Below are positions 1-64,000 of a stretch of DNA of 64,000 bases, one piece after another. Made by a program: the position numbers and the translations under genes. The notes beneath the pieces are model-generated. The model searched no databases. It saw nothing but the letters and a program-made list of their open reading frames with translations, and had not been told where the DNA came from. Source of the DNA: Halapricum desulfuricans (GTDB lineage: Archaea; Halobacteriota; Halobacteria; Halobacteriales; Haloarculaceae); NCBI RefSeq assembly GCF_017094465.1, contig NZ_CP064791.1, positions 1,984,001 to 2,048,000 on the forward strand. The letters run 5' to 3'. Position 1 is the first letter of the stretch. Every line of letters begins with the position of its first letter.

Positions 1-489
1 CATCGATGCATAGAACGCCTCGTCGTGCTCACCGGACTTCCACATCCGGGGATTTTCGCCGATCACTTCCTCGCGATTGTACCCGGTCAACCCCTCGATC
101 TCAGGGTTGGCGTACTCGATCGTCCCGTCGGTGTCAGTGATGAAGATGCCGTGACCGGCGTGGCGGATCGCCTTCCTGAACCCGCGGAGTTGGTCGTTTT
201 TGGCCGTGAGACGTTCTTTCGTTTGCTGTTCCTGTCGGACGTACTGGGAGAGATAGTAGACCGTCAGTACGGCGAGTCCGCTGACAATCAGCCCAGGGAG
301 TTCCTCGATCCCGGGATCGGCGACACTCAGCGTCAGTGCCTGTCGGACCGCCATCAGTGTCAACATCAGCGTGAGGAAGCCAAACCGGAGGTCCCGGACC
401 CGATAGAGCAACAGCGCGGAGTAGCCGACGCCCACGACGCGAAGCGAGACCGAGAGCAGCGCGATCCCCAGCGGGAGCCAGTCGGTCAC
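1..489 (-). CDS. PAS-domain membrane sensor protein (probable histidine kinase), 5' part only
   Basis: The minus-strand frame opens with GTG at 487-489, is preceded in frame by a TAG, and runs off the left edge, so 163 residues are visible. The first ~85 residues form about three hydrophobic helices, followed by a charged stretch (QQTKERLTAKNDQLRGFRKA) and the start of a PAS domain (GHGIFITDTDGTIEYANPE, then GLTGYNREEVIGENPRMWKS). Haloarchaeal proteins of this build usually continue into GAF/PAS repeats and a histidine kinase core, which here would lie outside the window. It is transcribed divergently from the Fe-S/NrfD/molybdoenzyme genes beginning at 722, so a regulatory link is conceivable but not shown. 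The kinase identity is inference; the PAS domain is seen. Confidence 0.8.
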   Translation of the reverse strand, partial: MTDWLPLGIALLSVSLRVVGVGYSALLLYRVRDLRFGFLTLMLTLMAVRQALTLSVADPGIEELPGLIVSGLAVLTVYYLSQYVRQEQQTKERLTAKNDQLRGFRKAIRHAGHGIFITDTDGTIEYANPEIEGLTGYNREEVIGENPRMWKSGEHDEAFYASM

Positions 490-721
490 GGCTGACCACC
501 CCGTCTATGTTTTGTTGGGTGCCAGTCCATACGCTATCGTTCCGGGCCGCGCCGATAAATGTCGCTCACTCGTTGTCAACTCGTGGGACCGAGCTGTATT
601 GGCCCATCTGTAATAAAGGCCACCCCCGATCCAAGCGTTATTGGTAGTACGCTCTCCCCCCTGGCTGTGCTATCTCTACGTGTATGTCACAGCATCGACC
701 GGGCTGGTCGGGTGTCTCCCG

Positions 722-1744
722 ATGAGCCAGTCCAACGCACCGGGCGTGCCGGACGTAGCGGACATCGATCAGATGGTCGAAAACGAGCGCGAGGATCCCG
801 AGTCGGTCCTCGCCGAAACCGACCACAGTACCGACCTCGGGCTGGCGATGGCCGAGGACGCCAAACGCGTCGGGCGCGGCGACCTGGAAAGCGAGGAGTT
901 CTGGGCGAAATACGACGAGGCCGCCCGCGCGGAGTTCGGCGAGGCCTACGAAGCCACTCCAAACCCTGCAGTCGACAGCGACGACCAGACGATCGACGAG
1001 GCGGCCGCCGAAAGTCTCTCGTGTTCGGTCGGCTCGATGGATTCGGTCGCGGCGGAACTCGACGAGGAGCCGGCCGCCGAGGCGTCGCAGGCCGACACCG
1101 ACGCCGACGGGGACGATCCGACCTACGGGATGGTGATCGACCTCCAGAAGTGCGTCGGCTGTGACTCCTGTACGGTCGCCTGCAAGGCCGAGAACCGCAC
1201 ACCGCCGGGAGTCAGTTACAACGTCGTGATGGAAGAAGAACACGGGGAGTTCCCCAACGTCTCGCGGACGAACACCCCCCGGCCGTGTATGCAGTGTACC
1301 AATCCCCCGTGTGTGCAGGTGTGTCCGGTCAGTGCGACCTACAAGATGGACAACGGCGTGGTCAACATCGACTACGAGCGCTGTATCGGTTGTCGGTACT
1401 GCATGATCGCCTGTCCCTACGGTGCCCGATACTTCGACTTCGGGGAATCGTACGACGACGAAGTGATGGAGGCCGACGAGATCACCAGTCCCGAGTACGG
1501 CGTCGACCGCGACGAGGAGGGGCGCGTCGAGCCCGTCGGCAACGTCCGGAAGTGTCATTTCTGTCACCACCGGCTGAACCGCGGCGAGGAACCGGCCTGC
1601 GTCGAGACCTGCGTCGGCGACGCGCGCAACGCCGGCGACCTCGACGATCCTGACAGCGACGTCGCACAGATGGCCGACTCCGACCGGGCCTTCCAGCTCA
1701 AAGAGGAGGGCGGCACCGACCCCAACGTCTACTACCTCAAGTAA
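722..1744 (+). CDS. Four-cluster Fe-S electron-transfer subunit with an extra N-terminal mini-domain (module 1, TtrB-like)
   Basis: This 340-residue protein should carry electrons from the NrfD-type anchor to the molybdenum subunit on the outer face of the membrane. Four ferredoxin-type Cys groups are visible: C144/147/150/154 (CVGCDSCTVAC), C189/192/197/201, C221/224/227/231 (CIGCRYCMIAC) and C278/281/296/300, the pattern of the PsrB/TtrB/DmsB family. Residues 1-135 are an acidic extension; residues 33-73 (HSTDLGLAMAEDAKRVGRG, then FWAKYDEAARAEFG) match the small proteins at 12088 and 25530. The open frame starts earlier, at 641, but those 27 residues are hydrophobic and unlike the family, so MSQSNAPG at 722 is chosen. 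There is no Tat signal; export with the Tat-bearing catalytic subunit is the family norm. It is the first gene of the module. Confidence 0.88.
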   Translation: MSQSNAPGVPDVADIDQMVENEREDPESVLAETDHSTDLGLAMAEDAKRVGRGDLESEEFWAKYDEAARAEFGEAYEATPNPAVDSDDQTIDEAAAESLSCSVGSMDSVAAELDEEPAAEASQADTDADGDDPTYGMVIDLQKCVGCDSCTVACKAENRTPPGVSYNVVMEEEHGEFPNVSRTNTPRPCMQCTNPPCVQVCPVSATYKMDNGVVNIDYERCIGCRYCMIACPYGARYFDFGESYDDEVMEADEITSPEYGVDRDEEGRVEPVGNVRKCHFCHHRLNRGEEPACVETCVGDARNAGDLDDPDSDVAQMADSDRAFQLKEEGGTDPNVYYLK

Positions 1745-1746
1745 CC

Positions 1747-3021
1747 ATGGCAGCAGAGACAGACAGCGGTCGCCTGGAGTTCGACACCGACTTCGGCTTC
1801 ACGAGCGACCGCGTACGATACGGCTGGTACGGACTGCTGGCAATCTTGCTGTTGGTCGGCGCGTACGCTGTCTATCTCCGGATCACCCAGGGGATGGCGA
1901 GCACGAACCTCACTAGCACGACTCCCTGGGGCGCGTGGGTCGCCTTCTACATCTACTTCGTCGGTCTCTCGGCCGGGGCGTTTCTGGTGAGCACGCTCTC
2001 GAACGTCTTCGGGATGGAGGGCATGGAAAAGGTCGACCGCGACGCGCTGTTCGCGGCGGCGATCAGTATGGTTGTCGCGCTACTGTTCGTCTGGATCGAC
2101 CTCGGGCGGATGGACCGGATGTACTACCCGTTCATCTGGCGCCAGATAACGTCGCCGCTGGCGTGGGAGGTCCACGCCTACGTGGCCTACATCGCGGTGC
2201 TGGTGACCGAACTGTACTTCGCGATGCGGATCGACCTGGCTCGCCTGGCGGCCCGAGTCGAGGGCTGGCGCGGGACGCTCTATCGCGTCCTGACCCTCGG
2301 ACGGACTGACACCGGCGAGCACGCACGCGAGCGCGACGAGACGTGGCTCAAACGCGTCGGGATCCTCGGGATCCCGCTGGCGATCTTCCTGGTCCACGGC
2401 GGGACGGGCGTGCTGTTCGCGGTCGCGAAGGCCCGCCCCTACTGGAACAGCGGCCTGTTCCCGATCATCTTCGTCGTCTCCGCGATCGTCAGCGGGGCGG
2501 CGCTTGTGATGGGACTGTACGTGCTCCGGAGCAAGGTCCTCGGCGGGAGCCTGGACCGGTCGCTGCTGGACCGGCTCGCGAAGCTGACGGCCGCGTTCGT
2601 CCTCGTCGATCTGGCCTTCTTCCTGATCGACATGCTGATCGCGCTCAACAGCCTCCACCCCCACGACGTCGAGACCTGGCTATTGATACTGACCGGTGAG
2701 ATGGCCTGGTCGTTCTGGCTCGTGATGGCCGGGCTTGGCTGGGTCGTCCCGCTGACCCTGCTCTCGAAGCGGTCCTGGCGTCGGACGCCATCGCTGATGG
2801 TGCTGGCGGCTCTCAGCGTCGTCATCGGCATCGTCGGCGTCCGGTTCAACATCGTCGTCCCGCCGCTGATCGTCCCCGTGATGGAGGGGCTGCCGGCCGG
2901 CGAGTACTTCCCGAGCCTCGTCGAGTGGACGACCAGCGCAGGCATCGTCGCCGTCGGGCTCGCGCTGTACACGCTCGGCGTCGAACTGCTTCCCCTCGAA
3001 CCCCTCGGTGATGATCAATGA
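1747..3021 (+). CDS. NrfD/PsrC-family membrane anchor subunit (module 1, TtrC-like)
   Basis: A 424-residue polytopic protein of about nine or ten hydrophobic helices, starting 2 nt after the stop of the Fe-S subunit and overlapping the catalytic subunit by 4 nt (ATGA). The stretch WVAFYIYFVGLSAGAFLVST is typical of NrfD/PsrC proteins and has a near copy in the module 3 anchor (LFVYFVGLSAGALVVS). In this family the subunit oxidises menaquinol and passes electrons to the four-cluster ferredoxin-like subunit. A charged loop near residues 190-200 (TDTGEHARERDETW) separates two helix bundles. Family and role are secure; assigning it to tetrathionate rather than polysulfide reduction rests on its catalytic neighbour. 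Confidence 0.88.
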   Translation: MAAETDSGRLEFDTDFGFTSDRVRYGWYGLLAILLLVGAYAVYLRITQGMASTNLTSTTPWGAWVAFYIYFVGLSAGAFLVSTLSNVFGMEGMEKVDRDALFAAAISMVVALLFVWIDLGRMDRMYYPFIWRQITSPLAWEVHAYVAYIAVLVTELYFAMRIDLARLAARVEGWRGTLYRVLTLGRTDTGEHARERDETWLKRVGILGIPLAIFLVHGGTGVLFAVAKARPYWNSGLFPIIFVVSAIVSGAALVMGLYVLRSKVLGGSLDRSLLDRLAKLTAAFVLVDLAFFLIDMLIALNSLHPHDVETWLLILTGEMAWSFWLVMAGLGWVVPLTLLSKRSWRRTPSLMVLAALSVVIGIVGVRFNIVVPPLIVPVMEGLPAGEYFPSLVEWTTSAGIVAVGLALYTLGVELLPLEPLGDDQ

Positions 3022-6000
3022 GTACTGACGACCACACGGACGACGCATCGGACACGACAGACGACGGATCGGTCTCCAGACGCGAGTTCGTCGCCGCCGT
3101 CGGCGGCATGGGCGCGGTCTCGCTGTCGACGAGCGCCACGATGAGCGGGCTCGACCTCTCCTCGCTGTGGGAGGACGACCCCCAGCACTACGTCGGCACC
3201 GACTACGGCGACTACGAGGCCAGCGACGTGCTGCATACGACCTGCGGGCAGTGCAACACGTTCTGCCCGATCAAGGTCCGGCTGGCCGACGATAGCGGGA
3301 ACGGGGGATACACCTCACTGATCCGGAAACTGGCGGGCAACCCCTACTCGTTTCTCAACACGCAGCCGTTCTCGCAGGTCCCCTACAGCAGCGACCCTGA
3401 AGACGTCGCAACGGGCGACCTCGAGGGAACGGGCGACGTGGACACCGACCGCTGGTCGCTCTCGGGCGGCCGGATGTGTCTGAAAGGCCAGGCCGGCATC
3501 CAGACCGCCTTCGACGCCTATCGCGTGCGCAAGCCGATGAAACGCGTCGGCGAACGTGGCTCCGAGGAGTGGCAGACGATCACCTGGGAACAGGCCATCG
3601 AGGAGATCGTTGGGGGCGTCGACGGCGAACACGTCAGCCACGACGGGCTCGAGGAGATGTACGGCTACGCACCCCGGGAGGAGGTCATGGACGACTGGGA
3701 AGCCGTCCGGAACGGCGAGATGGACGAGGCGACCTTCGACGAAAAGTACGAGGAGACCCTGATCGACACGGACCATCCCGACCTCGGGCCGAAGGCCAAC
3801 CAGATCGTCGACGTGGGTGGGTTCCGCCGAAACTTCATCCGGACGCGGCTCTGGAAGCAGGGGCTGGGCTCGGTCAACAGCCACCACCACGCCGGGACCT
3901 GTGGGTTCTCCAGCGTTCTGGGGAACGTCCGATCCTACGGAGCTGGCAAAAAGCGCCAGTACCCCGACATCGAGAACACGGAGTACCTCATCGTCTGGGG
4001 GACCAACCCGATGGTCGCCAACAAGGGGCCGACCTGGCTCGCGCCCAAACTCACCAACGCGATCCAGGACGGCATGCGGATGGACGTGATCGACCCGCGG
4101 ATGTCAAAGACCGCCGAGAAGGCAGAGCAGTGGGTGCCCGTCGACCCCGGCTCGGACGCCGCGCTGGCGCTGGGGATGGCCCGCTGGATCATCGAACACA
4201 ACCGCCACGACCTCCAGTACCTGCGCAATCCCGACAGCGAGGCCGCGAGTGCCGACGACGAACCGACCTGGAGCGACGCGACGCATCTCGTGGCTGTCGA
4301 TGAGGACACCCAGCCCAAGGCCCGGGCGGGCGATCTCGGACTGGACGGAGACGGGTACGTGGTCGTCGACGGAGAGACCGCCGAGGTCCGACCCGCAAGC
4401 GAGGTCGAGCGGGGCGCACTCGACGTCGATATCAGGATCGACGGCGACCGCTACCGCAGCGCCTGGTCGCTGTACCGCGAGCGCGTCTTCGAGCACACCC
4501 TCGCAGAGTACGCCGAGATGGCGGGCGTCAGCGAAGACACGATCGCCGAACTGGCCGACGAGTTCACCAGCCACGGCAAGCGCGCGGCGATCCTGTCCTA
4601 CCGCGGCCCGGCCAAACACAGCAATGGGTTCCAGAACACCCGCGCGATCGCCACCCTGCAGCACCTGATCGGCAATTACGACTGGCAGGGCGGCCAGATC
4701 ACGCCGTACGCCGGCTACGACACCATGGGGGGTCGCTACCAGCTGGGCAACGTCCCCGAGGGCAAATCCCCCTGGGGACTGCCGATCCTGCGGGCCGGGA
4801 CCAACTACGAGGACACCTCGCTGTTCGACCGCGACGACGGCTACCCGGCCGAGCGGCCGTGGTTCCCGGTCGCGCCACCACACCAGGTCCAGGAGCTGTA
4901 CGCCAGCGCCGCCCACGAGTACGAGGCCGACGGCGAGCGCCGGAAAGGCTATCCATACGACATCGAGGCACTCTTTATCCGGCCGTACTCGGAGAACCAC
5001 GTGATGGCGGCCTCTGGAGGAGACAAGATCCCGGAGGCGATGACCGACACCGATGCGATCTCGCTGCTGGTCGCGTTCGACACGGTGATCGGCGAGACCA
5101 GCAAGTACGCCGACTACATCCTGCCCGAGCCGACCTATCTCGGCCGCTGGGAGAACTTCGGCACCTACCCCAACAAGCGCCTGGCCGACGAGAAGCTTAG
5201 CCACCCGACGATCGACGTCGTGCCCGACGCCCGACCGGCCGAGGACGTGCTGATCGACATCTGGAAGGAGATGGACTTCCCCGGCGTCGGCGCGAACGCG
5301 ATCCCGGACGCCGACGGCAACACCGACGGCGAGACCGCCCGACTGGACAGGGCCGAGGACTTCTACGTGAAACTCGCAGCGAACCTCGCGTACGCGAGCA
5401 AGGACCACCCCGCGGCCGACGCGGACGTCGAGGGCGTCTCCCTGCCGGGCGACGCGACGCTCGCTGACCTCGGCGAGGGCCCGGTTCCCGACGCCGACGA
5501 CGATGAACTGGAGGTGTTCCGGGCGGCCCACGAGAAGGGGCTGGGCGACCGGTTCGAGCTTGAGCAGTGGCAGCGAGCGGTCACCGACGAGGAGTGGCGA
5601 AAGGCCGTCACCGTCCTCAACCGCGGGGGTCGCTTCGAGGAGCCGGTCGTCAACTACGAGGCGGCCTTCGCCGAGCACGGCCACGACTACGACTACGTCG
5701 ACCGCTACGAACCCTCGAACGGCTACGTCGACGGCAAGATGCGGTATAAACTCGCCAGTCGGGTCAACTTCTACAGCGAAGTCCCGCCCAAAGGCAAGGA
5801 CGCCTACTCCGGGGAACGATTCGACGGGCTACCCGGCGTCGAGGACGTCACGCACTTCGACGGCAGCGTCGAGGTCCCGATCGTCAGCGACGGCGAGCCA
5901 GACCGCCCGCTGCATCTCATCAACTGGAAGCCCCGAACGCAAGGGATGCATCGGACGACGAACTCCCCGTGGCTCAGAGAGACCCGCCCGGAGAACCCGC

Positions 6001-6407
6001 TGTGGATCAACCCCGACGACGCCGACGAGCGCGGCATCGAGAACGGCGACGCGATCGAGATCGACGCCGGCCGCCGAACCGTCGAGGGGACCGCGATGGT
6101 CACCGAAGGGATCCGGCCCGGCGTCGTCGGCGCGATGTGGGGCTGGGGTCGCGACGCGAACGGCGCGACCGAGACGAACGTAGACGGCGAGACCCGAGAA
6201 CCCGCAGGCGACGACGGCCACACGCCCTACGAGTTCGACGAGCCGATGACCGACGACGCCGGGATCGCGGGGCCGCGTGACGCCGGCTTCGCGATCAACC
6301 ACCTCCAGCCGCTGGACAACGAACTCGGCGACATCGGAATGAGCGACCCCGTCGGCGGGAGCAACGCCCAGTACGACGCCTTCGTCGAAGTCAGCCGGAG
6401 GGACTGA
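3018..6407 (+). CDS. Large Tat-exported molybdopterin oxidoreductase catalytic subunit, tetrathionate-reductase-like (module 1, TtrA-like)
   Basis: The 1129-residue catalytic subunit of a DMSO-reductase-superfamily enzyme. The N-terminus has a twin-arginine motif (SVSRREFVAAVGGMG). The Fe-S site is C76-x2-C79-x3-C83 with the fourth Cys at 154 (GGRMCLKGQAG), an unusually long 70-residue gap; TtrA-type enzymes also have a long insert here, including a GNPY element like the one present (KLAGNPYSF). The likely molybdenum ligand is Cys295 (AGTCGFSSVLGN). GNYDWQGG near residue 555 also resembles TtrA. The gene order Fe-S, NrfD, catalytic equals ttrBCA of Salmonella. Residues 221-251 (EEVMDDWEAVRNGEMDEATF) contain a degenerate copy of the mini-domain seen in the Fe-S subunit. 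Thiosulfate, polysulfide or arsenate-type substrates cannot be excluded. Confidence 0.85.
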   Translation: MSTDDHTDDASDTTDDGSVSRREFVAAVGGMGAVSLSTSATMSGLDLSSLWEDDPQHYVGTDYGDYEASDVLHTTCGQCNTFCPIKVRLADDSGNGGYTSLIRKLAGNPYSFLNTQPFSQVPYSSDPEDVATGDLEGTGDVDTDRWSLSGGRMCLKGQAGIQTAFDAYRVRKPMKRVGERGSEEWQTITWEQAIEEIVGGVDGEHVSHDGLEEMYGYAPREEVMDDWEAVRNGEMDEATFDEKYEETLIDTDHPDLGPKANQIVDVGGFRRNFIRTRLWKQGLGSVNSHHHAGTCGFSSVLGNVRSYGAGKKRQYPDIENTEYLIVWGTNPMVANKGPTWLAPKLTNAIQDGMRMDVIDPRMSKTAEKAEQWVPVDPGSDAALALGMARWIIEHNRHDLQYLRNPDSEAASADDEPTWSDATHLVAVDEDTQPKARAGDLGLDGDGYVVVDGETAEVRPASEVERGALDVDIRIDGDRYRSAWSLYRERVFEHTLAEYAEMAGVSEDTIAELADEFTSHGKRAAILSYRGPAKHSNGFQNTRAIATLQHLIGNYDWQGGQITPYAGYDTMGGRYQLGNVPEGKSPWGLPILRAGTNYEDTSLFDRDDGYPAERPWFPVAPPHQVQELYASAAHEYEADGERRKGYPYDIEALFIRPYSENHVMAASGGDKIPEAMTDTDAISLLVAFDTVIGETSKYADYILPEPTYLGRWENFGTYPNKRLADEKLSHPTIDVVPDARPAEDVLIDIWKEMDFPGVGANAIPDADGNTDGETARLDRAEDFYVKLAANLAYASKDHPAADADVEGVSLPGDATLADLGEGPVPDADDDELEVFRAAHEKGLGDRFELEQWQRAVTDEEWRKAVTVLNRGGRFEEPVVNYEAAFAEHGHDYDYVDRYEPSNGYVDGKMRYKLASRVNFYSEVPPKGKDAYSGERFDGLPGVEDVTHFDGSVEVPIVSDGEPDRPLHLINWKPRTQGMHRTTNSPWLRETRPENPLWINPDDADERGIENGDAIEIDAGRRTVEGTAMVTEGIRPGVVGAMWGWGRDANGATETNVDGETREPAGDDGHTPYEFDEPMTDDAGIAGPRDAGFAINHLQPLDNELGDIGMSDPVGGSNAQYDAFVEVSRRD

Positions 6408-6408
6408 G

Positions 6409-7131
6409 ATGGTCGCGACTGCATCGGACGGTGCCGGGCCGGACGCCGCCTTCACACAGGCCCGAGCCGCGGTCTACGAGTTGCTCGCGTCGGCGTTCGA
6501 CGGCGACGTCGAGACGCTGGCTGCGGCGATGGGCGATGGCTCCTTTCGCGAACTGGCGTCGGCGCTGCCAGTCGAGATCGACATCGAGGCGCTAGTCGTC
6601 GAAGACGCCGACCCGGAGGCGCTATCGATTGGCTACGACAACCTCTTCGTCGTGCCCGGACCCCACTACGTGCCGCCCTTTGCCTCGGCACACGCCGACG
6701 AGCCAAGCCACGAATTCGAGTCGGATTCGGCGTTCCACGAGGCCGGGAGCGCGGGGGAGCTGTACGGCGACCCCGCCGCGCGGATGGCCCGTCGCTACGA
6801 GCGGCTCGGCTTCACGCCCGAGCGGGGCGACGGCATCCCGGATCACGTCGCCGCGCAACTGTCGTTTCTCTCTACACTTGCGGCGGCGCGAGCGGACGCC
6901 GACGACGCCGAGCGGAGCGCTCTCCGCGAGGTCGAACGGGAGACACTCACGGCGATGGGCTGGCTCGACGCCTTCGACGAAGCCGTCGCCGGTCAAGACC
7001 GTGCGGAAGGGGTCTTCGCGGCCCTCTCGCGGCTCACGCGAACAATCGTCGCGTGGGACGCGAAGCGAGCTCGCGACGAAGCCGAGACTGATCGTGACGA
7101 AGACGAGTGCCAGCCTACAAGCCCCGGCTGA
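6409..7131 (+). CDS. TorD/DmsD-family molybdoenzyme chaperone (module 1)
   Basis: This 240-residue cytoplasmic protein starts 1 nt after the stop of the catalytic subunit. It is helical, opens with ARAAVYELLASAFDG, and carries the family region near residue 80 (IGYDNLFVVPGPHYVPPFAS). TorD-like proteins bind the Tat signal and apo-enzyme of their partner until the molybdenum cofactor is inserted. Position and spacing make the 1129-residue enzyme its client by inference. It faces the module 2 chaperone convergently across a 59-nt gap. The C-terminal 15 residues are very polar, which is common in haloarchaeal members. Confidence 0.85.
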   Translation: MVATASDGAGPDAAFTQARAAVYELLASAFDGDVETLAAAMGDGSFRELASALPVEIDIEALVVEDADPEALSIGYDNLFVVPGPHYVPPFASAHADEPSHEFESDSAFHEAGSAGELYGDPAARMARRYERLGFTPERGDGIPDHVAAQLSFLSTLAAARADADDAERSALREVERETLTAMGWLDAFDEAVAGQDRAEGVFAALSRLTRTIVAWDAKRARDEAETDRDEDECQPTSPG

Positions 7132-7190
7132 CAGTCACAGCGCGGAAAACAAAGCCGGACGATGGCGCGGTTGACGCGCGTCGGTCGCCG

Positions 7191-7883
7191 TCACTCTCTG
7201 AACTCTTTTTCCTCGTCGATGCCCGCCGTGCCCTGCTCGACGCGGTCGAGCATCGCCTCGACGGTCGCCGAGTCAGGTTCGGACACGCCGAGGCGGTCCC
7301 GCTCGGCGGCGATGGTATCACAGACTAGCGCAACAGTGCGGCGGTAGAACGGCGCGTCGGCGCCAGCGCCGTCGACGCGGCGGCCCAACGCCGGTAGCCA
7401 GTCCAGGTGTTCGTCGACGAACGTCGCGTAGGCGTCTCGATCACCACTCTCGACCAGCAACGAGGTGTACTCCAGCAGCAGCGCCAGGTGGTCGGGCTGG
7501 TAGGCGGCCGGTGGCGAAACGTCGAGTGCTGCGTACTTCCGGCGCATGTTGTCGGCGGGCGGCCCCCCGAGCAGTCCGTCACTACCGGCACCCTCGTGCC
7601 ACTCCTTGTATGGCGATTCGATCGGTGGCGCGTAGGGCGTCTCGAAGGCTTCGAACAGCGAGATATACTGGTTGTCCAGCGCCGCCCGGCTGTCCGGCAG
7701 GTCGTCGACCGAGGGTGCCACCTCCGTGTCGAGGCCAAGCGCCGAGGTCAGCTGCTCGCGTTCGGCATCGAAACGGCCCGCCGCGACGTCCTCGTAGAAC
7801 GCCTCGTCCGGGTGTTTCAGGCACTCCGAGAGCAGCGAGTAAAACCGTGCGAGCTCCGTCGTTTCGATCGTATTGTGGGTCAT
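7191..7883 (-). CDS. TorD/DmsD-family molybdoenzyme chaperone (module 2)
   Basis: This 230-residue protein is the last gene of the minus-strand module 2, 18 nt after the cytochrome b stop codon. Family features are the opening ELARFYSLLSECLKHPDEAF and the central block LDNQYISLFEAFETPYAPP followed by SPYKEW, the TorD/NarJ-like segment thought to hold the client's signal region. Its expected client is the 772-residue catalytic subunit at 9777-12095. It is clearly diverged from the other two chaperones at 6409 and 30292, in line with one dedicated chaperone per enzyme. Confidence 0.87.
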   Translation of the reverse strand: MTHNTIETTELARFYSLLSECLKHPDEAFYEDVAAGRFDAEREQLTSALGLDTEVAPSVDDLPDSRAALDNQYISLFEAFETPYAPPIESPYKEWHEGAGSDGLLGGPPADNMRRKYAALDVSPPAAYQPDHLALLLEYTSLLVESGDRDAYATFVDEHLDWLPALGRRVDGAGADAPFYRRTVALVCDTIAAERDRLGVSEPDSATVEAMLDRVEQGTAGIDEEKEFRE

Positions 7884-7901
7884 GGATACCCCGTGGAGGT
7901 G

Positions 7902-8864
7902 TTATACACTCACCGATCGCTGGGCGAATCGTACGTACAGCCCGTACCCGATCGCGACGACGCTGATGATACAGACCAGCGCGGCGAGGTTCAGACCGAC
8001 GAGGTACACAAGCCCGAGCGTGCCGCCCGGGAGCGTGTTCGGCGCGATACTCTGGGTCAGACTCGGTCCGGTCGGCAGCGGCGAGAAGACGTACTGTAGG
8101 ATAATGCCGGTCCAGATGATGAAGAACAACAGCATCGTCAAAACCATACCGGAAGTCAGAATCGTCGAGTGGGTGCTCTCCTCACAAGGGAGGGTCGTGG
8201 TGCCGATGCTGTCTTTGGCCCACTGCTGCCACTCGTTGCAGGCACGCCCGACGTCGACCCGGCCGTGGAACATCGATCCGTCCATCGGGAACTCCTTGAC
8301 GTGAGTCATAAAGAGGTGGAACGTGACGCCCATCAGCATCGTCACGGCGACAATCGCGTGGACATCGCGCGTAATCAACATCGGGAGGTTCGGCGACGTC
8401 GACTGCGCCATACCCAACAACCACAGCAGGAGGCCGGTACCGATCATCACGCCGACTTCGAAGGCGATGATCCAGATTTCCGCCTTCTGGAGGAACGTGT
8501 ACTTCCCGGATTCGGGTTCGGGTCCCAGTCCCACGAGCCACTTGAGTTGTGCGATGACCTCGTAGATGTCGTCGATACCGAACATAAAGTGTTTCCACGT
8601 TGAGGCACCGGTCGCGAGGCCCAGCGCCAGGTACGCTCCGTAGTACAGCATTGTGGCGATCAACACGACACCTGCCGCGATGTGAATATCGATGACGTTC
8701 GCGTACCCAAACACCTCGATGAGCCAGCCCAGCGGTTCATAGAACGTCAGTGGCAGACCAGTCAGCCACAGCACGAAGATACTGATCGCCAGGAGGGCGT
8801 GGACGTACACCTGCACGCTGTTGAACCGTTCGAGCGTCGCCTGCGTTCTCGTCTCAGTGCTCAT
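7902..8864 (-). CDS. Membrane-bound b-type cytochrome subunit (FdnI/PhsC-like) of module 2
   Basis: A 320-residue integral membrane protein. It has the layout of the di-haem cytochrome b subunits of formate dehydrogenase N, thiosulfate reductase and Ni-Fe hydrogenase: histidines sit in or beside helices at YVHALLAISI, DIHIAAGVVL, DVHAIVAVTM and FHLFMTHVKEF. It should exchange electrons between quinone and the neighbouring Fe-S subunit. A fifth and sixth hydrophobic segment follow a loop (CNEWQQWAKDSIG), making it longer than FdnI (about 217 residues). Its start overlaps the preceding small membrane protein by 4 nt. Using cytochrome b instead of NrfD distinguishes module 2 from modules 1 and 3. 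Confidence 0.87.
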   Translation of the reverse strand: MSTETRTQATLERFNSVQVYVHALLAISIFVLWLTGLPLTFYEPLGWLIEVFGYANVIDIHIAAGVVLIATMLYYGAYLALGLATGASTWKHFMFGIDDIYEVIAQLKWLVGLGPEPESGKYTFLQKAEIWIIAFEVGVMIGTGLLLWLLGMAQSTSPNLPMLITRDVHAIVAVTMLMGVTFHLFMTHVKEFPMDGSMFHGRVDVGRACNEWQQWAKDSIGTTTLPCEESTHSTILTSGMVLTMLLFFIIWTGIILQYVFSPLPTGPSLTQSIAPNTLPGGTLGLVYLVGLNLAALVCIISVVAIGYGLYVRFAQRSVSV

Positions 8865-9178
8865 ATGTTCTCACCCGCCTCGATCACGTAGCGACGCCAG
8901 TGGCCGAGCAACTGACCCGCGATGATGAGCAACACGAACGAGATGTACAGCCCCATCATCGCCCGGACTGCCAGCCAGATCGTGTTGAACTGATCGTAGG
9001 AGTACTCCCGAGTCAGGTGTCCGCCGACGAGCGGCTCCCAGCTGTTGACAACGGGCGGGATCCGACTGACGAGGAACAACAGTGCCGCCGTGCCGACGAT
9101 GGCGAAGACTACGGAAGCGGCACTACGCCACCGCGGGTTTCGAGCGAACCACGACTGGTCTTCGGTACCTGTCGCCAT
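8861..9178 (-). CDS. Small membrane protein with two hydrophobic helices, unrecognised (module 2)
   Basis: 105 residues with no family I recognise. A polar start (MATGTEDQSWFARNPRWR) is followed by a helix (ASVVFAIVGTAALLFLVSRI), a soluble loop of about 30 residues (PPVVNSWEPLVGGHLTREYS) and a second helix ending in LLGHWRRYVIEAGENI. It lies 5 nt after the Fe-S subunit stop and overlaps the cytochrome b start by 4 nt, so it is almost surely made with the complex. The loop should face outside if the N-terminus is cytoplasmic. It may be an accessory anchor subunit between the Fe-S protein and cytochrome b; that is inference from position. There are no Cys and only two His residues, so it is not an obvious metal carrier. 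Confidence 0.75.
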   Translation of the reverse strand: MATGTEDQSWFARNPRWRSAASVVFAIVGTAALLFLVSRIPPVVNSWEPLVGGHLTREYSYDQFNTIWLAVRAMMGLYISFVLLIIAGQLLGHWRRYVIEAGENI

Positions 9179-9183
9179 GTGTG

Positions 9184-9777
9184 TCAGTCACCTCCCGAGT
9201 CCGGCTCGACCGGCTCGACGAGGGCCCGCCGGCTCCCGTTCACGAACCGTTTGACGGCCGCCTCTGAGGCCAGTTCCATCATCTCCGAGACCGGCCCGGC
9301 GTGAAGCGCGTCGGTCACGCAGTTGTCGACGCAGTTGGGCGTGTTGCCGCCTTCTTCGGGCTTTTCGCGGGGTGGCTTGCCGTGGCCGTCGCCTTCGCCT
9401 TCACCCAGACAGAGGTGACACTTCGACATCTTGCCGTCGTTGTCGGGGTCGTACGTCGGCGCACCGTACGGACAGGCCCACCCGCAGTAGTGACAGCCGA
9501 TGCACTTGTCCTGATCGACGGTCACGATCCCGTCGGAGTCGCGTTTGGTGATCGCGCCGGTCGGACAGACTTTCTCGCATGGGGCGTCACCGCAGTGGAA
9601 ACACGCCGTGGACACCGCCGTCTCCTCGTAGTCCGGGAACGACCCCGTCGGTTCGTGTCTGAGTTCGCGCCAGTTGTCGTCGTCGACGCGGTCGTTCTGG
9701 ACGTCACATGCGACCGAACAGGCGTGACAGCCGATGCATTTGTCGGGTTCGAAATAAAACGTCCACTGTTCGCTCAT
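9184..9777 (-). CDS. Four-cluster Fe-S electron-transfer subunit (module 2, PhsB/DmsB-like)
   Basis: 197 residues with four ferredoxin-like Cys groups: CIGCHACSVAC (C14, 17, 20, 24), CFHCGDAPCEKVCP, CIGCHYCGWACPYG, and a last group split between CHLC and CVDNC. This is the beta subunit pattern of DmsB, PhsB and PsrB. Its start codon shares 1 nt with the stop of the catalytic subunit, as in module 3. A Gly-rich insert (GEGEGDGHGKPPREKPEEGG) lies between the last Cys pairs. Unlike its module 1 counterpart it has no N-terminal extension; the corresponding mini-domain is a separate gene at 12088. Confidence 0.9.
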   Translation of the reverse strand: MSEQWTFYFEPDKCIGCHACSVACDVQNDRVDDDNWRELRHEPTGSFPDYEETAVSTACFHCGDAPCEKVCPTGAITKRDSDGIVTVDQDKCIGCHYCGWACPYGAPTYDPDNDGKMSKCHLCLGEGEGDGHGKPPREKPEEGGNTPNCVDNCVTDALHAGPVSEMMELASEAAVKRFVNGSRRALVEPVEPDSGGD

Positions 9778-12095
9778 CAGTTCTCACCCCCGGTCTTCTC
9801 GACCTCGACAGGATGGTTGCGCACGGTCATTCCGGTCACCGGTTCGACGTGTCGTTCGCGGTTGAGTATCATCGTGTTAGCACCTGCACCGTCCGGATGG
9901 GACGACGTTTCGCCGAACCCGGACAGGGACGCCACCCGGCCGGGACGGATACCCTCGTAGACGTGTGCCATCAGCTCGATCTCGTCGTCTATCGATTCGA
10001 TCCGCACCATGTCGCCGCTCTGGATGCCGCGCTTCGCGGCGTCCTCCGGGTTGATGTGGAGCAGGTTCCCGCCGTATCCCTGATCTTCCATATCGTACCG
10101 TGCCTGGTACGCTTTGACCGATCGTCCGATCGCCTGATCGTGGCCTCTGTTGATCTGTTCGACGAACACGTCGTTGTACAACAGCGGGTAGTCGTCGTCA
10201 GTCGTCTCGCCGTAGTGTTCGTCGTCGGGTGGGTGCCACTCCGGTGCCGTGCTCGCGCCCATCTCCTCGGCGAGTTCGGCGTACTTCTCGACCACGTCGA
10301 GGTCGAAGTTGAACTTCCCGTTGACCGTGTCGAAGTCACTCTCCCCGTCGTCGCTCTTCCACTGTTCGTACTCCAGGTCCGAGACGATCGCGAAGCTCTG
10401 GGTGTCGAGCTCGTCGAAGGACATGTCGATGGCGTCGAGCTGGTCGTCCCAGTACGCCTCGCCGCTCTCCCAGCGGAAGTACTTCTCCCAGTCCGTATCC
10501 ATTTTCTCCGCCAGCGTTTCAGCCAGCAGCTTGTAGATCTGGTAGTCCGGCTTGCAGCCGCCGATCGGATCGATCGCCGCCTTCGATCCGGTCACCCACG
10601 TCTTCGTGCTGTAGGAACTGTCGCCGCCGGCCTTGAGGAACGGCTGTTCGAGCTGGGAAGCACCCGGGAAGACGACATCTGCGCGTTTGCTGTCGCTGTC
10701 CCAGAACGCGTCGACGATGATGACCAGTTCCATCTCCTCGATCGCCTCGAGCCACTCCTGGGTGTTGCCGCTTTTGGGCGGCGACGACCAGTTCGAGACC
10801 ATTCCCTTGATGTGGCCGTCTCTGACTGCCCTCGGGACGAGATTGTGTGAGACGTTGCGAATCCCGTGTTTCTGGAACGGGTAGTCGTCGTACTCGGCGG
10901 GATTAGGGTTGTCCTTGTGGTTCGACGGGACGTCGAGGTCGTATTTCTCGTGCGGATCCGCGAGCGAGGCCGACTGCCACTGTCGCGTGCCGCCCTCCCG
11001 ATCGATGTTCCCGACGAGTCCGTTCAGCGCGTGCACATTCTGACAGTTCTTGAAGCCGTTCTGCTGGAAAGTCAGCCCGGTCCACGGCAGCACCACGGAA
11101 CTCGGCGCTGCATCGGCGAACCCGCGTGCGATCTCGCGGATATTGTCGGCGTCGACGCCGGTGATCGCGGCGGCCCACTCGGGAGTCTTGTCTTCGACAG
11201 CTTCCCGGTAGGCCTCGAAGCCGTGCGTGTGGTTCTCGACGAACTCCTCGTCGTAGAGATCCTCCTCGATAATGACGTTGCCCATCGAAAGCGCCAGCGC
11301 GCCGTCGGTCCGGGGCTTGATCGGGATCCACTTGTCGGCCTTCTGGGCAGTCTTCGTGTACCGCGGGTCGATGCATACGAGCGTCGCGTCGTTGTTCTCC
11401 GTTGCGTCCAAGATGGCCTTGGGCTCGTACTGGCCGCGGAAGCACTCCATCACGTTGCGGCCCCAGGCGATCATGTACTCGGAGTTCTGCCAGTCGGGCC
11501 ACTCCCGCCCGTAGCCGGACATCCACTCCCAGGACGTCGAGAACGGGCCGTGACAGGTCGTCTTGCGCCCGACTTTCAGCGGTGCCCCGTAGAGGTTCTT
11601 GAAAAGCAAATTGTGCCAGGGGTGTTTCGCGATCGGATACCCCTGGTAGCGAAGCAGCCGCTCCGGACCGTGCTCCCGATGGAAGGCCGCGAGTTTCTCG
11701 GCGGCGTATTCGACCGCCTCGTCCCAGGACACCGCGGTCAGTTCCCCGTCTTTACGGACGTGTGGCCGGGTGATCCGGTTGGGATTGTACGTCTTCTCCA
11801 GCTGTGCCATCCCCTTCGAGCAGAGCGTCCCGTCCCTGTCCTGGCCGGCACTGGCTTTCGGATGGCCGTCGACGCCCGTGAGGTTGATCGCACGACCGTC
11901 CTCGACGGTGATCTCCTGGCCGCATTCGGCGCGGCAGATCCAGCAGTTCCCGTGGACGACCTCGCGATTTGTGGCCGAGGACGCCTTCGCCAACTGGTTC
12001 GAACTGCCGAGACAGCCGGCGGTCGCAGCGACCGCCGCTGCTGTGCTTCCCGTCAGGAACGTTCGCCGGGAAACGGTCGGGTTCTCGCTACTCAT
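9777..12095 (-). CDS. Tat-exported, lipid-anchored molybdopterin oxidoreductase catalytic subunit (module 2, PsrA/PhsA-like)
   Basis: 772 residues. The N-terminus has both a twin-arginine motif (VSRRTFLTGSTAA) and a lipobox (ATAGC, Cys28), so it is probably a Tat lipoprotein on the outer face. The Fe-S site is C51-x2-C54-x3-C58 with the fourth Cys at 92 (TLCSKG). The molybdenum ligand is probably Cys181 (KTTCHGPFSTSWEWMSGYG). HALNGLVGNIDREGG fits the polysulfide/thiosulfate reductase group, although Cys-His-Gly-Pro also recalls formate dehydrogenases. The length suits PsrA/PhsA (about 760). The partners are an Fe-S subunit, a small membrane protein and cytochrome b, as in PhsABC. It overlaps the upstream small gene by 8 nt. 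Thiosulfate or polysulfide is the best guess for substrate; the sequence alone does not decide. Confidence 0.85.
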   Translation of the reverse strand: MSSENPTVSRRTFLTGSTAAAVAATAGCLGSSNQLAKASSATNREVVHGNCWICRAECGQEITVEDGRAINLTGVDGHPKASAGQDRDGTLCSKGMAQLEKTYNPNRITRPHVRKDGELTAVSWDEAVEYAAEKLAAFHREHGPERLLRYQGYPIAKHPWHNLLFKNLYGAPLKVGRKTTCHGPFSTSWEWMSGYGREWPDWQNSEYMIAWGRNVMECFRGQYEPKAILDATENNDATLVCIDPRYTKTAQKADKWIPIKPRTDGALALSMGNVIIEEDLYDEEFVENHTHGFEAYREAVEDKTPEWAAAITGVDADNIREIARGFADAAPSSVVLPWTGLTFQQNGFKNCQNVHALNGLVGNIDREGGTRQWQSASLADPHEKYDLDVPSNHKDNPNPAEYDDYPFQKHGIRNVSHNLVPRAVRDGHIKGMVSNWSSPPKSGNTQEWLEAIEEMELVIIVDAFWDSDSKRADVVFPGASQLEQPFLKAGGDSSYSTKTWVTGSKAAIDPIGGCKPDYQIYKLLAETLAEKMDTDWEKYFRWESGEAYWDDQLDAIDMSFDELDTQSFAIVSDLEYEQWKSDDGESDFDTVNGKFNFDLDVVEKYAELAEEMGASTAPEWHPPDDEHYGETTDDDYPLLYNDVFVEQINRGHDQAIGRSVKAYQARYDMEDQGYGGNLLHINPEDAAKRGIQSGDMVRIESIDDEIELMAHVYEGIRPGRVASLSGFGETSSHPDGAGANTMILNRERHVEPVTGMTVRNHPVEVEKTGGEN

Positions 12096-12339
12096 CGGCG
12101 TCGTCCTCCAGTCCCGGATCGCGTTTGTCCTCGCCGAACTCCTCGAGGACCCGCTCGTGATACTTCTCGTAGAACTCGGCCTGACTCATCTCGCCGTCAG
12201 CGACTCGCTGGGCGTCTTCCCCCATCTGTTTCCCGAGTTCCTGATCGTATTCGGAAGCGCCGTCCCGATGTTCGCCACGCGATTTCTTTACTGAGAAGTC
12301 CATTATAGGAGTAAAGAACGGAGGAAGACGTTTCCACAT
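12088..12339 (-). CDS. Small acidic protein with the recurring molybdoenzyme mini-domain (module 2, DmsE-position)
   Basis: 83 residues from ATG at 12339, or 71 from an internal ATG at 12303. A TATA element (TATAAAT, 12359-12365) begins 26 nt before the first ATG, exactly where a leaderless archaeal transcript would start, and no ribosome-binding site precedes the second ATG, so the longer form is preferred. Residues 28-69 (ELGKQMGEDAQRVADGEMS, then FYEKYHERVLEEFG) match the small protein of module 3 and the N-terminus of the module 1 Fe-S subunit. It has no Cys, no signal peptide and no membrane helix. It overlaps the catalytic gene by 8 nt, just as its module 3 homologue does. Function unknown; an assembly factor or small subunit is likely from context. 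Confidence 0.8.
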   Translation of the reverse strand: MWKRLPPFFTPIMDFSVKKSRGEHRDGASEYDQELGKQMGEDAQRVADGEMSQAEFYEKYHERVLEEFGEDKRDPGLEDDADE

Positions 12340-12356
12340 TGCTCTTGACTGAGAAA

Positions 12357-12368
12357 GGATTTATATCC
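12357..12368 (-). promoter_or_regulatory. TATA box for the module 2 operon, leaderless
   Basis: On the minus strand GGATATAAATCC contains a TATAAAT element whose first base lies 26 nt upstream of the ATG at 12339. This spacing puts the transcription start at or next to the ATG, the common haloarchaeal leaderless layout. Confidence 0.6.
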
Positions 12369-12567
12369 GGTCAGTCGGTCGACGGCGCTCAGGCCGGATC
12401 TGTCGGTAGACGGACAGCTATAACCGAAAGCAACTCGAGAAAGCTGTCAGGATCGTATCACCACCGGTAAAGAAGTGATGTGGCGGGAACAGGCCCAGAG
12501 TAGCTGATAGCAGGCGTTAAGCCCCCTCCCTCAACGAGCCGCCAACGGCGGCGATGTTCGGGATAGT

Positions 12568-13176
12568 TCACTCCGGAAACAGCTGGGTGAAGACCCGTCG
12601 CTCGGCGGTGGCGAGGCGTTGGGAGAGTGCCTGTTTGGAGATGTCCAGTTCCGAGGCGATTTCCGACAGCGAGATCTCGCTGGGCTGGTCGTAGTAGCCG
12701 TGTTCGACGGCGAGTTCGAGTGCCTGTCGCTGTTTGTCTGTCATCGACTCCAGATCGACCGTGCGCGCTCGCTCGGCGCTGGTGCCCTGCTCCTCGATGA
12801 TCTTCCGGAGGACGACCCGTTCGGAGACCTCTTTGAGGGCGGAAACGAGCTCCCAGATGACGTCGTGACCGGGGAGATAGGCACTGACCACGACGCCGTC
12901 CGGTTCGACACCGACGATCGTGGGCACACAGTCGAATTCCGCAAACACGTGACAGCTACAGGGGTGGTCGTGATCTTGACTGGAGTGTTCGACTGAGATG
13001 TCGCCGTCTGTACCGGTCGTGTCGACCATGAACTCGCAGTGGCAGACGTCGTTGGCGAGTAGCATCTGCGCGTCGATCACGTCCTCGCCGGTCGTCGTGA
13101 GTGGACACCGCTCGCTCGGACGGATCTCGAGAACCGCTTTGGTCGTGCGCGCCTCGGAGTGTTTCTGGACAGCCAT
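12568..13176 (-). CDS. Cys-rich HTH_10 (Bat/DmsR-type) transcription regulator of module 2
   Basis: 202 residues from the ATG at 13176 (MAVQKHSEART); the frame extends further upstream, but that part is basic and non-family. The C-terminal ~60 residues form an HTH_10 domain: MTDKQRQALELAVEHGYYDQ, then SLSEIASELDISKQALSQRL. The N-terminal half is rich in Cys and His: CPL at about residue 22, CHCEF, HDHPCSCHVFAEFDC. DmsR, which sits beside the DMSO reductase operon in Halobacterium, is of this general type. The gene lies 228 nt upstream of and co-directional with module 2, and its Cys region suggests sensing of redox state, metal or a sulfur compound (inference). Two related regulators lie at 24769 and 30835. 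Confidence 0.85.
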   Translation of the reverse strand: MAVQKHSEARTTKAVLEIRPSERCPLTTTGEDVIDAQMLLANDVCHCEFMVDTTGTDGDISVEHSSQDHDHPCSCHVFAEFDCVPTIVGVEPDGVVVSAYLPGHDVIWELVSALKEVSERVVLRKIIEEQGTSAERARTVDLESMTDKQRQALELAVEHGYYDQPSEISLSEIASELDISKQALSQRLATAERRVFTQLFPE

Positions 13177-13490
13177 AGTTGGTTGTGAGACAGTCCGCTG
13201 CCCGACAGTCTCTGAGCGGATCTGCCGCCACAGTAGATACCAGTAGCGATAAAATAGCCCTTTCTCGCGCTCCCAGTTGTTCAGAACGCGCCCACATGCC
13301 CGGCAGGACCTCGGATCAGCCCCCGATCTCGCCCGAGACGAATGTCGTCCCTCTCGCGAGTATGCTTGACATACTATGTGGATATGGGATCTTCGAGTTC
13401 GATTTCTGAAGGTGTCTTTTGTACTATCCAAAATACTATTTTTGGAGAAGAAAAAGATTTTAGTGTATCACGTTCCACGGTACAGATGCA
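13177..13490. other. 314-nt divergent intergenic region
   Basis: This region separates the minus-strand HTH_10 gene from the plus-strand gene at 13491. On the minus strand a TTTTATCG element near 13245-13252 could be the regulator's TATA box, giving a leader of roughly 50 nt. Toward the right it becomes AT-rich. TACTAT occurs at 13372, 13422 and 13434, the last two exactly 12 nt apart, and GATTTTAGTG near 13458-13467 could be the TATA box of the gene at 13491. No coding sequence is evident. Confidence 0.5.
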
Positions 13491-13721
13491 ATGGGAATCG
13501 AAGCAGACGATCTGCGCGAGAAGCTCGAACGGAACGGCGAACTGATGATCGCGGTTTCGGAGTTCGAGGAGCCGCTCGAACTGCACCTCCACGACACGGA
13601 GATCGAAGACGAGACCGTCCGGATCCAGCTGACCGACGGGGTGCTAACCTTCGAGACTGACGCCGTCGTCGGCGCGTGGCACCACACCCACTCCCTCAAG
13701 GATCTCGGTCTCGGAGACTAG
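13491..13721 (+). CDS. Small conserved-looking acidic haloarchaeal protein, unrecognised
   Basis: 76 residues with typical haloarchaeal acidic composition. It reads as alternating helix and strand: IEADDLREKLERNGELMIAV, then EPLELHLHDTEIEDETVRIQ, and it ends in ETDAVVGAWHHTHSLKDLGL. The ATG at 13491 lies about 30 nt after a TTTTAG element, fitting a leaderless transcript. There is no signal peptide, membrane helix or Cys. I do not recognise the family; a small beta-rich fold is plausible. It is convergent with the small gene at 13772. Confidence 0.65.
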   Translation: MGIEADDLREKLERNGELMIAVSEFEEPLELHLHDTEIEDETVRIQLTDGVLTFETDAVVGAWHHTHSLKDLGLGD

Positions 13722-13771
13722 ACCGGTCGCTTGTCGAGCAGATCGCCTTCGACGAAAACGCTTGCAGACAC

Positions 13772-14017
13772 CTAGCGGACGCGACAGGTAACGACGGTGT
13801 TCATCCCGTCCTGTCCTTCGATCGATTCAGTAGTCACGTTCACACCGAGAAGGTCGTCGTCTGCGAAGGCGTCAGCTGCGATCGCGCGCACCTGTTCCGC
13901 GTCGGCCCGATCCTCCTCGAGAACGGCCCGGACCTGATTGCGGTTTCGTGTGACCTCGAGCACCGCGTAGCCGCCGTCTTCGAACGCCGTTTCGAGCGCC
14001 GAAAGCTGATCGTCCAT
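13772..14017 (-). CDS. Small haloarchaeal protein, unrecognised (ferredoxin-fold-like alternation)
   Basis: 81 residues starting at an ATG at 14017 (MDDQLSALETAFEDGGYAVL). The pattern of helix, strand (EVTRNRNQVRAVLEE), helix (DAEQVRAIAADAFADDDLLG) and strand (NTVVTCRVR) suggests a small alpha/beta sandwich. Composition is acidic, whereas the opposite-strand reading is basic. No motif identifies a function and its neighbours are unrelated. Confidence 0.65.
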   Translation of the reverse strand: MDDQLSALETAFEDGGYAVLEVTRNRNQVRAVLEEDRADAEQVRAIAADAFADDDLLGVNVTTESIEGQDGMNTVVTCRVR

Positions 14018-14137
14018 ACGGGACGGTTCGTCTCCGAGAAGGTAAAACCCACTGACGGAGCGTTGCTAACTCGGGTTAATCCGGGTTGACTACCACGTCC
14101 GTACTTGTCCGCGGGGCTCTATTACCCGGGCACAAGC

Positions 14138-14641
14138 ATGGTTCCCACGTTCGAGAGCGATCGATTCGAACCGAGTCGCGAAACCACACGCTCGATCGGC
14201 AAGCTCCTGTTCGGCGCCACCGCGACTGCGTTCGTGCTGGGGCTCGTGACGCTGCTTCCGGGCGTCGACCGGCTCTTGCCAGGCACCGACATCTCGATTG
14301 GGGCGCTCGTCCGCGCGATCGCCGCGCTGGTCGTCGCGGGCACGCTCGTCTATACGGCCTCGGGACTGGCGGCGCTGGTCGCGCCGGCAGGTCGGGGCGA
14401 ACTGTCACGGAACGCGGCGTCGATCGGCTACTGGCTGTCCGTCCTCGCCGCCGTGCTGATCGCCCACTGGGGACTCGCCCCGCTGGTTGCCGGACTGTTC
14501 GGCGGCCTCCTGTGGGTCTACGACACGGCGTTCCTGCTGGCGGCGCTGGGGCCGCTGCTGGTGATCGCCGTCCGGCTGTACGCGTCGCTCGACCCGGCCG
14601 CGGACGTGTTCGCCGAGAAGATTTCCGGGGGAGGAACGTAG
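14138..14641 (+). CDS. Four-helix integral membrane protein, unrecognised
   Basis: 167 residues from the ATG at 14138 (MVPTFESDRFEPSRETTRSI); an upstream TTG at 14105 is possible but less likely. About four hydrophobic segments follow (for example LLFGATATAFVLGLVTLLPG and SIGYWLSVLAAVLIAHWGLA). No catalytic or ligand-binding motif is visible. Its stop codon abuts the ATG of the next membrane protein, so the two are probably co-transcribed and may act together. Confidence 0.7.
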   Translation: MVPTFESDRFEPSRETTRSIGKLLFGATATAFVLGLVTLLPGVDRLLPGTDISIGALVRAIAALVVAGTLVYTASGLAALVAPAGRGELSRNAASIGYWLSVLAAVLIAHWGLAPLVAGLFGGLLWVYDTAFLLAALGPLLVIAVRLYASLDPAADVFAEKISGGGT

Positions 14642-15244
14642 ATGACGGCTCGATCGTCGGTTTCGACGGCGCAGCCGTCCCGTCGCTCGCTCCTGCTGGG
14701 GTTCGTCGCGGGCGTCCTCGCCTGGATCGCGGGGTATCTCGTCACGCACCTGGTCGTCGCTCCGGACGTCAGTGGGTCGGATCTCAATCGCCTGATCGAG
14801 GTGCTCGACGGCGAACCGGCGACCGCAGAGCTGGTCGGCTGGGTGTTCTTCAACGCGCACTTCGTCGAGACCGTCTTCGAGGGGCTACCGATTCTGGGCA
14901 GCCGGACGGCGTCGTACGTCGGCGGCGAGGGCGGATTCACTGTCCTGCTGTATCTGGTGCCCGTCGTGACGCTGTCGGTCGCGGGCCTGTTACTCGCGAG
15001 AGCGGACGGGGCCACCGATGTCTCGGACGGCGCGTTATCCGGTCTGACGGCGCTTCCCGGGTACGCGCTCGCGTCGGCCGTCGCTGCGGTCGCGATCGAA
15101 GTCACGGCCGCGGGTGCGAGCGCCGGACCGGACTTCCTTGCCGCCCTGGTTCTCGCGGGGATCGCGTATCCGATGGTCTTCGCCGGCTTCGGCGGTGCGC
15201 TCGCGGGTGCAGTGAACCGGTTGCAGCGCTCGCCGACGGGCTAG
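14642..15244 (+). CDS. Five-helix integral membrane protein, unrecognised
   Basis: 200 residues beginning directly after the stop of the preceding gene. Hydrophobic segments include LLLGFVAGVLAWIAGYLVTH, FTVLLYLVPVVTLSVAGLLL and GIAYPMVFAGFGGALAGAVN. Haloarchaeal proteins of this appearance are often labelled transporter without evidence, and I see nothing that specifies a substrate. The last 4 nt overlap the stop region of the convergent flippase-like gene. Confidence 0.7.
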   Translation: MTARSSVSTAQPSRRSLLLGFVAGVLAWIAGYLVTHLVVAPDVSGSDLNRLIEVLDGEPATAELVGWVFFNAHFVETVFEGLPILGSRTASYVGGEGGFTVLLYLVPVVTLSVAGLLLARADGATDVSDGALSGLTALPGYALASAVAAVAIEVTAAGASAGPDFLAALVLAGIAYPMVFAGFGGALAGAVNRLQRSPTG

Positions 15245-16269
15245 GGGCTTCGGACGCTGCGAGTCCCGAGCCCGGTCGCGACGAGACCGCCGACGACCGT
15301 CGGGAGCCAGTAGGTCGCGAGCCGATAGACGAGGACGGCAGCGACGGCACCGCCGTTCGACACCGTCGTCAGCGACACGAGGATCGCGGCGATCGCCGTC
15401 TCGATCGCGCCGGAGCCGCCGGGAAGCGGTGTCGCTCCGGCGATCAGACCGATCGGGACGGCGACCAGCGCGGCAGCCAGCGGAATCGAGGCTCCGACCG
15501 CGATCGCCGCGGTCCAGAGCGTCACGCCGAGCGTGAACCAGCCGACCGTCGAGAACCCGCCCGCGAGAACGAGTGCCCGTCGGTCAGTACCGATCCGATC
15601 GATCGATTCGAAGAAACTCCCGATCCGGTTCTCGACGGCTCGCATACCTGGCGGCGTCCGACCGGGAATCACCCGCGAGAGAACGCGAGCGATCGGCGTG
15701 ACCGCAGTCGCGAGCGCCTGTTCAATCCGATGGTGGTAGTGATAGATCAGGACGGCGGCACCGACGACGAGGACGAACAACCCGACCAGGATCGCGATAG
15801 AGATCGCCAGGTCCCGGGAGGCCGCTATCGCGTCCATCCCGAACAGCGCCATCCCGAGAAGCGCCATCCCGATCGACGGGACGAAATGGAGCGTGTCGAC
15901 GCTGGCGATAGCCGCGAGCCCGGTCTCGTACTCGCTGTCGGCCGCCTCGGAGATGAGCAGCGCGCTGACCGGCTCCCCGCCGGCCTGCCCGAACGGCGTG
16001 ATGTTGTTCGAGAACATCGCCGCCGTGAACACGAGCACGGCCTTCGGTGCCGACACTGGCGCGCCGAGCGCACCCAGTACGACGTGCAACGACAGTCCCC
16101 AGGAGACGAGCCACGCGACCGTGAGAGCGACGACGACCGCGACGAGCGGCAAGCGCGCGCGTCCGAGCGCTGTCAGCGTCTCCTCAACACCGGCGACCCA
16201 GACGAGCGCTCCGAGGACCGCCAGCGCGACGAGAAACAGCAACACGGTCGCTGTCCGGTCGCCGTTCAT
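15241..16269 (-). CDS. Lysylphosphatidylglycerol synthase TM-region/YbhN-family membrane protein (UPF0104)
   Basis: 342 residues from the ATG at 16269 (MNGDRTATVLLFLVALAVLG); the frame extends upstream into the divergent thiL gene, so the longer start is rejected. It has about eight hydrophobic helices with the family blocks FSNNITPFGQAGGEPVSALL and AGATPLPGGSGAIETAIAAI. Members of this family include MprF-type flippase domains and putative glycosyl/lipid transporters; archaeal members are generally uncharacterised. It is transcribed divergently from thiL, whose start is 91 nt away. Confidence 0.82.
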   Translation of the reverse strand: MNGDRTATVLLFLVALAVLGALVWVAGVEETLTALGRARLPLVAVVVALTVAWLVSWGLSLHVVLGALGAPVSAPKAVLVFTAAMFSNNITPFGQAGGEPVSALLISEAADSEYETGLAAIASVDTLHFVPSIGMALLGMALFGMDAIAASRDLAISIAILVGLFVLVVGAAVLIYHYHHRIEQALATAVTPIARVLSRVIPGRTPPGMRAVENRIGSFFESIDRIGTDRRALVLAGGFSTVGWFTLGVTLWTAAIAVGASIPLAAALVAVPIGLIAGATPLPGGSGAIETAIAAILVSLTTVSNGGAVAAVLVYRLATYWLPTVVGGLVATGLGTRSVRSP

Positions 16270-16360
16270 GCTACCGGATGCATGCCCGACGACGGCTTTA
16301 ACCCTCCGGATCGAGGTCCCGATCGCCGGTGCTTTTGTCGTCTGGGACCCATTCGGACAC

Positions 16361-17230
16361 ATGGACGAGCGGACGATGCTGGGCTTGCTCGCCGATCGCC
16401 TCCCACGTGCGGGCGACGACGCAGCCGTGATCGACGGGCTGGTCGTGACGATCGACATGCTGCACGAGACGACGGACTTCCCGTCGGGAACGACTCGATA
16501 CACCGCCGGCTGGCGATCCGTCGGCGCGTCACTCTCGGACCTGGCTGCAATGGGGGCCGCTCCGACGGGTGCTGTCGCAGTCTACGGTGCGCCCGCATTC
16601 GAGCAGGAGGAGATCCTGGCGTTCGTCGACGGCGCACGTGACGTCTGTGAGGCGGTCGGCACCGAGTACGTCGGCGGCGACCTCGACGACCACGCGGAGT
16701 TCACCGTCGCGACGGCCGCCGTCGGTCGAGCCGACGACCCTGTGTTTCGGTCAGGAGCCGAACCCGGCGACGCAGTCTGTGTCACGGGCACGCTCGGGCG
16801 CAGCGCCGCAGCACTCCGATACTTCGACCGTGGCGAGGCCGAGCGGGCGAACGAACTCTTCCGCTTCCGGCCCCGGATCAACGCCGGGCGCGCGCTGGTC
16901 CCCTACGCCAGCGCGATGATGGATTCGAGCGACGGGCTGGCTCGATCACTGCACCAACTCGCCGAAGCCAGCGACTGCGGGATGGCCGTCGAAACGCCAC
17001 TCCCGATCGACGAGGCCGTCGATGCGGTCGTCGGCCCGGACGAGCGGCTCGAACTCGGCGCGTTCTTCGGCGAGGACTTCGAACTCGTCTGTACGGTTCC
17101 CGAACCGGAACTCACTGCGGCCAGGGACGCTATACCGGTTACGCTGACCCGGATCGGGACTGTCACCGAAGACGGAATCACACTCGACGGCCAGCCTCTG
17201 CCGGATCGGGGATACACCCACCAGCGCTGA
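16361..17230 (+). CDS. thiL: Thiamine-monophosphate kinase ThiL
   Basis: 289 residues from ATG at 16361 (MDERTMLGLLADRLPRAGDD). ThiL phosphorylates thiamine monophosphate to thiamine diphosphate with ATP. The AIRS-type signatures are visible: GDDAAVIDGLVVTIDMLHE, GWRSVGASLSDLAAMGAAPT, YVGGDLDDH, CVTGTLGRSAAALRYF and MMDSSDGLARSLHQLAEASD. Length fits the archaeal enzyme. The open frame extends far upstream over the flippase-like gene, but only this start matches the family. No other thiamine genes are nearby. Confidence 0.93.
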   Translation: MDERTMLGLLADRLPRAGDDAAVIDGLVVTIDMLHETTDFPSGTTRYTAGWRSVGASLSDLAAMGAAPTGAVAVYGAPAFEQEEILAFVDGARDVCEAVGTEYVGGDLDDHAEFTVATAAVGRADDPVFRSGAEPGDAVCVTGTLGRSAAALRYFDRGEAERANELFRFRPRINAGRALVPYASAMMDSSDGLARSLHQLAEASDCGMAVETPLPIDEAVDAVVGPDERLELGAFFGEDFELVCTVPEPELTAARDAIPVTLTRIGTVTEDGITLDGQPLPDRGYTHQR

Positions 17231-17235
17231 CCCCG

Positions 17236-18360
17236 TCAGACGACGATCCGGAACGGAACCGGCATGAAACAGAGCGCCCCGACGACGAACGTGACCAGAC
17301 CGATCGCCTGTCGCTTGCGATCGAGCGGTTCCTCACGCATTGGCACGGCCGGGCCGAAAAACGCCAGAACACCCGTGAAAACGCCCCAGACAATCCAGAT
17401 GCCCGCTTCGATCGAGACGTCACCCCGGAGCAGCAGGATGCCGGCGAACCCGAACAGCACAGCCGGAATCGCGGCCGCGACGGTCTCCTGGCGACGCCCG
17501 AGTAGCGCGCGCATGACGTGGCCCCCGTCAAGTTGCCCGACCGGCAGGAGGTTCAGAAAGGTCACGAGCATCCCGAGCCAGCCGGCGAAGACCACCGGGT
17601 GTAACTGCCTGGTCGGATCGGCATAGGACAACGGCTGCCCGGTCAGCCACGCGAGCCCGCGAAGCAACAGCGGTTCGGCGAACTCGATTCGGGCCGCGTC
17701 GCTCGTTGCGATCGATCGAGGGACTGTGATAGGATCGAGCGACAGCCCGATCACCGTCACGACGACCGTCGCCACGATTCCCGCGAGCGGCCCGGACGCG
17801 CCGATGTCCAACAGTGCCTTCCGACTCGGCATTCGTCCGTGCATCCGGATGATCGCCCCGGCGGTCCCGAAGGGTGGCGGGATCGGGATAAAATACGGCA
17901 GGCTGGCGTCGACGCGGTGGATCCGGCTGGTGATGTAGTGGCCGAACTCGTGGACGCCGAGGATCGTCAGAATCGCCAGCGAAAACGGCCAGGCCTGCAG
18001 GGCGTGCAATGGGTTCGCAGCCACGTCGATGTGATACCAGACCGTCCCGGCGTACAGCGTCGTGAGGATCGTGGCAAGCGCGAGCGCGACGTTCTTCCAG
18101 GGGATCCCGTCGATCCCGATCGACCGCTCGCTGGCGACGATGGCGTACTCCCCGGACGGGGACCCGCCGCGTGCCTGGAGGTGCATCTCGAAGCCCTGCT
18201 CGTAAAACAGCGGCGCGAGTTCCGATTCGACGGTCGCCGGCGGCTCCCGGGGGTAACCGACGTACAGTACTCGATCCCCGTCCCGACGGACGTCCGTTAC
18301 CTCGAAGACCGGCGTGAGATCCTCCGGCGAAGGAGCGTCGGCCGGCGGCACCGTCGACAT
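17236..18360 (-). CDS. Site-2-protease family (M50) membrane metalloprotease
   Basis: 374 residues. The zinc site HEFGH is in ILGVHEFGHYITSRIH and the second conserved motif in LNLLPVGQLDGGHVMRALLG, with the Asp of the LDG site. About six or seven hydrophobic helices surround them. The first ~90 residues form a soluble acidic domain (SPEDLTPVFEVTDVRRDGD) seen in many archaeal members. Such enzymes cut membrane-embedded regulators or misfolded proteins; no client is suggested here. It converges on thiL with a 5-nt gap. Confidence 0.9.
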   Translation of the reverse strand: MSTVPPADAPSPEDLTPVFEVTDVRRDGDRVLYVGYPREPPATVESELAPLFYEQGFEMHLQARGGSPSGEYAIVASERSIGIDGIPWKNVALALATILTTLYAGTVWYHIDVAANPLHALQAWPFSLAILTILGVHEFGHYITSRIHRVDASLPYFIPIPPPFGTAGAIIRMHGRMPSRKALLDIGASGPLAGIVATVVVTVIGLSLDPITVPRSIATSDAARIEFAEPLLLRGLAWLTGQPLSYADPTRQLHPVVFAGWLGMLVTFLNLLPVGQLDGGHVMRALLGRRQETVAAAIPAVLFGFAGILLLRGDVSIEAGIWIVWGVFTGVLAFFGPAVPMREEPLDRKRQAIGLVTFVVGALCFMPVPFRIVV

Positions 18361-18510
18361 ACCTGTCTACCGACACGGGAGAGACTCATAAAATATCGAC
18401 GGTTCGGGGAGTAGTGGCGACCGTTCGAAAGTACCAGGTCGAAACGGGTACGCCGCGACGGCGGCGACCGCGGGGACGCAGTGTCCGTCAGACCGGTTCC
18501 GCGTGGAGGA

Positions 18511-18786
18511 TCAAGCAGGCTCGATTCGCCAGGTCGTCGCGCTCGTGTAGGACCACTTTTCGACTTCGATGTCCGTCGCTGATTCTTTGAGCTTGACCAT
18601 CAGTGCGCCGATCTCCTTCGAAGAGAGGTCGACTTCGTCGGCGATGAACTTGCTCTTGAAGTAGAGTTCGCCGTTCTCGGTCACCTTCTTTCGGAGATAC
18701 GAACGGAGACGTTCCTCTTTGGACGCTGTCGACTCCGACTCTGCACTGTCTGGGGAGGGCTGTGTCGTCGCGCTCATCTGGATCAC
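18511..18786 (-). CDS. Small winged-helix-like haloarchaeal protein
   Basis: 91 residues from a GTG at 18786, preceded at about 5 nt by GAGGGAG, or 88 residues from an ATG at 18777. After a Ser/Glu-rich tail comes a compact region: ERLRSYLRKKVTENGELYFK, then IADEVDLSSKEIGALMVKLK and SYTSATTWRIEP, a helix-helix-strand order like a small winged helix. Very similar proteins are common in haloarchaea and are annotated only as domains of unknown function. A TATA-like TTTATATA on the minus strand lies near 18813-18820. DNA binding is a guess from the fold pattern. Confidence 0.75.
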   Translation of the reverse strand: MIQMSATTQPSPDSAESESTASKEERLRSYLRKKVTENGELYFKSKFIADEVDLSSKEIGALMVKLKESATDIEVEKWSYTSATTWRIEPA

Positions 18787-18846
18787 GTCACTCCCTCATA
18801 CCGTCTGGGGGAGTATATAAACGCAGGACGCTTTGGGGAAGTTCGA

Positions 18847-18901
18847 TCGAATTTAGCCGAATCGCAGGATCGGGAGACGATTCAAAACTCGTTAAATTCG
18901 A
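18847..18901. repeat. Nested inverted repeats in the moaE/small-gene spacer
   Basis: TCGAATTTA at 18847-18855 is perfectly inverted as TAAATTCGA at 18893-18901, and inside it GAATCG at 18859-18864 is inverted as CGATTC at 18878-18883. The pair lies downstream of the mobB-moaE stop codon and upstream of the gene at 18511-18786, both minus strand. It could be a terminator-like RNA fold or an operator. Confidence 0.5.
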
Positions 18902-19032
18902 CCGAGACATTTTAAAACAGTATATCAACTATTCTTTCTTCTTTTATGGGCCGTATTCTATTGTCAATTTGCCCCCAGTCTCCACGCAGTATGAAGCGAA
19001 AAACGGATATATTCTACTCCAGAGTCGATATC

Positions 19033-19857
19033 TCATCGCTCGTGGACCCAGAAGGAATCCTCGACGGTGATCTCCTTTTTGAATATCGGGACGTCGTCTT
19101 TGAGACGATCGATCCCGTCGGAGACAGCCTCGAACGCTTCCGTCCGGTGGCCAGCGAGTACGACGACGAAGACGATGTCCTCGCCCGCCTCGATCGTGCC
19201 GGTCCGGTGGTGGAGTTCGACCGACAGTACGCCGTCTCGGGATTCGAGGTCGCGTTCGATCGCCGCGAGTCGCTGGTCGGCGACGCCTTCGTATTTTTCG
19301 AAGGTCAGACGTTCGGTCCGATCGTCGTCCGCTGATTCTTTCGCTCGGACCTGGCCGGTAAACGTGGCGATCGCCCCGGCGCGCTCGGCCGCTGGATCGT
19401 CTTTGACCTGCTGGACGAGTGATCCAAGCGTCTCGAAGGGGTCGGTCGCTCCGAGCGCGTCCACGACCGCCTCGACGTCGACGGCGTCGGCGTCGGTGGC
19501 AGTCGCGATCGCTTCGCCGGCGTGGTCGCGGTCGCCGATGACGACTTGCGGGATCGCCGCCTCGCTGAACCCCTCGACGAGAACGTAGTCGAACGCGGGC
19601 GCGAGATCGTCGAGCGCATCGCGGAGGGTCCGGTCGGCCCCCGTGGCGAACCACTCGCCGTCGTCGACAATGCCGTAGGTCCGATCGGCGCCGGCCGCGC
19701 GGTGACGAGCGGTATCTTTCCCCTCGATATCGATATCGAACTCGTGGAGGTGCTTGATCGTCGCCACGCGCCCGCGATCGGCCAGTCGCTCGGCCAGTCG
19801 CTCCAGTAGCGTCGTCTTCCCGGTGTCGGAGTAGCCGACGACACCCAGTACGTGCAT
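19033..19857 (-). CDS. MobB-MoaE fusion protein, molybdenum cofactor biosynthesis
   Basis: 274 residues from the ATG at 19857 (MHVLGVVGYSDTGKTTLLER). Residues 1 to about 145 form a MobB-type GTPase with P-loop GYSDTGKTT, the region GADRTYGIVDDGEW and DYVLVEGFSEAAIPQVVIGD. From about residue 165 a MoaE domain follows: AGAIATFTGQVRAKESADD, ELHHRTGTIEAGEDIVFVVV, HRTEAFEAVSDGIDRLK and PIFKKEITVEDSFWVHE. MoaE is the large subunit of molybdopterin synthase; MobB helps form the nucleotide form of the cofactor. The fusion joins an early and a late step of one pathway, and its product is needed by all three molybdoenzymes in the window. Confidence 0.9.
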   Translation of the reverse strand: MHVLGVVGYSDTGKTTLLERLAERLADRGRVATIKHLHEFDIDIEGKDTARHRAAGADRTYGIVDDGEWFATGADRTLRDALDDLAPAFDYVLVEGFSEAAIPQVVIGDRDHAGEAIATATDADAVDVEAVVDALGATDPFETLGSLVQQVKDDPAAERAGAIATFTGQVRAKESADDDRTERLTFEKYEGVADQRLAAIERDLESRDGVLSVELHHRTGTIEAGEDIVFVVVLAGHRTEAFEAVSDGIDRLKDDVPIFKKEITVEDSFWVHER

Positions 19858-19987
19858 GTTTCTCCAGAGGAGGGCCGGCGGTTTGACAGTAGCGGTCACT
19901 GTCGACGGTATTCGATGACACGGGAGAAGGACACGTTCAGCGACTCCTTGACAATACTTAAGAGCGCCTCGCGGCTACGCCGATCCG

Positions 19988-20686
19988 ATGAAGACAGTCC
20001 TCTCTATCGGCGGGAGCGTGCTCGTCCCGGACCTGGACGCCGGGCGAGTGGCGGACTACGCCGACGTCGTCGAATCGCTGGCGGCAGCGGGCCACGACCT
20101 CGGGGTCGTCGTCGGCGGTGGTCCGACCGCGCGGGAGTACATCGGTGCGGCCCGGTCACTGGGAGCCAACGAGGGCGAGCTCGATCAGCTTGGAATCGAC
20201 ACGACGCGGCTGAACGCCCGGCTCCTGCTGGCGGCGCTGGACGAGGACCTCGCGTCACCGACAGTGCCGACGAACTACGAGGAGGCCGCCGAGTCGCTCC
20301 ACCGGGATCGCGTGGTCGTGATGGGCGGAGTCGTGCCGGCCCAGACGACCGACGCCGTCTCCGCGGCCCTCGCCGAGTACGTCGACGCCGACCGACTCGT
20401 GTTCGCGACCTCCGTCCCCGGCGTGTTCGACGCCGATCCCAACGAGGATCCCAACGCCGAGCGCTACGAGGAGATGACGGCGAGCGAACTCGTCAGACTG
20501 GTCGCGCGCGGCGAGTCGCTGGGATCGGCCGGGTCGAACGCCCCGATCGACCTGCTCGCGGCGAAAGTCCTCGACCGGTCCGGTATCGAAGCGATCGTCC
20601 TCGACGGGACGGATCCGGGAGCGGTCGAGCGGGCTGTCCTGGACGACGACTACGAGGGGACTCGGATCGCGCCGGACCATGACTGA
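19988..20686 (+). CDS. pyrH: UMP kinase (archaeal PyrH type)
   Basis: 232 residues of the amino-acid-kinase fold: KTVLSIGGSVLVPD at the N-terminus, GVVVGGGPTAREYIGAARSL, VVMGGVVPAQTTDAVSA and FATSVPGVFDADPNED. It phosphorylates UMP to UDP. The short archaeal form matches in length. The stop overlaps the lysS start by 8 nt, and the gene is divergent from mobB-moaE. Confidence 0.92.
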   Translation: MKTVLSIGGSVLVPDLDAGRVADYADVVESLAAAGHDLGVVVGGGPTAREYIGAARSLGANEGELDQLGIDTTRLNARLLLAALDEDLASPTVPTNYEEAAESLHRDRVVVMGGVVPAQTTDAVSAALAEYVDADRLVFATSVPGVFDADPNEDPNAERYEEMTASELVRLVARGESLGSAGSNAPIDLLAAKVLDRSGIEAIVLDGTDPGAVERAVLDDDYEGTRIAPDHD

Positions 20687-22343
20687 ACTCGATCCCTACG
20701 AGGTCGGCCGATCGAGCGACCGGGTCTTCTGGGCCGACGCCGTCGCCGACGCGATCGAGGCTCGCGACCCCGACGAGCCGATCGTAATCAAGGGGGGCGT
20801 CTCCCCCTCCGGCGTGCCGCACCTCGGCCACGTCAACGAGATTATGCGCGGGTATTTCGTCGCCGAGGCCCTGCGCGAGCGCGGTCACGAGGTCCGACAG
20901 GTGTTCACCAGCGACGACCGTGATCGGCTGCGCAAACTCCCGCGGCGACTCGCAGATCTGGACGGGAACGTCGTCGGCCTCGGCGAGGTCGACGCCGGGG
21001 CACTCGGCCGGAACCTCGGCAAGCCATACACCGACATCCCCGATCCGTTCGGCTGCTGTGATTCGTATGGAGCACACTTCACGAAGATTCTCGAGCGCGA
21101 CGCCGAGCGACTGGGCGTCCCGATCGAGTTCGTCTCGAACACGGCACTCTACGAGTCGGGGGAGTTCGACGACGCCATCGAACACGTCCTCGCGAACCAG
21201 GACCGCGCGCGCGAAGTCCTCAGCCAGTACCAGGCGAAAGTCGACGAGCACTACGTCCCCTTCCAGGCCCAGTGTGCGGAATGTGGCCACCTCACAGAAG
21301 AGATCACCGACGTCGACCTCGACGCCGGCGAGATCGAGTACGTCTGTGCGGACGTCGAGGCCGGCGAGGAGACGATCGAGGGGTGTAGCCACGAGGGGAC
21401 AGCCTCACTTCGAGAGGGGAAACTCCCCTGGCGCTTCGAGTGGCCCGCCCAGTGGGACGTGCTCGGCGTCGACTTCGAGCCCTTCGGCAAGGACCACGCC
21501 GAGGGCTCCTGGCCGTCGGGCGAAGACATCGCCCGGAACGTCTTCGACAGCGAGCCGCCGGTCCCGATGGTCTACGAGTGGTTCACCCTCGATGGGGAGG
21601 CACTCTCCTCGTCGTCGGGCAACATCGTCACCGTCGAGGAGGTCCTGGAACTGCTGGAACCGGAGGTGCTCCGGTATTTCTTCCTCAAGGATCCGACGAC
21701 GGCCCGAGACTTCTCTATCGAGGGTCTCGACCAGCTTGTCGACGAGTTCGACCGCTTCGAGCAGCGCTACTTCGGGGGCGGCGAGGCCGACGGCGATCGA
21801 GCCGCGGAGCTCGCCGAACGGGAGGCCGAACTCGCCGAGCGCGCGTATCCGCTGCTCGTCGACGAGGTTCGGCCCGAGCGGCTGCGCATCCCCTATACCT
21901 TCGCCGCGGTACTCGGGATGACCGACGACCCCGAGCTCCGAGAGGAGATCGCCCGGCGCGAGGGGCACATCCCCGAAGACGCCCCCGACTGGGCCGTCGA
22001 GAAGGCACTCGACCGCGTCGAGCGCGCCCGCGAGTGGGCCCGTCGGACGGACAACGAGTTCAACTACGAACTCAAACGCGAGTCGATCCCCGACATCGAG
22101 TTCGACGCGGCGACGAGCGCGGCCCTGGCAGACGTGGCCGACGTCGTCCAATCGGGCGGCGACGGCGAGGATATCCAGGCCGAGATTTACGAGGCAGCCG
22201 ACCGTCACGGTGTCGAGGTCGCCGATCTGTTCGGTGCCGGCTACCGGCTCTTTTTCGACCTCGAAGAAGGCCCGAAACTCGGGCCGTTCCTGGCGAAGCT
22301 AGACCGGTCGTTCGTCGTCGATCGACTCCGGCAAGAACGCTAG
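20679..22343 (+). CDS. lysS: Class I lysyl-tRNA synthetase
   Basis: 554 residues. The HIGH-type motif is VSPSGVPHLGHVNEIMRGYF and the KMSKS-type motif is LSSSSGN near residue 310. A zinc-binding insert is visible (QCAECGHLTEEI, YVCADVEAG, EGCSHEG). This is the class I LysRS typical of euryarchaea, not the bacterial class II form. It charges tRNA-Lys in the cytoplasm. It overlaps pyrH, suggesting one transcript. Confidence 0.94.
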   Translation: MTELDPYEVGRSSDRVFWADAVADAIEARDPDEPIVIKGGVSPSGVPHLGHVNEIMRGYFVAEALRERGHEVRQVFTSDDRDRLRKLPRRLADLDGNVVGLGEVDAGALGRNLGKPYTDIPDPFGCCDSYGAHFTKILERDAERLGVPIEFVSNTALYESGEFDDAIEHVLANQDRAREVLSQYQAKVDEHYVPFQAQCAECGHLTEEITDVDLDAGEIEYVCADVEAGEETIEGCSHEGTASLREGKLPWRFEWPAQWDVLGVDFEPFGKDHAEGSWPSGEDIARNVFDSEPPVPMVYEWFTLDGEALSSSSGNIVTVEEVLELLEPEVLRYFFLKDPTTARDFSIEGLDQLVDEFDRFEQRYFGGGEADGDRAAELAEREAELAERAYPLLVDEVRPERLRIPYTFAAVLGMTDDPELREEIARREGHIPEDAPDWAVEKALDRVERAREWARRTDNEFNYELKRESIPDIEFDAATSAALADVADVVQSGGDGEDIQAEIYEAADRHGVEVADLFGAGYRLFFDLEEGPKLGPFLAKLDRSFVVDRLRQER

Positions 22344-22353
22344 AAGCGTACGT

Positions 22354-23391
22354 CTACTGCTCCGACGCGCGGCGTCGGTCGACGAATCCCTGGTTGTTCG
22401 CGGTCTTCTCGACGAACGAGCGGAACGCGTCGGGAGTCTCGCCCTCGCCGAAGACGATCGGTTCGCCCGCGTCGCCGCGTTCGCGGATCGACGGATCGAG
22501 CGGGATCTGTCCGAGGAACGGCATCGACATCTCCTCGGCGAACGCCTCGCCGCCGCCGTCGCCGAAGATCGCGTGTTCGGAACCACAGTCGGGACACTTG
22601 AACGAACTCATGTTCTCGACGACGCCCAGCACGGGCGTCTCGTGTTTGCCGAACATCTCCAGGCCCTTGCGGGCGTCGTCGAGCGCGACTTCCTGTGGCG
22701 TCGTGACGATGACGGCGCCGGCGACGGGGACGGTCTGCAACAGCGTCAACTGGGTGTCGCCGGTCCCCGGCGGCAGGTCGACGACCATGTAATCCAACTC
22801 GCCCCACTGGACGTCCTCCCACAGCTGGGTGAGGACTTTGTCGACCATCGGGCCCCGCCAGATGACCGGCGCGTCTTCGCCCATCAGCAGATCGATACTC
22901 ATGAGCTTCAGGCCGTGCTTTTCCGGCGGGATGATCTGCTCGTCGGGGGTCGCCTTGGGTTGCTCGTCCGAGCCCAGCATCCGCGGGACGTTCGGCCCGT
23001 AGATGTCAGCGTCGAACAGCCCCACGTCGGCACCGAGGTCGGACAGTCCGGCGGCCAGGTTGACCGCGACGGTGCTCTTGCCGACGCCACCTTTCCCGGA
23101 GGCGACGGCGATGATGTTCGTCACGTTCGGCAGGACCTGCTCACTGGCGTCAAGCCCCTCGTCGATTGAAGCCGACAACTCGACAGCCACATCGAGGTCG
23201 GCGAGTGCCTCGCGAACGTCCTCGGCGATCTTCGTCTCCGTCGGCGAGTACGGGGCACCGAGTGCGAGGTCGATCACGACGCTATCGTCGTCGATCGTGA
23301 TGTCGTTGACGAGCCCCAGCGAGACGATGTCGTCACCGAGGTCCGGATCCTCGACGGTTGCGAGCCGATCGCGTATCTCCTGTTCGTCCAT
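22354..23391 (-). CDS. Mrp/ApbC-family P-loop ATPase, Fe-S cluster carrier
   Basis: 345 residues from the ATG at 23391 (MDEQEIRDRLATVEDPDLGD); a longer start is rejected because the family begins here. An N-terminal MIP18-like (DUF59) domain spans residues 1 to about 80. It is followed by the deviant Walker A GKGGVGKSTVAVNLAAGL, the block MVVDLPPGTGDTQLTLLQ and the cluster-binding CPDCGSEH near the C-terminal third. Mrp proteins hold and transfer 4Fe-4S clusters, a function the many Fe-S subunits in this window would draw on. It is divergent from moaA and convergent with lysS. Confidence 0.92.
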   Translation of the reverse strand: MDEQEIRDRLATVEDPDLGDDIVSLGLVNDITIDDDSVVIDLALGAPYSPTETKIAEDVREALADLDVAVELSASIDEGLDASEQVLPNVTNIIAVASGKGGVGKSTVAVNLAAGLSDLGADVGLFDADIYGPNVPRMLGSDEQPKATPDEQIIPPEKHGLKLMSIDLLMGEDAPVIWRGPMVDKVLTQLWEDVQWGELDYMVVDLPPGTGDTQLTLLQTVPVAGAVIVTTPQEVALDDARKGLEMFGKHETPVLGVVENMSSFKCPDCGSEHAIFGDGGGEAFAEEMSMPFLGQIPLDPSIRERGDAGEPIVFGEGETPDAFRSFVEKTANNQGFVDRRRASEQ

Positions 23392-23485
23392 GCAACCGAG
23401 TTGGCACCGGACCGTCGATAAGGGTTGTGACACGCGCGATTGGTTTCGCCGTCAGCCGAACGCCGACATCTGAAGGGGAATCAGC

Positions 23486-23503
23486 GTAATTGAAATTAAT
23501 TAC
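23486..23503. promoter_or_regulatory. AT-rich palindrome between mrp and moaA (possible operator/TATA)
   Basis: GTAATT-GAAATT-AATTAC is a perfect inverted repeat with 6-nt arms and a 6-nt spacer, in otherwise GC-rich DNA. It lies about 60-75 nt before the moaA ATG and could combine a TATA element with a dimer binding site. Confidence 0.45.
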
Positions 23504-23520
23504 ATCTCGCGACTCACGGG

Positions 23521-23560
23521 GCGAGGCTTAACACCTCGCGTCACGAAATGCGTCGTGACG
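23521..23560 (+). promoter_or_regulatory. Two tandem hairpins filling the moaA leader
   Basis: GCGAGG/CCTCGC (23521-23526 with 23534-23539, 7-nt loop) is followed by CGTCACGA/TCGTGACG (23539-23546 with 23553-23560, 6-nt loop). The second stem ends 1 nt before the moaA ATG, so it would cover the start region. Confidence 0.45.
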
Positions 23561-23561
23561 A

Positions 23562-24575
23562 ATGCTCGTCGACGGGTTCGGCCGCGAGTTGACCGAGATT
23601 CGGGTGTCGCTGACCGACCGGTGTAACTTCGATTGCGTGTACTGTCACAACGAGGGGCTGGGTGACACCCGTGGGCCGATGGCACCACAGGACGAGGAGC
23701 TGTCGACCGAAGCGGTCCTGCGCGTGCTGTCGGTCGCCGCCGATCTGGACGTCGAGGCGGTCAAGCTCACCGGCGGCGAGCCAATGTTGCGGGAGGACCT
23801 CGAAGAGATCGTTCGACGCGCACCCGACGGCATGGAGGTGTCGCTGACGACGAACGGTTCCATGCTGGCGGATCGTGCCGACGGGCTGGTCGAGGCCGGC
23901 CTCGAACGAGTCAACGTCTCCCAGGACGCGGTCGACCCTGAGGCGTTCGCCGAGATCACGCAAAGCGGTGCCTACGACCAGGTCATCGAGGGCGTCGACG
24001 CGGCCCTGGACGCGGGGCTCGATCCGGTCAAGCTGAACATGGTCGTCTTCGAGGGGACCGTCGAGTACGTCCCGCAGTTGGTCGACCGGGTCGCCGAACG
24101 AGACGGGCTGCGGCTGCAACTCATCGAGTACATGCCCGAGATCGCTGGCCACCCCGAGTGGGCGGTCGACATCGATCGGGTCCACGAGTGGCTCGCCGAG
24201 CGGGCCGACCGGATCGAGACCCGCGAGATGCACGACCGCAAGCGGTATTTCATCGCCGACGGGGACGGGGACGGCGAGGGGATGGTCGAGGTCGTCGATC
24301 CGGTCGAGAACACCGACTTCTGCGAGAACTGCCATCGCGTGCGCGTGACGCACGATGGATCCCTCAAGGGCTGTCTCAACCGTCCGCGCGTCCACCCGAT
24401 GGGAGAGTTGACCGAAGCGGAGATCCGGGCCGCGTTCCACGAGGTCGTGGCCGACCGCGTCCCCTACTACGGGGAGTTCATGGTCCAGGAGGACGGCGAG
24501 TGGGTGCGAAACGAGGAGTACGTCGGCGAGCGGACGGTCGTCGAGCACATATCGGTTCGGGCAGACGACGACTGA
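23562..24575 (+). CDS. moaA: GTP 3',8-cyclase MoaA, radical SAM
   Basis: 337 residues. The radical SAM cluster motif CNFDCVYC (C-x3-C-x2-C) is near residue 22, with [17 protein letters not shown] and [13 protein letters not shown] following. The C-terminal second cluster site is present: [20 protein letters not shown]. MoaA converts GTP to 3',8-cyclo-H2GTP, the first step of molybdenum cofactor synthesis. It sits directly upstream of module 3, so its expression may be tied to demand for the cofactor. The ATG at 23562 gives the family N-terminus ([20 protein letters not shown]). Confidence 0.95.
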
Positions 24576-24610
24576 TTCGAACGGCCGATTGCGCGACTGG
24601 TCCGGATCCC

Positions 24611-24633
24611 TATATAAAGACCTTATATATAAG
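24611..24633. promoter_or_regulatory. Palindromic double TATA element upstream of the module 3 regulator
   Basis: TATATAA (24611-24617) and TTATATA (24623-24629) form a perfect 7-nt inverted repeat separated by 5 nt. The right-hand TTATATATAAG would place a start near 24650-24655, about 20 nt before the small leader frame at 24671. Confidence 0.55.
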
Positions 24634-24670
24634 CGGTGGGTTGAGCGTTGCCCCGCTCGTCAGTCACTGC

Positions 24671-24772
24671 ATGATGACCGTGTTAAGAGACAAGATCCGG
24701 GAAGACGCGCGGAACACGAGCCGCACGGCTGACAGTGGGAATGTGGCGTACGTCGGCGAGCGCCTCGTATGA
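24671..24772 (+). CDS. Possible 33-residue leader peptide upstream of the module 3 regulator
   Basis: A short frame opens with ATGATG at 24671, encodes MMTVLRDKIREDARNTSRTA and 13 further residues, and ends with TGA at 24770-24772. The stop overlaps the regulator's ATG (24769) in the classic ATGA arrangement used for translational coupling. It follows the double TATA element by about 40 nt. The peptide is mixed-charge and shows no known domain. It may be a real small protein, a coupling leader, or chance; codon usage is too short to judge. Confidence 0.4.
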   Translation: MMTVLRDKIREDARNTSRTADSGNVAYVGERLV

Positions 24773-25413
24773 GCGGTGGCCGGACATCCACAGGGGGTTG
24801 CAACGACGGGGCAGTCAGCGAGTCGCGGCGAGCATTGACCGTCGAGCTGGCAGTGGAGTTCAACGCCGACGCCAGGGGTTGTCCGATCGCCGTAGGCTGT
24901 GATGCGTCGGCCCCCGTTGACCACCACGTGATCGACGACACGTGTTACGTGTCCTGTGCGAGCTCCGAGGACGGGACTGCAGTTCGGCACAGACAGACCC
25001 ATGTCGACGGCGAGTGTGTCTGCCGAATCGTCGCCAGTCACGGCTGTTGCCCGTCGCTACAGGCGGCCGCTGACGGCGGACTGATCGTCCGGACGAACCC
25101 CGCCGACCGGGCGACGCTCCGGGCGATGATCGAAGAACTCCGCGGAGTCGCTGACGCCGTCCGGATCCGGAGTCTGGTAGTCGACGACGGCGAGACGGCC
25201 ACCCGATCGGAGCTCGTGAGCCTGCAGACCCTGACCGAGATCGAGCGCGAGACGGTCGAACGGGCGATACTTGAGGGATATTACGATCGGCCCCGGACCG
25301 TCAGTTTCGACGATCTGGCGACCGATATGGGTATCACTTCGTCCGCCCTCTCGAAACGCCTCGCTTCAGCGGAAGCCAAGATTATGCGTAGTTTATTCGA
25401 AGATCGTGATTAA
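24769..25413 (+). CDS. Cys-rich HTH_10 (Bat/DmsR-type) transcription regulator of module 3
   Basis: 214 residues. The C-terminal HTH_10 domain reads TLTEIERETVERAILEGYYD, then TVSFDDLATDMGITSSALSK. The N-terminal half has about ten Cys, including GCPIAVGCDAS, CYVSC, CVCRIVASHGCCPS. The order CP, C, CxC, C matches the regulator at 12568. Its position directly upstream of the module 3 genes is that of dmsR in Halobacterium (established for that operon), so it is the likely activator of module 3. The abundant Cys suggests redox or metal sensing, which is inference. An upstream 33-codon frame overlaps its start. Confidence 0.85.
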   Translation: MSGGRTSTGGCNDGAVSESRRALTVELAVEFNADARGCPIAVGCDASAPVDHHVIDDTCYVSCASSEDGTAVRHRQTHVDGECVCRIVASHGCCPSLQAAADGGLIVRTNPADRATLRAMIEELRGVADAVRIRSLVVDDGETATRSELVSLQTLTEIERETVERAILEGYYDRPRTVSFDDLATDMGITSSALSKRLASAEAKIMRSLFEDRD

Positions 25414-25529
25414 TAGTCCGCTTGATTTGTCGTTTTGTCTGACTATTTCCCGTACTACTTAAACAAGGCCACTATTGAGGGTCAGCGGGAGGGGACAGAC
25501 AGCCCTACAGAACGCCGTGGTGAATCTGC

Positions 25530-25784
25530 GTGAACGACACTGCGGACACTCGCGAGGAGATGGCGAGTGTGCTAGACGACGAGGACTGGCAACGGACAGT
25601 CGAGGACATCCTCGAAGACGGCCCTCACAGCACGGATCTGGGGCAGATGATGGGCCGGGACGCCGTTCGAGTCAGCATCGGGGAGATGTCCGAACAGGCG
25701 TTCCACGAGAAGTATCACGACGCCGTTCTCGAGGAGTTCGGCGTCGACGAACGACCCACTGGGCCGGAGGGGTCCGATGAGTGA
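25530..25784 (+). CDS. Small acidic protein with the recurring molybdoenzyme mini-domain (module 3, DmsE-position)
   Basis: 84 residues from a GTG at 25530. Residues 31-71 (GPHSTDLGQMMGRDAVRVSI, then FHEKYHDAVLEEFG) match the N-terminus of the module 1 Fe-S subunit so closely that HSTDLG is identical, and also match the module 2 small protein. There is no Cys, signal peptide or membrane helix. It overlaps the catalytic gene by 8 nt (ATGAGTGA), the same length as in module 2. It occupies the position of dmsE in dmsREABCD. Function unknown; a TACTTAAAC element near 25455 could be its TATA box. Confidence 0.78.
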   Translation: MNDTADTREEMASVLDDEDWQRTVEDILEDGPHSTDLGQMMGRDAVRVSIGEMSEQAFHEKYHDAVLEEFGVDERPTGPEGSDE

Positions 25785-28242
25785 GCAAGACGGCGTCAGC
25801 CGGCGGTCGGTCCTTCTGGGGGCCGGTGCTGCCGCGGGTGCGCTGGGACTGGGCGGCAGCCGTCTCACCTCGCTGTCAGTCGATCCGGCCGCAGCGAGCG
25901 TCGAACAGTTCCTCGATCGCAACGACGTGTTGCACGGCTACTGCTCGCCGAACTGCCGGGGCAAGTGCCAGATGGACGTGTACGTCCGCGACGGGCAGAT
26001 CCGAAAGGTCGAGCCCAAAGTCCCGGACAACCCGGACTACAAGCGGTCGTGCACGCTCGGGCTCAGCCACATGCAGCGAGCCTACAACCCGACGCGACTG
26101 AAGTACCCGATGAAGCGGACAGACTGGTCGCCCGGCGATCCCAACCCGACCGGTCGAGGCCCGGACGCCGAGTTCGAGCGCATCGAGTGGGACGAGGCGC
26201 TGGATTACGTGGCTGACGAGATGCTCCGCGTGCGCGAGGAGTACTCGCCCGAAAGCGTCTACTTCGAACTCGGCTCGGGGACCGACGGCATCGGCGCGAC
26301 GGTCTACAGCCGTCTGGCCGGAGCGTTCGGCGGAACGATGAAGGCGTGGTCGATCGACATCAACGTTGGACTGGGTTTCCGCCGGGTCACCGGCGCGGGG
26401 TATTTCAACACGCCGACGAACCAGGCGACCGACATCGAGAACGCCAACACCATCGTCATCTGGGGCGGCAACATCTTCGAGAGTCGCTTCCAGATGGACG
26501 CCTCGAAGGTACTCGACGCCAAGCAGAACGGCGCGAAGATCGTCGTGGTCGACCCGGCCTACAACACGACAACGGCAAAGGGAGACCTGTGGCTGCCGGT
26601 CAAACCGGGCAGGGACGGCCACCTCGCGATGGCGATGATCTACACGGCCTTCGAGGAGGACTACCTCGACGAGCAGTTCCTCCGGGAACGGACGCTCGGA
26701 CCGGCGCTGGTCCGGGAAGACGGGACGCTGCTGAAGACGGCGGACGTCTTCGACGACGGTGACGAGGAGACGCCGGTCGCCCTCGAGGAGGCGTCGGGCG
26801 AACCGGTCGCCCTCGAACCCGAGACGTACGGCGAGTACGCCCTCTTCGGCGAGTACGAGGTCGACGGCGAGACGGTGACGACCGGGCTGACGGAGATCCG
26901 GGAGGCCGCCGCCGACTACGCGCCCGAGGAGATGGCCGAGTACGTCGGCGTCGACGCCGAGAACATCCGCCAGACTGTTCGCTGGCTCGGCACGCGCGGT
27001 CCGGGCGGCATCCTGACCGGGCTTGGTGTCGACCGCTACGTCTACGGACACATCTTCGGTCAGGCGTACGCGATCCTGCTCGCCCTGCTCGGCCAGTACG
27101 GGATGAGCGGCTGCGTGACCGGCGGGATCACCCAGGGCGGTGGCTTTGCGAGCGACTACGGTGCCGTCGAGGGCGCACCGGGTCCCCGGAGCCTGCAGCA
27201 GAAGGGGATCCTCTCGGCGATGGCGGGCGACGACGAGAAGCCGATCAAGGCGATGTACGCGATGGCGTCGAACTTCACCGCCAACCAGATGCCCGACCGT
27301 CAGGCGTGGCTCGACGCCCTCGAGAACGTCGACATGGTCGCCGTGGCGGACATGCAACACACGCCCAACGTCCAGCACGCCGACATCGTCCTGCCGGCCT
27401 CCCACTGGTTCGAGCGTGAAGACGTCGCCGGAACCTGGACCCAGCCCCACGTCCGCTACAGAGAGCCGGCCCACGAGCCGCTGTGGGAGTCCAAAAGCGA
27501 CCACTGGATGCTCGTTCGCCTGGCCGAGCGGCTGGGCTACGGCGAGCACTTCGACCGCGATCGCGAGACGACCCTGCAGAAAGTGCTGAACGCCGAGGAC
27601 CGCTTCTCGCTGGAGGATCTCCGCGAGAAGGGGACCTTCTTCGACGACAGCGCGCCAGAGATCATCTGGCAGGGCGAGTTCAACACCCCGAGCGGCCGCC
27701 TCGAGCTCTACGACGAGGACGCGCCCACCGAGAACGGGACGTCGCTTGAGGTTCCGGTTCCGATGGAGAGCCGGACGAGTCCCGATCACGAACTCGCCGA
27801 GGAGTACCCGCTCACTTTCCTGCAGAAACACAGTCGGTGGCGGATCCACTCGCAGTTCGGCCGGATGCCGTACCTGCGACAGATCGAGTCGGAACCGGTC
27901 GTCGACATCCACCCCGCCGACGCTGAAGAACGGGACATCGAGGACGGCGAGTACGTCCGGATCTACAACGACCGCGGCGAACTCGTCGTCAAGGCCCGAT
28001 ATAACGAGGGCTACCGGCCCGGGATGGTCAACGTCAACCAGGGCTGGTGGGCCGACGACTACGTCCGGGGCCATCACAACGATCTCACGCACACGGACGT
28101 CAGCGACGCGATCGAGAACTTCGCGTTCTACGACACCCGCGTCGAGGTCGAGTCGGCGCCGGACGACATCGACACCAGCCAGTACACGGACCCGGATCGG
28201 GCCCCCTGGCTCGGCGGACCGAATGACGGAGGTGATAACTGA
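25777..28242 (+). CDS. Tat-exported molybdopterin oxidoreductase catalytic subunit, DMSO-reductase-like (module 3, DmsA-like)
   Basis: 821 residues with a twin-arginine signal (GVSRRSVLLGAGAAAGALGL) and no lipobox. The Fe-S site is C56-x3-C60-x3-C64 with the fourth Cys at 92, the DmsA spacing rather than the C-x2-C-x3-C of modules 1 and 2. In the metal-ligand region (MKAWSIDINVGLGFRRVTG) there is no Cys; Asp194 is the best candidate ligand and Ser192 an alternative. This points to a DMSO/TMAO-type or oxyanion-type reductase rather than a polysulfide reductase. The gene order R-E-A-B-C-D matches the Halobacterium DMSO reductase operon. The substrate is inferred. Confidence 0.86.
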   Translation: MSEQDGVSRRSVLLGAGAAAGALGLGGSRLTSLSVDPAAASVEQFLDRNDVLHGYCSPNCRGKCQMDVYVRDGQIRKVEPKVPDNPDYKRSCTLGLSHMQRAYNPTRLKYPMKRTDWSPGDPNPTGRGPDAEFERIEWDEALDYVADEMLRVREEYSPESVYFELGSGTDGIGATVYSRLAGAFGGTMKAWSIDINVGLGFRRVTGAGYFNTPTNQATDIENANTIVIWGGNIFESRFQMDASKVLDAKQNGAKIVVVDPAYNTTTAKGDLWLPVKPGRDGHLAMAMIYTAFEEDYLDEQFLRERTLGPALVREDGTLLKTADVFDDGDEETPVALEEASGEPVALEPETYGEYALFGEYEVDGETVTTGLTEIREAAADYAPEEMAEYVGVDAENIRQTVRWLGTRGPGGILTGLGVDRYVYGHIFGQAYAILLALLGQYGMSGCVTGGITQGGGFASDYGAVEGAPGPRSLQQKGILSAMAGDDEKPIKAMYAMASNFTANQMPDRQAWLDALENVDMVAVADMQHTPNVQHADIVLPASHWFEREDVAGTWTQPHVRYREPAHEPLWESKSDHWMLVRLAERLGYGEHFDRDRETTLQKVLNAEDRFSLEDLREKGTFFDDSAPEIIWQGEFNTPSGRLELYDEDAPTENGTSLEVPVPMESRTSPDHELAEEYPLTFLQKHSRWRIHSQFGRMPYLRQIESEPVVDIHPADAEERDIEDGEYVRIYNDRGELVVKARYNEGYRPGMVNVNQGWWADDYVRGHHNDLTHTDVSDAIENFAFYDTRVEVESAPDDIDTSQYTDPDRAPWLGGPNDGGDN

Positions 28243-28970
28243 TGACACAGTACGGAATGGTAATCGACCAGGAGCGGTGTATCGGCTGTCAGGCGTGTTC
28301 GACAGCCTGTATCGAGGAGAACAACGTCGGACTCGGTCAGGTCTGGAATCGGGTCCTGACCGAGGGAGGCGACAGCATCGAGACGCCCTCGGGAAGCTAC
28401 CCGATCGACGGGAGCGACGGCACCGCGAGCCTGTCGATGGACTTCCAGCCGACGGCTTGCCAGCACTGTGAGAACGCCCCCTGCGTGAAGGTCTGTCCGG
28501 TGAACGCGACCTACACACGGGAAGACGGTATCGTGGAGATCGACTACGAGAAATGTATCGGGTGTCGCTACTGCATGGCGGCCTGTCCCTACAACGCCCG
28601 CGTGTTCAACTACGACGAGCCCGAGCACGTTCCCGCGGAGGGGACGGGGAACGTCCCGGAGCGATCGCAGGGCGTCGTCGAGAAGTGCACGTTCTGTAGC
28701 CACCGTGTAGAGGAGGACCTCGATCCCGCCTGCGTCAACGCCTGTCCGGCCGACGCACGGATCTTCGGCGACCTCGACGACCCGGACAGTACAGTCTCGA
28801 AGTACGTCGACAAATACGAGACACACCAACTACTCGAAGATCTCGAGACGTCTCCAAGCACGTACTACGTCCGCGGCAAGATGACGCCCGGCCGCCAGCG
28901 GGTCGGGACGGAACTGGAGGGGACAGCGCGCAAGGACGTGTCGCTGCCCGACGGCGGTGACCGACAATGA
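28242..28970 (+). CDS. Four-cluster Fe-S electron-transfer subunit (module 3, DmsB-like)
   Basis: 242 residues with Cys groups CIGCQACSTAC (C13, 16, 19, 23), CQHCENAPCVKVCP, CIGCRYCMAACPYN and CTFCSHRV with CVNACPADAR. It shares its first base with the last base of the catalytic stop codon and overlaps the anchor gene by 4 nt. It resembles the core of the module 1 Fe-S subunit but lacks that protein's N-terminal mini-domain, which here is a separate gene. The tail (GKMTPGRQRVGTELEGTARK) extends beyond the last cluster. Confidence 0.92.
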   Translation: MTQYGMVIDQERCIGCQACSTACIEENNVGLGQVWNRVLTEGGDSIETPSGSYPIDGSDGTASLSMDFQPTACQHCENAPCVKVCPVNATYTREDGIVEIDYEKCIGCRYCMAACPYNARVFNYDEPEHVPAEGTGNVPERSQGVVEKCTFCSHRVEEDLDPACVNACPADARIFGDLDDPDSTVSKYVDKYETHQLLEDLETSPSTYYVRGKMTPGRQRVGTELEGTARKDVSLPDGGDRQ

Positions 28971-30295
28971 GCGATGTCGCCACTGACGGCAGGTTCGGCA
29001 CGCCGGGCACGGTCTGGATCGCCGCGCTGGCCGTCCTCATCGTCGCTGGGCTGGGCGCGTGGATCTACCAGCTCAGCGAAGGGCTGATCGTGACAGGGAT
29101 GGACAACGTCTTCTCCTGGGGGCTGTACATCATGCTGTTCGTCTACTTCGTCGGCCTTTCAGCGGGCGCATTGGTCGTCTCGAGCGTCCCGAGGTTCTTC
29201 CACTCGGACCGGTACGACTCGATCGCCGTCCTCGGCGGGTTGCTTAGCTTCGCGTGTATCGTGGTGGCGGGCCTGATGATCGTTCCTGACCTCGGTCGGC
29301 CGAGCCGGATCACGGGATTCCTCACGTCACCGGACTTCCGATCGCCAATGGTCTGGGAGTTCCTCGTCGTCATGGCGTACGGGCTGTTCAGTGCCGGTTA
29401 CGTCTGGCTGCTGACTCGCCGGGATCTGGCCGCTCGTGGATCTCGGCTGGCGTTCGGGACTGCGGACACCGAGGCCGGTCGGGAACGCGACAGGCGACTG
29501 TCGCTGTGGGCGGCGGCAGTAGCGATCCCGCTCGCGCTCGGGCTCGCGGCCATCGACGGCTGGATCTTCGCATTGCAGATCGGTCGGGGTAGCTGGTTCA
29601 ATCCCCTCGTCGCGCCCATGTTCGTGATGAAAGGGCTGGTCTCGGGACTGGCGCTGCTTATCGTGACAGGAGTCCTGGCCGACAGATACACTCGGTTCGA
29701 GCTCTCGGATCGACAGGTGCCCGAACTCGGGAAAGCGCTGGGCGTGTTTATCGCCGTGCACATCGTCTTCCTGCTGGGTGCCGAGCGACTCCCCCACGCG
29801 TGGGCAGCGAACTTCGAGTTCTGGACGATTACGAGTTCGTTCCTCGTTGGTGACTCGCTGTACTTCTGGCTGTGGACCGTCGTCGGCGGGGTACTCCCGC
29901 TCGCTCTGCTGGCTGTTCCGTCCTTGCATAAGCGGACGTGGGCCGTCGTGGCCGCGAGTGTCCTCGCGATCGTCGGTACCGTCTTCGAGGGCGTGAACCT
30001 CATCTTCACTGGCTACACCGATTTGAACATCGACGCTGCCCCGGGCGTGGCTGTCGGACGTGACTACACCGGGTTCGGATCGGACATCTGGGCGACTGCC
30101 GGAACGTACACGCCGACGGTGGTCGAACTGGTCGTCTCGGTCGGGATCGTCGCGCTGGGTGCACTGATCGTGACGCTGGGGCTCAGATACCTCCCTGTCG
30201 CCCCTGAGAAAACTGCCGGGTTCGGATCGTCGGGCGGGAAACCCGACACGGCAGTCGCCGACGGTGGCGACGAACCGACGGGGCGTGACAAATGA
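28967..30295 (+). CDS. NrfD/PsrC-family membrane anchor subunit (module 3, DmsC position)
   Basis: 442 residues with about nine or ten hydrophobic helices. Early blocks are WGLYIMLFVYFVGLSAGALV and VVAGLMIVPDLGRPSRITGF, both NrfD-type. It should take electrons from menaquinol for the Fe-S subunit. It overlaps its neighbours by 4 nt on each side. The C-terminal 30 residues are a polar tail. It is of the same family as the module 1 anchor but clearly diverged. Confidence 0.88.
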   Translation: MSDVATDGRFGTPGTVWIAALAVLIVAGLGAWIYQLSEGLIVTGMDNVFSWGLYIMLFVYFVGLSAGALVVSSVPRFFHSDRYDSIAVLGGLLSFACIVVAGLMIVPDLGRPSRITGFLTSPDFRSPMVWEFLVVMAYGLFSAGYVWLLTRRDLAARGSRLAFGTADTEAGRERDRRLSLWAAAVAIPLALGLAAIDGWIFALQIGRGSWFNPLVAPMFVMKGLVSGLALLIVTGVLADRYTRFELSDRQVPELGKALGVFIAVHIVFLLGAERLPHAWAANFEFWTITSSFLVGDSLYFWLWTVVGGVLPLALLAVPSLHKRTWAVVAASVLAIVGTVFEGVNLIFTGYTDLNIDAAPGVAVGRDYTGFGSDIWATAGTYTPTVVELVVSVGIVALGALIVTLGLRYLPVAPEKTAGFGSSGGKPDTAVADGGDEPTGRDK

Positions 30296-30831
30296 GCGAC
30301 GCCGCGAATCAGAGTCGCCGGCAAGTGCGTGCGCAGGGATACGCCGTGCTGGCGCGGTGCTGGCGACAGCCGGACAACGACCTGATCGAAGCGATCGACA
30401 GCGGCGAACTCGACGCGATCGTTCCCGGCCTACGGGCAGTCTCACTCGGGGACCTCCGAGCGGAACACACCCGCCTGTTCGTCGGCCCGAAGGGGCCGCC
30501 CTGCCCGCCCTACGAGAGCGTCTACCGGGACAGCGACGGCGAGGGTCCGAGTAACGTGCTCGGTCCCTCGACCGGCGCGGTCGTCGAGTGGTACCGGGCG
30601 TACGGTCTGGGACTCGATCCGGACTGGCCGGACCTGCCCGATCACGTCGCGACGGAACTGGAGTTCGCCGCGCATCTGCTCGCTACCGAGGGGGACGCGA
30701 CGCTCGAACAGTTCCTCGAGGAGCATCCCCGACAGTGGTTCAATAGGTTCCTCGGGGCGGTTCGAGCGGAGACGCGCGAGCCGTTCTACGCGGAACTGGC
30801 CGACGCGACCGAGCGAGTGGTACTCAAATAG
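30292..30831 (+). CDS. TorD/DmsD-family molybdoenzyme chaperone (module 3)
   Basis: 179 residues, shorter than the other two chaperones. It begins with an alanine/arginine-rich helix (RQVRAQGYAVLARCWRQPDN) and carries the family block AEHTRLFVGPKGPPCPPYES, then WYRAYGLGLDPDWPDLPDHV. The 4-nt overlap with the anchor gene makes it the last gene of the module 3 transcript. Its client should be the 821-residue enzyme. It is convergent with the HTH_10 gene at 30835, with a gap of 3 nt. Confidence 0.88.
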   Translation: MSDAANQSRRQVRAQGYAVLARCWRQPDNDLIEAIDSGELDAIVPGLRAVSLGDLRAEHTRLFVGPKGPPCPPYESVYRDSDGEGPSNVLGPSTGAVVEWYRAYGLGLDPDWPDLPDHVATELEFAAHLLATEGDATLEQFLEEHPRQWFNRFLGAVRAETREPFYAELADATERVVLK

Positions 30832-30834
30832 GTG

Positions 30835-31476
30835 TCACTCGCAGCCGTCGGCGAGCGTGTCGAACACCTGTCGCATGACCTTCGATTCGGCGGCACCAAG
30901 CCGCTGTGAGACGGCGGCGGCCGAGATGTCGAGCTCGTCGGCGATGTCATCGACCGAGGCGTGCCGCGGCTGTCGGTAATACCCTCTCGTGATGGCCAGA
31001 GTCACTGTCTCACGCTGTTTGTCGGTCAGATCGGTGAGATCCATCGTCGTCTCGGCCGAGCTGTCGGTCCCAAGCTGGACCAGCTTTCGGAGCGTCACGC
31101 TCTCGGCGACTGACCGCAGGCGTCCGACGACATCCTGCACTTCGGTTCGATCGCCAAGGGGGATGCCAATGACGACGCGTTCGGGGCGTATCTCATTCAG
31201 GCGCGGGATATATCCGGCGTCAGTCAGCACTTTCGAAGGACACAGACTATCACACTCCTGGGTGATTCTGATCGTTCGGGGCTCATCACTGTGCGTGCGC
31301 ACGTCGATCAGACACGTCTCGTCCCGGAATTGCTGGTGTTGCACGTCGACCGGCGGATCCAGTTCGACGAGCGGACACCACTCGATCGGATCCACCCTGA
31401 CATCGAACTCCGCATACAGAGAACACTCGACGAGGTCGAACGTGGATGCCGTTGTTTGGCCGGGAGTGCTGTTCAT
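30835..31476 (-). CDS. Third Cys-containing HTH_10 (Bat/DmsR-type) transcription regulator
   Basis: 213 residues from the ATG at 31476 (MNSTPGQTTASTFDLVECSL); the frame is open further upstream but that part is not family-like. The HTH_10 domain reads LTDKQRETVTLAITRGYYRQ, then SVDDIADELDISAAAVSQRL. The sensory half has Cys at VEC, EWCPL, ETCLIDV and QECDSLCPS, fewer than in the other two regulators. It abuts the 3' end of module 3 on the opposite strand, so its target is less obvious; it might act on module 3, on module 1, or elsewhere. Confidence 0.85.
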   Translation of the reverse strand: MNSTPGQTTASTFDLVECSLYAEFDVRVDPIEWCPLVELDPPVDVQHQQFRDETCLIDVRTHSDEPRTIRITQECDSLCPSKVLTDAGYIPRLNEIRPERVVIGIPLGDRTEVQDVVGRLRSVAESVTLRKLVQLGTDSSAETTMDLTDLTDKQRETVTLAITRGYYRQPRHASVDDIADELDISAAAVSQRLGAAESKVMRQVFDTLADGCE

Positions 31477-31923
31477 GTTTTGAAAAAGAAGAGGGCCACG
31501 AAGAGGGTTTTGACGTGGAACCGCGTGCTGAGAGGAGCCGAAACTGCCATGCCCCCCTGAAGCGAAGGCAATGGGAGATGCCCCCCACGTCAGCACGGGC
31601 GACGATCCGACGAGTGCTGTGTTCTCGGATTCGAAACTGTCGGTCCACGGCATCTGTGATCACATGCGGCGGACGGTGCCGTTCGGACATGGTTCGAGAC
31701 ATGGCGTGATTGGTACCCGCCGGAGTCGTTCGCGGGACGGCCGATGTCCGGCGACGGGCCGCCACTGCCCGACAGTGACCGCCGATAATCGGAGTACGGG
31801 ACCCACCGACACGCGGCGACCGATCCGTTGGGCTTATATGCTGGCACGACCGAGCCATCACGTACGAATCGTGCAGGGGGACTGGCCCCCGAGTCCGAGA
31901 GGGCGCGAGTACACTGCAAGCGA
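31477..31923. other. 447-nt intergenic region between the HTH_10 gene and tRNA-Ser
   Basis: The left part is the HTH_10 upstream region. CTTATATGC at about 31833-31841 could be the TATA box of the tRNA/ribosomal transcript, which would leave a leader of roughly 60 nt before the tRNA. A 5-bp hairpin (GGGGG/CCCCC, 31876-31890) lies in that leader. A plus-strand frame from 31571 (MGDAPHVSTGDDPTSAVFSD) is open for 120 codons but turns basic and Cys/His-rich and is not convincing. Confidence 0.45.
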
Positions 31924-32006
31924 GTCGTGGTAGCCAAGCGGCCCAAGGCGCATGGTTGCTAACCATGTGGCGTCAAGCCTCCGGGGTTCGAATCCCCGCC
32001 ACGACG
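31924..32006 (+). tRNA. tRNA-Ser (GCU anticodon)
   Basis: The acceptor arms GTCGTGG and CCACGAC pair at the two ends with discriminator G. The anticodon stem-loop is TGGTT-GCT-AACCA, giving anticodon GCU for AGC/AGU serine codons. A long variable arm and the T arm GGGGTTCGAATCCCC complete a class II tRNA. No CCA is encoded. It lies 17 nt before the uS13 ATG and may share its transcript. Confidence 0.95.
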
Positions 32007-32023
32007 CTTCACCCAACCCACAC

Positions 32024-32545
32024 ATGAGTGCAGAAGACCCAGACGCGGACACACCGGAGGACGACGAAGACCTCCAGTACTTCGTCCGCATCGGACAGAC
32101 GGACCTCGACGGCACGAAGTCCCTCGAGCGTTCGCTGACGGACATGAACGGTATCGGCCACCGCGCCGCTCGGATCATCGCCCAGAAGGCGGGCGTCGAT
32201 CGACGGGAGACCTTCGGCCGCCTCGACGAGGAGCAGATCGACGAGATCGTCGAACTGGTCGAAGGCTTCGCCGACGAGGTCCCCGAGTGGCTCGCGAACC
32301 ATCGCAACGACTTCTTCAGCGGGGAGACGTCCCACGAGATCGGCAACGACCTCGATCTCACGAAGCGACAGGACATCAACCGCATGAAGATGATCGACTC
32401 CTACAAGGGCGTCCGCCACAAGCGCGGACAGAAAGTCCGTGGCCAGCGCACCAAGTCCACGGGCCGTACCGAGGGGACGATCGGTGTCAACGTCGAAGCG
32501 ATCAAGGAAGAACAGGCTGAGGAAGCCGAAGCTGAGGAAGAATAA
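32024..32545 (+). CDS. rps13: 30S ribosomal protein uS13
   Basis: 173 residues from the ATG at 32024 (MSAEDPDADTPEDDEDLQYF); the frame extends back through the tRNA, so the downstream start is chosen. Family features are YFVRIGQTDLDGTKSLERSL, GIGHRAARIIAQKAGVDRR and the C-terminal YKGVRHKRGQKVRGQRTKST. An acidic N-terminus and a Glu/Ala-rich tail are halophilic additions. It opens the conserved archaeal run uS13-uS4-uS11-Rpo3. Confidence 0.97.
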   Translation: MSAEDPDADTPEDDEDLQYFVRIGQTDLDGTKSLERSLTDMNGIGHRAARIIAQKAGVDRRETFGRLDEEQIDEIVELVEGFADEVPEWLANHRNDFFSGETSHEIGNDLDLTKRQDINRMKMIDSYKGVRHKRGQKVRGQRTKSTGRTEGTIGVNVEAIKEEQAEEAEAEEE

Positions 32546-33057
32546 TGGCACTCGGATCAAACACCAAGTTCTACGAGACGCCGAACCACCCATACCAGGG
32601 TGAACGTATCGGCGAGGAGTCCGGACTGCTCACCCAGTACGGCCTCAAGAACAAAGAGGAGCTCTGGCGCGCCCAGTCCGAACTCCGTGGCTACCGCCGC
32701 GAAGCTCGTGAACTGCTCGGTCAGGCCGACACCGGCGACGAGGAGGCCAGCGAGTTCATCGCTCGGCTCAGGCGCCTGGGAATCCTCGGCGAGCAGGACA
32801 CGCTCGACGACGTCCTGCGACTGGACGTGACCGACGTGCTCGAGCGCCGCCTGCAGACGGTCGCCTACCGAAAGGGACTGGGCAACACGCCCGAGCAGGC
32901 CCGGCAGTTCATCGTCCACGGACACGTCACCGTCGACAGCGCCCGGGTCCAGACCCCCTCGAAGAAGGTCGCCGTCGAAGAGGAGAGCTCGATTGCCTTC
33001 GACGAGAACAGTCCGCTCGCGGACGAACTCCACCCAGAACGCGCGGAGGAACAATAA
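32545..33057 (+). CDS. rps4: 30S ribosomal protein uS4
   Basis: 170 residues, sharing 1 nt with the uS13 stop (TAATG). The S4 RNA-binding domain is visible in the second half: [20 protein letters not shown], then [20 protein letters not shown]. It is a primary 16S rRNA binder in 30S assembly. The last 30 residues are strongly acidic. Confidence 0.97.
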
Positions 33058-33058
33058 C

Positions 33059-33445
33059 ATGGCAGAAGAAGAGGACAGCAAGTGGGCGCTCGCCCACGTG
33101 CACGCATCGTTCAACAACACGATCATCACGATCACCGATCTGACCGGTGCCGAGACGCTCGCGAAGAGCTCCGGTGGGACCGTCGTCAAGCAGAACCGCG
33201 ACGAGGCCTCGCCGTACGCCGCGATGCAGATGGCCGAGACCGTCGCCGAGGACGTACAGGCACAGGGCGTCGAAGGCGTCCACGTTCGCGTGCGTGGTCC
33301 CGGTGGCAACCTCCAGACCAACCCCGGTCCGGGTGCGCAGGCGACGATTCGTGCCCTGGCCCGTGCGGGGCTGGAGATCGGTCGCATCGAGGACGTCACG
33401 CCGATCCCACACGACGGCACACGCAGTCCGAAATCCAGCGGGTAA
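33059..33445 (+). CDS. rps11: 30S ribosomal protein uS11
   Basis: 128 residues from the ATG at 33059 ([20 protein letters not shown]). Conserved uS11 features are [32 protein letters not shown] and the C-terminal [17 protein letters not shown]. It lies 1 nt after the uS4 stop and 6 nt before rpo3, consistent with one transcript. Confidence 0.97.
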
Positions 33446-33451
33446 TCTACA

Positions 33452-34201
33452 ATGGCAGACTACGACGTAACGTTCATCGAGCGCGACGACACCGAGGCGA
33501 AGTTCCTCGTCCGTGGTGTCACGCCGGCGTTCGCCAACGGCATCCGCCGGGCGATGATCGCCGACGTGCCCACGTTCAGCATCGATACCGTCCGGTTTAT
33601 CGAGAACTCCTCGGTGATGTTCGACGAGCAGCTCGCGCTCCGGCTGGGACTGATTCCGCTGACGACGCCGCTCGGCGGCGAGTTCGACGATGACGACACC
33701 GTCACGCTCGCGCTCGACGTCGAGGGGCCGGAGACAGCCTACTCCGACGATCTCGTCTCCAGCGACGACCTCGTGCAGCCGGCCGAAGAAGGCGTGCCGA
33801 TCATCGACCTCAAGGACGGCCAGCGGCTGGAGCTGGAGGCCGACGCCGAACTCGGCTACGGTCAGGACCACGCCAAACACCAGGGCGGTGTGGCGGTCGG
33901 CTACCGACACCTCCAGCGCGTCGAGGTCGTCGGCGACCGCGACGAATTCCACGACGACGAGCCCAATATCGTCCGTGGCGTCATCGAGACCGAGGACGGC
34001 GATCTGGTGCCGACCGAGGAATTCGACAACGATCTCACCGAACGCTACCCTGACAGCGAGGTCGAGGTCACGGACGTCGAGAACGCGTTCGTCTTCGACG
34101 TCGAGACGGACGGATCGTTCGACGTCGACACGCTCGTGCGCGCGGGGGTCGATTCGATCCGCGGCCGCGCCGAGGAACTGAAAGAAGCTGTACAGCTATA
34201 A
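33452..34201 (+). CDS. rpoD: DNA-directed RNA polymerase subunit D (Rpo3)
   Basis: 249 residues. The alpha-like assembly fold is shown by [40 protein letters not shown] and [20 protein letters not shown]. It pairs with subunit L to start polymerase assembly. The protein contains no Cys at all, so it lacks the Fe-S cluster domain seen in some other archaeal D subunits. It follows the ribosomal genes in the usual archaeal order. Confidence 0.96.
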
Positions 34202-34318
34202 CGATGAAAACTGCCCTTCGACACCCACGGCGTCCGTCCGCTGCCCCCAGCGGTGCGAGCGCGACGGATCGCCGGACCGAAAGGGGTTTGAAGGGCCACG
34301 AAAAACAGACTAACGCGA

Positions 34319-34403
34319 GCAGGGATAGCCAAGTCTGGCCAACGGCGCAGCGTTCAGGGCGCTGTCCCGTAGGGGTCCGCAGGTTCAAATCCTGCTCCCT
34401 GCA
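34319..34403 (+). tRNA. tRNA-Leu (CAG anticodon)
   Basis: The acceptor arms GCAGGGA and TCCCTGC pair, with discriminator A. The anticodon arm CAGCG-TTCAGGG-CGCTG gives anticodon CAG for CUG leucine codons, and the long variable arm plus GCAGGTTCAAATCCTGC fit a class II tRNA. No CCA is encoded. It lies inside the ribosomal cluster between rpoD and rpl18e. Confidence 0.95.
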
Positions 34404-34421
34404 CTTTTCAGGAGGGACGTT

Positions 34422-34772
34422 ATGAGTAAGAGTAACCCGAGACTCAGTAGTCTCATCGCCGATCTGAAGTCGGCCGCCCGGTCCTCGGGCGGAGATGTCT
34501 GGGGCGACGTTGCCGACCGGCTGGAAAAGCCGCGGCGCACCCACGCAGAAGTCAATCTGGGACGTATCGAACGATACGCCCAGGAGGACGAGACCGTGGT
34601 CGTCCCGGGCAAGGTTCTCGGCAGTGGTGTCCTGCAGAAGGACGTCACTGTCGCGGCCGTCGACTTCTCTAGCTCGGCCGAGACAAAGATCGAACAAGTC
34701 GGCGAGACCGTCTCGCTCGAAACAGCAGTACAGGACAATCCCGAAGGGTCCAACGTGCGGGTGATCCGATGA
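34422..34772 (+). CDS. rpl18e: 50S ribosomal protein eL18
   Basis: 116 residues starting 18 nt after the tRNA-Leu. Family features are [40 protein letters not shown] and [20 protein letters not shown]. It has the L15-like fold of archaeal and eukaryotic eL18. It overlaps rpl13 by 4 nt. Confidence 0.96.
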
Positions 34773-35206
34773 AAGCAGATACGATCGACGCCGACGTGAT
34801 CGTCGACGCCCGTGATTGCATCATGGGTCGTGTGGCGAGTCAGGTCGCAGAACGCGCGATGGACGGGGAGACGATCGCCGTCGTCAACGCCGAGCGCGCC
34901 GTTATCACCGGCCGCGAAGGCGCCGTGAAGGAGAAGTACCGGACGCGGCGGGATCTGGGTTCGGACAAGGGTCCGGCCTACCCCAAACGCCCCGACGGGA
35001 TCTTCAAGCGCGCGGTCCGTGGCATGATTCCCTACAAGGAACAGCAAGGTCGCGAGGCCTTCGAGAACGTCCGCGTCTACGTGGGCAACCCCTACGACGA
35101 GGACGGAGAGATCCTCGAGGGCACGTCGCTGGATCGGCTATCGAAGATCAAGTTCGTCCAGCTGGACGAACTCGCGGAGAGCTTGGGAGCGAACGTAACA
35201 TGGTAA
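34769..35206 (+). CDS. rpl13: 50S ribosomal protein uL13
   Basis: 145 residues. Family features are [40 protein letters not shown] and [20 protein letters not shown]. It overlaps eL18 by 4 nt and uS9 by 7 nt, giving a tightly packed transcript. Confidence 0.96.
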
Positions 35207-35598
35207 CGAACACATCAGGCAAGAAGAAGACCGCCATCGCTCGCGCGACCGTGAGCGACGGCGAAGGCCGGGTGCGGATCAACTCTCGGCCGGTCGAACT
35301 GGTGGAACCGGAGCTGGCACGGCTAAAGATGCTCGAACCCTTCCGGATCGCCGACGACGACCTGCGCGAGGCAGTCGACGTCGACGTGACGATCGAGGGC
35401 GGCGGCACGACCGGGCAGGCGGACGCCACCCGAACGGCGATCGCCCGCGGGCTCGTCCAGCACACGAACGACGCGGAACTGCGCGACGCGTTCATGGAGT
35501 TCGACCGCTCGCTGCTGGTCAACGACGTGCGCCAGTCCGAACCCAAGAAGTGGGGCGGACCCGGTGCTCGCGCGCGCTATCAGAAGTCCTACCGCTAA
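35200..35598 (+). CDS. rps9: 30S ribosomal protein uS9
   Basis: 132 residues from the ATG at 35200 ([20 protein letters not shown]). Conserved parts are [40 protein letters not shown] and the C-terminal [20 protein letters not shown], which reaches toward the P-site tRNA. It starts inside the last codons of uL13. Confidence 0.96.
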
Positions 35599-35610
35599 GG
35601 TGATTCAAAT

Positions 35611-35805
35611 ATGATGGTACCGGTCAGGTGTTTCACCTGTGGAAACGTCATCGGCGGCGAATGGGAGGAGTTCAAAGAGCGGGCCCGTGAGGGCGACGAA
35701 GACCCCGAGAAGGTGCTCGACGAGCTGGGCGTCGAACGACACTGCTGTCGGCGGATGCTCGTCTCACACGAGGATCTCGTCGACATCGTCGCACCGTATC
35801 AATGA
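35611..35805 (+). CDS. rpoN: DNA-directed RNA polymerase subunit N (Rpo10)
   Basis: 64 residues. The zinc site is [10 protein letters not shown] with CCRRM (C-x2-C...C-C), the hallmark of RpoN/RPB10. Two adjacent ATG codons begin the gene; the second (35614) gives the usual [10 protein letters not shown] start. It overlaps rpoK by 4 nt. Confidence 0.96.
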
Positions 35806-35987
35806 TGAGCACACAGCGATACAACCGCTACGAGAAGGCTCGCATCATCGGTGCGCGAGCGCTGCAGATCGCACACGGTGCGCCGGTGCTGATCGAGACC
35901 GATCAGACCCAGCCGATCCTCATCGCAGCCGAGGAGTACGACGCTGGCGTCCTTCCCTTCACCGTCAACCGAGGACAACACACATGA
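35802..35987 (+). CDS. rpoK: DNA-directed RNA polymerase subunit K (Rpo6)
   Basis: 61 residues matching RpoK/RPB6: [20 protein letters not shown], then GAPVLIE and DAGVLPFTV. It stabilises the polymerase clamp. Overlaps of 4 nt with rpoN and with eno place it mid-operon. Confidence 0.95.
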
Positions 35988-37183
35988 CACTCATTACCGA
36001 CATTCGACTACGACGCGTACTGGATTCGCGAGGGAACGCCACCGTCGAGGCCGACGTCACCACCGAGAGTGGTGGCTTCGGCCGTGCGGCCGCTCCGAGC
36101 GGCGCGAGTACTGGTGAACACGAGGCGATCGAACTCCCGGCTCACGAGGCGATCGCCAACGCCCGCGAACACGCCGTCCCGCGGCTTGTCGGCGAGGTCT
36201 TCGCCGGCGATCAGCGCGAGGTCGACGCCGCGCTACACGCCGCCGACGGGACGGACGATTTCTCGGAGATCGGCGCCAACAGCGCGGTCGCGATCAGTAT
36301 GGCCGCCGCCAAGGCCGGTGCCGACGTGCTCGGCGCACCGCTGTACCAGCACCTGGGCGGGACCTTCCGGGGCGATCAGTTCCCGACCCCGCTGGGCAAC
36401 GTCGTCGGCGGCGGCGAGCACGCCGAGGAAGCCACCAACATTCAGGAGTTCCTCTCGGCTCCGGTGGGCGCACCGAGCGTGACCGAAGCGGTCTTCGCGA
36501 ACGCGCAGGTCCACGCCCGTATCGGCGAACTCCTCGAAGAGAAGGGCGTCCCCGCCAACAAGGGCGACGAGGGTGCCTGGGCGCCGCCGATCGGCGACGA
36601 CGAGGCCTTCGAAATCGTCGACCAGGCCACCACCGAAGTCAGTGACGACCTCGGCTTCGAGATTAGCTTCGGCCTGGACATGGCCGCCGCCGAGATGTAC
36701 GAGGACGGCGAGTACGTCTACGAGGGTGAGGCCAACCGCTCGACGGCCGAACAGATCGACTACGTCGCCGAAATGGTCGATGAATACGACATGGCCTACG
36801 TCGAGGATCCGCTGGACGAAAACGACTTCGAGGCCTTCGCCGAGTTGACCGACCGCGTCGGCGACCGGACGCTCATCTGTGGCGACGATCTGTACGTCAC
36901 CAACGTTGAGCGCCTCCAGGACGGCATCGACAAGGGCTCCTCGAACTCCATTCTCATCAAGCCCAACCAGATCGGCACCCTCTCCGACGCCGTCGACGCC
37001 ATCGAACTCGGGGCCGCAAACGGCATCCAGTCGGTCGTTTCCCACCGTTCGGGTGAGACTGAGGACACGACAATCGCCCACCTCGCCGTGGGTGCAGCCG
37101 CCCCCTACATCAAGACCGGCACCGTCGCCGGCGAACGCACCGCCAAACTGAACGAACTCATCCGCATCGAAGAACAAGCATGA
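35984..37183 (+). CDS. eno: Enolase
   Basis: 399 residues from the ATG at 35984 ([20 protein letters not shown]). Enolase converts 2-phosphoglycerate to phosphoenolpyruvate. Signatures: [82 protein letters not shown] and [20 protein letters not shown]. It overlaps rpoK and rps2 by 4 nt each, the usual archaeal eno-rps2 neighbourhood. Confidence 0.97.
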
Positions 37184-37986
37184 GTCAGGACGAAGAAGAC
37201 GACATCGACGAGACTTCGGAGGCCGCCGGCGACGCCGGCGCTGTCACCGAGACGGAGGAATCGCCGGCGTCCGAGGGCGACACGCCGACGGACGCTGCGA
37301 ACGAGTCACAGGATACGGAATCGACGGCCGAGACGGCGGACGCCGAAGAGACCGACACCGAGGAGGAGCCGGCTCTCGACGAGGACGTGATGCCGGAAGG
37401 CGAGGAGGCTGACCTCCTCATTCCCGTTGAGGACTATCTCGGCGCCGGGGTCCACATCGGGACCCAGCAGAATACGTCGGACATGGAGCGGTTCATCCAC
37501 CGCGTCCGCACGGACGGACTGTACGTGCTGGACGTTTCGATGACCGACTCCCGGATCCGCACCGCTGCGGACTTCCTCGAGAACTACGACCCCGAGCAGA
37601 TCCTCGTGGCCTCCTCGCGGCAGTACGGCCGTTTCCCGGCCGAGAAGTTCGCCGAGGCCGTCGGGGCACGCGCCCGGACGGGCCGGTTCATCCCCGGGAC
37701 GCTCACCAACCCCGACTACGAGGGCTACATCGAGCCCGACGTCGTGGTCGTCACCGACCCGATCGGTGACGCCCAGGCCGTCAAGGAGGCCATCACGGTC
37801 GGCATCCCGGTCATCGCGATGTGTGACTCCAACAACACGACCAGCAACGTCGATCTGGTGGTCCCCACGAACAACAAGGGTCGCAAGGCTCTGAGCGTGG
37901 TCTACTGGCTGCTGGCCAACGAGACGCTGGATCGCCGCGGTGCCGAACCCGCCTACGCGCTCGAAGACTTCGAGAGCGAGATCTGA
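37180..37986 (+). CDS. rps2: 30S ribosomal protein uS2 with long acidic N-terminal extension
   Basis: 268 residues. The first ~80 are Glu/Asp/Thr/Ala-rich ([20 protein letters not shown]) and outside the conserved domain. The uS2 core then begins at [20 protein letters not shown] and includes [20 protein letters not shown] and [20 protein letters not shown]. The extension is a halophilic trait. It is the last gene of the ribosomal transcript; a T-run (CAGTTTTTCG) at about 37990-37998 may be the terminator. Confidence 0.96.
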
Positions 37987-37989
37987 TCG

Positions 37990-37999
37990 CAGTTTTTCG
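37990..37999 (+). terminator. T-rich probable terminator after rps2
   Basis: CAGTTTTTCG directly follows the rps2 stop codon. Archaeal termination commonly uses short T-runs, and the next plus-strand gene starts about 80 nt further on after a change in gene content. Confidence 0.4.
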
Positions 38000-38076
38000 A
38001 AACGTTTCGTCCGCGCACTTCGAGAGCCGTTTCTGTCTCCGAAAGGTTCACGTGAGCGGCTGATCAGCTACTGTGC

Positions 38077-38448
38077 ATGGGAAACGGAGATACCGGCCTG
38101 AACGCAGTGATCGGTGCGGTCGTCACGGTCGTCACGACGTTCATCCCGTTCTCGCCGGTGCTCGGCGGTGCGGTCGCGGGCTACCTGCAGCAGGAAGACT
38201 CCTCGACGGCACTCAAAGTCGGTGCGCTCTCCGGAGCGATAGCCGCGATACCGCTCCTGTTCGTCATCGCACTGCTCGGTAGTGTGTTGCCGTTCCTCCC
38301 GGCGCTTTTCGACGGTCCGGGTGCGTTCGCGGGGATATTCGTCGTGTTTGCGATCTTCGCTATCCTGGCGTCGGTCGTCTACACCGTCGGTCTGAGCGCC
38401 ATCGGCGGGTACCTCGGGTGGTACCTCGAAAGCGAGACGGATCTGTAG
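38077..38448 (+). CDS. DUF5518-like small membrane protein
   Basis: 123 residues with four hydrophobic segments and the family-like FSPVLGGAVAGYLQQEDSST and GALSGAIAAIPLLFVIALLG. Haloarchaeal proteins of this look are grouped as DUF5518; none has a known function. The Gly-rich helices and the acidic loop (QQEDSS) are the visible features. It converges on the RND exporter gene with a 7-nt gap. Confidence 0.75.
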   Translation: MGNGDTGLNAVIGAVVTVVTTFIPFSPVLGGAVAGYLQQEDSSTALKVGALSGAIAAIPLLFVIALLGSVLPFLPALFDGPGAFAGIFVVFAIFAILASVVYTVGLSAIGGYLGWYLESETDL

Positions 38449-38455
38449 GCGGCTG

Positions 38456-41350
38456 CTACTCGCTCGAAGCGGCTGTACCGACGTCGCCGTCACTGCTGTC
38501 GGCGTCCGCGGGAACGTCGAGCTTCTCGGATGGCCCGACCAGTCGCGTCCAGACGACCAGCAGGCTCGGGAGCACGAGCACGCTCGCGAGGAACGCGTAG
38601 ATGATCGTGAGGCCGGTGATGATCCCGAACTGCTGCAGCGACGGCAGGAGTGCGATCGAGAGAGTCCCGAACCCGCCGACGGTCGTCGCCGCACTCCCGA
38701 GCAGCGCGCCGCCAGTGCCGGTGACGCTGCGTTCGAGGGCGGCCCAGGCGGAGTCGTGGCGCTCCAGTTCCTGGTTGTATCGCTCGGAGATGTGAATGCT
38801 GTAGGCGACGCCGAGCCCGACCGTGAGACTGGTGATCATCCCGGTCAGGACGTTGAACGGGATCCCGGCGAGGTACATCGTCCCGAGGATCCAGGAGACG
38901 CTCAGCGCGACCGGGACCAGCGTCACGAACCCGAGTGTCGCGCTACCATCGGTGACGCGATAGACGATCATCAGGAACGCGAACACGGAGACGAGCGTGA
39001 TCAGCAGGCTCTCCAGGACAGTGTCGAGTAGCTGGTCCTGGACGATCTCGAAAAGGATCGTCTGACCGGTCGCGATCGCGGTGAACTGCTCGGTCTCGGT
39101 GTTCGTCGCGACGCTTCGGAGCTGTTCGGTCGCCTCCGCGCCGGACGCGGTCCCCTTCAGATCGACGACGAGCCGCGCAGCCGTGTAATCACCGTCCTCG
39201 CGGGCGAGGACCGCACCGGCCTCCTGTGGGTTCGCCTCGAACAGCGCGTCGTAGACGGCCGTCAGGTTCTCCTCCGGAATGCCGTCGTTGTCGGTATCGG
39301 CGGCATCGAATGTCCGGTTGAACGCGTCACTCCGGGAGGCGGCACGCGTCTCGTTGAGGACCGTCAGTGGCGTCTGGATCGACGCCTGCCCGTTCGAGAG
39401 CCGTTGCGTAATGTCCTTCGAAGCGATTTCGCTCTGGGATCGCCGGACCACGTCCAGCGTTCCGTCGCTCGCGACCTCCCCGCGTAGCAGGATGCTCGCC
39501 TGTGCGTCCTGCCGCTGGAAGCGTTCGTTGACGTATTCGAGATTCGCCTTGGCGTTGTACTCGCCGGGCGCGAACGGTTCGGGCAGGTTCTCCGTCCAGC
39601 CCGGCGGGTCCTCGGCGAGGAAGTCCTCCTGTGAGAAGGACGTGTCGACCTGCGTCGCGCCGTAGACACCGCCGGCGCTGAGCAACAGCGCGATCGCGAT
39701 CACGACCGGGGCCGACCGCTTCGCGCCGAGTGAGCCGATCTTGAGTAGCTGACTCAGCCGTCCGCCACCAGTTCCGATGGCGCGTTTCGTCCGGTCGATC
39801 CCACGCGCTTCGAGGAACTCGTCGATCTCGATCTTCAGTGCCGGCGTCAAGACGCCGAACACCAGGAATGCGGCGACGATCCCGAAGGAACTGACGACAC
39901 CGAAGTCCCGAATCGGCGGCACCGGACTGACGAGATTCGAGAGAAAACCGATCACCGTCGTCGCCGTCACCAGCGCCAGCGCGATACCGACGCCGCCGAG
40001 GCCGACCCGCATCGCTTTCCGGAGGTTGCCGTTGCCCATCTCGAAGCGCTCCTCGCGATGGCGCATGAAGATGTGGATCGCGTAGTCGATCGAGAGGCCG
40101 ATCAACAACACGGGGACGGCGATGAAGATCTGGTTGAAGTCGATGTTCGTCCAGCCCATGAACCCGAACGTCCAGACGAGGACGGCCACGATTCCGACGA
40201 TACCGAGGATTATGTCGAGCAGGTCACGGTACCCGACCGCGAGTGCAACGACGACGAACAGCAACGCGAGCGGGCCGACGAGCGCCATGCTGTCGCTCAT
40301 CGACTGATTGATCTCGTTGGTGATGATGCCGCTCCCGAACACGACGAACTCGAGATCACTGTCGTCGCCGAGATCCTGCATCGCCAGCTGGGCGTCGGTG
40401 ATCTCCTCGCCTGCAGTCCCGCCTGCGGCGACCGGGCCGTCGGTCCGCTGAGTGACCAACAGCATCGTCGCGTTCGCGGCGGTCGATCCGGGTTCGTAGT
40501 ACTCGCCGGCCGGCATAAACCCGAGCGCCTGCTCGGAGGCCTGCCCGGCCTCACCGCTGAGGACGGTTCGGACGAGCGTCTGGAGCTCGGCCTCACTCAG
40601 CGACTGGATCGCTCCGATCTGCCGTTCGAGCGTCGGCGATCGGATCGTCGCTTCGATGTCCGACTGTTCGATCGGCTGGGTCAGTCGCTCCTGTCCCAGG
40701 AACTGTGCGAATTCGTCTCTGAGTACACCGCTGGTGCCGAGTCGATACGCCTCTCTCTGTTCGGCCCCGGACGTGGCGTTCCGGAGGTCTGCGACCGCCT
40801 GCTCGAAGGTCGCACCGTCGGTCCGGTCGAGCTCGATCGGCGTGTTCGCGTTCGCATTCGCAAAGGCAGCTGCGGCAGTTACGTTGGGATCTCGGACCGC
40901 AGTCGTCATCGCCGCCCGAAGCGCGTTCTGGGTCTCGTTAATCGCCTGGAACTCCTGCTGGATCGCACTCCGAGCGATCAGGTTCGCAACGCCGAACGTC
41001 GCCGGCGTCTGCCCGGCCGATTCATTCACGAGCGTCGCGTTGACCTGTGGATCGTCTCGGAGCCGCTGTTGGTATGCGAGTGTCTCGATCAGCGACTCGT
41101 TGGAGAGAACGTTCTCCCCGCGGACGATCACCTGGACGCGCGTCACGTTGTCCGGCCCGGACGCGAAATTCTCGCCGATGTACGCCGAGGCGTCAGCCTC
41201 GGCCGTGTCCGACTGGAACTGATCGAGCGACGACTGCTGTTCGACCGCACCCGCACCGGCACCCATGATCACCGTCAACACCAGCATGGCGGCGATCGCG
41301 ATCCGGGTATGGCCAGTCACGACACCGACGATACGGTCAACGGCGCTCAC
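38456..41350 (-). CDS. RND-superfamily (MMPL/HAE3-type) exporter
   Basis: 964 residues with the duplicated RND layout: one N-terminal helix, a large external domain (about residues 35-330), five or six helices (from MALVGPLALLFVVVALAVGY), then a second single helix, external domain and helix bundle ending near LPSLLVVWTRLVGPSEKLDV. LIGLSIDYAIHIFMRHREER and SLTVGLGVAYSIHISERYNQ are the matching GxxxDY-type helix-4 motifs; the first keeps Asp-Tyr and the second has Ala-Tyr. Haloarchaeal homologues are thought to export lipids or hydrophobic compounds; the substrate is unknown. It is a single gene, upstream region 41351-41455. Confidence 0.9.
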   Translation of the reverse strand: MSAVDRIVGVVTGHTRIAIAAMLVLTVIMGAGAGAVEQQSSLDQFQSDTAEADASAYIGENFASGPDNVTRVQVIVRGENVLSNESLIETLAYQQRLRDDPQVNATLVNESAGQTPATFGVANLIARSAIQQEFQAINETQNALRAAMTTAVRDPNVTAAAAFANANANTPIELDRTDGATFEQAVADLRNATSGAEQREAYRLGTSGVLRDEFAQFLGQERLTQPIEQSDIEATIRSPTLERQIGAIQSLSEAELQTLVRTVLSGEAGQASEQALGFMPAGEYYEPGSTAANATMLLVTQRTDGPVAAGGTAGEEITDAQLAMQDLGDDSDLEFVVFGSGIITNEINQSMSDSMALVGPLALLFVVVALAVGYRDLLDIILGIVGIVAVLVWTFGFMGWTNIDFNQIFIAVPVLLIGLSIDYAIHIFMRHREERFEMGNGNLRKAMRVGLGGVGIALALVTATTVIGFLSNLVSPVPPIRDFGVVSSFGIVAAFLVFGVLTPALKIEIDEFLEARGIDRTKRAIGTGGGRLSQLLKIGSLGAKRSAPVVIAIALLLSAGGVYGATQVDTSFSQEDFLAEDPPGWTENLPEPFAPGEYNAKANLEYVNERFQRQDAQASILLRGEVASDGTLDVVRRSQSEIASKDITQRLSNGQASIQTPLTVLNETRAASRSDAFNRTFDAADTDNDGIPEENLTAVYDALFEANPQEAGAVLAREDGDYTAARLVVDLKGTASGAEATEQLRSVATNTETEQFTAIATGQTILFEIVQDQLLDTVLESLLITLVSVFAFLMIVYRVTDGSATLGFVTLVPVALSVSWILGTMYLAGIPFNVLTGMITSLTVGLGVAYSIHISERYNQELERHDSAWAALERSVTGTGGALLGSAATTVGGFGTLSIALLPSLQQFGIITGLTIIYAFLASVLVLPSLLVVWTRLVGPSEKLDVPADADSSDGDVGTAASSE

Positions 41351-41455
41351 GGGTCCACCTCGACATTGTTGTTACTTGCATACTAACTGCCTACCACTGA
41401 GGTCGAGACGGGTATATGTTTGGCGGTTCGTGCACTGTCGGCCGCCTTCGCGGCG

Positions 41456-42124
41456 TTATCGCCCGGAGACGTGATACCGCAAGAGAGCGCCGTCGTCGAT
41501 CCGCTCGATATCGCGCAGCCGCAGTTGCGGGAATCGGTCAGTGAAGCCGTCGCCGTCCGAAAGCGTCGGGGCGTCGCGCCCGCCGATCATTATCGAACCG
41601 ACGAACACGGAGAGCTCGTCCACGAGGCCGGCCTCGAACAGCGAGAACACGAGTTCGCCACCGCCCTCGACCATCACCTGCTCGATGCCGTGGGTTTCCA
41701 GTCGGTCGAATGCCACCGACAGGTCCACACGGTCCTCACCGGCAGTGACGACGGTCGCACCTTTCGTTCGTGCCTCGGTGAGGGCCTGGTCGGTCGCGGT
41801 GTCACTGGCCAGCAAGATCGTCTCTGCGGCGTCGTCGTAGACGGTCGCGTCGGTGGGAGTGCGCAGCCGCGAGTCGGCGATCACCCGCGCCGGTTGGGGC
41901 GGGTCACCACGCTCGGTCCGGGCGTCGATCCGCTCGCGATCGTCGACGGTCAGCGACGGATCGTCGGCCAGGACGGTGCCGACACCGACCATCACCGCGT
42001 CGCTGTCGGCCCGGAGTGCGTCGACGCGGTCGAAGTCCTCGGCACCGCTGATCGCGACTTGCTCGCGGTGTCGTGTCGAGAGTTTCCCGTCGACGCTCAT
42101 CGCAGCGTTGACGATGACGTGCAT
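41456..42124 (-). CDS. 2,5-diamino-6-(ribosylamino)-4(3H)-pyrimidinone 5'-phosphate reductase (archaeal riboflavin pathway)
   Basis: 222 residues of the RibD C-terminal/DHFR-like fold. Typical blocks: MHVIVNAAMSVDGKLSTRHR, DAVMVGVGTVLADDPSLTVD, RVIADSRLRTPTDATVYDDA and QVMVEGGGELVFSLFEAGLV. The archaeal enzyme reduces the ribosyl side chain before deamination, with NADPH. Length matches the stand-alone archaeal enzyme without a deaminase domain. No other riboflavin genes are nearby. Confidence 0.9.
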   Translation of the reverse strand: MHVIVNAAMSVDGKLSTRHREQVAISGAEDFDRVDALRADSDAVMVGVGTVLADDPSLTVDDRERIDARTERGDPPQPARVIADSRLRTPTDATVYDDAAETILLASDTATDQALTEARTKGATVVTAGEDRVDLSVAFDRLETHGIEQVMVEGGGELVFSLFEAGLVDELSVFVGSIMIGGRDAPTLSDGDGFTDRFPQLRLRDIERIDDGALLRYHVSGR

Positions 42125-42311
42125 GTGAACGATTACTCGGGGCGAGCGAAAACCGCTTGTGATGCAGCCGCTGGTTCACCGAATCGAGCCGCGGGCAACA
42201 ATCGGAAACGATTGCCGGAAATCGGAGTAGAGCCGATAAGACGCCCGGTCAGTTCTCAATCGGTGGGAACGGGCGGGGTCCGTAAGAGCGGGCAACGGGT
42301 ACAAACAGGCA

Positions 42312-42572
42312 ATGCCAGCTCGACCAACGGCACGGACGACGGACGGCCGGGACGCCGACGGGACGATCCCCGCAAAGGAGTGGGTCGTGTTCACTCGTGA
42401 GACGCCGACGGATCCGGCGGTACATACCGGAACCGTCCGGGCGGACGACGAAATAGACGCTCGCGAGCGCGCGGCGTCGTTGTTCCCGGGCGTTGCCGCG
42501 CGGTGGCTCTGTCCGGCGGATGCGATCGATCGCGACAGCTCGACGCCGCTAGAAGCGGGTGAGCCCGCATGA
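42312..42572 (+). CDS. Small PaaB-like rSAM-partnered protein (Htur_1727-like family)
   Basis: 86 residues. The core AKEWVVFTRETPTDPAVHTG, then IDARERAASLFPGVAARWLC and PADAI, resembles the small haloarchaeal proteins described as radical-SAM partners (Htur_1727 family), which have a PaaB-like single-strand-helix layout. It overlaps the next gene, a SPASM-type protein without the radical SAM cysteines, by 4 nt. Its role is unknown; a carrier or substrate of a modification system is a family-level suggestion, not a demonstrated fact. Confidence 0.75.
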   Translation: MPARPTARTTDGRDADGTIPAKEWVVFTRETPTDPAVHTGTVRADDEIDARERAASLFPGVAARWLCPADAIDRDSSTPLEAGEPA

Positions 42573-43657
42573 TCCAGCTCGACACGCTCCTCTGTGGCTG
42601 TGAGCATCCGGCGTCTGCATCGCTCGGCGATCCCGACGTCGAATGGGTGCTCGAAGACGGAGAGCTACTCGGCGACCGGGATCCGCTCTCGCCGTCGGAG
42701 CGACTCGCCGTGGTCGATCAGCTCGCCGAATTCGGTATCGAGACCCTGCGGCTGTCCGGTACGGCCGGCATCGACGCCGACGCGATCGACGAGCTCGTCG
42801 GACGAGCCGCCGAGCAGGACGTGGAAACGACGCTTCGACTCAACGGTGAGCAACTCGACCGGGACCGTCTCGAGTCGCTTGCGGACGCCGGGCTCGATCG
42901 GATCAGCGTCGTCGTGAAAGGGCTGTCGACGCCCCGGCAGAAACACACCGCGTCCGACGCGACGGATACCGCACTGGAGACGCTCCGGGCGGCCGAGGGT
43001 ATCGATCTGGCGACCGAGTTGCGCTTCCCGCTGCAGGCCGAGAGCGCGGTCGACATGGAGGAGATATACGACCTCGCTGGACTGCTATCGGCCGATCGGT
43101 TCCGGCTCGCGCACGTACCGGACGACGACCTCGACGACGAGCGCCGCCGCCGCGCGGTTCGCCGGCTCGCGGATCTGACCCGGGACGCCCACGAGCGGGG
43201 CAATCACCTGGAGACGGTTCTGAGCGGCGGGATCGACGCCGGATACGTGACCGAATACACCCGCGACCGTCTCGACGGGGAGTGTGCGACCAACGTTCGC
43301 GAGTCGCTCCGGGAACGGCTCGGGACCGCCCCGTCACCGCCGGTCGCGAAGATCGGACCGGCCGGGTCGGTGTACCCGGGCCCGTTCTGGGACCGGTACG
43401 CGCTCGGGTCGGTACGCGACCGGCCGTTCGGCGCGATCTGGACCGACGAATCCAACCCGCTGCTGGAGCGGCTCCGCCACGAGGAAGCCGCGCTGCCCGA
43501 CCGCTGTCGCCACTGTGAGTTCGGCGACGTCTGCAGTGGCGGTTCGCGCGGGCGTGCGCTGGTCGCTCACGACGATCCGTTCGAGCCGGATCCAGTCTGT
43601 TACGTGGATAAAGAGAGAGCAGCGAGCGGTTCTACAGTCGAGTCGACGGCGGACTGA
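42569..43657 (+). CDS. Pseudo-radical-SAM/SPASM-domain protein
   Basis: 362 residues with the barrel-like pattern of radical SAM proteins: FGIETLRLSGTAGIDADAID, then DVETTLRLNGEQLDRDRLES and DAGLDRISVVVKGLST. The expected C-x3-C-x2-C near the N-terminus is missing; only LLCGCEHP is present there. The C-terminal SPASM-like part is retained: GPAGSVYPGPFWDRYALGSV, CRHCEFGDVCSGGSRGRAL and PDPVCY. This matches the haloarchaeal pseudo-rSAM/SPASM class. It probably binds an Fe-S cluster through the C-terminal Cys but should not make a SAM radical. It is translationally coupled to the small partner gene. Confidence 0.8.
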   Translation: MIQLDTLLCGCEHPASASLGDPDVEWVLEDGELLGDRDPLSPSERLAVVDQLAEFGIETLRLSGTAGIDADAIDELVGRAAEQDVETTLRLNGEQLDRDRLESLADAGLDRISVVVKGLSTPRQKHTASDATDTALETLRAAEGIDLATELRFPLQAESAVDMEEIYDLAGLLSADRFRLAHVPDDDLDDERRRRAVRRLADLTRDAHERGNHLETVLSGGIDAGYVTEYTRDRLDGECATNVRESLRERLGTAPSPPVAKIGPAGSVYPGPFWDRYALGSVRDRPFGAIWTDESNPLLERLRHEEAALPDRCRHCEFGDVCSGGSRGRALVAHDDPFEPDPVCYVDKERAASGSTVESTAD

Positions 43658-43697
43658 TACCGAGCCGTTTTTGATCGGTGCCGTCGAAGCCCCGCTC

Positions 43698-44384
43698 GTG
43701 CTCTCGGTCGAGCTTCACGTTCACTCCTCGCTATCCTACGACGGGCGTGACTCCGTCGATGCGCTGTTGGAGAGAGCGCAGAACGCGTCCCTCGATGCAC
43801 TGGCAATCACTGATCACGACGAGTTCGACGCGAGCCGCGAGGCCGTCGAAAAAGCCCCCGCGTACGACCTCGTCGGTATCCCGGGGATGGAAGTGACCAG
43901 TGACGCCGGCCACGTGCTGGCGCTCGGTATCTCCGAGGCGATCCCGTCGGGGCTGCCGTTCGTCGAGACGCTCGACCGGATCCACGATCACGGCGGTATC
44001 GCCGTCGTCCCACACCCGTTCCAGGAGTCACGGAGCGGCGTAATGGCGAACATCTCCCGGGTGGAACTGGCCCGCGCGGACGCGATCGAGGTCTACAACT
44101 CCCGGTTGCTGACCGGCTACGCCAACAAGCAGGCCCGGGAGTTCGCAACCGAGCACGGGATCCCGATGACGGCCGGCAGCGACGCCCACATCGCGGAGAT
44201 GGTCGGCCGGGCGATCACGAACGTCGACGCCGACGAGCGATCGGTCGAGGCGATCCTCTCGGCGATCGCCGAGGGCCGAACGGAGATCGAGGGGAAACGA
44301 ACTCCCTGGCATATCAGTTTCAAACAGGCCGCCGGCGGGGCGAAACGACGCGTCCGATCACGCCTGGCGGACTTCTTCGAATGA
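43698..44384 (+). CDS. PHP-domain metal-dependent phosphoesterase
   Basis: 228 residues from a GTG at 43698 (translated MLSVELHVHSSLSYDGRDSV). All PHP motifs are present: HVHSSLSYDG, ITDHDEFDAS, GMEVTSDAGHVLALGISEAI, VVPHPFQESRSG and TAGSDAHIAEMVGRAITNVD. Enzymes of this type hydrolyse phosphoesters of nucleotides or sugar phosphates with a metal cluster; substrate unknown. The reading frame runs further upstream over the pseudo-rSAM gene, which is rejected as a start. It overlaps the next gene by 4 nt. Confidence 0.88.
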   Translation: MLSVELHVHSSLSYDGRDSVDALLERAQNASLDALAITDHDEFDASREAVEKAPAYDLVGIPGMEVTSDAGHVLALGISEAIPSGLPFVETLDRIHDHGGIAVVPHPFQESRSGVMANISRVELARADAIEVYNSRLLTGYANKQAREFATEHGIPMTAGSDAHIAEMVGRAITNVDADERSVEAILSAIAEGRTEIEGKRTPWHISFKQAAGGAKRRVRSRLADFFE

Positions 44385-45448
44385 CGCTGCACGGTGCTTC
44401 CCCCGCAGTCGTCCGGGCGGCGATCCAGCGCGGCGATCCGCTCCCCGGTGCCCGTGGGTTCGCCGGCGAGGTCGACGGGATGCTCGTCCGGGACGTGCTC
44501 GGCCGGTATCCACTCTTTGTCGACGGCGAGTCCTGGGCGTTCGATCCGTCCGAACTCGCTGACCCGGAGCCGTTTCCGGCCGGCCACGTCCGAACGGCCC
44601 AGGGCCTCGAACGGTGGGGCGAGCTCCCCGATCCGTCAGTTGCCGAGCCGAGCGAGGGCGTCGCGGCCGTTCGCTCGGCGCTCGAGCGCGCCTTCTCGAC
44701 GATCGATACCGATGGGCTCGCAATTGCTTTCTCCGGTGGCGTTGATTCGGCATTGCTTGCGGCTGCGCTTGAGGCCCCGCTGTACGTCGCCGGGTTTCCG
44801 GACAGCCACGACGTCGAGGCGGCCAAACGCGGCGCCGCGCTGCTCGATCGGGAACTCACGGTCGTCGAGTTGACCCACGAGGACCTCGAAGATGCCGTGC
44901 CCGAACTCGTGCGTGCGACCGGGCGGACGAACGCGATGGATATCCAGATCGCGCTGCCGCTGTATCTGGTCGCCGAGCGGGTCGCAGCCGACGGATTCGA
45001 TCGACTGGCACTCGGACAGGGGGCCGACGAGCTGTTCGGCGGCTACGCGAAGGTGGCGAAAGCGCCCGAGGACCCACGGCTAGACAGCGATACCGTCCGC
45101 GGGGCGACCCACGAGGTGATCGAGACACTCCCCGACCAGCTCGAACGGGACGTGCTGGCCGTCCGAGCGGCCGGTGTCGAACCGGTCGCGCCGCTGTTGC
45201 ACGACGCCGTCGTCGAGGCCGCGCTGGGGCTGCCGGGCGAATTACTCGTCGAGGGGGAGACCCGGAAAGTCGCGCTCCGGGAGGCGGCCTGGCGGTGGCT
45301 GCCCGAGGAGCTGGCGACGAAGGACAAAAAGGCCGTCCAGTACGGCAGTCTCGTCGCTCGCGAACTCGACCGGCTGGCCCGCCAGGCCGGGTTCAAGCGC
45401 CGAATGGACGACCACGTCACCCAGTACGTCGAGTCGCTCAGTACGTGA
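44381..45448 (+). CDS. Asparagine-synthase-type (PP-loop) amidotransferase domain protein without glutaminase domain
   Basis: 355 residues. The ATP-pyrophosphatase motif LAIAFSGGVDSALLAAALEA and the block LALGQGADELFGGYAKVAKA define the asparagine synthase C-terminal domain. The N-terminal ~110 residues have a degenerate layout (GFAGEVDGMLVRDVLGRYPL) and no N-terminal catalytic Cys, so glutamine hydrolysis is not expected. It may use ammonia or act as another adenylating amide-forming enzyme. It overlaps the PHP gene by 4 nt. Confidence 0.85.
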   Translation: MTLHGASPAVVRAAIQRGDPLPGARGFAGEVDGMLVRDVLGRYPLFVDGESWAFDPSELADPEPFPAGHVRTAQGLERWGELPDPSVAEPSEGVAAVRSALERAFSTIDTDGLAIAFSGGVDSALLAAALEAPLYVAGFPDSHDVEAAKRGAALLDRELTVVELTHEDLEDAVPELVRATGRTNAMDIQIALPLYLVAERVAADGFDRLALGQGADELFGGYAKVAKAPEDPRLDSDTVRGATHEVIETLPDQLERDVLAVRAAGVEPVAPLLHDAVVEAALGLPGELLVEGETRKVALREAAWRWLPEELATKDKKAVQYGSLVARELDRLARQAGFKRRMDDHVTQYVESLST

Positions 45449-45495
45449 TCTGTGGCGCGTCACAGTCAAGTCGTCGCCAGCCGAACGATCGCCTA

Positions 45496-45954
45496 ATGGA
45501 AGTTACAATACGCCGAGCCGACGCTGACGACGCGGCGAGTCTCGACGTGCTCCGTGCACAGGCGCTCAAGGCGGCGTTTCAGACGGATTACGATCGGAAA
45601 ACTGTCGGGGAACTGGTCGCGACTGTCGATTCTGAACTCGCGTCCCGGATCGACGACGACCGGTATCTCGTCGTCGTCGCCGAGACAGAGATCACGATCG
45701 TCGCATACGCCGTCGCCGACCGTCAGGACGGCGAACTGGTGACGATCGTGACGAGCCCGGACTATCAGCGGTCCGGCTTCGCCAGCGCCGTGCTCGACCG
45801 CATCGAGACAGCGGTCGTCGACGCCGGCCACGAGACGCTCTCGGCAACCGTCCCCGACTCCGCGCTGGCGTTTTTCCAAGCCCGCGGCTTCGATCCGGTC
45901 GAGACGACCACGTGGCACGATCTCCCCGCGAGCCGCGTCCGAAAATCGCTGTGA
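45496..45954 (+). CDS. GNAT-family N-acetyltransferase
   Basis: 152 residues from the ATG at 45496 (MEVTIRRADADDAASLDVLR). The acetyl-CoA site pattern appears as VTIVTSPDYQRSGFASAVLD, with the C-terminal ATVPDSALAFFQARGFDPVE typical of GNATs. The substrate cannot be read from sequence. It follows the asparagine-synthase-like gene by 47 nt. Confidence 0.88.
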   Translation: MEVTIRRADADDAASLDVLRAQALKAAFQTDYDRKTVGELVATVDSELASRIDDDRYLVVVAETEITIVAYAVADRQDGELVTIVTSPDYQRSGFASAVLDRIETAVVDAGHETLSATVPDSALAFFQARGFDPVETTTWHDLPASRVRKSL

Positions 45955-46231
45955 TGCTGACTGCCGTGCCGGTGAGGTGCTGAACCACTACGTTCCCTTT
46001 TGATTCGACCGAATTGGCGTCTCCCCGGAAATGTCTTCGCAGGCACGGCCGACAGTACGGATCGATGTGAAGTCGTGATTAAACAATATAATGAATACTA
46101 TGTCTTTCGATAGGTATTGTTTCAGTAGCCCATCCTAGGTGTACGATCGTAATATTTGCCGCCCAGAAACCGAACGTGATGTTAGATACCGTGCGATTTA
46201 TGAGTCTATTTCCCACAGATATACGCAGACT
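45955..46231. other. 277-nt AT-rich regulatory region upstream of gltB
   Basis: AAACAATA (46081-46088) is perfectly inverted as TATTGTTT (46115-46122), with an inner imperfect pair AATACTAT/ATAGGTATT. GATTTATG at about 46195-46202 is a likely TATA box, about 30 nt before the gltB ATG at 46232, implying a short leader or none. No gene is evident here. Confidence 0.55.
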
Positions 46232-49200
46232 ATGGACAGCACCGATACCGGAAAAAATAGACAGCTGCTTGATGAGACGGCACAGAAGGCAAACTGTGGC
46301 GTCGGTATCACGCTCGATCTCTCCGGTGAGCACGATCACGATATCATCGAAGACGGACTCGATCTCCTGGAAAACCTCGATCATCGTGGGGCCCGCGGGG
46401 CGGAACCGGACACCGGCGACGGCGCCGGGATACTGATCCAGAAGCCGCACGCGTTCTTCGCCGACGAGGTCGACGGGCTCGGCGAGTTCGACGAGTACGG
46501 CGTGGGGATGGTCTTTCTGCCGAACGACGAGCCCAGCGCGCAACTCCGGTCGCTGATCGAGACGGCCGCCGATGGGGAGGGGTTCGACGTCGTCGCCTGG
46601 CGCTCGGTCCCGACCGACAACAGTTCTCTCGGTGAGACCGCCGTCGAGACTGAACCGGACATCGAACAGTTCTTCGTCGAGCCACAGGACGACCGCTCGC
46701 CCGAGGAACTCGACTCGGACCTGTACGTCCTCCGTCGCGTCATCGAGAACCGGGTCGCCGAGCGCGACCCTCCGGGCAGTGATCGGTTCTACGTCTGCTC
46801 GCTCGATCGCCGGAAGATCGTCTACAAGGGGCTGTTGACGAACGCACAGGTCAGGCAATACTACCCCGACCTCTCCGACGAGCGAGTCGTCTCCCGGCTC
46901 GCGTTCGTCCACTCGCGGTTCTCGACGAACACGCTGGGCGCGTGGGAACTCGCACATCCCTACCGCAACATCATCCACAACGGCGAGATCAACACGCTCC
47001 GGGGCAACCTCAACTGGATGCAGGCGCGCGAGCCCGATCTGGACAGTCCCGCGTTCGGTTCGGACATCGAGAAGCTCAAACCGATCACCGACGAGGACCA
47101 GAGCGATACCGCCGTCGTCGACAACGTCCTGGAGTTGCTCGTCGAGAGCGGTCGATCGATGCCCCACGCCCTCCGGATGCTCGTTCCCGAGGCCTGGGAG
47201 CAGAACGCCCAGCTCGATCAGGACCGGAAAGACTGGTATCGCTACCACTCGACGATCAACGAACCGTGGGACGGCCCGGCGCTGATCGCCTACACTGACG
47301 GGTTCAAAGTCGGCGCAGTCCTGGATCGGAACGGGCTCCGGCCGTGCCGGTACGCCGTCACGGAAGACGATCGGCTCGTGATGGCCAGCGAGGCCGGCGC
47401 GCTGGAACTCCAGGAGGAGAACGTCGCACACAGGGACCGTCTGCAGCCGGGGCAGCTGTTCTACGCCGACCCGGAGGAGGGCGGGATCGTCTCCGACGAC
47501 GAGATGTTCGATAGCCTGACCGACGAGAAATACGGCGAGTGGCTCGAGGAACAGGAGGTCCGTCTGGACGATCTCGACGACGGCGTCGAACGGACGCCTA
47601 CGTACGTCGACGACGAGATCGCTGCCTACCAGCGGGCGTTCGGCTACACGCTCGATCACGTCGAACACCTCGTCGAACCGATGGCCGAGGACGGCAAAGA
47701 TCCGGTCGGCGCGATGGGCAACGACACGCCGCTGTCAGTCCTCTCCAGTCGCAACAAGACGCTGTTCACCTACTTCAAACAGCTGTTCGCACAGGTGTCG
47801 AACCCGCCGATCGACTACATCCGCGAGGAGACCGTCACCTCGCTGGAACAGCACGTCGGCCACCAGCGCAACCTCCTGGGAGAGAGCCCGGAGCACTGCC
47901 GACAGCTCCACCTGGAGTCGCCGATCCTCACGCGCCAGCAACAGGCGACGATCGAGGACATCGATCGGAACGGCGTCACCGCCGAGACGATCGACATCAC
48001 CTACGAGAAGGGCGGCGACCTGCAAACGGCCGTCGAAGCCGTGCGCGAGCAGGCCGTCGAAGCGATCGAAAACGGCGCGGAACTGCTAGTCTTGTCCGAC
48101 CGAAACACGGGCCCGGACCGCGTGCCGATCCCGAGCCTGCTGGCGACCGGCGGCGTCCATCATCACCTCGTCCGGGAGGGGCTGCGGACGCGCACCGGCC
48201 TGCTCGTCGAGAGCGGCCAGCCCTGCGCCGTCCATCACTTCGCCACGCTCGTCGGCTACGGCGCCGACGCCGTGACGCCGTATCTGGCCTACGAGACGAT
48301 CGAGAACCTCGTCCACGAGGGGATCGTCGACCACGACGCCGAGGCGGCGCTGGCACAGTACCGCCACGCCGTCGAGGACGGCATCCAGAAGGTTATGGCC
48401 AAGATGGGCATCTCCACTCTGGAGAGTTACAAGGGCGCCCAGATTTTCGAGGCAGTCGGGCTGGATTCAGGGTTCGTCGAGGAGTACTTCCGCGGCACCG
48501 AGAACCGCACGGAAGGTATCGGTATCGACGAGCTCGAAGCCGACCTGCTCGAACGCCACGAGTACGGCTTCGAGGCCGACATCAGCGGCTCGCTGCACCT
48601 GGATCAGGGCGGCGAGCTCAACTGGCGCCGTGACGGCGAGTTCCACCAGTGGAACCCGACGACGATCGGCAAGCTCCAGAACGCGGCCCAGAACGACGAC
48701 TACGAGGCCTACCGGGAGTTCGCGTCGGTCATCAACGACCAGCAGGAGCGACTGCAGACGCTCCGCGGACTGCTCGCGTTCGATACCGAGTCCAGAGAGT
48801 CGATCCCGATCGAGGAGGTCCAGCCGGTCGAGGAGATCACACAGCGCTTTTTCACGGGATCGATGTCCTTCGGCTCGCTGAGCAAGGAGGCTCACGAGAC
48901 GCTGGCTGCGGGGATGAACCGCGTCGGCGGCTTCGCGGGCACCGGCGAGGGCGGCGAACCGACCGAGCGGTTCGGCACCGAACGCGAGTGTGCCAACAAG
49001 CAGGTCGCGTCCGGCCGGTTCGGCGTCACGAGCAACTACCTCGCCAACGCGGAGATGCTGGAGATCAAGATGGCTCAGGGCTCCAAGCCCGGCGAGGGCG
49101 GCCACCTGCCCGGCGAGAAGGTCAACGAGATCATCGCCGACACCCGGTCGACGACGCCCGGCGTGCCGCTGATCTCGCCGCCGCCCCACCACGACATCTA

Positions 49201-50758
49201 CTCCATCGAGGATCTCGCCCAGTTGATCCACGACCTGAAGTGCTCGAATCCCGACGCCGGCGTCCACGTCAAACTCGTCTCCGAGGCGGGTATCGGCATT
49301 ATCGCCGCCGGCGTCTCCAAAGCCAAAGCCGACTCGGTGCTCATCTCCGGAGCGGCCGGCGGGACCGGAGCCTCGCCCAAGACCTCGATCAAGAATGCGG
49401 GCCTGCCCTGGGAACTCGGCCTGGCCGAAGCCCAGCAGGTCCTCGTCGAGAACGGGCTGCGCTCGCGGATCAAAGTCCGGGTCGACGGCGGCATGAAGAC
49501 GGGACGAGACGTCGTCGTCGGCGCGTTGCTCGGTGCCGAGGAATACGGGTTCGGCACGGCGCCGCTGATCACGTGTGGCTGTCTCATGCTCCGGCAGTGT
49601 CACAACAATACGTGTTCGGTCGGTGTGGCGACCCAGGACGAGGAGTTGCGCGATCGGTTCCCCGGCGATCCCGAGTACGTCGCCACCTACATGCGCCACA
49701 TGGCACAGGAGGTCCGCGAGTACATGGCCGAACTCGGCTTCCGGTCGATCGACGAGATGATCGGCCGGGTCGACCTGCTCGAACAGAAAGAGGTGGACCA
49801 CCCGAAAGCCAAACACGTCGACCTCTCGGCGCTCCTCTGGGAACCCGAGGGCGACGACACCAGGAAGACGACCGAACAGAACCACCACCTCGAGGAGAAA
49901 CTCGACCAGCAGCTGCTCGATGCGGCCCGGCCGGCGATCGAGGACGGCGACAGCGTCCACGTCGATCTGGCGGCCGGCAACGAGGACCGGACGCTGGGCG
50001 CGATGCTGTCCTCTGAGGTCTCGAAGGCGCACGGCGAGGACGGACTACCCGAGGATACGGTCTCCATCGACGTCGAGGGAACTGGCGGCCAGAGCTTCGG
50101 CGCCTTCCTCACGAACGGGATCACGATGGAACTAGAGGGGAACGCCAACGACTACTGTGGCAAGGGCCTCTCGGGCGGCAAGCTGATCGTCGAGACGCCC
50201 GAAGCGGCCGACTACGAGGCCGGCGAGAACATCCTGATCGGCAACGTCGCCCTGTACGGTGGGACTGACGGCGAGGCCTACTTCAACGGTCGGGCCGGCG
50301 AGCGCTTCGGCGTCCGCAACTCCGGAGTCAAGACGGTCGTCGAGGGCGTCGGCGACCACGGCTGTGAGTACATGACCGGCGGAGTCGCGGTGATCCTCGG
50401 TGACACGGGCAAGAACTTCGGGGCCGGCATGTCCGGCGGCGAGGCCTACGTCCTCGACGAGAGCGGCGACTTCGCCGAGAACGTCAACAGAGACATGGTC
50501 TCCATGGAATCGGTCGAAAGCGACCGCGACAGACAGATGATCAAACGCATGATCCAAAACCACGTCCGCTATACGGGCAGCGAGAAAGGCCAGGAGATCC
50601 TCGATCACTTCGAGGAGTACGTCGACCAGTTCGTGAAGGTCATGCCCGACGCTTACGCCGAGGTCGTCCGCCAACATCTCGAAGACGGCGAGGACATCAG
50701 GGTCTCGCCGCCGGCCGCGCCGACCACGGCCGCGAACCCAACGGAGGGTGACGACTGA
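46232..50758 (+). CDS. gltB: Glutamate synthase large subunit
   Basis: 1508 residues from the ATG at 46232 (MDSTDTGKNRQLLDETAQKA). The first 21 residues look like a propeptide before Cys22 (NCGVGITLDLSG), the nucleophile of the class II glutaminase domain. Later blocks are GSMSFGSLSKEAHETLAAGM and GGTGASPKTSIKNAGLPWEL in the FMN-binding synthase domain, the 3Fe-4S site CGCLMLRQCHNNTC, and a C-terminal beta-helix (TNGITMELEGNANDYCGKGL). It makes two glutamates from 2-oxoglutarate and glutamine. It is the full bacterial-type length, and its stop shares one base with the gltD start. Confidence 0.96.
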   Translation: MDSTDTGKNRQLLDETAQKANCGVGITLDLSGEHDHDIIEDGLDLLENLDHRGARGAEPDTGDGAGILIQKPHAFFADEVDGLGEFDEYGVGMVFLPNDEPSAQLRSLIETAADGEGFDVVAWRSVPTDNSSLGETAVETEPDIEQFFVEPQDDRSPEELDSDLYVLRRVIENRVAERDPPGSDRFYVCSLDRRKIVYKGLLTNAQVRQYYPDLSDERVVSRLAFVHSRFSTNTLGAWELAHPYRNIIHNGEINTLRGNLNWMQAREPDLDSPAFGSDIEKLKPITDEDQSDTAVVDNVLELLVESGRSMPHALRMLVPEAWEQNAQLDQDRKDWYRYHSTINEPWDGPALIAYTDGFKVGAVLDRNGLRPCRYAVTEDDRLVMASEAGALELQEENVAHRDRLQPGQLFYADPEEGGIVSDDEMFDSLTDEKYGEWLEEQEVRLDDLDDGVERTPTYVDDEIAAYQRAFGYTLDHVEHLVEPMAEDGKDPVGAMGNDTPLSVLSSRNKTLFTYFKQLFAQVSNPPIDYIREETVTSLEQHVGHQRNLLGESPEHCRQLHLESPILTRQQQATIEDIDRNGVTAETIDITYEKGGDLQTAVEAVREQAVEAIENGAELLVLSDRNTGPDRVPIPSLLATGGVHHHLVREGLRTRTGLLVESGQPCAVHHFATLVGYGADAVTPYLAYETIENLVHEGIVDHDAEAALAQYRHAVEDGIQKVMAKMGISTLESYKGAQIFEAVGLDSGFVEEYFRGTENRTEGIGIDELEADLLERHEYGFEADISGSLHLDQGGELNWRRDGEFHQWNPTTIGKLQNAAQNDDYEAYREFASVINDQQERLQTLRGLLAFDTESRESIPIEEVQPVEEITQRFFTGSMSFGSLSKEAHETLAAGMNRVGGFAGTGEGGEPTERFGTERECANKQVASGRFGVTSNYLANAEMLEIKMAQGSKPGEGGHLPGEKVNEIIADTRSTTPGVPLISPPPHHDIYSIEDLAQLIHDLKCSNPDAGVHVKLVSEAGIGIIAAGVSKAKADSVLISGAAGGTGASPKTSIKNAGLPWELGLAEAQQVLVENGLRSRIKVRVDGGMKTGRDVVVGALLGAEEYGFGTAPLITCGCLMLRQCHNNTCSVGVATQDEELRDRFPGDPEYVATYMRHMAQEVREYMAELGFRSIDEMIGRVDLLEQKEVDHPKAKHVDLSALLWEPEGDDTRKTTEQNHHLEEKLDQQLLDAARPAIEDGDSVHVDLAAGNEDRTLGAMLSSEVSKAHGEDGLPEDTVSIDVEGTGGQSFGAFLTNGITMELEGNANDYCGKGLSGGKLIVETPEAADYEAGENILIGNVALYGGTDGEAYFNGRAGERFGVRNSGVKTVVEGVGDHGCEYMTGGVAVILGDTGKNFGAGMSGGEAYVLDESGDFAENVNRDMVSMESVESDRDRQMIKRMIQNHVRYTGSEKGQEILDHFEEYVDQFVKVMPDAYAEVVRQHLEDGEDIRVSPPAAPTTAANPTEGDD

Positions 50759-52242
50759 TGAGCAAGGACCACCCCGACGGCTATCTGAAGAACGAGCGCG
50801 AACCGATCCACAAGCGCGATCCCGACGAGCGCAAGGGCGACTTCGAGGAGATCTGGGAACAGAAGTGGGATGAGGATCACCTCAAGTCCCAGGGCGAGCG
50901 CTGCATGTCCTGTGGGACGCCGGCCTGTATGAGCGGGTGCCCGATCGGGAACATCATTCCCGACTGGAACGACCTCGTGTACCGGGGCGACTGGAAGCGG
51001 GCGCTCGAACGGCTGCACGCGACCAACAACTTCCCCGAATTCACGGGCTACAACTGTCCGGCACCCTGTGAGAACACCTGCACCCTCAAGTACAACGACG
51101 ACCCGGTGACGATCAAGTCCATCGAGCGGGCGATCGTCGACAGGGGCTGGGAAGAAGGCTGGATCGAGCCCGACCCGCCCCAGCAGCGGACCGACGAGGA
51201 AGTCGCGATCGTCGGCTCCGGGCCGGCGGGGCTGGCCGCCGCACAGCAACTGAACCGGGCTGGCCACCACGTTACTGTCTACGAACGTGACGAGAATCCC
51301 GGTGGGCTGATGCGGTACGGGATTCCTGACGCCAAGTTCAGCAAGGCGAAGGTCGAGCGGCGGATCGACCAACTGCGCCAGGAGGGGATCACCTTCGAGT
51401 GCGGCGTCGAGGTCGGCGAGGACATCCCCGTCGAGACGCTCGAGACGGAGTACGACGCCGCGTGTATCGCTGTCGGCTCCCAGAAGCCGATCGAACTACC
51501 GATCGAGGGCCGCGAACTGGACGGGATCCACCGGGCGATGGAGTATCTGCCCCGGGCCAATCCCGGCCAGAGCGACGGGATGGCCGTCCCCGAAGCGATG
51601 GACGCCGACGGCAAGAGCGTCGTCGTCCTGGGCGGCGGTGATACCGGCGCGGACTGCGTCGGAACGGCCCACCGACAGGGAGCCGAGCAGGTCGTCCAGA
51701 TCGAACTCCTGCCGAAGCCGCCCGAGGAACGTCCCGACGGCAACCAGTGGCCCGACCAGCCCCAGACCTACGAGAAGTCCTACTCCCAGGAGGAAGGCGG
51801 CGTCGAGGAGTACTGCGTCGACACCCAGGCGTTCCGGGATACTGACGGCGACGGCGCGGTCGACACGCTGGTCGCTGACCGCGTCGAGTGGGACGAGGGC
51901 GAGGACGGCGACTGGGAGAAGACAGTCGTCGAGGAGGACATCCACGTCGACGCGGACATGGTGTTGCTCGCGGTCGGGTTCACCGGCCCCGAGTCGACGC
52001 CGTTCGACCCGCTTGACATCGAGATGACCGAAAACGGGACCTTCGCGACCGACGACAGCCACATGACGAGCGTCGACGGCGTCTTCGCCGCCGGTGATGC
52101 CAACTCCGGTCCCTCGCTGATCGTCTGGGCGATCGGGGACGGACGGGACGTCGCTCGCCACATCGACGAGTACCTCACCGGCGAGACGGACCTGCCACCC
52201 AGCCTGGAGACGCCGAACGAACTGGTCGTCTCGCGACAGTAG
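50758..52242 (+). CDS. gltD: Glutamate synthase small subunit
   Basis: 494 residues. The N-terminal Fe-S region has CMSCGTPACMSGCPIGN and CPAPCENTC. An FAD-binding motif follows (IVGSGPAGLAAAQQLNRAG) and then a second dinucleotide site (VVVLGGGDTGADCVGTAHRQ). The C-terminal GVFAAGDANSGPSLIVWAIG is typical of the family. It feeds NAD(P)H electrons to GltB. A 6-T run at 52328-52333 may end the transcript. Confidence 0.96.
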   Translation: MSKDHPDGYLKNEREPIHKRDPDERKGDFEEIWEQKWDEDHLKSQGERCMSCGTPACMSGCPIGNIIPDWNDLVYRGDWKRALERLHATNNFPEFTGYNCPAPCENTCTLKYNDDPVTIKSIERAIVDRGWEEGWIEPDPPQQRTDEEVAIVGSGPAGLAAAQQLNRAGHHVTVYERDENPGGLMRYGIPDAKFSKAKVERRIDQLRQEGITFECGVEVGEDIPVETLETEYDAACIAVGSQKPIELPIEGRELDGIHRAMEYLPRANPGQSDGMAVPEAMDADGKSVVVLGGGDTGADCVGTAHRQGAEQVVQIELLPKPPEERPDGNQWPDQPQTYEKSYSQEEGGVEEYCVDTQAFRDTDGDGAVDTLVADRVEWDEGEDGDWEKTVVEEDIHVDADMVLLAVGFTGPESTPFDPLDIEMTENGTFATDDSHMTSVDGVFAAGDANSGPSLIVWAIGDGRDVARHIDEYLTGETDLPPSLETPNELVVSRQ

Positions 52243-52321
52243 CGGCGGTCTTCCGAGCCCTCGACGGGCGACTGTTCCGGCGGATTACACACGATTGATC
52301 GGGAACGAGCAGGTCGAACCG

Positions 52322-52335
52322 TCGGGGTTTTTTCG
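52322..52335 (+). terminator. T-run probable terminator after gltD
   Basis: A GC-rich stretch followed by GGGGTTTTTTCG lies 80 nt after the gltD stop. Six consecutive T residues are rare in this GC-rich DNA and suit archaeal termination; the UDG-family gene begins immediately after. Confidence 0.4.
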
Positions 52336-52344
52336 TTCTGGCCC

Positions 52345-52980
52345 ATGGAAAACGGCGTGAAGAACGTCACACACCGCCGGTCGAACCCGTTCGGGATGGC
52401 ACCCGACTGCGAGGTGACCGTGCCGGGATACGGCGACGCGAACGCGCACTTCCACGTCATCGGTGACCACCCCGGCGTCCACGGTGGCGCGGATTCCGGA
52501 GTGCCGTTCACAGGAACATCGAGCAGCGAGCGCTTCCAGGACGCGTTAGTCCGGGCGAATCTGCTCGAAGCAGCCGGCACGCCACCGGAAATGGCGAAGA
52601 CGTATTTCTCGTATCTCTACATGTGTGCATCGGAAAGCGAGCCGACAGCCGCGGACTACGCCGACATGGAGCGGTTTTTCGACTCTGAATTACGAGCGAT
52701 CACCGCGCACGTCCTGCTGCCGGTCGGCCAGCGTGCGACCGACCACGTCCTCGCCACCTACTCGGCATACGACGGTGTCACGGACATCGACGAGCTACAC
52801 GCCAGCGAGATCCAGGGCGCGGGCTGGTTGATCTATCCGATCAAGGACCCAGATGAGTGGACCGACGCGGACGAACAGGAGCTGATCGACGCGCTCGTCG
52901 CGCTGCAACAGCGTGATTACCGACAGCAAGCCGATCTCGGACGGTTCCTGCCCGGCAGCGATCCGTATCGCGTCCGCTGA
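52345..52980 (+). CDS. Uracil-DNA glycosylase superfamily protein
   Basis: 211 residues. HFHVIGDHPGVHGGADSGVP followed by FTGTSSSERFQDALVRANLL resembles motif A and the uracil-pocket loop of family 4/5 UDGs (G-x-x-PG...G-x-PF-x-G). The N-terminal Cys in MAPDC is not a clear cluster site. The motif near the C-terminus (LLPVGQRATDHVLA) matches the LLLG-x-x-A region. Haloarchaeal homologues are annotated as UDG-like without proof of activity. It is convergent with engB. Confidence 0.78.
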   Translation: MENGVKNVTHRRSNPFGMAPDCEVTVPGYGDANAHFHVIGDHPGVHGGADSGVPFTGTSSSERFQDALVRANLLEAAGTPPEMAKTYFSYLYMCASESEPTAADYADMERFFDSELRAITAHVLLPVGQRATDHVLATYSAYDGVTDIDELHASEIQGAGWLIYPIKDPDEWTDADEQELIDALVALQQRDYRQQADLGRFLPGSDPYRVR

Positions 52981-53038
52981 TGCGTGCGGGAAGCCGGTCG
53001 TTCCCGGCGACTCGGAGCGAAGTGCCGTCGACAGCCGA

Positions 53039-53656
53039 TCAGAAGAACTGGTAGAGGTCGTCGCGCTCGGCCTCGTGGAGGTGGCTGCGGACGGCCTCGT
53101 TGAGTGGTTCGATGTTCCCCCGTTTTGCCGAGATGGGGGCAATGGTGTCCTGCCACTGCTTCCAGGGCGGGTACAGCCCAAGCCGGTCACAGAGGTCGTT
53201 CAGCCGCTGATCGCGATCCTCGACTTTGTCCATCTTGTTGACGGCCACGACCGGCGGGACGCCGACGTCACGCAGGAAGTGGAACATCTCCACGTCGTGG
53301 GGAACTTCGTCCTCGCCGGAGTGGCGGTCGATGATGTCGATGACGCTCTTGCCGTCGACGACCAGCACGCCTGCGAGTATCTTCTCGGCGTTGTCCTCGA
53401 CGTAGCGAACCACGTCGGTTTTGATCTGCTCGCGAACGTCCTCAGGGACCCCCTTCATAAAGCCAAAGCCAGGGAGGTCCGTGATGACGAAGTCTTCGCT
53501 GGCCCAGTCGTAGTGGTTGGGCTCACGGGTGACGCCCGGCCGTTGGCCCGTATCGAAGGTGTGGCCGGTAATCTCACGCATCAGTGTGGACTTCCCAACG
53601 TTCGATCGCCCGACGAGGGCGACCTCCGCGTCGCGGTCCGGCCGCGTGTCGAACAT
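53039..53656 (-). CDS. engB: EngB/YihA-family GTPase
   Basis: 205 residues with G1 [20 protein letters not shown]2/G3 [11 protein letters not shown] and [14 protein letters not shown], and G4 [15 protein letters not shown]. EngB GTPases assist ribosome assembly in bacteria; archaeal homologues are presumed similar. The ATG at 53656 starts the family right at its core ([20 protein letters not shown]). It is divergent from the DUF389 gene. Confidence 0.93.
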
Positions 53657-53778
53657 GGGCGTGAATAGCCGGTCAACGGCGAAAAGGCTGTCTGGTTGAG
53701 TCGTCTGCCAGGGAGGAGCGGTTGTCCGGACCGGGGGAGACCCACGGTTATTTGCCCGTACCGCCCGACATCCCGGGC

Positions 53779-55062
53779 GTGCGACTGCTGCAAGTCACCA
53801 TCCCGACGGGAAAACGGCAGGCGATCGAGCGGGCACTGGACGACGAAGGGGTCGATTACGTCCTCACTGACGAGACAAGCGGTCGCGAGTACACGGCGGT
53901 CGCGTACGTCCCCGTCCCGACGAACGCGGTCGAGCCGGTGCTCGAACGCCTCCGGGATGCGGGGCTGGACGATCAGGCCTACACCGTCGTCGTCGAGGCC
54001 AACACCGTCATATCCAAGCGCTTCGAGGAGTTGCAGGACCGCTATGCCGAAGAGAAAGACGAGGAGCGAATCGCCCGCCAGGAACTCACCTCCAAGGCCG
54101 AGGATCTGGCACCGAGCACCTCGAACTACGTCATACTGACGGTCGTGAGCGCAGTCATCGCGACTGCCGGACTGCTGCTTGATTCGCCGGCAGTCATCGT
54201 CGGCTCGATGGTGATCGCGCCGCTGATCGGGCCGGCCATGGCCGCCAGCGTCGGCACCGTCGTCAACGATCGGGAACTGTTCCGCCGGGGCGTCGTGCTC
54301 CAGTTCGCCGGTATATTGCTGGCCATCGTGAGCGCCGCGGCCTTCGCCTGGATCGCCCGAACTGCGAATCTGGTGTCTCCCGGGCTAGTGATCACCGAAG
54401 TGCCGTCGATCCGGGAGCGCCTGCTTCCGGATTTCCTCTCGCTTGCGGTCGCCATCGGCGCGGGTATCGCCGGCGTTATCAGCCTCTCTGCGGGCGTCTC
54501 GACGGCGCTGGTGGGCGTGATGATCGCCGTCGCGCTCATTCCGCCGGCGGCGACTGTCGGGATCGGGATCGCCTGGGGCGACCCCTGGGTGAGTCTGCCC
54601 GCAGCCGTGTTGACGCTGGTGAACGTCCTCTCGATCAACTTCGTCGCACTGGCCGTACTGTGGTATCGCGGCTATCGCCCCAGCGAGTGGTTCCACCAGG
54701 ACGACGCCCGCCGGACGACCATCCGCCGAATCGCCGTTCTCGTGGCCGCAGTCGCGGTTCTCTCGGTGTTTCTGGGCGGGATCACGTACGACTCCTACCA
54801 GCGTGCGACGACCGAAGACGCCATCCGAGCGGACATCGATGCGGCCCTCGCAGAGCGACCAGCGGTGACGGCCCTAGATGTCGAAATCGAACGAACCGAC
54901 AGCGCGATATTCCGGGAACCACAGCGGGTCGTCGTCACCGTCGGGCTGCCGCCCGGGGAGAGCGAGCCGAGTCTGGTGAGCACGCTTGACGACCGCTTCG
55001 AGGAGACGACCGGTCGGAACATCGATACCGAAGTTCGGTACGTGGCCGTCGAATCAGCCTGA
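53779..55062 (+). CDS. DUF389 (TIGR00341-type) membrane protein
   Basis: 427 residues from a GTG at 53779 (translated [20 protein letters not shown]), preferred over an upstream TTG because family members begin at MRLxQV. A soluble ferredoxin-like N-terminal domain (about 110 residues) precedes the DUF389 helices, with [20 protein letters not shown] and [20 protein letters not shown]. The C-terminal ~100 residues are again soluble ([20 protein letters not shown]). Function unknown. Confidence 0.88.
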
Positions 55063-55135
55063 CCATTGCGCTGTCGGCCTGCGTTCCGAGCCCCAAGATT
55101 TTGCGGTGGATGGCAACGCAGACCTCGAACCGGAC

Positions 55136-56143
55136 TCACTCCTCGAAGGGCAGTTCCGGCTCGTAGTCGACGGCCTCGACGACGGCGTCGAGCACGGTCT
55201 GGACGTTCTCGTCTTCGGTGACACTCATGTAGTGATCAGCCTCGACGTCCCGGGACCGGTCGGCCTTGTTGCAGACGGTTAGTACCGGTGCGTCCGCGAA
55301 CTGCTCGACCAGCGCGTCCCGGAGCTCGATCTGCACGTCGGTGGGATAGCCACACTCGCCGCTGGCGTCGACGAGCACGAGCACGGCGTCTGCGAGGTGT
55401 TCGAGCGCGCTCACGGCCTGGGACTCGATCTCGTTGCGCTCCTGGGGCGGTCGGTCGAGCAGTCCGGGGGTGTCCACGAGCTGGTAGCGAACGTGCTCGT
55501 CCTCGAAGTGGCCGACGTTGATCTCCGTGGTCGTGAACGGGTAGGAGTTGATCTCGTTGCTTGCGCGGGTGACCGCGTTGACAAAGGATGACTTGCCGAC
55601 GTTGGGGTAGCCCGCGACGACGATGGTCGGTTCGTCCGGACGGATGTCGGGAAGGTCCCGCAGGGCCTCGCGAGCCGCCGCAATGGCGAGCAGTGACTCG
55701 GCGACCTGCTCGACGACGTCGGCCAGACGGGCGAAGGCCTGCTTGCGGAGTTTCCGGGCGTGATCGACGTCGCTGGCGTTGCGGAGCTTCGTGTGATACT
55801 CCCCGCGGATGTCAGCGGTCTTCCGGGAGGCCCAGGTCACTTCCGAGAGGTGCTGGCGCAGCGCGTCGATGCCGCGGTCGTCCTCGCTGCCGATGGCGGT
55901 CTCGCCGGAGATCACGGCGTCGGCCAGGTCCCGATAGAACGGATCCAGATCGTCGAAGTCGGGCCACTCGGTGACGACGTTTTCGAGATTGTCCGAGAGG
56001 ATATTCGCGGCCGTCTGGAGCATCGAGGACTGCGCCTCGAAGCCCTGCTTGGCCCGGCCGGCACGGGACGCTCGCGAGAAGGCCTTGTCGACGAGTTCCG
56101 ACGATCGCGGGGTCGTCGGGAGGTTTTCGAACGGTTGGCTCAT
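55136..56143 (-). CDS. NOG1-family GTPase
   Basis: 335 residues. An N-terminal helical domain (~165 residues, FENLPTTPRSSELVDKAFSR) precedes a TRAFAC GTPase domain: TIVVAGYPNVGKSSFVNAVT, YPFTTTEINVGHFEDEHVRY, LVDTPGLLDRPPQERNEIES and LTVCNKADRSRDVEAD. Its eukaryotic relative NOG1 acts in large-subunit assembly. The gene is single, with the tail of the plus-strand DUF389 gene 73 nt away. Confidence 0.92.
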   Translation of the reverse strand: MSQPFENLPTTPRSSELVDKAFSRASRAGRAKQGFEAQSSMLQTAANILSDNLENVVTEWPDFDDLDPFYRDLADAVISGETAIGSEDDRGIDALRQHLSEVTWASRKTADIRGEYHTKLRNASDVDHARKLRKQAFARLADVVEQVAESLLAIAAAREALRDLPDIRPDEPTIVVAGYPNVGKSSFVNAVTRASNEINSYPFTTTEINVGHFEDEHVRYQLVDTPGLLDRPPQERNEIESQAVSALEHLADAVLVLVDASGECGYPTDVQIELRDALVEQFADAPVLTVCNKADRSRDVEADHYMSVTEDENVQTVLDAVVEAVDYEPELPFEE

Positions 56144-56212
56144 TGGGCACTCGTAGACGACCGGGACGGAAAAGCGACCCTATTGCGATCGCAAGCGATC
56201 GAAGACGGGGAT

Positions 56213-56860
56213 TCACTCCAATCTGACGTTGTCCAGGATCCCGACGGCACCGGTCTCCCAGATGATGTTCAGCCCGACCGCGACCAGACCGGTTCCGTCG
56301 TGGCTGACGTCGTACTCGTAGGACTTCCAGCCCTCGTGGTCCCACAGGGAGTGTTCGCGGTCGAAATCCGTCTCCACGAGCCCATCTTCGGGGACCGGAC
56401 CCGTGTAGGTCGCAACCTGTAGGACCGTGTTGAACGAGTTCTGCTCGCTGTAGCCGTCGACGGCCAGCGTCGAGACCTCCGAGAGGTCGACTTCCTGCTG
56501 GACCCAGACCGTCCCGTCGTCGGCACTCCCGTCGATGAAGATCCGCAGTGCTGACTCGCCGTCGGAGGCCTGCTCGCCCGTCAGTTCGACCGACGAGTCG
56601 ACCTTCTCGTCTTCCTCGCCGGGCTTCTCGGGGAGGTCTTTGCCGATCGTCCAGCCGTCGAGTTCGGATTCGAAACTCCCGTTGGCGAGGGTCATCGGTT
56701 CTGTCGTGGGTGGTTCGGTGGTTGGCGGCTCTGTCGTCGGGTCCGACCCTGGCGTATCGGTCGGATCGTCGGATTCGGCAGGCGATGCGTCGCTGCCGGA
56801 ACAGCCGGCGACCAGCGCGGCAGTCACAGCCGTCCCAGCCAGGAAGTGGCGTCGTTTCAC
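56213..56860 (-). CDS. Tat lipoprotein with a beta-sandwich carbohydrate-binding-like domain
   Basis: 215 residues from a GTG at 56860 (MKRRHFLAGTAVTAALVAGC). A TATA-like TTTTTAAA at 56882-56889 is about 26 nt upstream of that GTG; it touches the alternative ATG at 56881, which would then lie before the transcription start, so the shorter form is chosen. KRRHFL is a Tat-type motif and VAGCSG a lipobox. A Pro/Thr linker (TTEPPTTEPPTTEP) leads to a domain beginning TLANGSFESELDGWTIGKDL, the opening typical of CBM4/CBM22-like jelly rolls, ending in GAVGILDNVRLE. Binding partner unknown. Confidence 0.82.
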   Translation of the reverse strand: MKRRHFLAGTAVTAALVAGCSGSDASPAESDDPTDTPGSDPTTEPPTTEPPTTEPMTLANGSFESELDGWTIGKDLPEKPGEEDEKVDSSVELTGEQASDGESALRIFIDGSADDGTVWVQQEVDLSEVSTLAVDGYSEQNSFNTVLQVATYTGPVPEDGLVETDFDREHSLWDHEGWKSYEYDVSHDGTGLVAVGLNIIWETGAVGILDNVRLE

Positions 56861-56927
56861 ACCTGAGACGACGGTGGACATTTAAAAAGTATTCGCGGAT
56901 GCTCAAACGGCCGTTTGACCGTTGACG

Positions 56928-57173
56928 CTACGGGACCAGTTGGTCGCCGTCGTCATCGTAGACAGTGATCGCGTCGACGGGACAGGTTCGGGCGGCGAAC
57001 TTCGCGTCGAGTTCGGCGTCATCGGGCACCTCGCGAACGAAGACGTCTTCGCTGCCTTCCTCGCTGTCAGCAAGGACCGCTTTGCCGGCGTCCTCGTCGC
57101 GCTCGAAAGCGTCCCACTCTTCGACGCACTGGAACATCCCGATACAGGTGTCGTAATCGTACTCGATTCGCAT
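56928..57173 (-). CDS. Small single-cluster ferredoxin, probably 3Fe-4S
   Basis: 81 residues. The cluster motif reads CIGMFQC with a distant CPVDAITV, so the second ligand position of the usual C-x2-C-x2-C motif is Met; only three Cys remain (positions 10, 16 and 63). That pattern fits a [3Fe-4S] ferredoxin or a 4Fe-4S with an exogenous ligand. The inserted acidic region (FERDEDAGKAVLADSEEGSE) is halophilic. It is divergent from hel308 with 80 nt between. Redox partner unknown. Confidence 0.88.
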   Translation of the reverse strand: MRIEYDYDTCIGMFQCVEEWDAFERDEDAGKAVLADSEEGSEDVFVREVPDDAELDAKFAARTCPVDAITVYDDDGDQLVP

Positions 57174-57218
57174 ATGTCCGCTTGGACCGCATCAATCAAA
57201 GCCCTGGCGGCGGTGCGA

Positions 57219-57229
57219 CAATTTAAACC
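57219..57229 (+). promoter_or_regulatory. TATA box of hel308, leaderless
   Basis: ATTTAAACCC with TTTAAA at 57222-57227 is centred about 29 nt before the hel308 ATG (57254), placing the start site at or next to the ATG. Confidence 0.55.
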
Positions 57230-57253
57230 CGACGACGACCCAACCACGTCCCA

Positions 57254-59554
57254 ATGGACGTCGCGGACATCCCGGCGATCCCGGAGTGGCTCCCCGACCA
57301 TCTCCGGGAGTCAGGTATCGACTCACTCTACCCCCCGCAAGCCGAAGCCGTCGAGGCGGGCGTCACCGAAGGCGAGAACCTGGTGGCGTCGATCCCGACC
57401 GCCAGCGGCAAGACGCTCATTGCCGAGCTGGCGATGCTCGCCAGCGTCGCCCGCGGCGGGACGGCCCTCTACATCGTGCCCTTGCGGGCGCTGGCCAGCG
57501 AGAAACACGCCGAATTCGAGCAGTTCGAACAGTACGGACTGGACGTCGGCGTCTCGACCGGCAATTACGAGTCCGAAGGAGGATGGCTTGCTGGCAAAGA
57601 CATCATCGTCGCCACCAGCGAGAAGGTAGACTCGCTCGTTCGTAACGGTGCACCCTGGCTCGAGGAGTTGACCTGCGTCGTCGCCGACGAGGTCCACCTG
57701 GTCGACGACGGCGAGCGCGGCCCCACACTGGAGGTGACACTGGCGAAGCTCCGGCGGATCACCGCCGGCCTGCAGACGGTCGCGCTGTCGGCGACCATCG
57801 GCAACGCCGGGGAACTCGCCGAGTGGCTCGACGCCGAACTGCTCGATTCGGACTGGCGGCCGATCGACCTCAAGAAGGGGGTCCACTACGGCCAGGCGCT
57901 CCATCTGGAGGACGGCAGCCAGCAGGAACTCAGGGTGCGCGACGGCGAGAAACAGACGGCTGCCGTCGTCCGGGACACTCTCGAACCTGACCGCGACGAG
58001 GACGGGACCATCCGCGAGGAGGGAGGGTCGTCGCTGGTATTCGTCAACTCCCGGCGCAACGCGGAGGCGGCGGCCGGTCGGCTGGCTGGCGTCGTCTCCG
58101 AGTATCTCGACCCCGAAGAGCGTGCGGCCCTGGCCGAGGTGGCCGAGGAGATCAGGGATGTCAGCGACACCGAGACCAGCGACGACTTGGCCGACGCGGT
58201 CGCGGACGGCGCGGCCTTTCACCACGCGGGCCTCTCGCGAGGCCACCGCGAACTCGTCGAGGAGGCGTTTCGCGACCGGCTGATCAAGGTCGTCAGCGCG
58301 ACGCCGACGCTGGCGGCGGGCGTCAACACTCCCTCTCGGCGCGTGATCGTCCGGGACTGGCGACGGTACGACGGGACCGCCGGCGGTATGCAACCACTCT
58401 CTGTCCTGGAGGTCCATCAGATGATGGGCCGGGCCGGCCGCCCCGGACGGGACCCCTACGGAGAGGCAGTACTGGTCGCCAGCAGCCACGACGAGCTCGA
58501 CGAACTCTTCGAGCGCTACGTCTGGGCCGAGCCCGAGCCCGTCCGGTCGAAGCTGGCCGCCGAGCCCGCCCTGCGGACGCACATCCTCGCGACCGTCGCC
58601 TCCGGGTTCGCCAGCACGCGCGAGGGACTGCTGGAGTTTCTGGAGGCGACGCTGTACGCGACCCAGACCGACGAGCGCGGTCGGCTGGAAGAGGTGACCG
58701 ACGACGTGATCGCGTATCTCGAACGCAACGGCTTTCTGGAGCGCGATGACGGTGGGCTCACTGCGACGAATCTCGGCCACACCGTCTCGCGGCTGTATCT
58801 CGATCCGATGAGCGCCGCCGAGATCATCGACGGGCTGGACGACGCCGACGATCGGCCCACGGTGCTCGGGCTCTACCAGCTGGTCGCCCGCACGCCGGAC
58901 ATGTACGAACTGTACCTCCGCTCGGGCGAGGACGAGGAGTACACGATGCTGGCCTACGAGCGCGAGTCGGAGTTCCTGGGGTCGATGCCGAGCGAGTTCG
59001 AGGACGACCGTTTCGAGGACTGGCTCTCGGCGCTGAAGACCGCACGACTGCTCGAAGACTGGGCCAGCGAACGTGAGGAAGACGAGATCACGGACCGCTA
59101 CGGGATCGGGCCGGGCGACATCCGCGGGAAGGTCGAGGCCGCCTCGTGGCTGCTCGGGGCCGCCGAGTCGCTCGCGGGGGAACTCGGCCTCGATTGCACG
59201 CCCGCGATCCGGGAGGCCCGAACGCGCGTCGAGGACGGCGTCAGGGAGGAGCTGCTCGACCTGGTGAGCGTCCGTGGCGTCGGTCGAAAACGTGCTCGAC
59301 GGCTGTACGACGCCGGGATCGAGGATCGGGCGGCACTGCGCGAGGCCGACAAAGCCGCCGTCCTGGCCGCGCTCCGTAACCGTCGCTCGACGGCCGAGAC
59401 GATCCTCGAAAACGTCGGCCATCGAGCCCCGTCGATGGACGGCGTCGAACCCGATCCGGACGCCTCGCCCGACAGTGCCGACTCCGGGCCGACCGATGCC
59501 AGTGAGAGCGGCGACGACTCCGCCGAAGACCAGGCGAGTCTGGGTGATTTCTGA
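57254..59554 (+). CDS. hel308: ATP-dependent DNA helicase Hel308
   Basis: 766 residues. Superfamily 2 motifs are visible: [17 protein letters not shown] (motif I), [17 protein letters not shown] (motif II), [18 protein letters not shown] (motif III), [20 protein letters not shown] and [20 protein letters not shown] (motif VI). A C-terminal helix-hairpin-helix ([20 protein letters not shown]) is the Hel308 brake domain, followed by an acidic tail. It unwinds lagging strands at stalled forks. It shares one base with the next gene, the Hel308-Cgi121 pairing common in euryarchaea. Confidence 0.95.
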
Positions 59555-60090
59555 TGCAGCTACTCGAAGCGACTGTCACGGTCGAGGACCTCGACGCGTT
59601 CGTCGCGCAATTGGGCGAGATCGGCGACGAGCACGGTGTGGCTATCCAGGCGCTTGACGCGCGCTATATCGTCGATCGCGAGCACCTGCAACGAGCGGTC
59701 GAGCTGGCCGATCGGGCCTTCGAGCGTGGGGACAATATCGCCGAGGACCGAGCGGTGGAGATACTGCTGTACGTCGCCGGCACCCGGCAGATCAGTCGGG
59801 CGCTCGAACTGGGTGTCGAACCGAGCGGTTGTCCGGCAGTGATCGTCGCTCACGATCGCGCTACGGAGACGCGGTCTGCGGACGAGCCAGACGGATCACG
59901 GGAGCGTGAACGGGCGGCGCTGGAGTCCGTCCGATCGCTCGCGGCAATCGAGCCGGCAGCGACGCTCGGGGGATACGACGAACGGCGGGTCCGGGAGTGG
60001 TTCGACATTACGGACGCCGAGCTCCGGACGGGTGCAAACCGGGCCGCAGTGGTGCGCGAACGCGTCGCGTTGCTGGTCGTCGAGAAGTGA
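59554..60090 (+). CDS. cgi121: KEOPS complex subunit Cgi121
   Basis: 178 residues matching Cgi121: IQALDARYIVDREHLQRAVE, NIAEDRAVEILLYVAGTRQI, SRALELGVEPSGCPAVIVAH and the C-terminal RTGANRAAVVRERVALLVVE. Cgi121 recruits tRNA to KEOPS for t6A37 formation. An inserted acidic loop (TRSADEPDGSRERERAALES) is a halophilic feature. It is translationally coupled to hel308. Confidence 0.9.
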   Translation: MQLLEATVTVEDLDAFVAQLGEIGDEHGVAIQALDARYIVDREHLQRAVELADRAFERGDNIAEDRAVEILLYVAGTRQISRALELGVEPSGCPAVIVAHDRATETRSADEPDGSRERERAALESVRSLAAIEPAATLGGYDERRVREWFDITDAELRTGANRAAVVRERVALLVVEK

Positions 60091-60127
60091 TGGCTGCCCC
60101 CAAGCGTAGCAACGATCGCCGGCGTCT

Positions 60128-61096
60128 CTAGCCGAACGTTCCCGTATCGAGAGAGTCAGCCTCGAACAGACGGTCAATGTCGTATCGTCGATCCGCGACC
60201 CCCTGCGAGGCGGCGTACTCGACGAGCGTCTCGAGAGTATGGCGATTGTCCTCGGTGAGACCGTATTCCCAGGGATCGGACATGATTTCCCGTTCCCGTT
60301 CGAGATAGATTTCGGGCCACAGGACCGGCAACCACTGCGGTCGTTCGAGCCGTTCGAGACACCGCTGTTTCGCGGTTTCGAACGCGTCGTACAGCGTCTG
60401 GACGATCCAGGGATGGTCCGTCAGTATCTCGTCTCTGATCACGATCGCATGCATGATTGGGAAGATCGACGTCGATTCGTAGTATGCATGCTCTTCCTCG
60501 ATCGGATCGGCAAAGAGCCGCTCCGCTTCCGGAATGTCGAGCGTGACCGGGTGGAAAACCGCGTCGAGATCACCGGACTGTAGCAGCGATTCCATATACG
60601 GAACCGTACCCCCGCCCGCATCGACGTCGACGACGTCGAATTTGTCCGGTACGTCGATCGGGACGATCTCCTCGCCGATGCGGTGCCACTCGATGCGTTC
60701 CGGATCGACGCCGTAGTGTTCTCCCAGGATGCCGCGTTGCCAGATCCCGGTCGTCGTCTGCCAGTTCACGACCCCGACGCGACTGCCTTCGAGATCGGAC
60801 GGGCGCTCGATTCCGGAGTCGGTCCGTTTGTATATATACGAGTGTCTGAATCGCCGATGGGGAAAGACGGGGATCGCGGTGAACGGGAACGATTCCCGGC
60901 GTTCCCGGGTCGCGAGATAAGTTCCCATCGAGAGCTCACAGGCGTCGAATTCCAGATTGTTCACCATCCGGGCAAACCGTTCGGGGTTGTGATAGTCCAG
61001 CAGCGTGAGATCGACACCCTCCGGAGAGACAGCCCCGTCCCACAGAGCGCGGGTCCATTCGTAGCGACCACAGGCGAGCGAACACGAAACCGTCAT
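60128..61096 (-). CDS. Periplasmic-binding-fold protein, 4,5-dihydroxyphthalate-decarboxylase-like, no signal peptide (copy A)
   Basis: 322 residues from an ATG at 61096 (MTVSCSLACGRYEWTRALWD), with no signal peptide or lipobox. The PBP2-like blocks are FDACELSMGTYLATRERRES, TAIPVFPHRRFRHSYIYKRT, LEGSRVGVVNWQTTTGIWQR and SDPWEYGLTEDNRHTLETLV. These occur in proteins labelled 4,5-dihydroxyphthalate decarboxylase or ABC substrate-binding. It is paralogous to the divergent gene at 61228. The lack of an export signal suggests a cytoplasmic binding protein or enzyme. Confidence 0.85.
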   Translation of the reverse strand: MTVSCSLACGRYEWTRALWDGAVSPEGVDLTLLDYHNPERFARMVNNLEFDACELSMGTYLATRERRESFPFTAIPVFPHRRFRHSYIYKRTDSGIERPSDLEGSRVGVVNWQTTTGIWQRGILGEHYGVDPERIEWHRIGEEIVPIDVPDKFDVVDVDAGGGTVPYMESLLQSGDLDAVFHPVTLDIPEAERLFADPIEEEHAYYESTSIFPIMHAIVIRDEILTDHPWIVQTLYDAFETAKQRCLERLERPQWLPVLWPEIYLEREREIMSDPWEYGLTEDNRHTLETLVEYAASQGVADRRYDIDRLFEADSLDTGTFG

Positions 61097-61116
61097 ACGT
61101 TGTGTTATTGAGAAAA

Positions 61117-61136
61117 GACCAATATATCCACTGGTC
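61117..61136 (-). promoter_or_regulatory. TATA box flanked by an inverted repeat upstream of copy A
   Basis: On the minus strand GACCA-GTGGATATAT-TGGTC has a 5-nt inverted repeat around a TATA-like core. It is about 30 nt before the ATG at 61096, so a dimeric factor bound there would occlude the TATA box. Confidence 0.4.
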
Positions 61137-61193
61137 GAATGGGTGTCTCATCCGAGAACCCGGCGACCGAGTCTCGATACCGTAGAACACGTG

Positions 61194-61200
61194 TTTTTAA
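61194..61200 (+). promoter_or_regulatory. TATA box of copy B, leaderless
   Basis: TTTTTAA is centred about 31 nt before the ATG at 61228 in otherwise GC-rich DNA. Confidence 0.4.
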
Positions 61201-61227
61201 TGCGTAGGCAGTGTTGTCGGCGGACAT

Positions 61228-62223
61228 ATGACAATCGAACTGACGCTCTGTGGCAGCGACAGCGATATCATGCGGTCGTTGCTGACCGGCGAGGTCGAGC
61301 CGTCGGGAATCGACCTGACAGCACTGACCGAGTACCCACCGCGGCGACATCGACGCTTCTTTCGACACGGCGAGTTCGACATCTGCGAGGTGTCACTGGC
61401 GTCGTACCTGTCGTCACGGACCGATCGAGAGACGTATCCGTTCACTGCGATCCCGGTCTACCCGAGCAAACGGTTTCGACACTCGTTCTTCTACAAGCAC
61501 GCAGACGCTGGGATCGACGGCCCAGCCGATCTGGCGGGCAAGAACGTGGGCGTGCAGTCGTGGCAGACGACGGCGAACGTCTGGGTGCGGGGTATCGCTC
61601 GGGAACACTACGGATTAGATCTCGAAGACGTGACCTGGTACAGACGCAAGGAAGACGACGTGCCGATATCGATCCCCGATCGGTTCGACATCCGGGAGAT
61701 TCCCGGGAAACAGGACGGGGACGCCGTCTCGGATCCGAAGGACATGCGGGAGATGCTCTTCAGCGGGGAGCTGGACGCGGCGATGGACCCCGCCGGATCG
61801 CTGTTTCACGCGGTCAGAGAGTCCGACTCGGTCCAGCTCATGTTCGATGACCCGATTCGGGAAGAGAGGCGATACTACGAGGAGACGGGGATTCATCCGC
61901 CGATGCACGTGGTCGCGATCCGCGACGAGATCCTGGAGGAGCATCCGTGGGTCGCGGTGAACGTCTACGACGCGTTCTGCGCAGCTCGCGACGAAGCGAT
62001 CGAACGCAACAGCAGTCCGAGTACGCACATGACGCTGACCTGGGGCCATCTCCATCTCAGCGAGCAACGGGACGTGCTGGGAGACGACGCGTGGGAGTAC
62101 GGCCTGACGGAGAAGACCCGCCGGGAGCTACGAACGTTCATCGGGTACGCGCACAATCAGGGGTTGATCCCCCGGAAATACGACATCGCCGAACTCTTCG
62201 CCGAGGAGATGCTCGATCTGTAA
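61228..62223 (+). CDS. Periplasmic-binding-fold protein, 4,5-dihydroxyphthalate-decarboxylase-like, no signal peptide (copy B)
   Basis: 331 residues from an ATG at 61228 (MTIELTLCGSDSDIMRSLLT). It shares with copy A the blocks FDICEVSLASYLSSRTDRET, TAIPVYPSKRFRHSFFYKHA, LAGKNVGVQSWQTTANVWVR and DDAWEYGLTEKTRRELRTFI. The ligand loops differ, so ligand specificity may differ. No signal peptide is present. It is divergent from copy A and convergent with the ABC permease gene. Confidence 0.85.
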   Translation: MTIELTLCGSDSDIMRSLLTGEVEPSGIDLTALTEYPPRRHRRFFRHGEFDICEVSLASYLSSRTDRETYPFTAIPVYPSKRFRHSFFYKHADAGIDGPADLAGKNVGVQSWQTTANVWVRGIAREHYGLDLEDVTWYRRKEDDVPISIPDRFDIREIPGKQDGDAVSDPKDMREMLFSGELDAAMDPAGSLFHAVRESDSVQLMFDDPIREERRYYEETGIHPPMHVVAIRDEILEEHPWVAVNVYDAFCAARDEAIERNSSPSTHMTLTWGHLHLSEQRDVLGDDAWEYGLTEKTRRELRTFIGYAHNQGLIPRKYDIAELFAEEMLDL

Positions 62224-62313
62224 GCAGTACGACGGAATTTAGGTGCGGTCGGGACTGGTAGATTCCGGACCGATATTCGACATAACGGCGTTCTGGTCGC
62301 CCTATGCAGGCGT

Positions 62314-64000
62314 TCATCGCAACTGATAGAACCGGAGCCCGGAGAATCGGAGCACGACGATGGTGACGAACATCAGCCCCACGAAGACGACGGAGATGGC
62401 GGACACGAACTCCAGATCAGCGTAATTTCGCCACTGCAGGAAGATGACGACCGAGACAGTTTCAGTTCCGCGAGTGTAGGTCATAATCGGGATCGTGAGC
62501 AGCCGGAAGATGTGGATGAAGAGATAGAAGAGGATGACGCCGATGGTCGTCCGAAACAGCGGCAGGAAGACTTCACGGATCTGCTGGAACCAACTCGCAC
62601 CGTGTATTCGGGCAGATTCTTCCAGTTCGTGGTGTATTTGGACGATATTCCCGACAGCGATTCGCGAAGTGACTGGGAGGAAGACGACGACACTGCCGAG
62701 CATGATGATCCACAGCGTCCCGTAGATGTCCAGGAGGGGGTGTATCTTCCCGAGCCAGAGATACGTGAAGACGACCGCGGCCCCGAGGATGATGCTCGGG
62801 ATCGCAAGCGGCGCCAGCGAGAGGAAATCGACGAAGCCCCGGAACCGATACTCGGTCCGCTCGGTGTAGTACGCCAGGAACGTGACCAGTATCGTGCCCA
62901 GGATAGCGCCGCCGATGCCGATGACGAGACTGTTCGTGAACGCCCGCCGGACGAGTTCGGAGCCGAACACCTCGGCGTAGTGTGACAGGGTGAGGGCGCT
63001 CAGATCGACGTGACCGACCCACACGTCGTGCAGCGAGGCGAGGGCCATAACACCGAGCGGGAGGATCCAGAAGACGAACAACACACACCAGAGCGCCCCG
63101 GCGATCGGCCATCGCCAGTTCCCGAGGTCCCACTGTCTGGTCTGGTAGCCCTCTCCGCTGATCGTCATGAACGCCTCCGTTCGAGCGGTGACCTTCCGGT
63201 AGTACCAGACCAGTACGACCGTCACGGCGAGTAGACTCATGGACAGGGCAGCAGCCCCGCCGTACTGGGGCGGGACAGTGCCGGTGATCGACAGCCAGAT
63301 CTTGGTCGCGTAGACGTGGAACTGTTCGGGGGCCCCGAGGATCGCGACGACCGCGAACTCCCCGAGGCTGATGATGAACGTGAGCAAGACGGCCGAGAGG
63401 ATGGCCGGCTTGATCAGCGGAAACGTCACCGATCGGAGCGTCTGGAGTGGGCTGGCACCGTAGATCCGTGCGATCTCCTCGTAGGTCGCGTCCATGTCCT
63501 GCAACGCGGGCACGGTCAGCAAGTAGAAGGTCGTCGTCGAGTTGATCCCGACGATGAGGACGATCCAGTGGGGTGTGTAGATGTTGAACGGCGGGGAGTG
63601 CAACCCGAACAGATCCATGAGCGTGGTCGTCACCAGCCCGCTGTGTGGACCGAAGGTGACGATGTACATCATCGCGAACATGAAACTCGGAATGGCGTAG
63701 GGAGAGAGGATGACCAGTTCCATCCAGCCTTTCGTCGGGACGTTCGTGCGGGCCATGAGCCATGCGAACATGAGACCGAAGAACCCGGCGATACAGGTGA
63801 CGCCGAGACCGACCAGAACGGAGTTCAGAAAGAGACGGTACGTCTCGATCGATGAGTAGACTGCCTGGTAGTTCCGGAGCGTGAACGACGCATCGAACTG
63901 GCCGGGCCACCCGGACCAGACGCTCGTCCAGACCAGAAACACGACCGGCGACAGGACGAGAAAACCGACGAGACCGACGCCGACACCCAGTAGCAGCCGT
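62314..64000 (-). CDS. Two-domain ABC transporter permease (FbpB/ThiP-like), 5' end beyond the window
   Basis: The frame reaches the right edge; the part to the left of 63942 is complete for 542 residues and continues upstream through another hydrophobic run (LLLGVGVGLVGFLVLSPVV), so the N-terminus lies outside. Two binding-protein-dependent permease domains each have an EAA-type loop: EEIARIYGASPLQTLR and EESARIHGASWFQQIREVF. About eleven helices are visible. Such fused permeases import ferric iron, thiamine or other small solutes with a binding protein and an ATPase; these genes would be further right. The unexported binding-fold proteins nearby may or may not belong with it. Confidence 0.88.
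   Translation of the reverse strand, partial: RLLLGVGVGLVGFLVLSPVVFLVWTSVWSGWPGQFDASFTLRNYQAVYSSIETYRLFLNSVLVGLGVTCIAGFFGLMFAWLMARTNVPTKGWMELVILSPYAIPSFMFAMMYIVTFGPHSGLVTTTLMDLFGLHSPPFNIYTPHWIVLIVGINSTTTFYLLTVPALQDMDATYEEIARIYGASPLQTLRSVTFPLIKPAILSAVLLTFIISLGEFAVVAILGAPEQFHVYATKIWLSITGTVPPQYGGAAALSMSLLAVTVVLVWYYRKVTARTEAFMTISGEGYQTRQWDLGNWRWPIAGALWCVLFVFWILPLGVMALASLHDVWVGHVDLSALTLSHYAEVFGSELVRRAFTNSLVIGIGGAILGTILVTFLAYYTERTEYRFRGFVDFLSLAPLAIPSIILGAAVVFTYLWLGKIHPLLDIYGTLWIIMLGSVVVFLPVTSRIAVGNIVQIHHELEESARIHGASWFQQIREVFLPLFRTTIGVILFYLFIHIFRLLTIPIMTYTRGTETVSVVIFLQWRNYADLEFVSAISVVFVGLMFVTIVVLRFSGLRFYQLR

Follow-up and report, generated by a model that had tools for sequence, protein, structure and literature searches.

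The closest described relatives of the large protein analysed here are the heme-synthesis enzymes AhbC (12,18-didecarboxysiroheme deacetylase) and AhbD, together with NirJ and NirJ1. The haloarchaeal ahb-nirJ1 and ahb-nirJ2 genes were tabulated by Storbeck et al. 2010 (PMC3004389), and these were later renamed AhbD and AhbC, respectively, in a study where AhbC activity was demonstrated for Mbar_A1793 (PMC3942049). The table of Storbeck et al. lists Huta_0031 and Huta_0734 for Halorhabdus utahensis with no entry for nirD or nirH, and a footnote to the same table marks the organism as having heme proteins. Whether H. utahensis performs its own heme synthesis was posed as an open question in that work (PMC3004389). 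In AhbD, the pattern CX2CX5CX20-38C is described as binding the AuxII [4Fe-4S] cluster (PMC10452713). For the small protein the closest described relative is PaaB, the bridging subunit of phenylacetyl-CoA epoxidase, where a PaaB dimer is reported to join two PaaAC units (PMC4498308).

Both families to which the pair is related are already named in NCBIfam, namely TIGR04347 ('pseudo-SAM/SPASM protein') and TIGR04031 ('Htur_1727 family rSAM-partnered candidate RiPP'), so the pair does not represent a system of a new type. We found no mention of either family name and no paper on radical SAM pseudoenzymes in the open-licence literature, and such pseudoenzymes are hardly described. What is new is that the TIGR04347 family is mostly intact and is probably AhbC, while in one of its clades it has turned into a conserved protein without catalytic motifs through stages that can still be recognised. 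Intact, half-degenerate and fully degenerate stages coexist with the same partner and therefore, the change of function is directly testable.

The gene pair and its two proteins

The window, a stretch of 64,000 nucleotides (G000:C1:1984001-2048000) from a haloarchaeal genome of 2.88 Mb, contains the two genes and the features listed in Table 1. The overlap of four nucleotides between them, which the first-pass annotation had pointed out, is present and was also observed in 38 of the 43 homologous pairs measured. A divergent archaeal riboflavin-pathway reductase gene (RibD-like, 41456-42124) lies upstream of the pair, and a PHP-domain gene (43698-44384) followed by an asparagine-synthase-like gene (44381-45448) lies downstream. 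The latter gene encodes a protein of 355 residues in which only the synthase domain was matched, with no match to a glutaminase domain, and it is conserved beside the CehA/McbA-type PHP gene. Within the window's genus, the pair is conserved in four of six genomes (G000, G109, G146 and G149). It was not found in G147 and G148, the latter being only 78% complete. Its conservation and the recurring overlap show that the pairing did not arise by chance. Genes for an S-adenosylmethionine hydrolase and a CofH radical SAM protein replace the PHP and asparagine-synthase genes downstream of the pair in G109 (L035:4215-6422) and G149 (L073:7847-10033).

Table 1. Coordinates of the gene pair and of its features, numbered from the first nucleotide of the window
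Feature	Position	Strand	Basis
Small PaaB-like partner, diverged TIGR04031 / Htur_1727 family, 86 aa	42312..42572	+	TIGR04031 51.8 bits; PaaB 3egr profile match; PaaB fold matches
Degenerate radical-SAM/SPASM protein, diverged TIGR04347, AhbC/NirJ-like, 362 aa	42569..43657	+	TIGR04347 260.1 bits; model pLDDT 84.7; PqqE fold match
4-nt overlap, stop codon of the 86-aa gene / start codon of the 362-aa gene	42569..42572	+	Sequence
Possible new metal site, C9-x-C11-x-H13 (N-terminal), with C239 at 43283-43285	42593..42607	+	Conservation in the window's genus
Residues 23-41, stretch in place of the CX3CX2C loop of intact relatives	42635..42691	+	Alignment A1
Residues 64-67, GTAG (GGEP in intact relatives)	42758..42769	+	Alignment A1 and motif table
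Predicted AuxII-type cluster site, C313-x2-C316-x5-C322-x21-C344	43505..43600	+	Four-Cys pattern in 67/67 homologues; AhbD AuxII pattern

TIGR04347 is the best NCBIfam match of the 362-residue protein, whose score misses the curated cut-off of 525; the match covers model positions 67-388 only, with 311 residues recognisable. The next-best families are NirJ (151 bits), AhbC (135.6 bits) and NirJ1 (127.3 bits). Pfam recognises both a Radical_SAM domain (37.1 bits, cut-off 29.5) and a SPASM domain (23.1 bits, cut-off 21.5). The SPASM-bearing GeoRSP protein TIGR04304 is also matched (36.3 bits), but only at residues 261-345, and the GeoRSP system includes a radical SAM protein whereas none is conserved beside the window pair. 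A partial radical SAM barrel was found in the AlphaFold2 model of the protein (45 sequences, mean pLDDT 84.7), where residues 15-19 have a pLDDT under 50. In a fold search this model matched PqqE 6c8v (Z 21.6, rmsd 3.9, 280 aligned), ChlB 9gm3 (Z 21.1, rmsd 3.4, 296 aligned) and SuiB 5v1s (Z 20.6, rmsd 3.7, 302 aligned).

No CX3CX2C motif, which provides the ligands of the SAM-bound [4Fe-4S] cluster, was found in the 362-residue protein. The GGE-type SAM motif is also absent from it, GTAG being found at the residues that correspond to GGEP, which we take to be the SAM-binding motif. The AuxII motif CX2CX5CX20-38C is present with spacings of 2, 5 and 21. A full SPASM domain with seven or eight cysteines for two clusters was not observed, as the protein has seven cysteines overall and four of them are in the C-terminal domain. 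The sequence, the Pfam matches and the fold search therefore agree with the initial description of a radical-SAM/SPASM fold without C-x3-C-x2-C, and the four C-terminal cysteines agree with the Cys-rich SPASM-like tail that it was said to keep. AhbD and the TIGR04053 proteins have the same AuxII pattern as the window protein, and TIGR04053 genes neighbour the intact relatives of the latter; AhbD, however, keeps CX3CX2C, and TIGR04053 forms a separate clade with a support of 100.

The sole NCBIfam match of the 86-residue protein is TIGR04031, again below the curated cut-off (57.2), and on its own the protein gives a weak match to Pfam PaaB (14.4 bits against a cut-off of 27). A profile of 43 TIGR04031 sequences matched the PaaB chains 3egr (E 1.1e-8) and 4iit (E 9.2e-8), and besides these two no other match was found at E up to 1. 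Likewise, the first three fold matches of the predicted partner structure (pLDDT 70.8) were PaaB chains from the same two entries. The partner family is thus PaaB-like in both fold and profile, as had been proposed from the sequence, although the single-sequence score is below the gathering cut-off and the partner of the window protein, in difference from that of PaaB, is not a di-iron oxygenase. The accompanying description of the small protein as 'carrier-like' was not supported, PaaB itself being described as a bridging subunit (PMC4498308).

Motif loss in the TIGR04347 family

The survey covered 146 genomes of the order, where the families were found over cut-off in 55 (TIGR04347), 64 (TIGR04031) and 82 (TIGR04053) genomes. 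TIGR04031 was observed upstream of TIGR04347 on the same strand and within 1 kb at 52 of the 55 places in this order survey. In the family survey this arrangement recurs at 71 of 78 places, among them those of the four degenerate members from the window's genus. Motifs were tabulated for 67 distinct TIGR04347-like proteins from the loci fetched, with the 219-residue fragment L043 left out. Alignment A1 holds 43 of these 67 proteins (the window protein once, as L001) and two TIGR04053 proteins. Two TIGR04347 copies appear to be broken, one being the C-terminal fragment L043:5295-5951 (219 residues) and the other G188:C2:651533-652701, where the match is split over two overlapping frames.

The four C-terminal cysteines of the auxiliary cluster are present in all 67 homologues. 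Fifty-six of the proteins have these together with CX3CX2C and GGEP, seven lack CX3CX2C only, and four (those of the window, G109, G146 and G149) lack both CX3CX2C and GGEP. The seven proteins of the second group, all of which keep GGEP (7/7), come from one sister genus (g6) in the same taxonomic family. CX3CX2C therefore occurs in none of the four proteins of the window's genus (0/4), in none of the seven of the sister genus (0/7) and in all of the rest (56/56). Judged from these motifs, the TIGR04347 family is not inherently 'pseudo' and the NCBIfam label misdescribes most of the members checked, 56 of 67 being apparently intact. Outside the known motifs, an N-terminal cysteine at residue 9 (MISxSKLLC) was observed in 25 of the 28 intact proteins in A1.

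Of the seven sister-genus proteins, four (L061-L064, from G203-G206) still have the second cysteine of the former CX3CX2C motif, in a sequence of the NLECAYR or NLDCSYR type. These represent an intermediate stage, this cysteine also being gone from L065-L067. Read from the alignment, the loss of motifs is stepwise and confined to one clade, with CX3CX2C lost as the first stage and GGEP lost in addition in the window's genus. In a tree of 53 rows from which the motif columns were excluded, the eleven degenerate proteins group together as a single clade (bootstrap 96, SH-aLRT 90). A long branch leads to the window's genus (2.5 changes per column in the quick tree), and therefore long-branch effects are possible. 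The sister-genus clade mates of the window protein pass the TIGR04347 cut-off.

The window, G146 (L072) and all seven sister-genus loci have PHP and asparagine-synthase-like genes downstream of the pair. These two genes also adjoin the intact enzyme of G225 (L076), and the locus of G003 with an intact enzyme (L042) shares the PHP gene. The shared neighbours and the clade therefore indicate one and the same gene at a common locus and not a chance relative. In gene order, 4-nt overlap, fold and auxiliary cysteines, the window pair is like the TIGR04347 and TIGR04031 families, but it scores below both cut-offs and its large protein is without CX3CX2C and GGEP, the first of which is kept by 56 of the 67 TIGR04347 members. 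The pair had been annotated as an unexplained system, but it is not an orphan: it evolved at this locus from a radical SAM enzyme that was still intact and had the same kind of partner.

Ancestry and possible roles of the pair

The models of NirJ1 (456 bits) and AhbC (436.3 bits, TIGR04546), both with a cut-off of 650, align with an intact family member over its full length. This full-length likeness suggests that the ancestor of the degenerate clade was probably a haloarchaeal AhbC-type heme enzyme. Since the AhbC cut-off is missed even by the intact member, the ancestral reaction is one that we infer. NirJ and AhbC are also the next-best families of the window protein, which differs from them in having no catalytic cluster motif and in reaching only 135.6 of the 650 bits for AhbC. 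In 32 of 55 genomes, an intact TIGR04347 gene is located within 1.5 kb of a TIGR04053 gene, the two being on opposite strands in every case, and the co-occurrence of the two families has an odds ratio of 37. For the TIGR04053 proteins of the window's genome, the curated family that ranks next is heme b synthase AhbD (345 and 304 bits, cut-off 500). This genome shows no further close relative of AhbC, its best other TIGR04347 match being a TIGR04053 gene (189 bits).

On the sister-genus contig G075:C1, a TIGR04053 gene is found at 31.6 kb and a TIGR04347 gene at 722.7 kb, which fits the locus numbers Huta_0031 and Huta_0734. From this we infer that the sister genus g6 is Halorhabdus and that Huta_0734, listed as ahb-nirJ2, is a protein without CX3CX2C. 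If this matching of loci is right, the ahb-nirJ2 of H. utahensis has no catalytic cluster motif, and this bears on the heme question of Storbeck et al. 2010.

The explanation that we favour, with slightly less than even confidence, is that the pair is what selection has preserved of an AhbC-type haloarchaeal radical SAM enzyme and the PaaB-like protein that goes with it, the enzyme now being a non-catalytic Fe-S subunit. The protein has lost its catalytic Fe-S site but is maintained, along with its partner, under strong selection and therefore, it probably does something other than radical chemistry. The large protein would no longer be able to cleave SAM and would most likely carry one [4Fe-4S] cluster at the AuxII site in its C-terminal domain. 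The PaaB-like protein would also most likely hold it as a dimer of heterodimers, in the way that PaaB bridges PaaAC. In this state, it would function without catalysis in redox or tetrapyrrole handling, as a remnant of its part in heme synthesis, and might, as an example, hold iron-coproporphyrin or exchange electrons with a heme enzyme. Along with the siroheme branch, the ancestral removal of acetate groups from 12,18-didecarboxysiroheme would have been abandoned. NirK is associated with the intact relatives, but none is present in G000 and G109 and yet the pair is kept, and the favoured explanation does not account for the pair there. It is also conceivable, though doubtful, that AhbC became a conserved non-catalytic Fe-S/tetrapyrrole subunit stepwise and in place in both Halorhabdus and the window's genus, with heme being supplied by an unrecognised route that involves the pair. 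Heme proteins occur in H. utahensis but AhbA/B do not, and under this reading these archaea would have to make or obtain heme by a route yet to be recognised.

The long branch, the loss of two motifs and the absence of the gene from G147 and G148 could be taken to mean that the degenerate gene is simply decaying. Its dN/dS within the genus (0.148-0.209, six pairs) is however like that of the neighbouring RibD-like reductase gene (0.152-0.241) and of the intact enzymes (0.091-0.270, ten pairs), which points to purifying selection and argues that it is not decaying; the partner gene has values of 0.158-0.454. In addition, internal stops are absent from all four genus members (4/4) and each of them has retained all seven cysteines (4/4), so we give decay almost no credence. 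The ratio of front-barrel to auxiliary-domain identity is 1.01 in 290 intact pairs but 0.82 and 0.78 for the two sets of degenerate proteins, and the constraint in the degenerate proteins has moved to the auxiliary-cluster domain. A second reading takes TIGR04031 for a RiPP precursor that the large protein modifies or once modified. This follows the NCBIfam title and would suit the strict upstream adjacency (52/55), but we consider it highly improbable. A RiPP precursor would have a variable core beside a conserved leader, or a modification that depends on a particular residue, whereas a conserved PaaB fold runs through the middle of the partner. The sole conserved cysteine of TIGR04031 is found in 40 of the 43 sequences in alignment A2 (which holds 43 of the 47 frames retained, another 17 having been dropped beforehand), with threonine in two and valine in one, and it is replaced by alanine in L010 although the enzyme there is intact. 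The partner moreover persists beside enzymes without a catalytic motif. With a conserved fold and a dispensable cysteine, the partner therefore does not look like a RiPP.

The first-pass annotation had stated that an alternative cluster motif in the N-terminal barrel would overturn its reading if it bound SAM. What was found is a candidate metal set, C9-x-C11-x-H13 plus C239, in the window's genus, which could be a new metal site and would make the protein a new metalloprotein and not a dead enzyme; to this extent it could serve as such an alternative motif. Each of the four residues is unchanged throughout the genus members (4/4), and C11, H13 and C239 occur in none of the 28 intact relatives of A1 (0/28), C9 being ancestral while C11 and H13 are new in the window's genus. 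These are however only four related sequences, the adjacent residues 15-19 are those of low confidence in the model, and the sister genus has lost C9 and has none of the four residues, which leaves a new metal site improbable. The same annotation had the pair probably working alongside a genuine radical SAM enzyme from another locus. In that case the degenerate protein would be a regulatory or electron-relay subunit in a mixed complex, most plausibly with TIGR04053 copy 2, and this we regard as unlikely. Copy 2 is present in all four genomes with the pair (4/4), the intact relatives are divergent beside TIGR04053 in 32 of 55, and electron transfer between molecules has been reported for PapB, where the auxiliary cluster can take part (PMC10470005). 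Copy 2 is, however, found in all six genomes of the genus including G147 and G148, which have no pair, while copy 1, present in both G147 and G148, is missing from G109 even though the pair is found there. In addition, no radical SAM gene is conserved beside the pair, as CofH is found near it in G109 and G149 and not in the window. Neither TIGR04053 copy nor any other true radical SAM enzyme tracks the pair across the six genomes and therefore, the proposed action in trans is unsupported.

Rejected associations and other loci

Four further associations were considered and rejected. The CGCGG peptide TIGR03995 appeared as a possible target of the pair when it was first counted in one of five degenerate genomes versus 46 of 52 genomes, but six of the eleven degenerate genomes have it. 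This link was rejected because of the latter count and because many genomes carry TIGR03995 next to TIGR04053. At L101:5554-5841 (G000:C1:575556-575798), the window's genome encodes a candidate RiPP of this CGCGG family (TIGR03995, 137.7 bits), far from any TIGR04053 gene. For denitrification regulation, Kosugi et al. name a palindrome, CGAA-N4-TTCG, of which we observed exact copies upstream in 0/4 loci of the window's genus, 0/7 of the sister genus and 4/36 others, against a background of 0.04 per 250 nt. HVO_2142/2143 was rejected as the Haloferax pair, HVO_2142 being described as a zinc-finger protein (PMC6562870). Linkage to NirK had an odds ratio of 4.7 among the 146 genomes, but both G000 and G109 are without NirK; the distances to NirK cover 16 places only.

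In the sister genus, a gene for a NirK-type nitrite reductase (L061:6360-7475, 381 bits, cut-off 296) is located directly upstream of the degenerate pair, and the same cluster was observed in L062-L064. Halocyanin, DUF7521 and HTH genes are also found near NirK and the degenerate pair in L061-L064. Furthermore, six TIGR04347-like proteins (L036-L041) with scores near 380 bits, the sole further strong relatives in the survey, form a subgroup in which CX3CX2C is intact. At the two of these loci that were scanned (L036 and L037), the subgroup gene lies beside genes for cytochrome d1-type beta-propellers, with one strong and two weak matches, and a molybdopterin oxidoreductase is also present in L037. 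This subgroup is possibly a haloarchaeal heme d1-like system.
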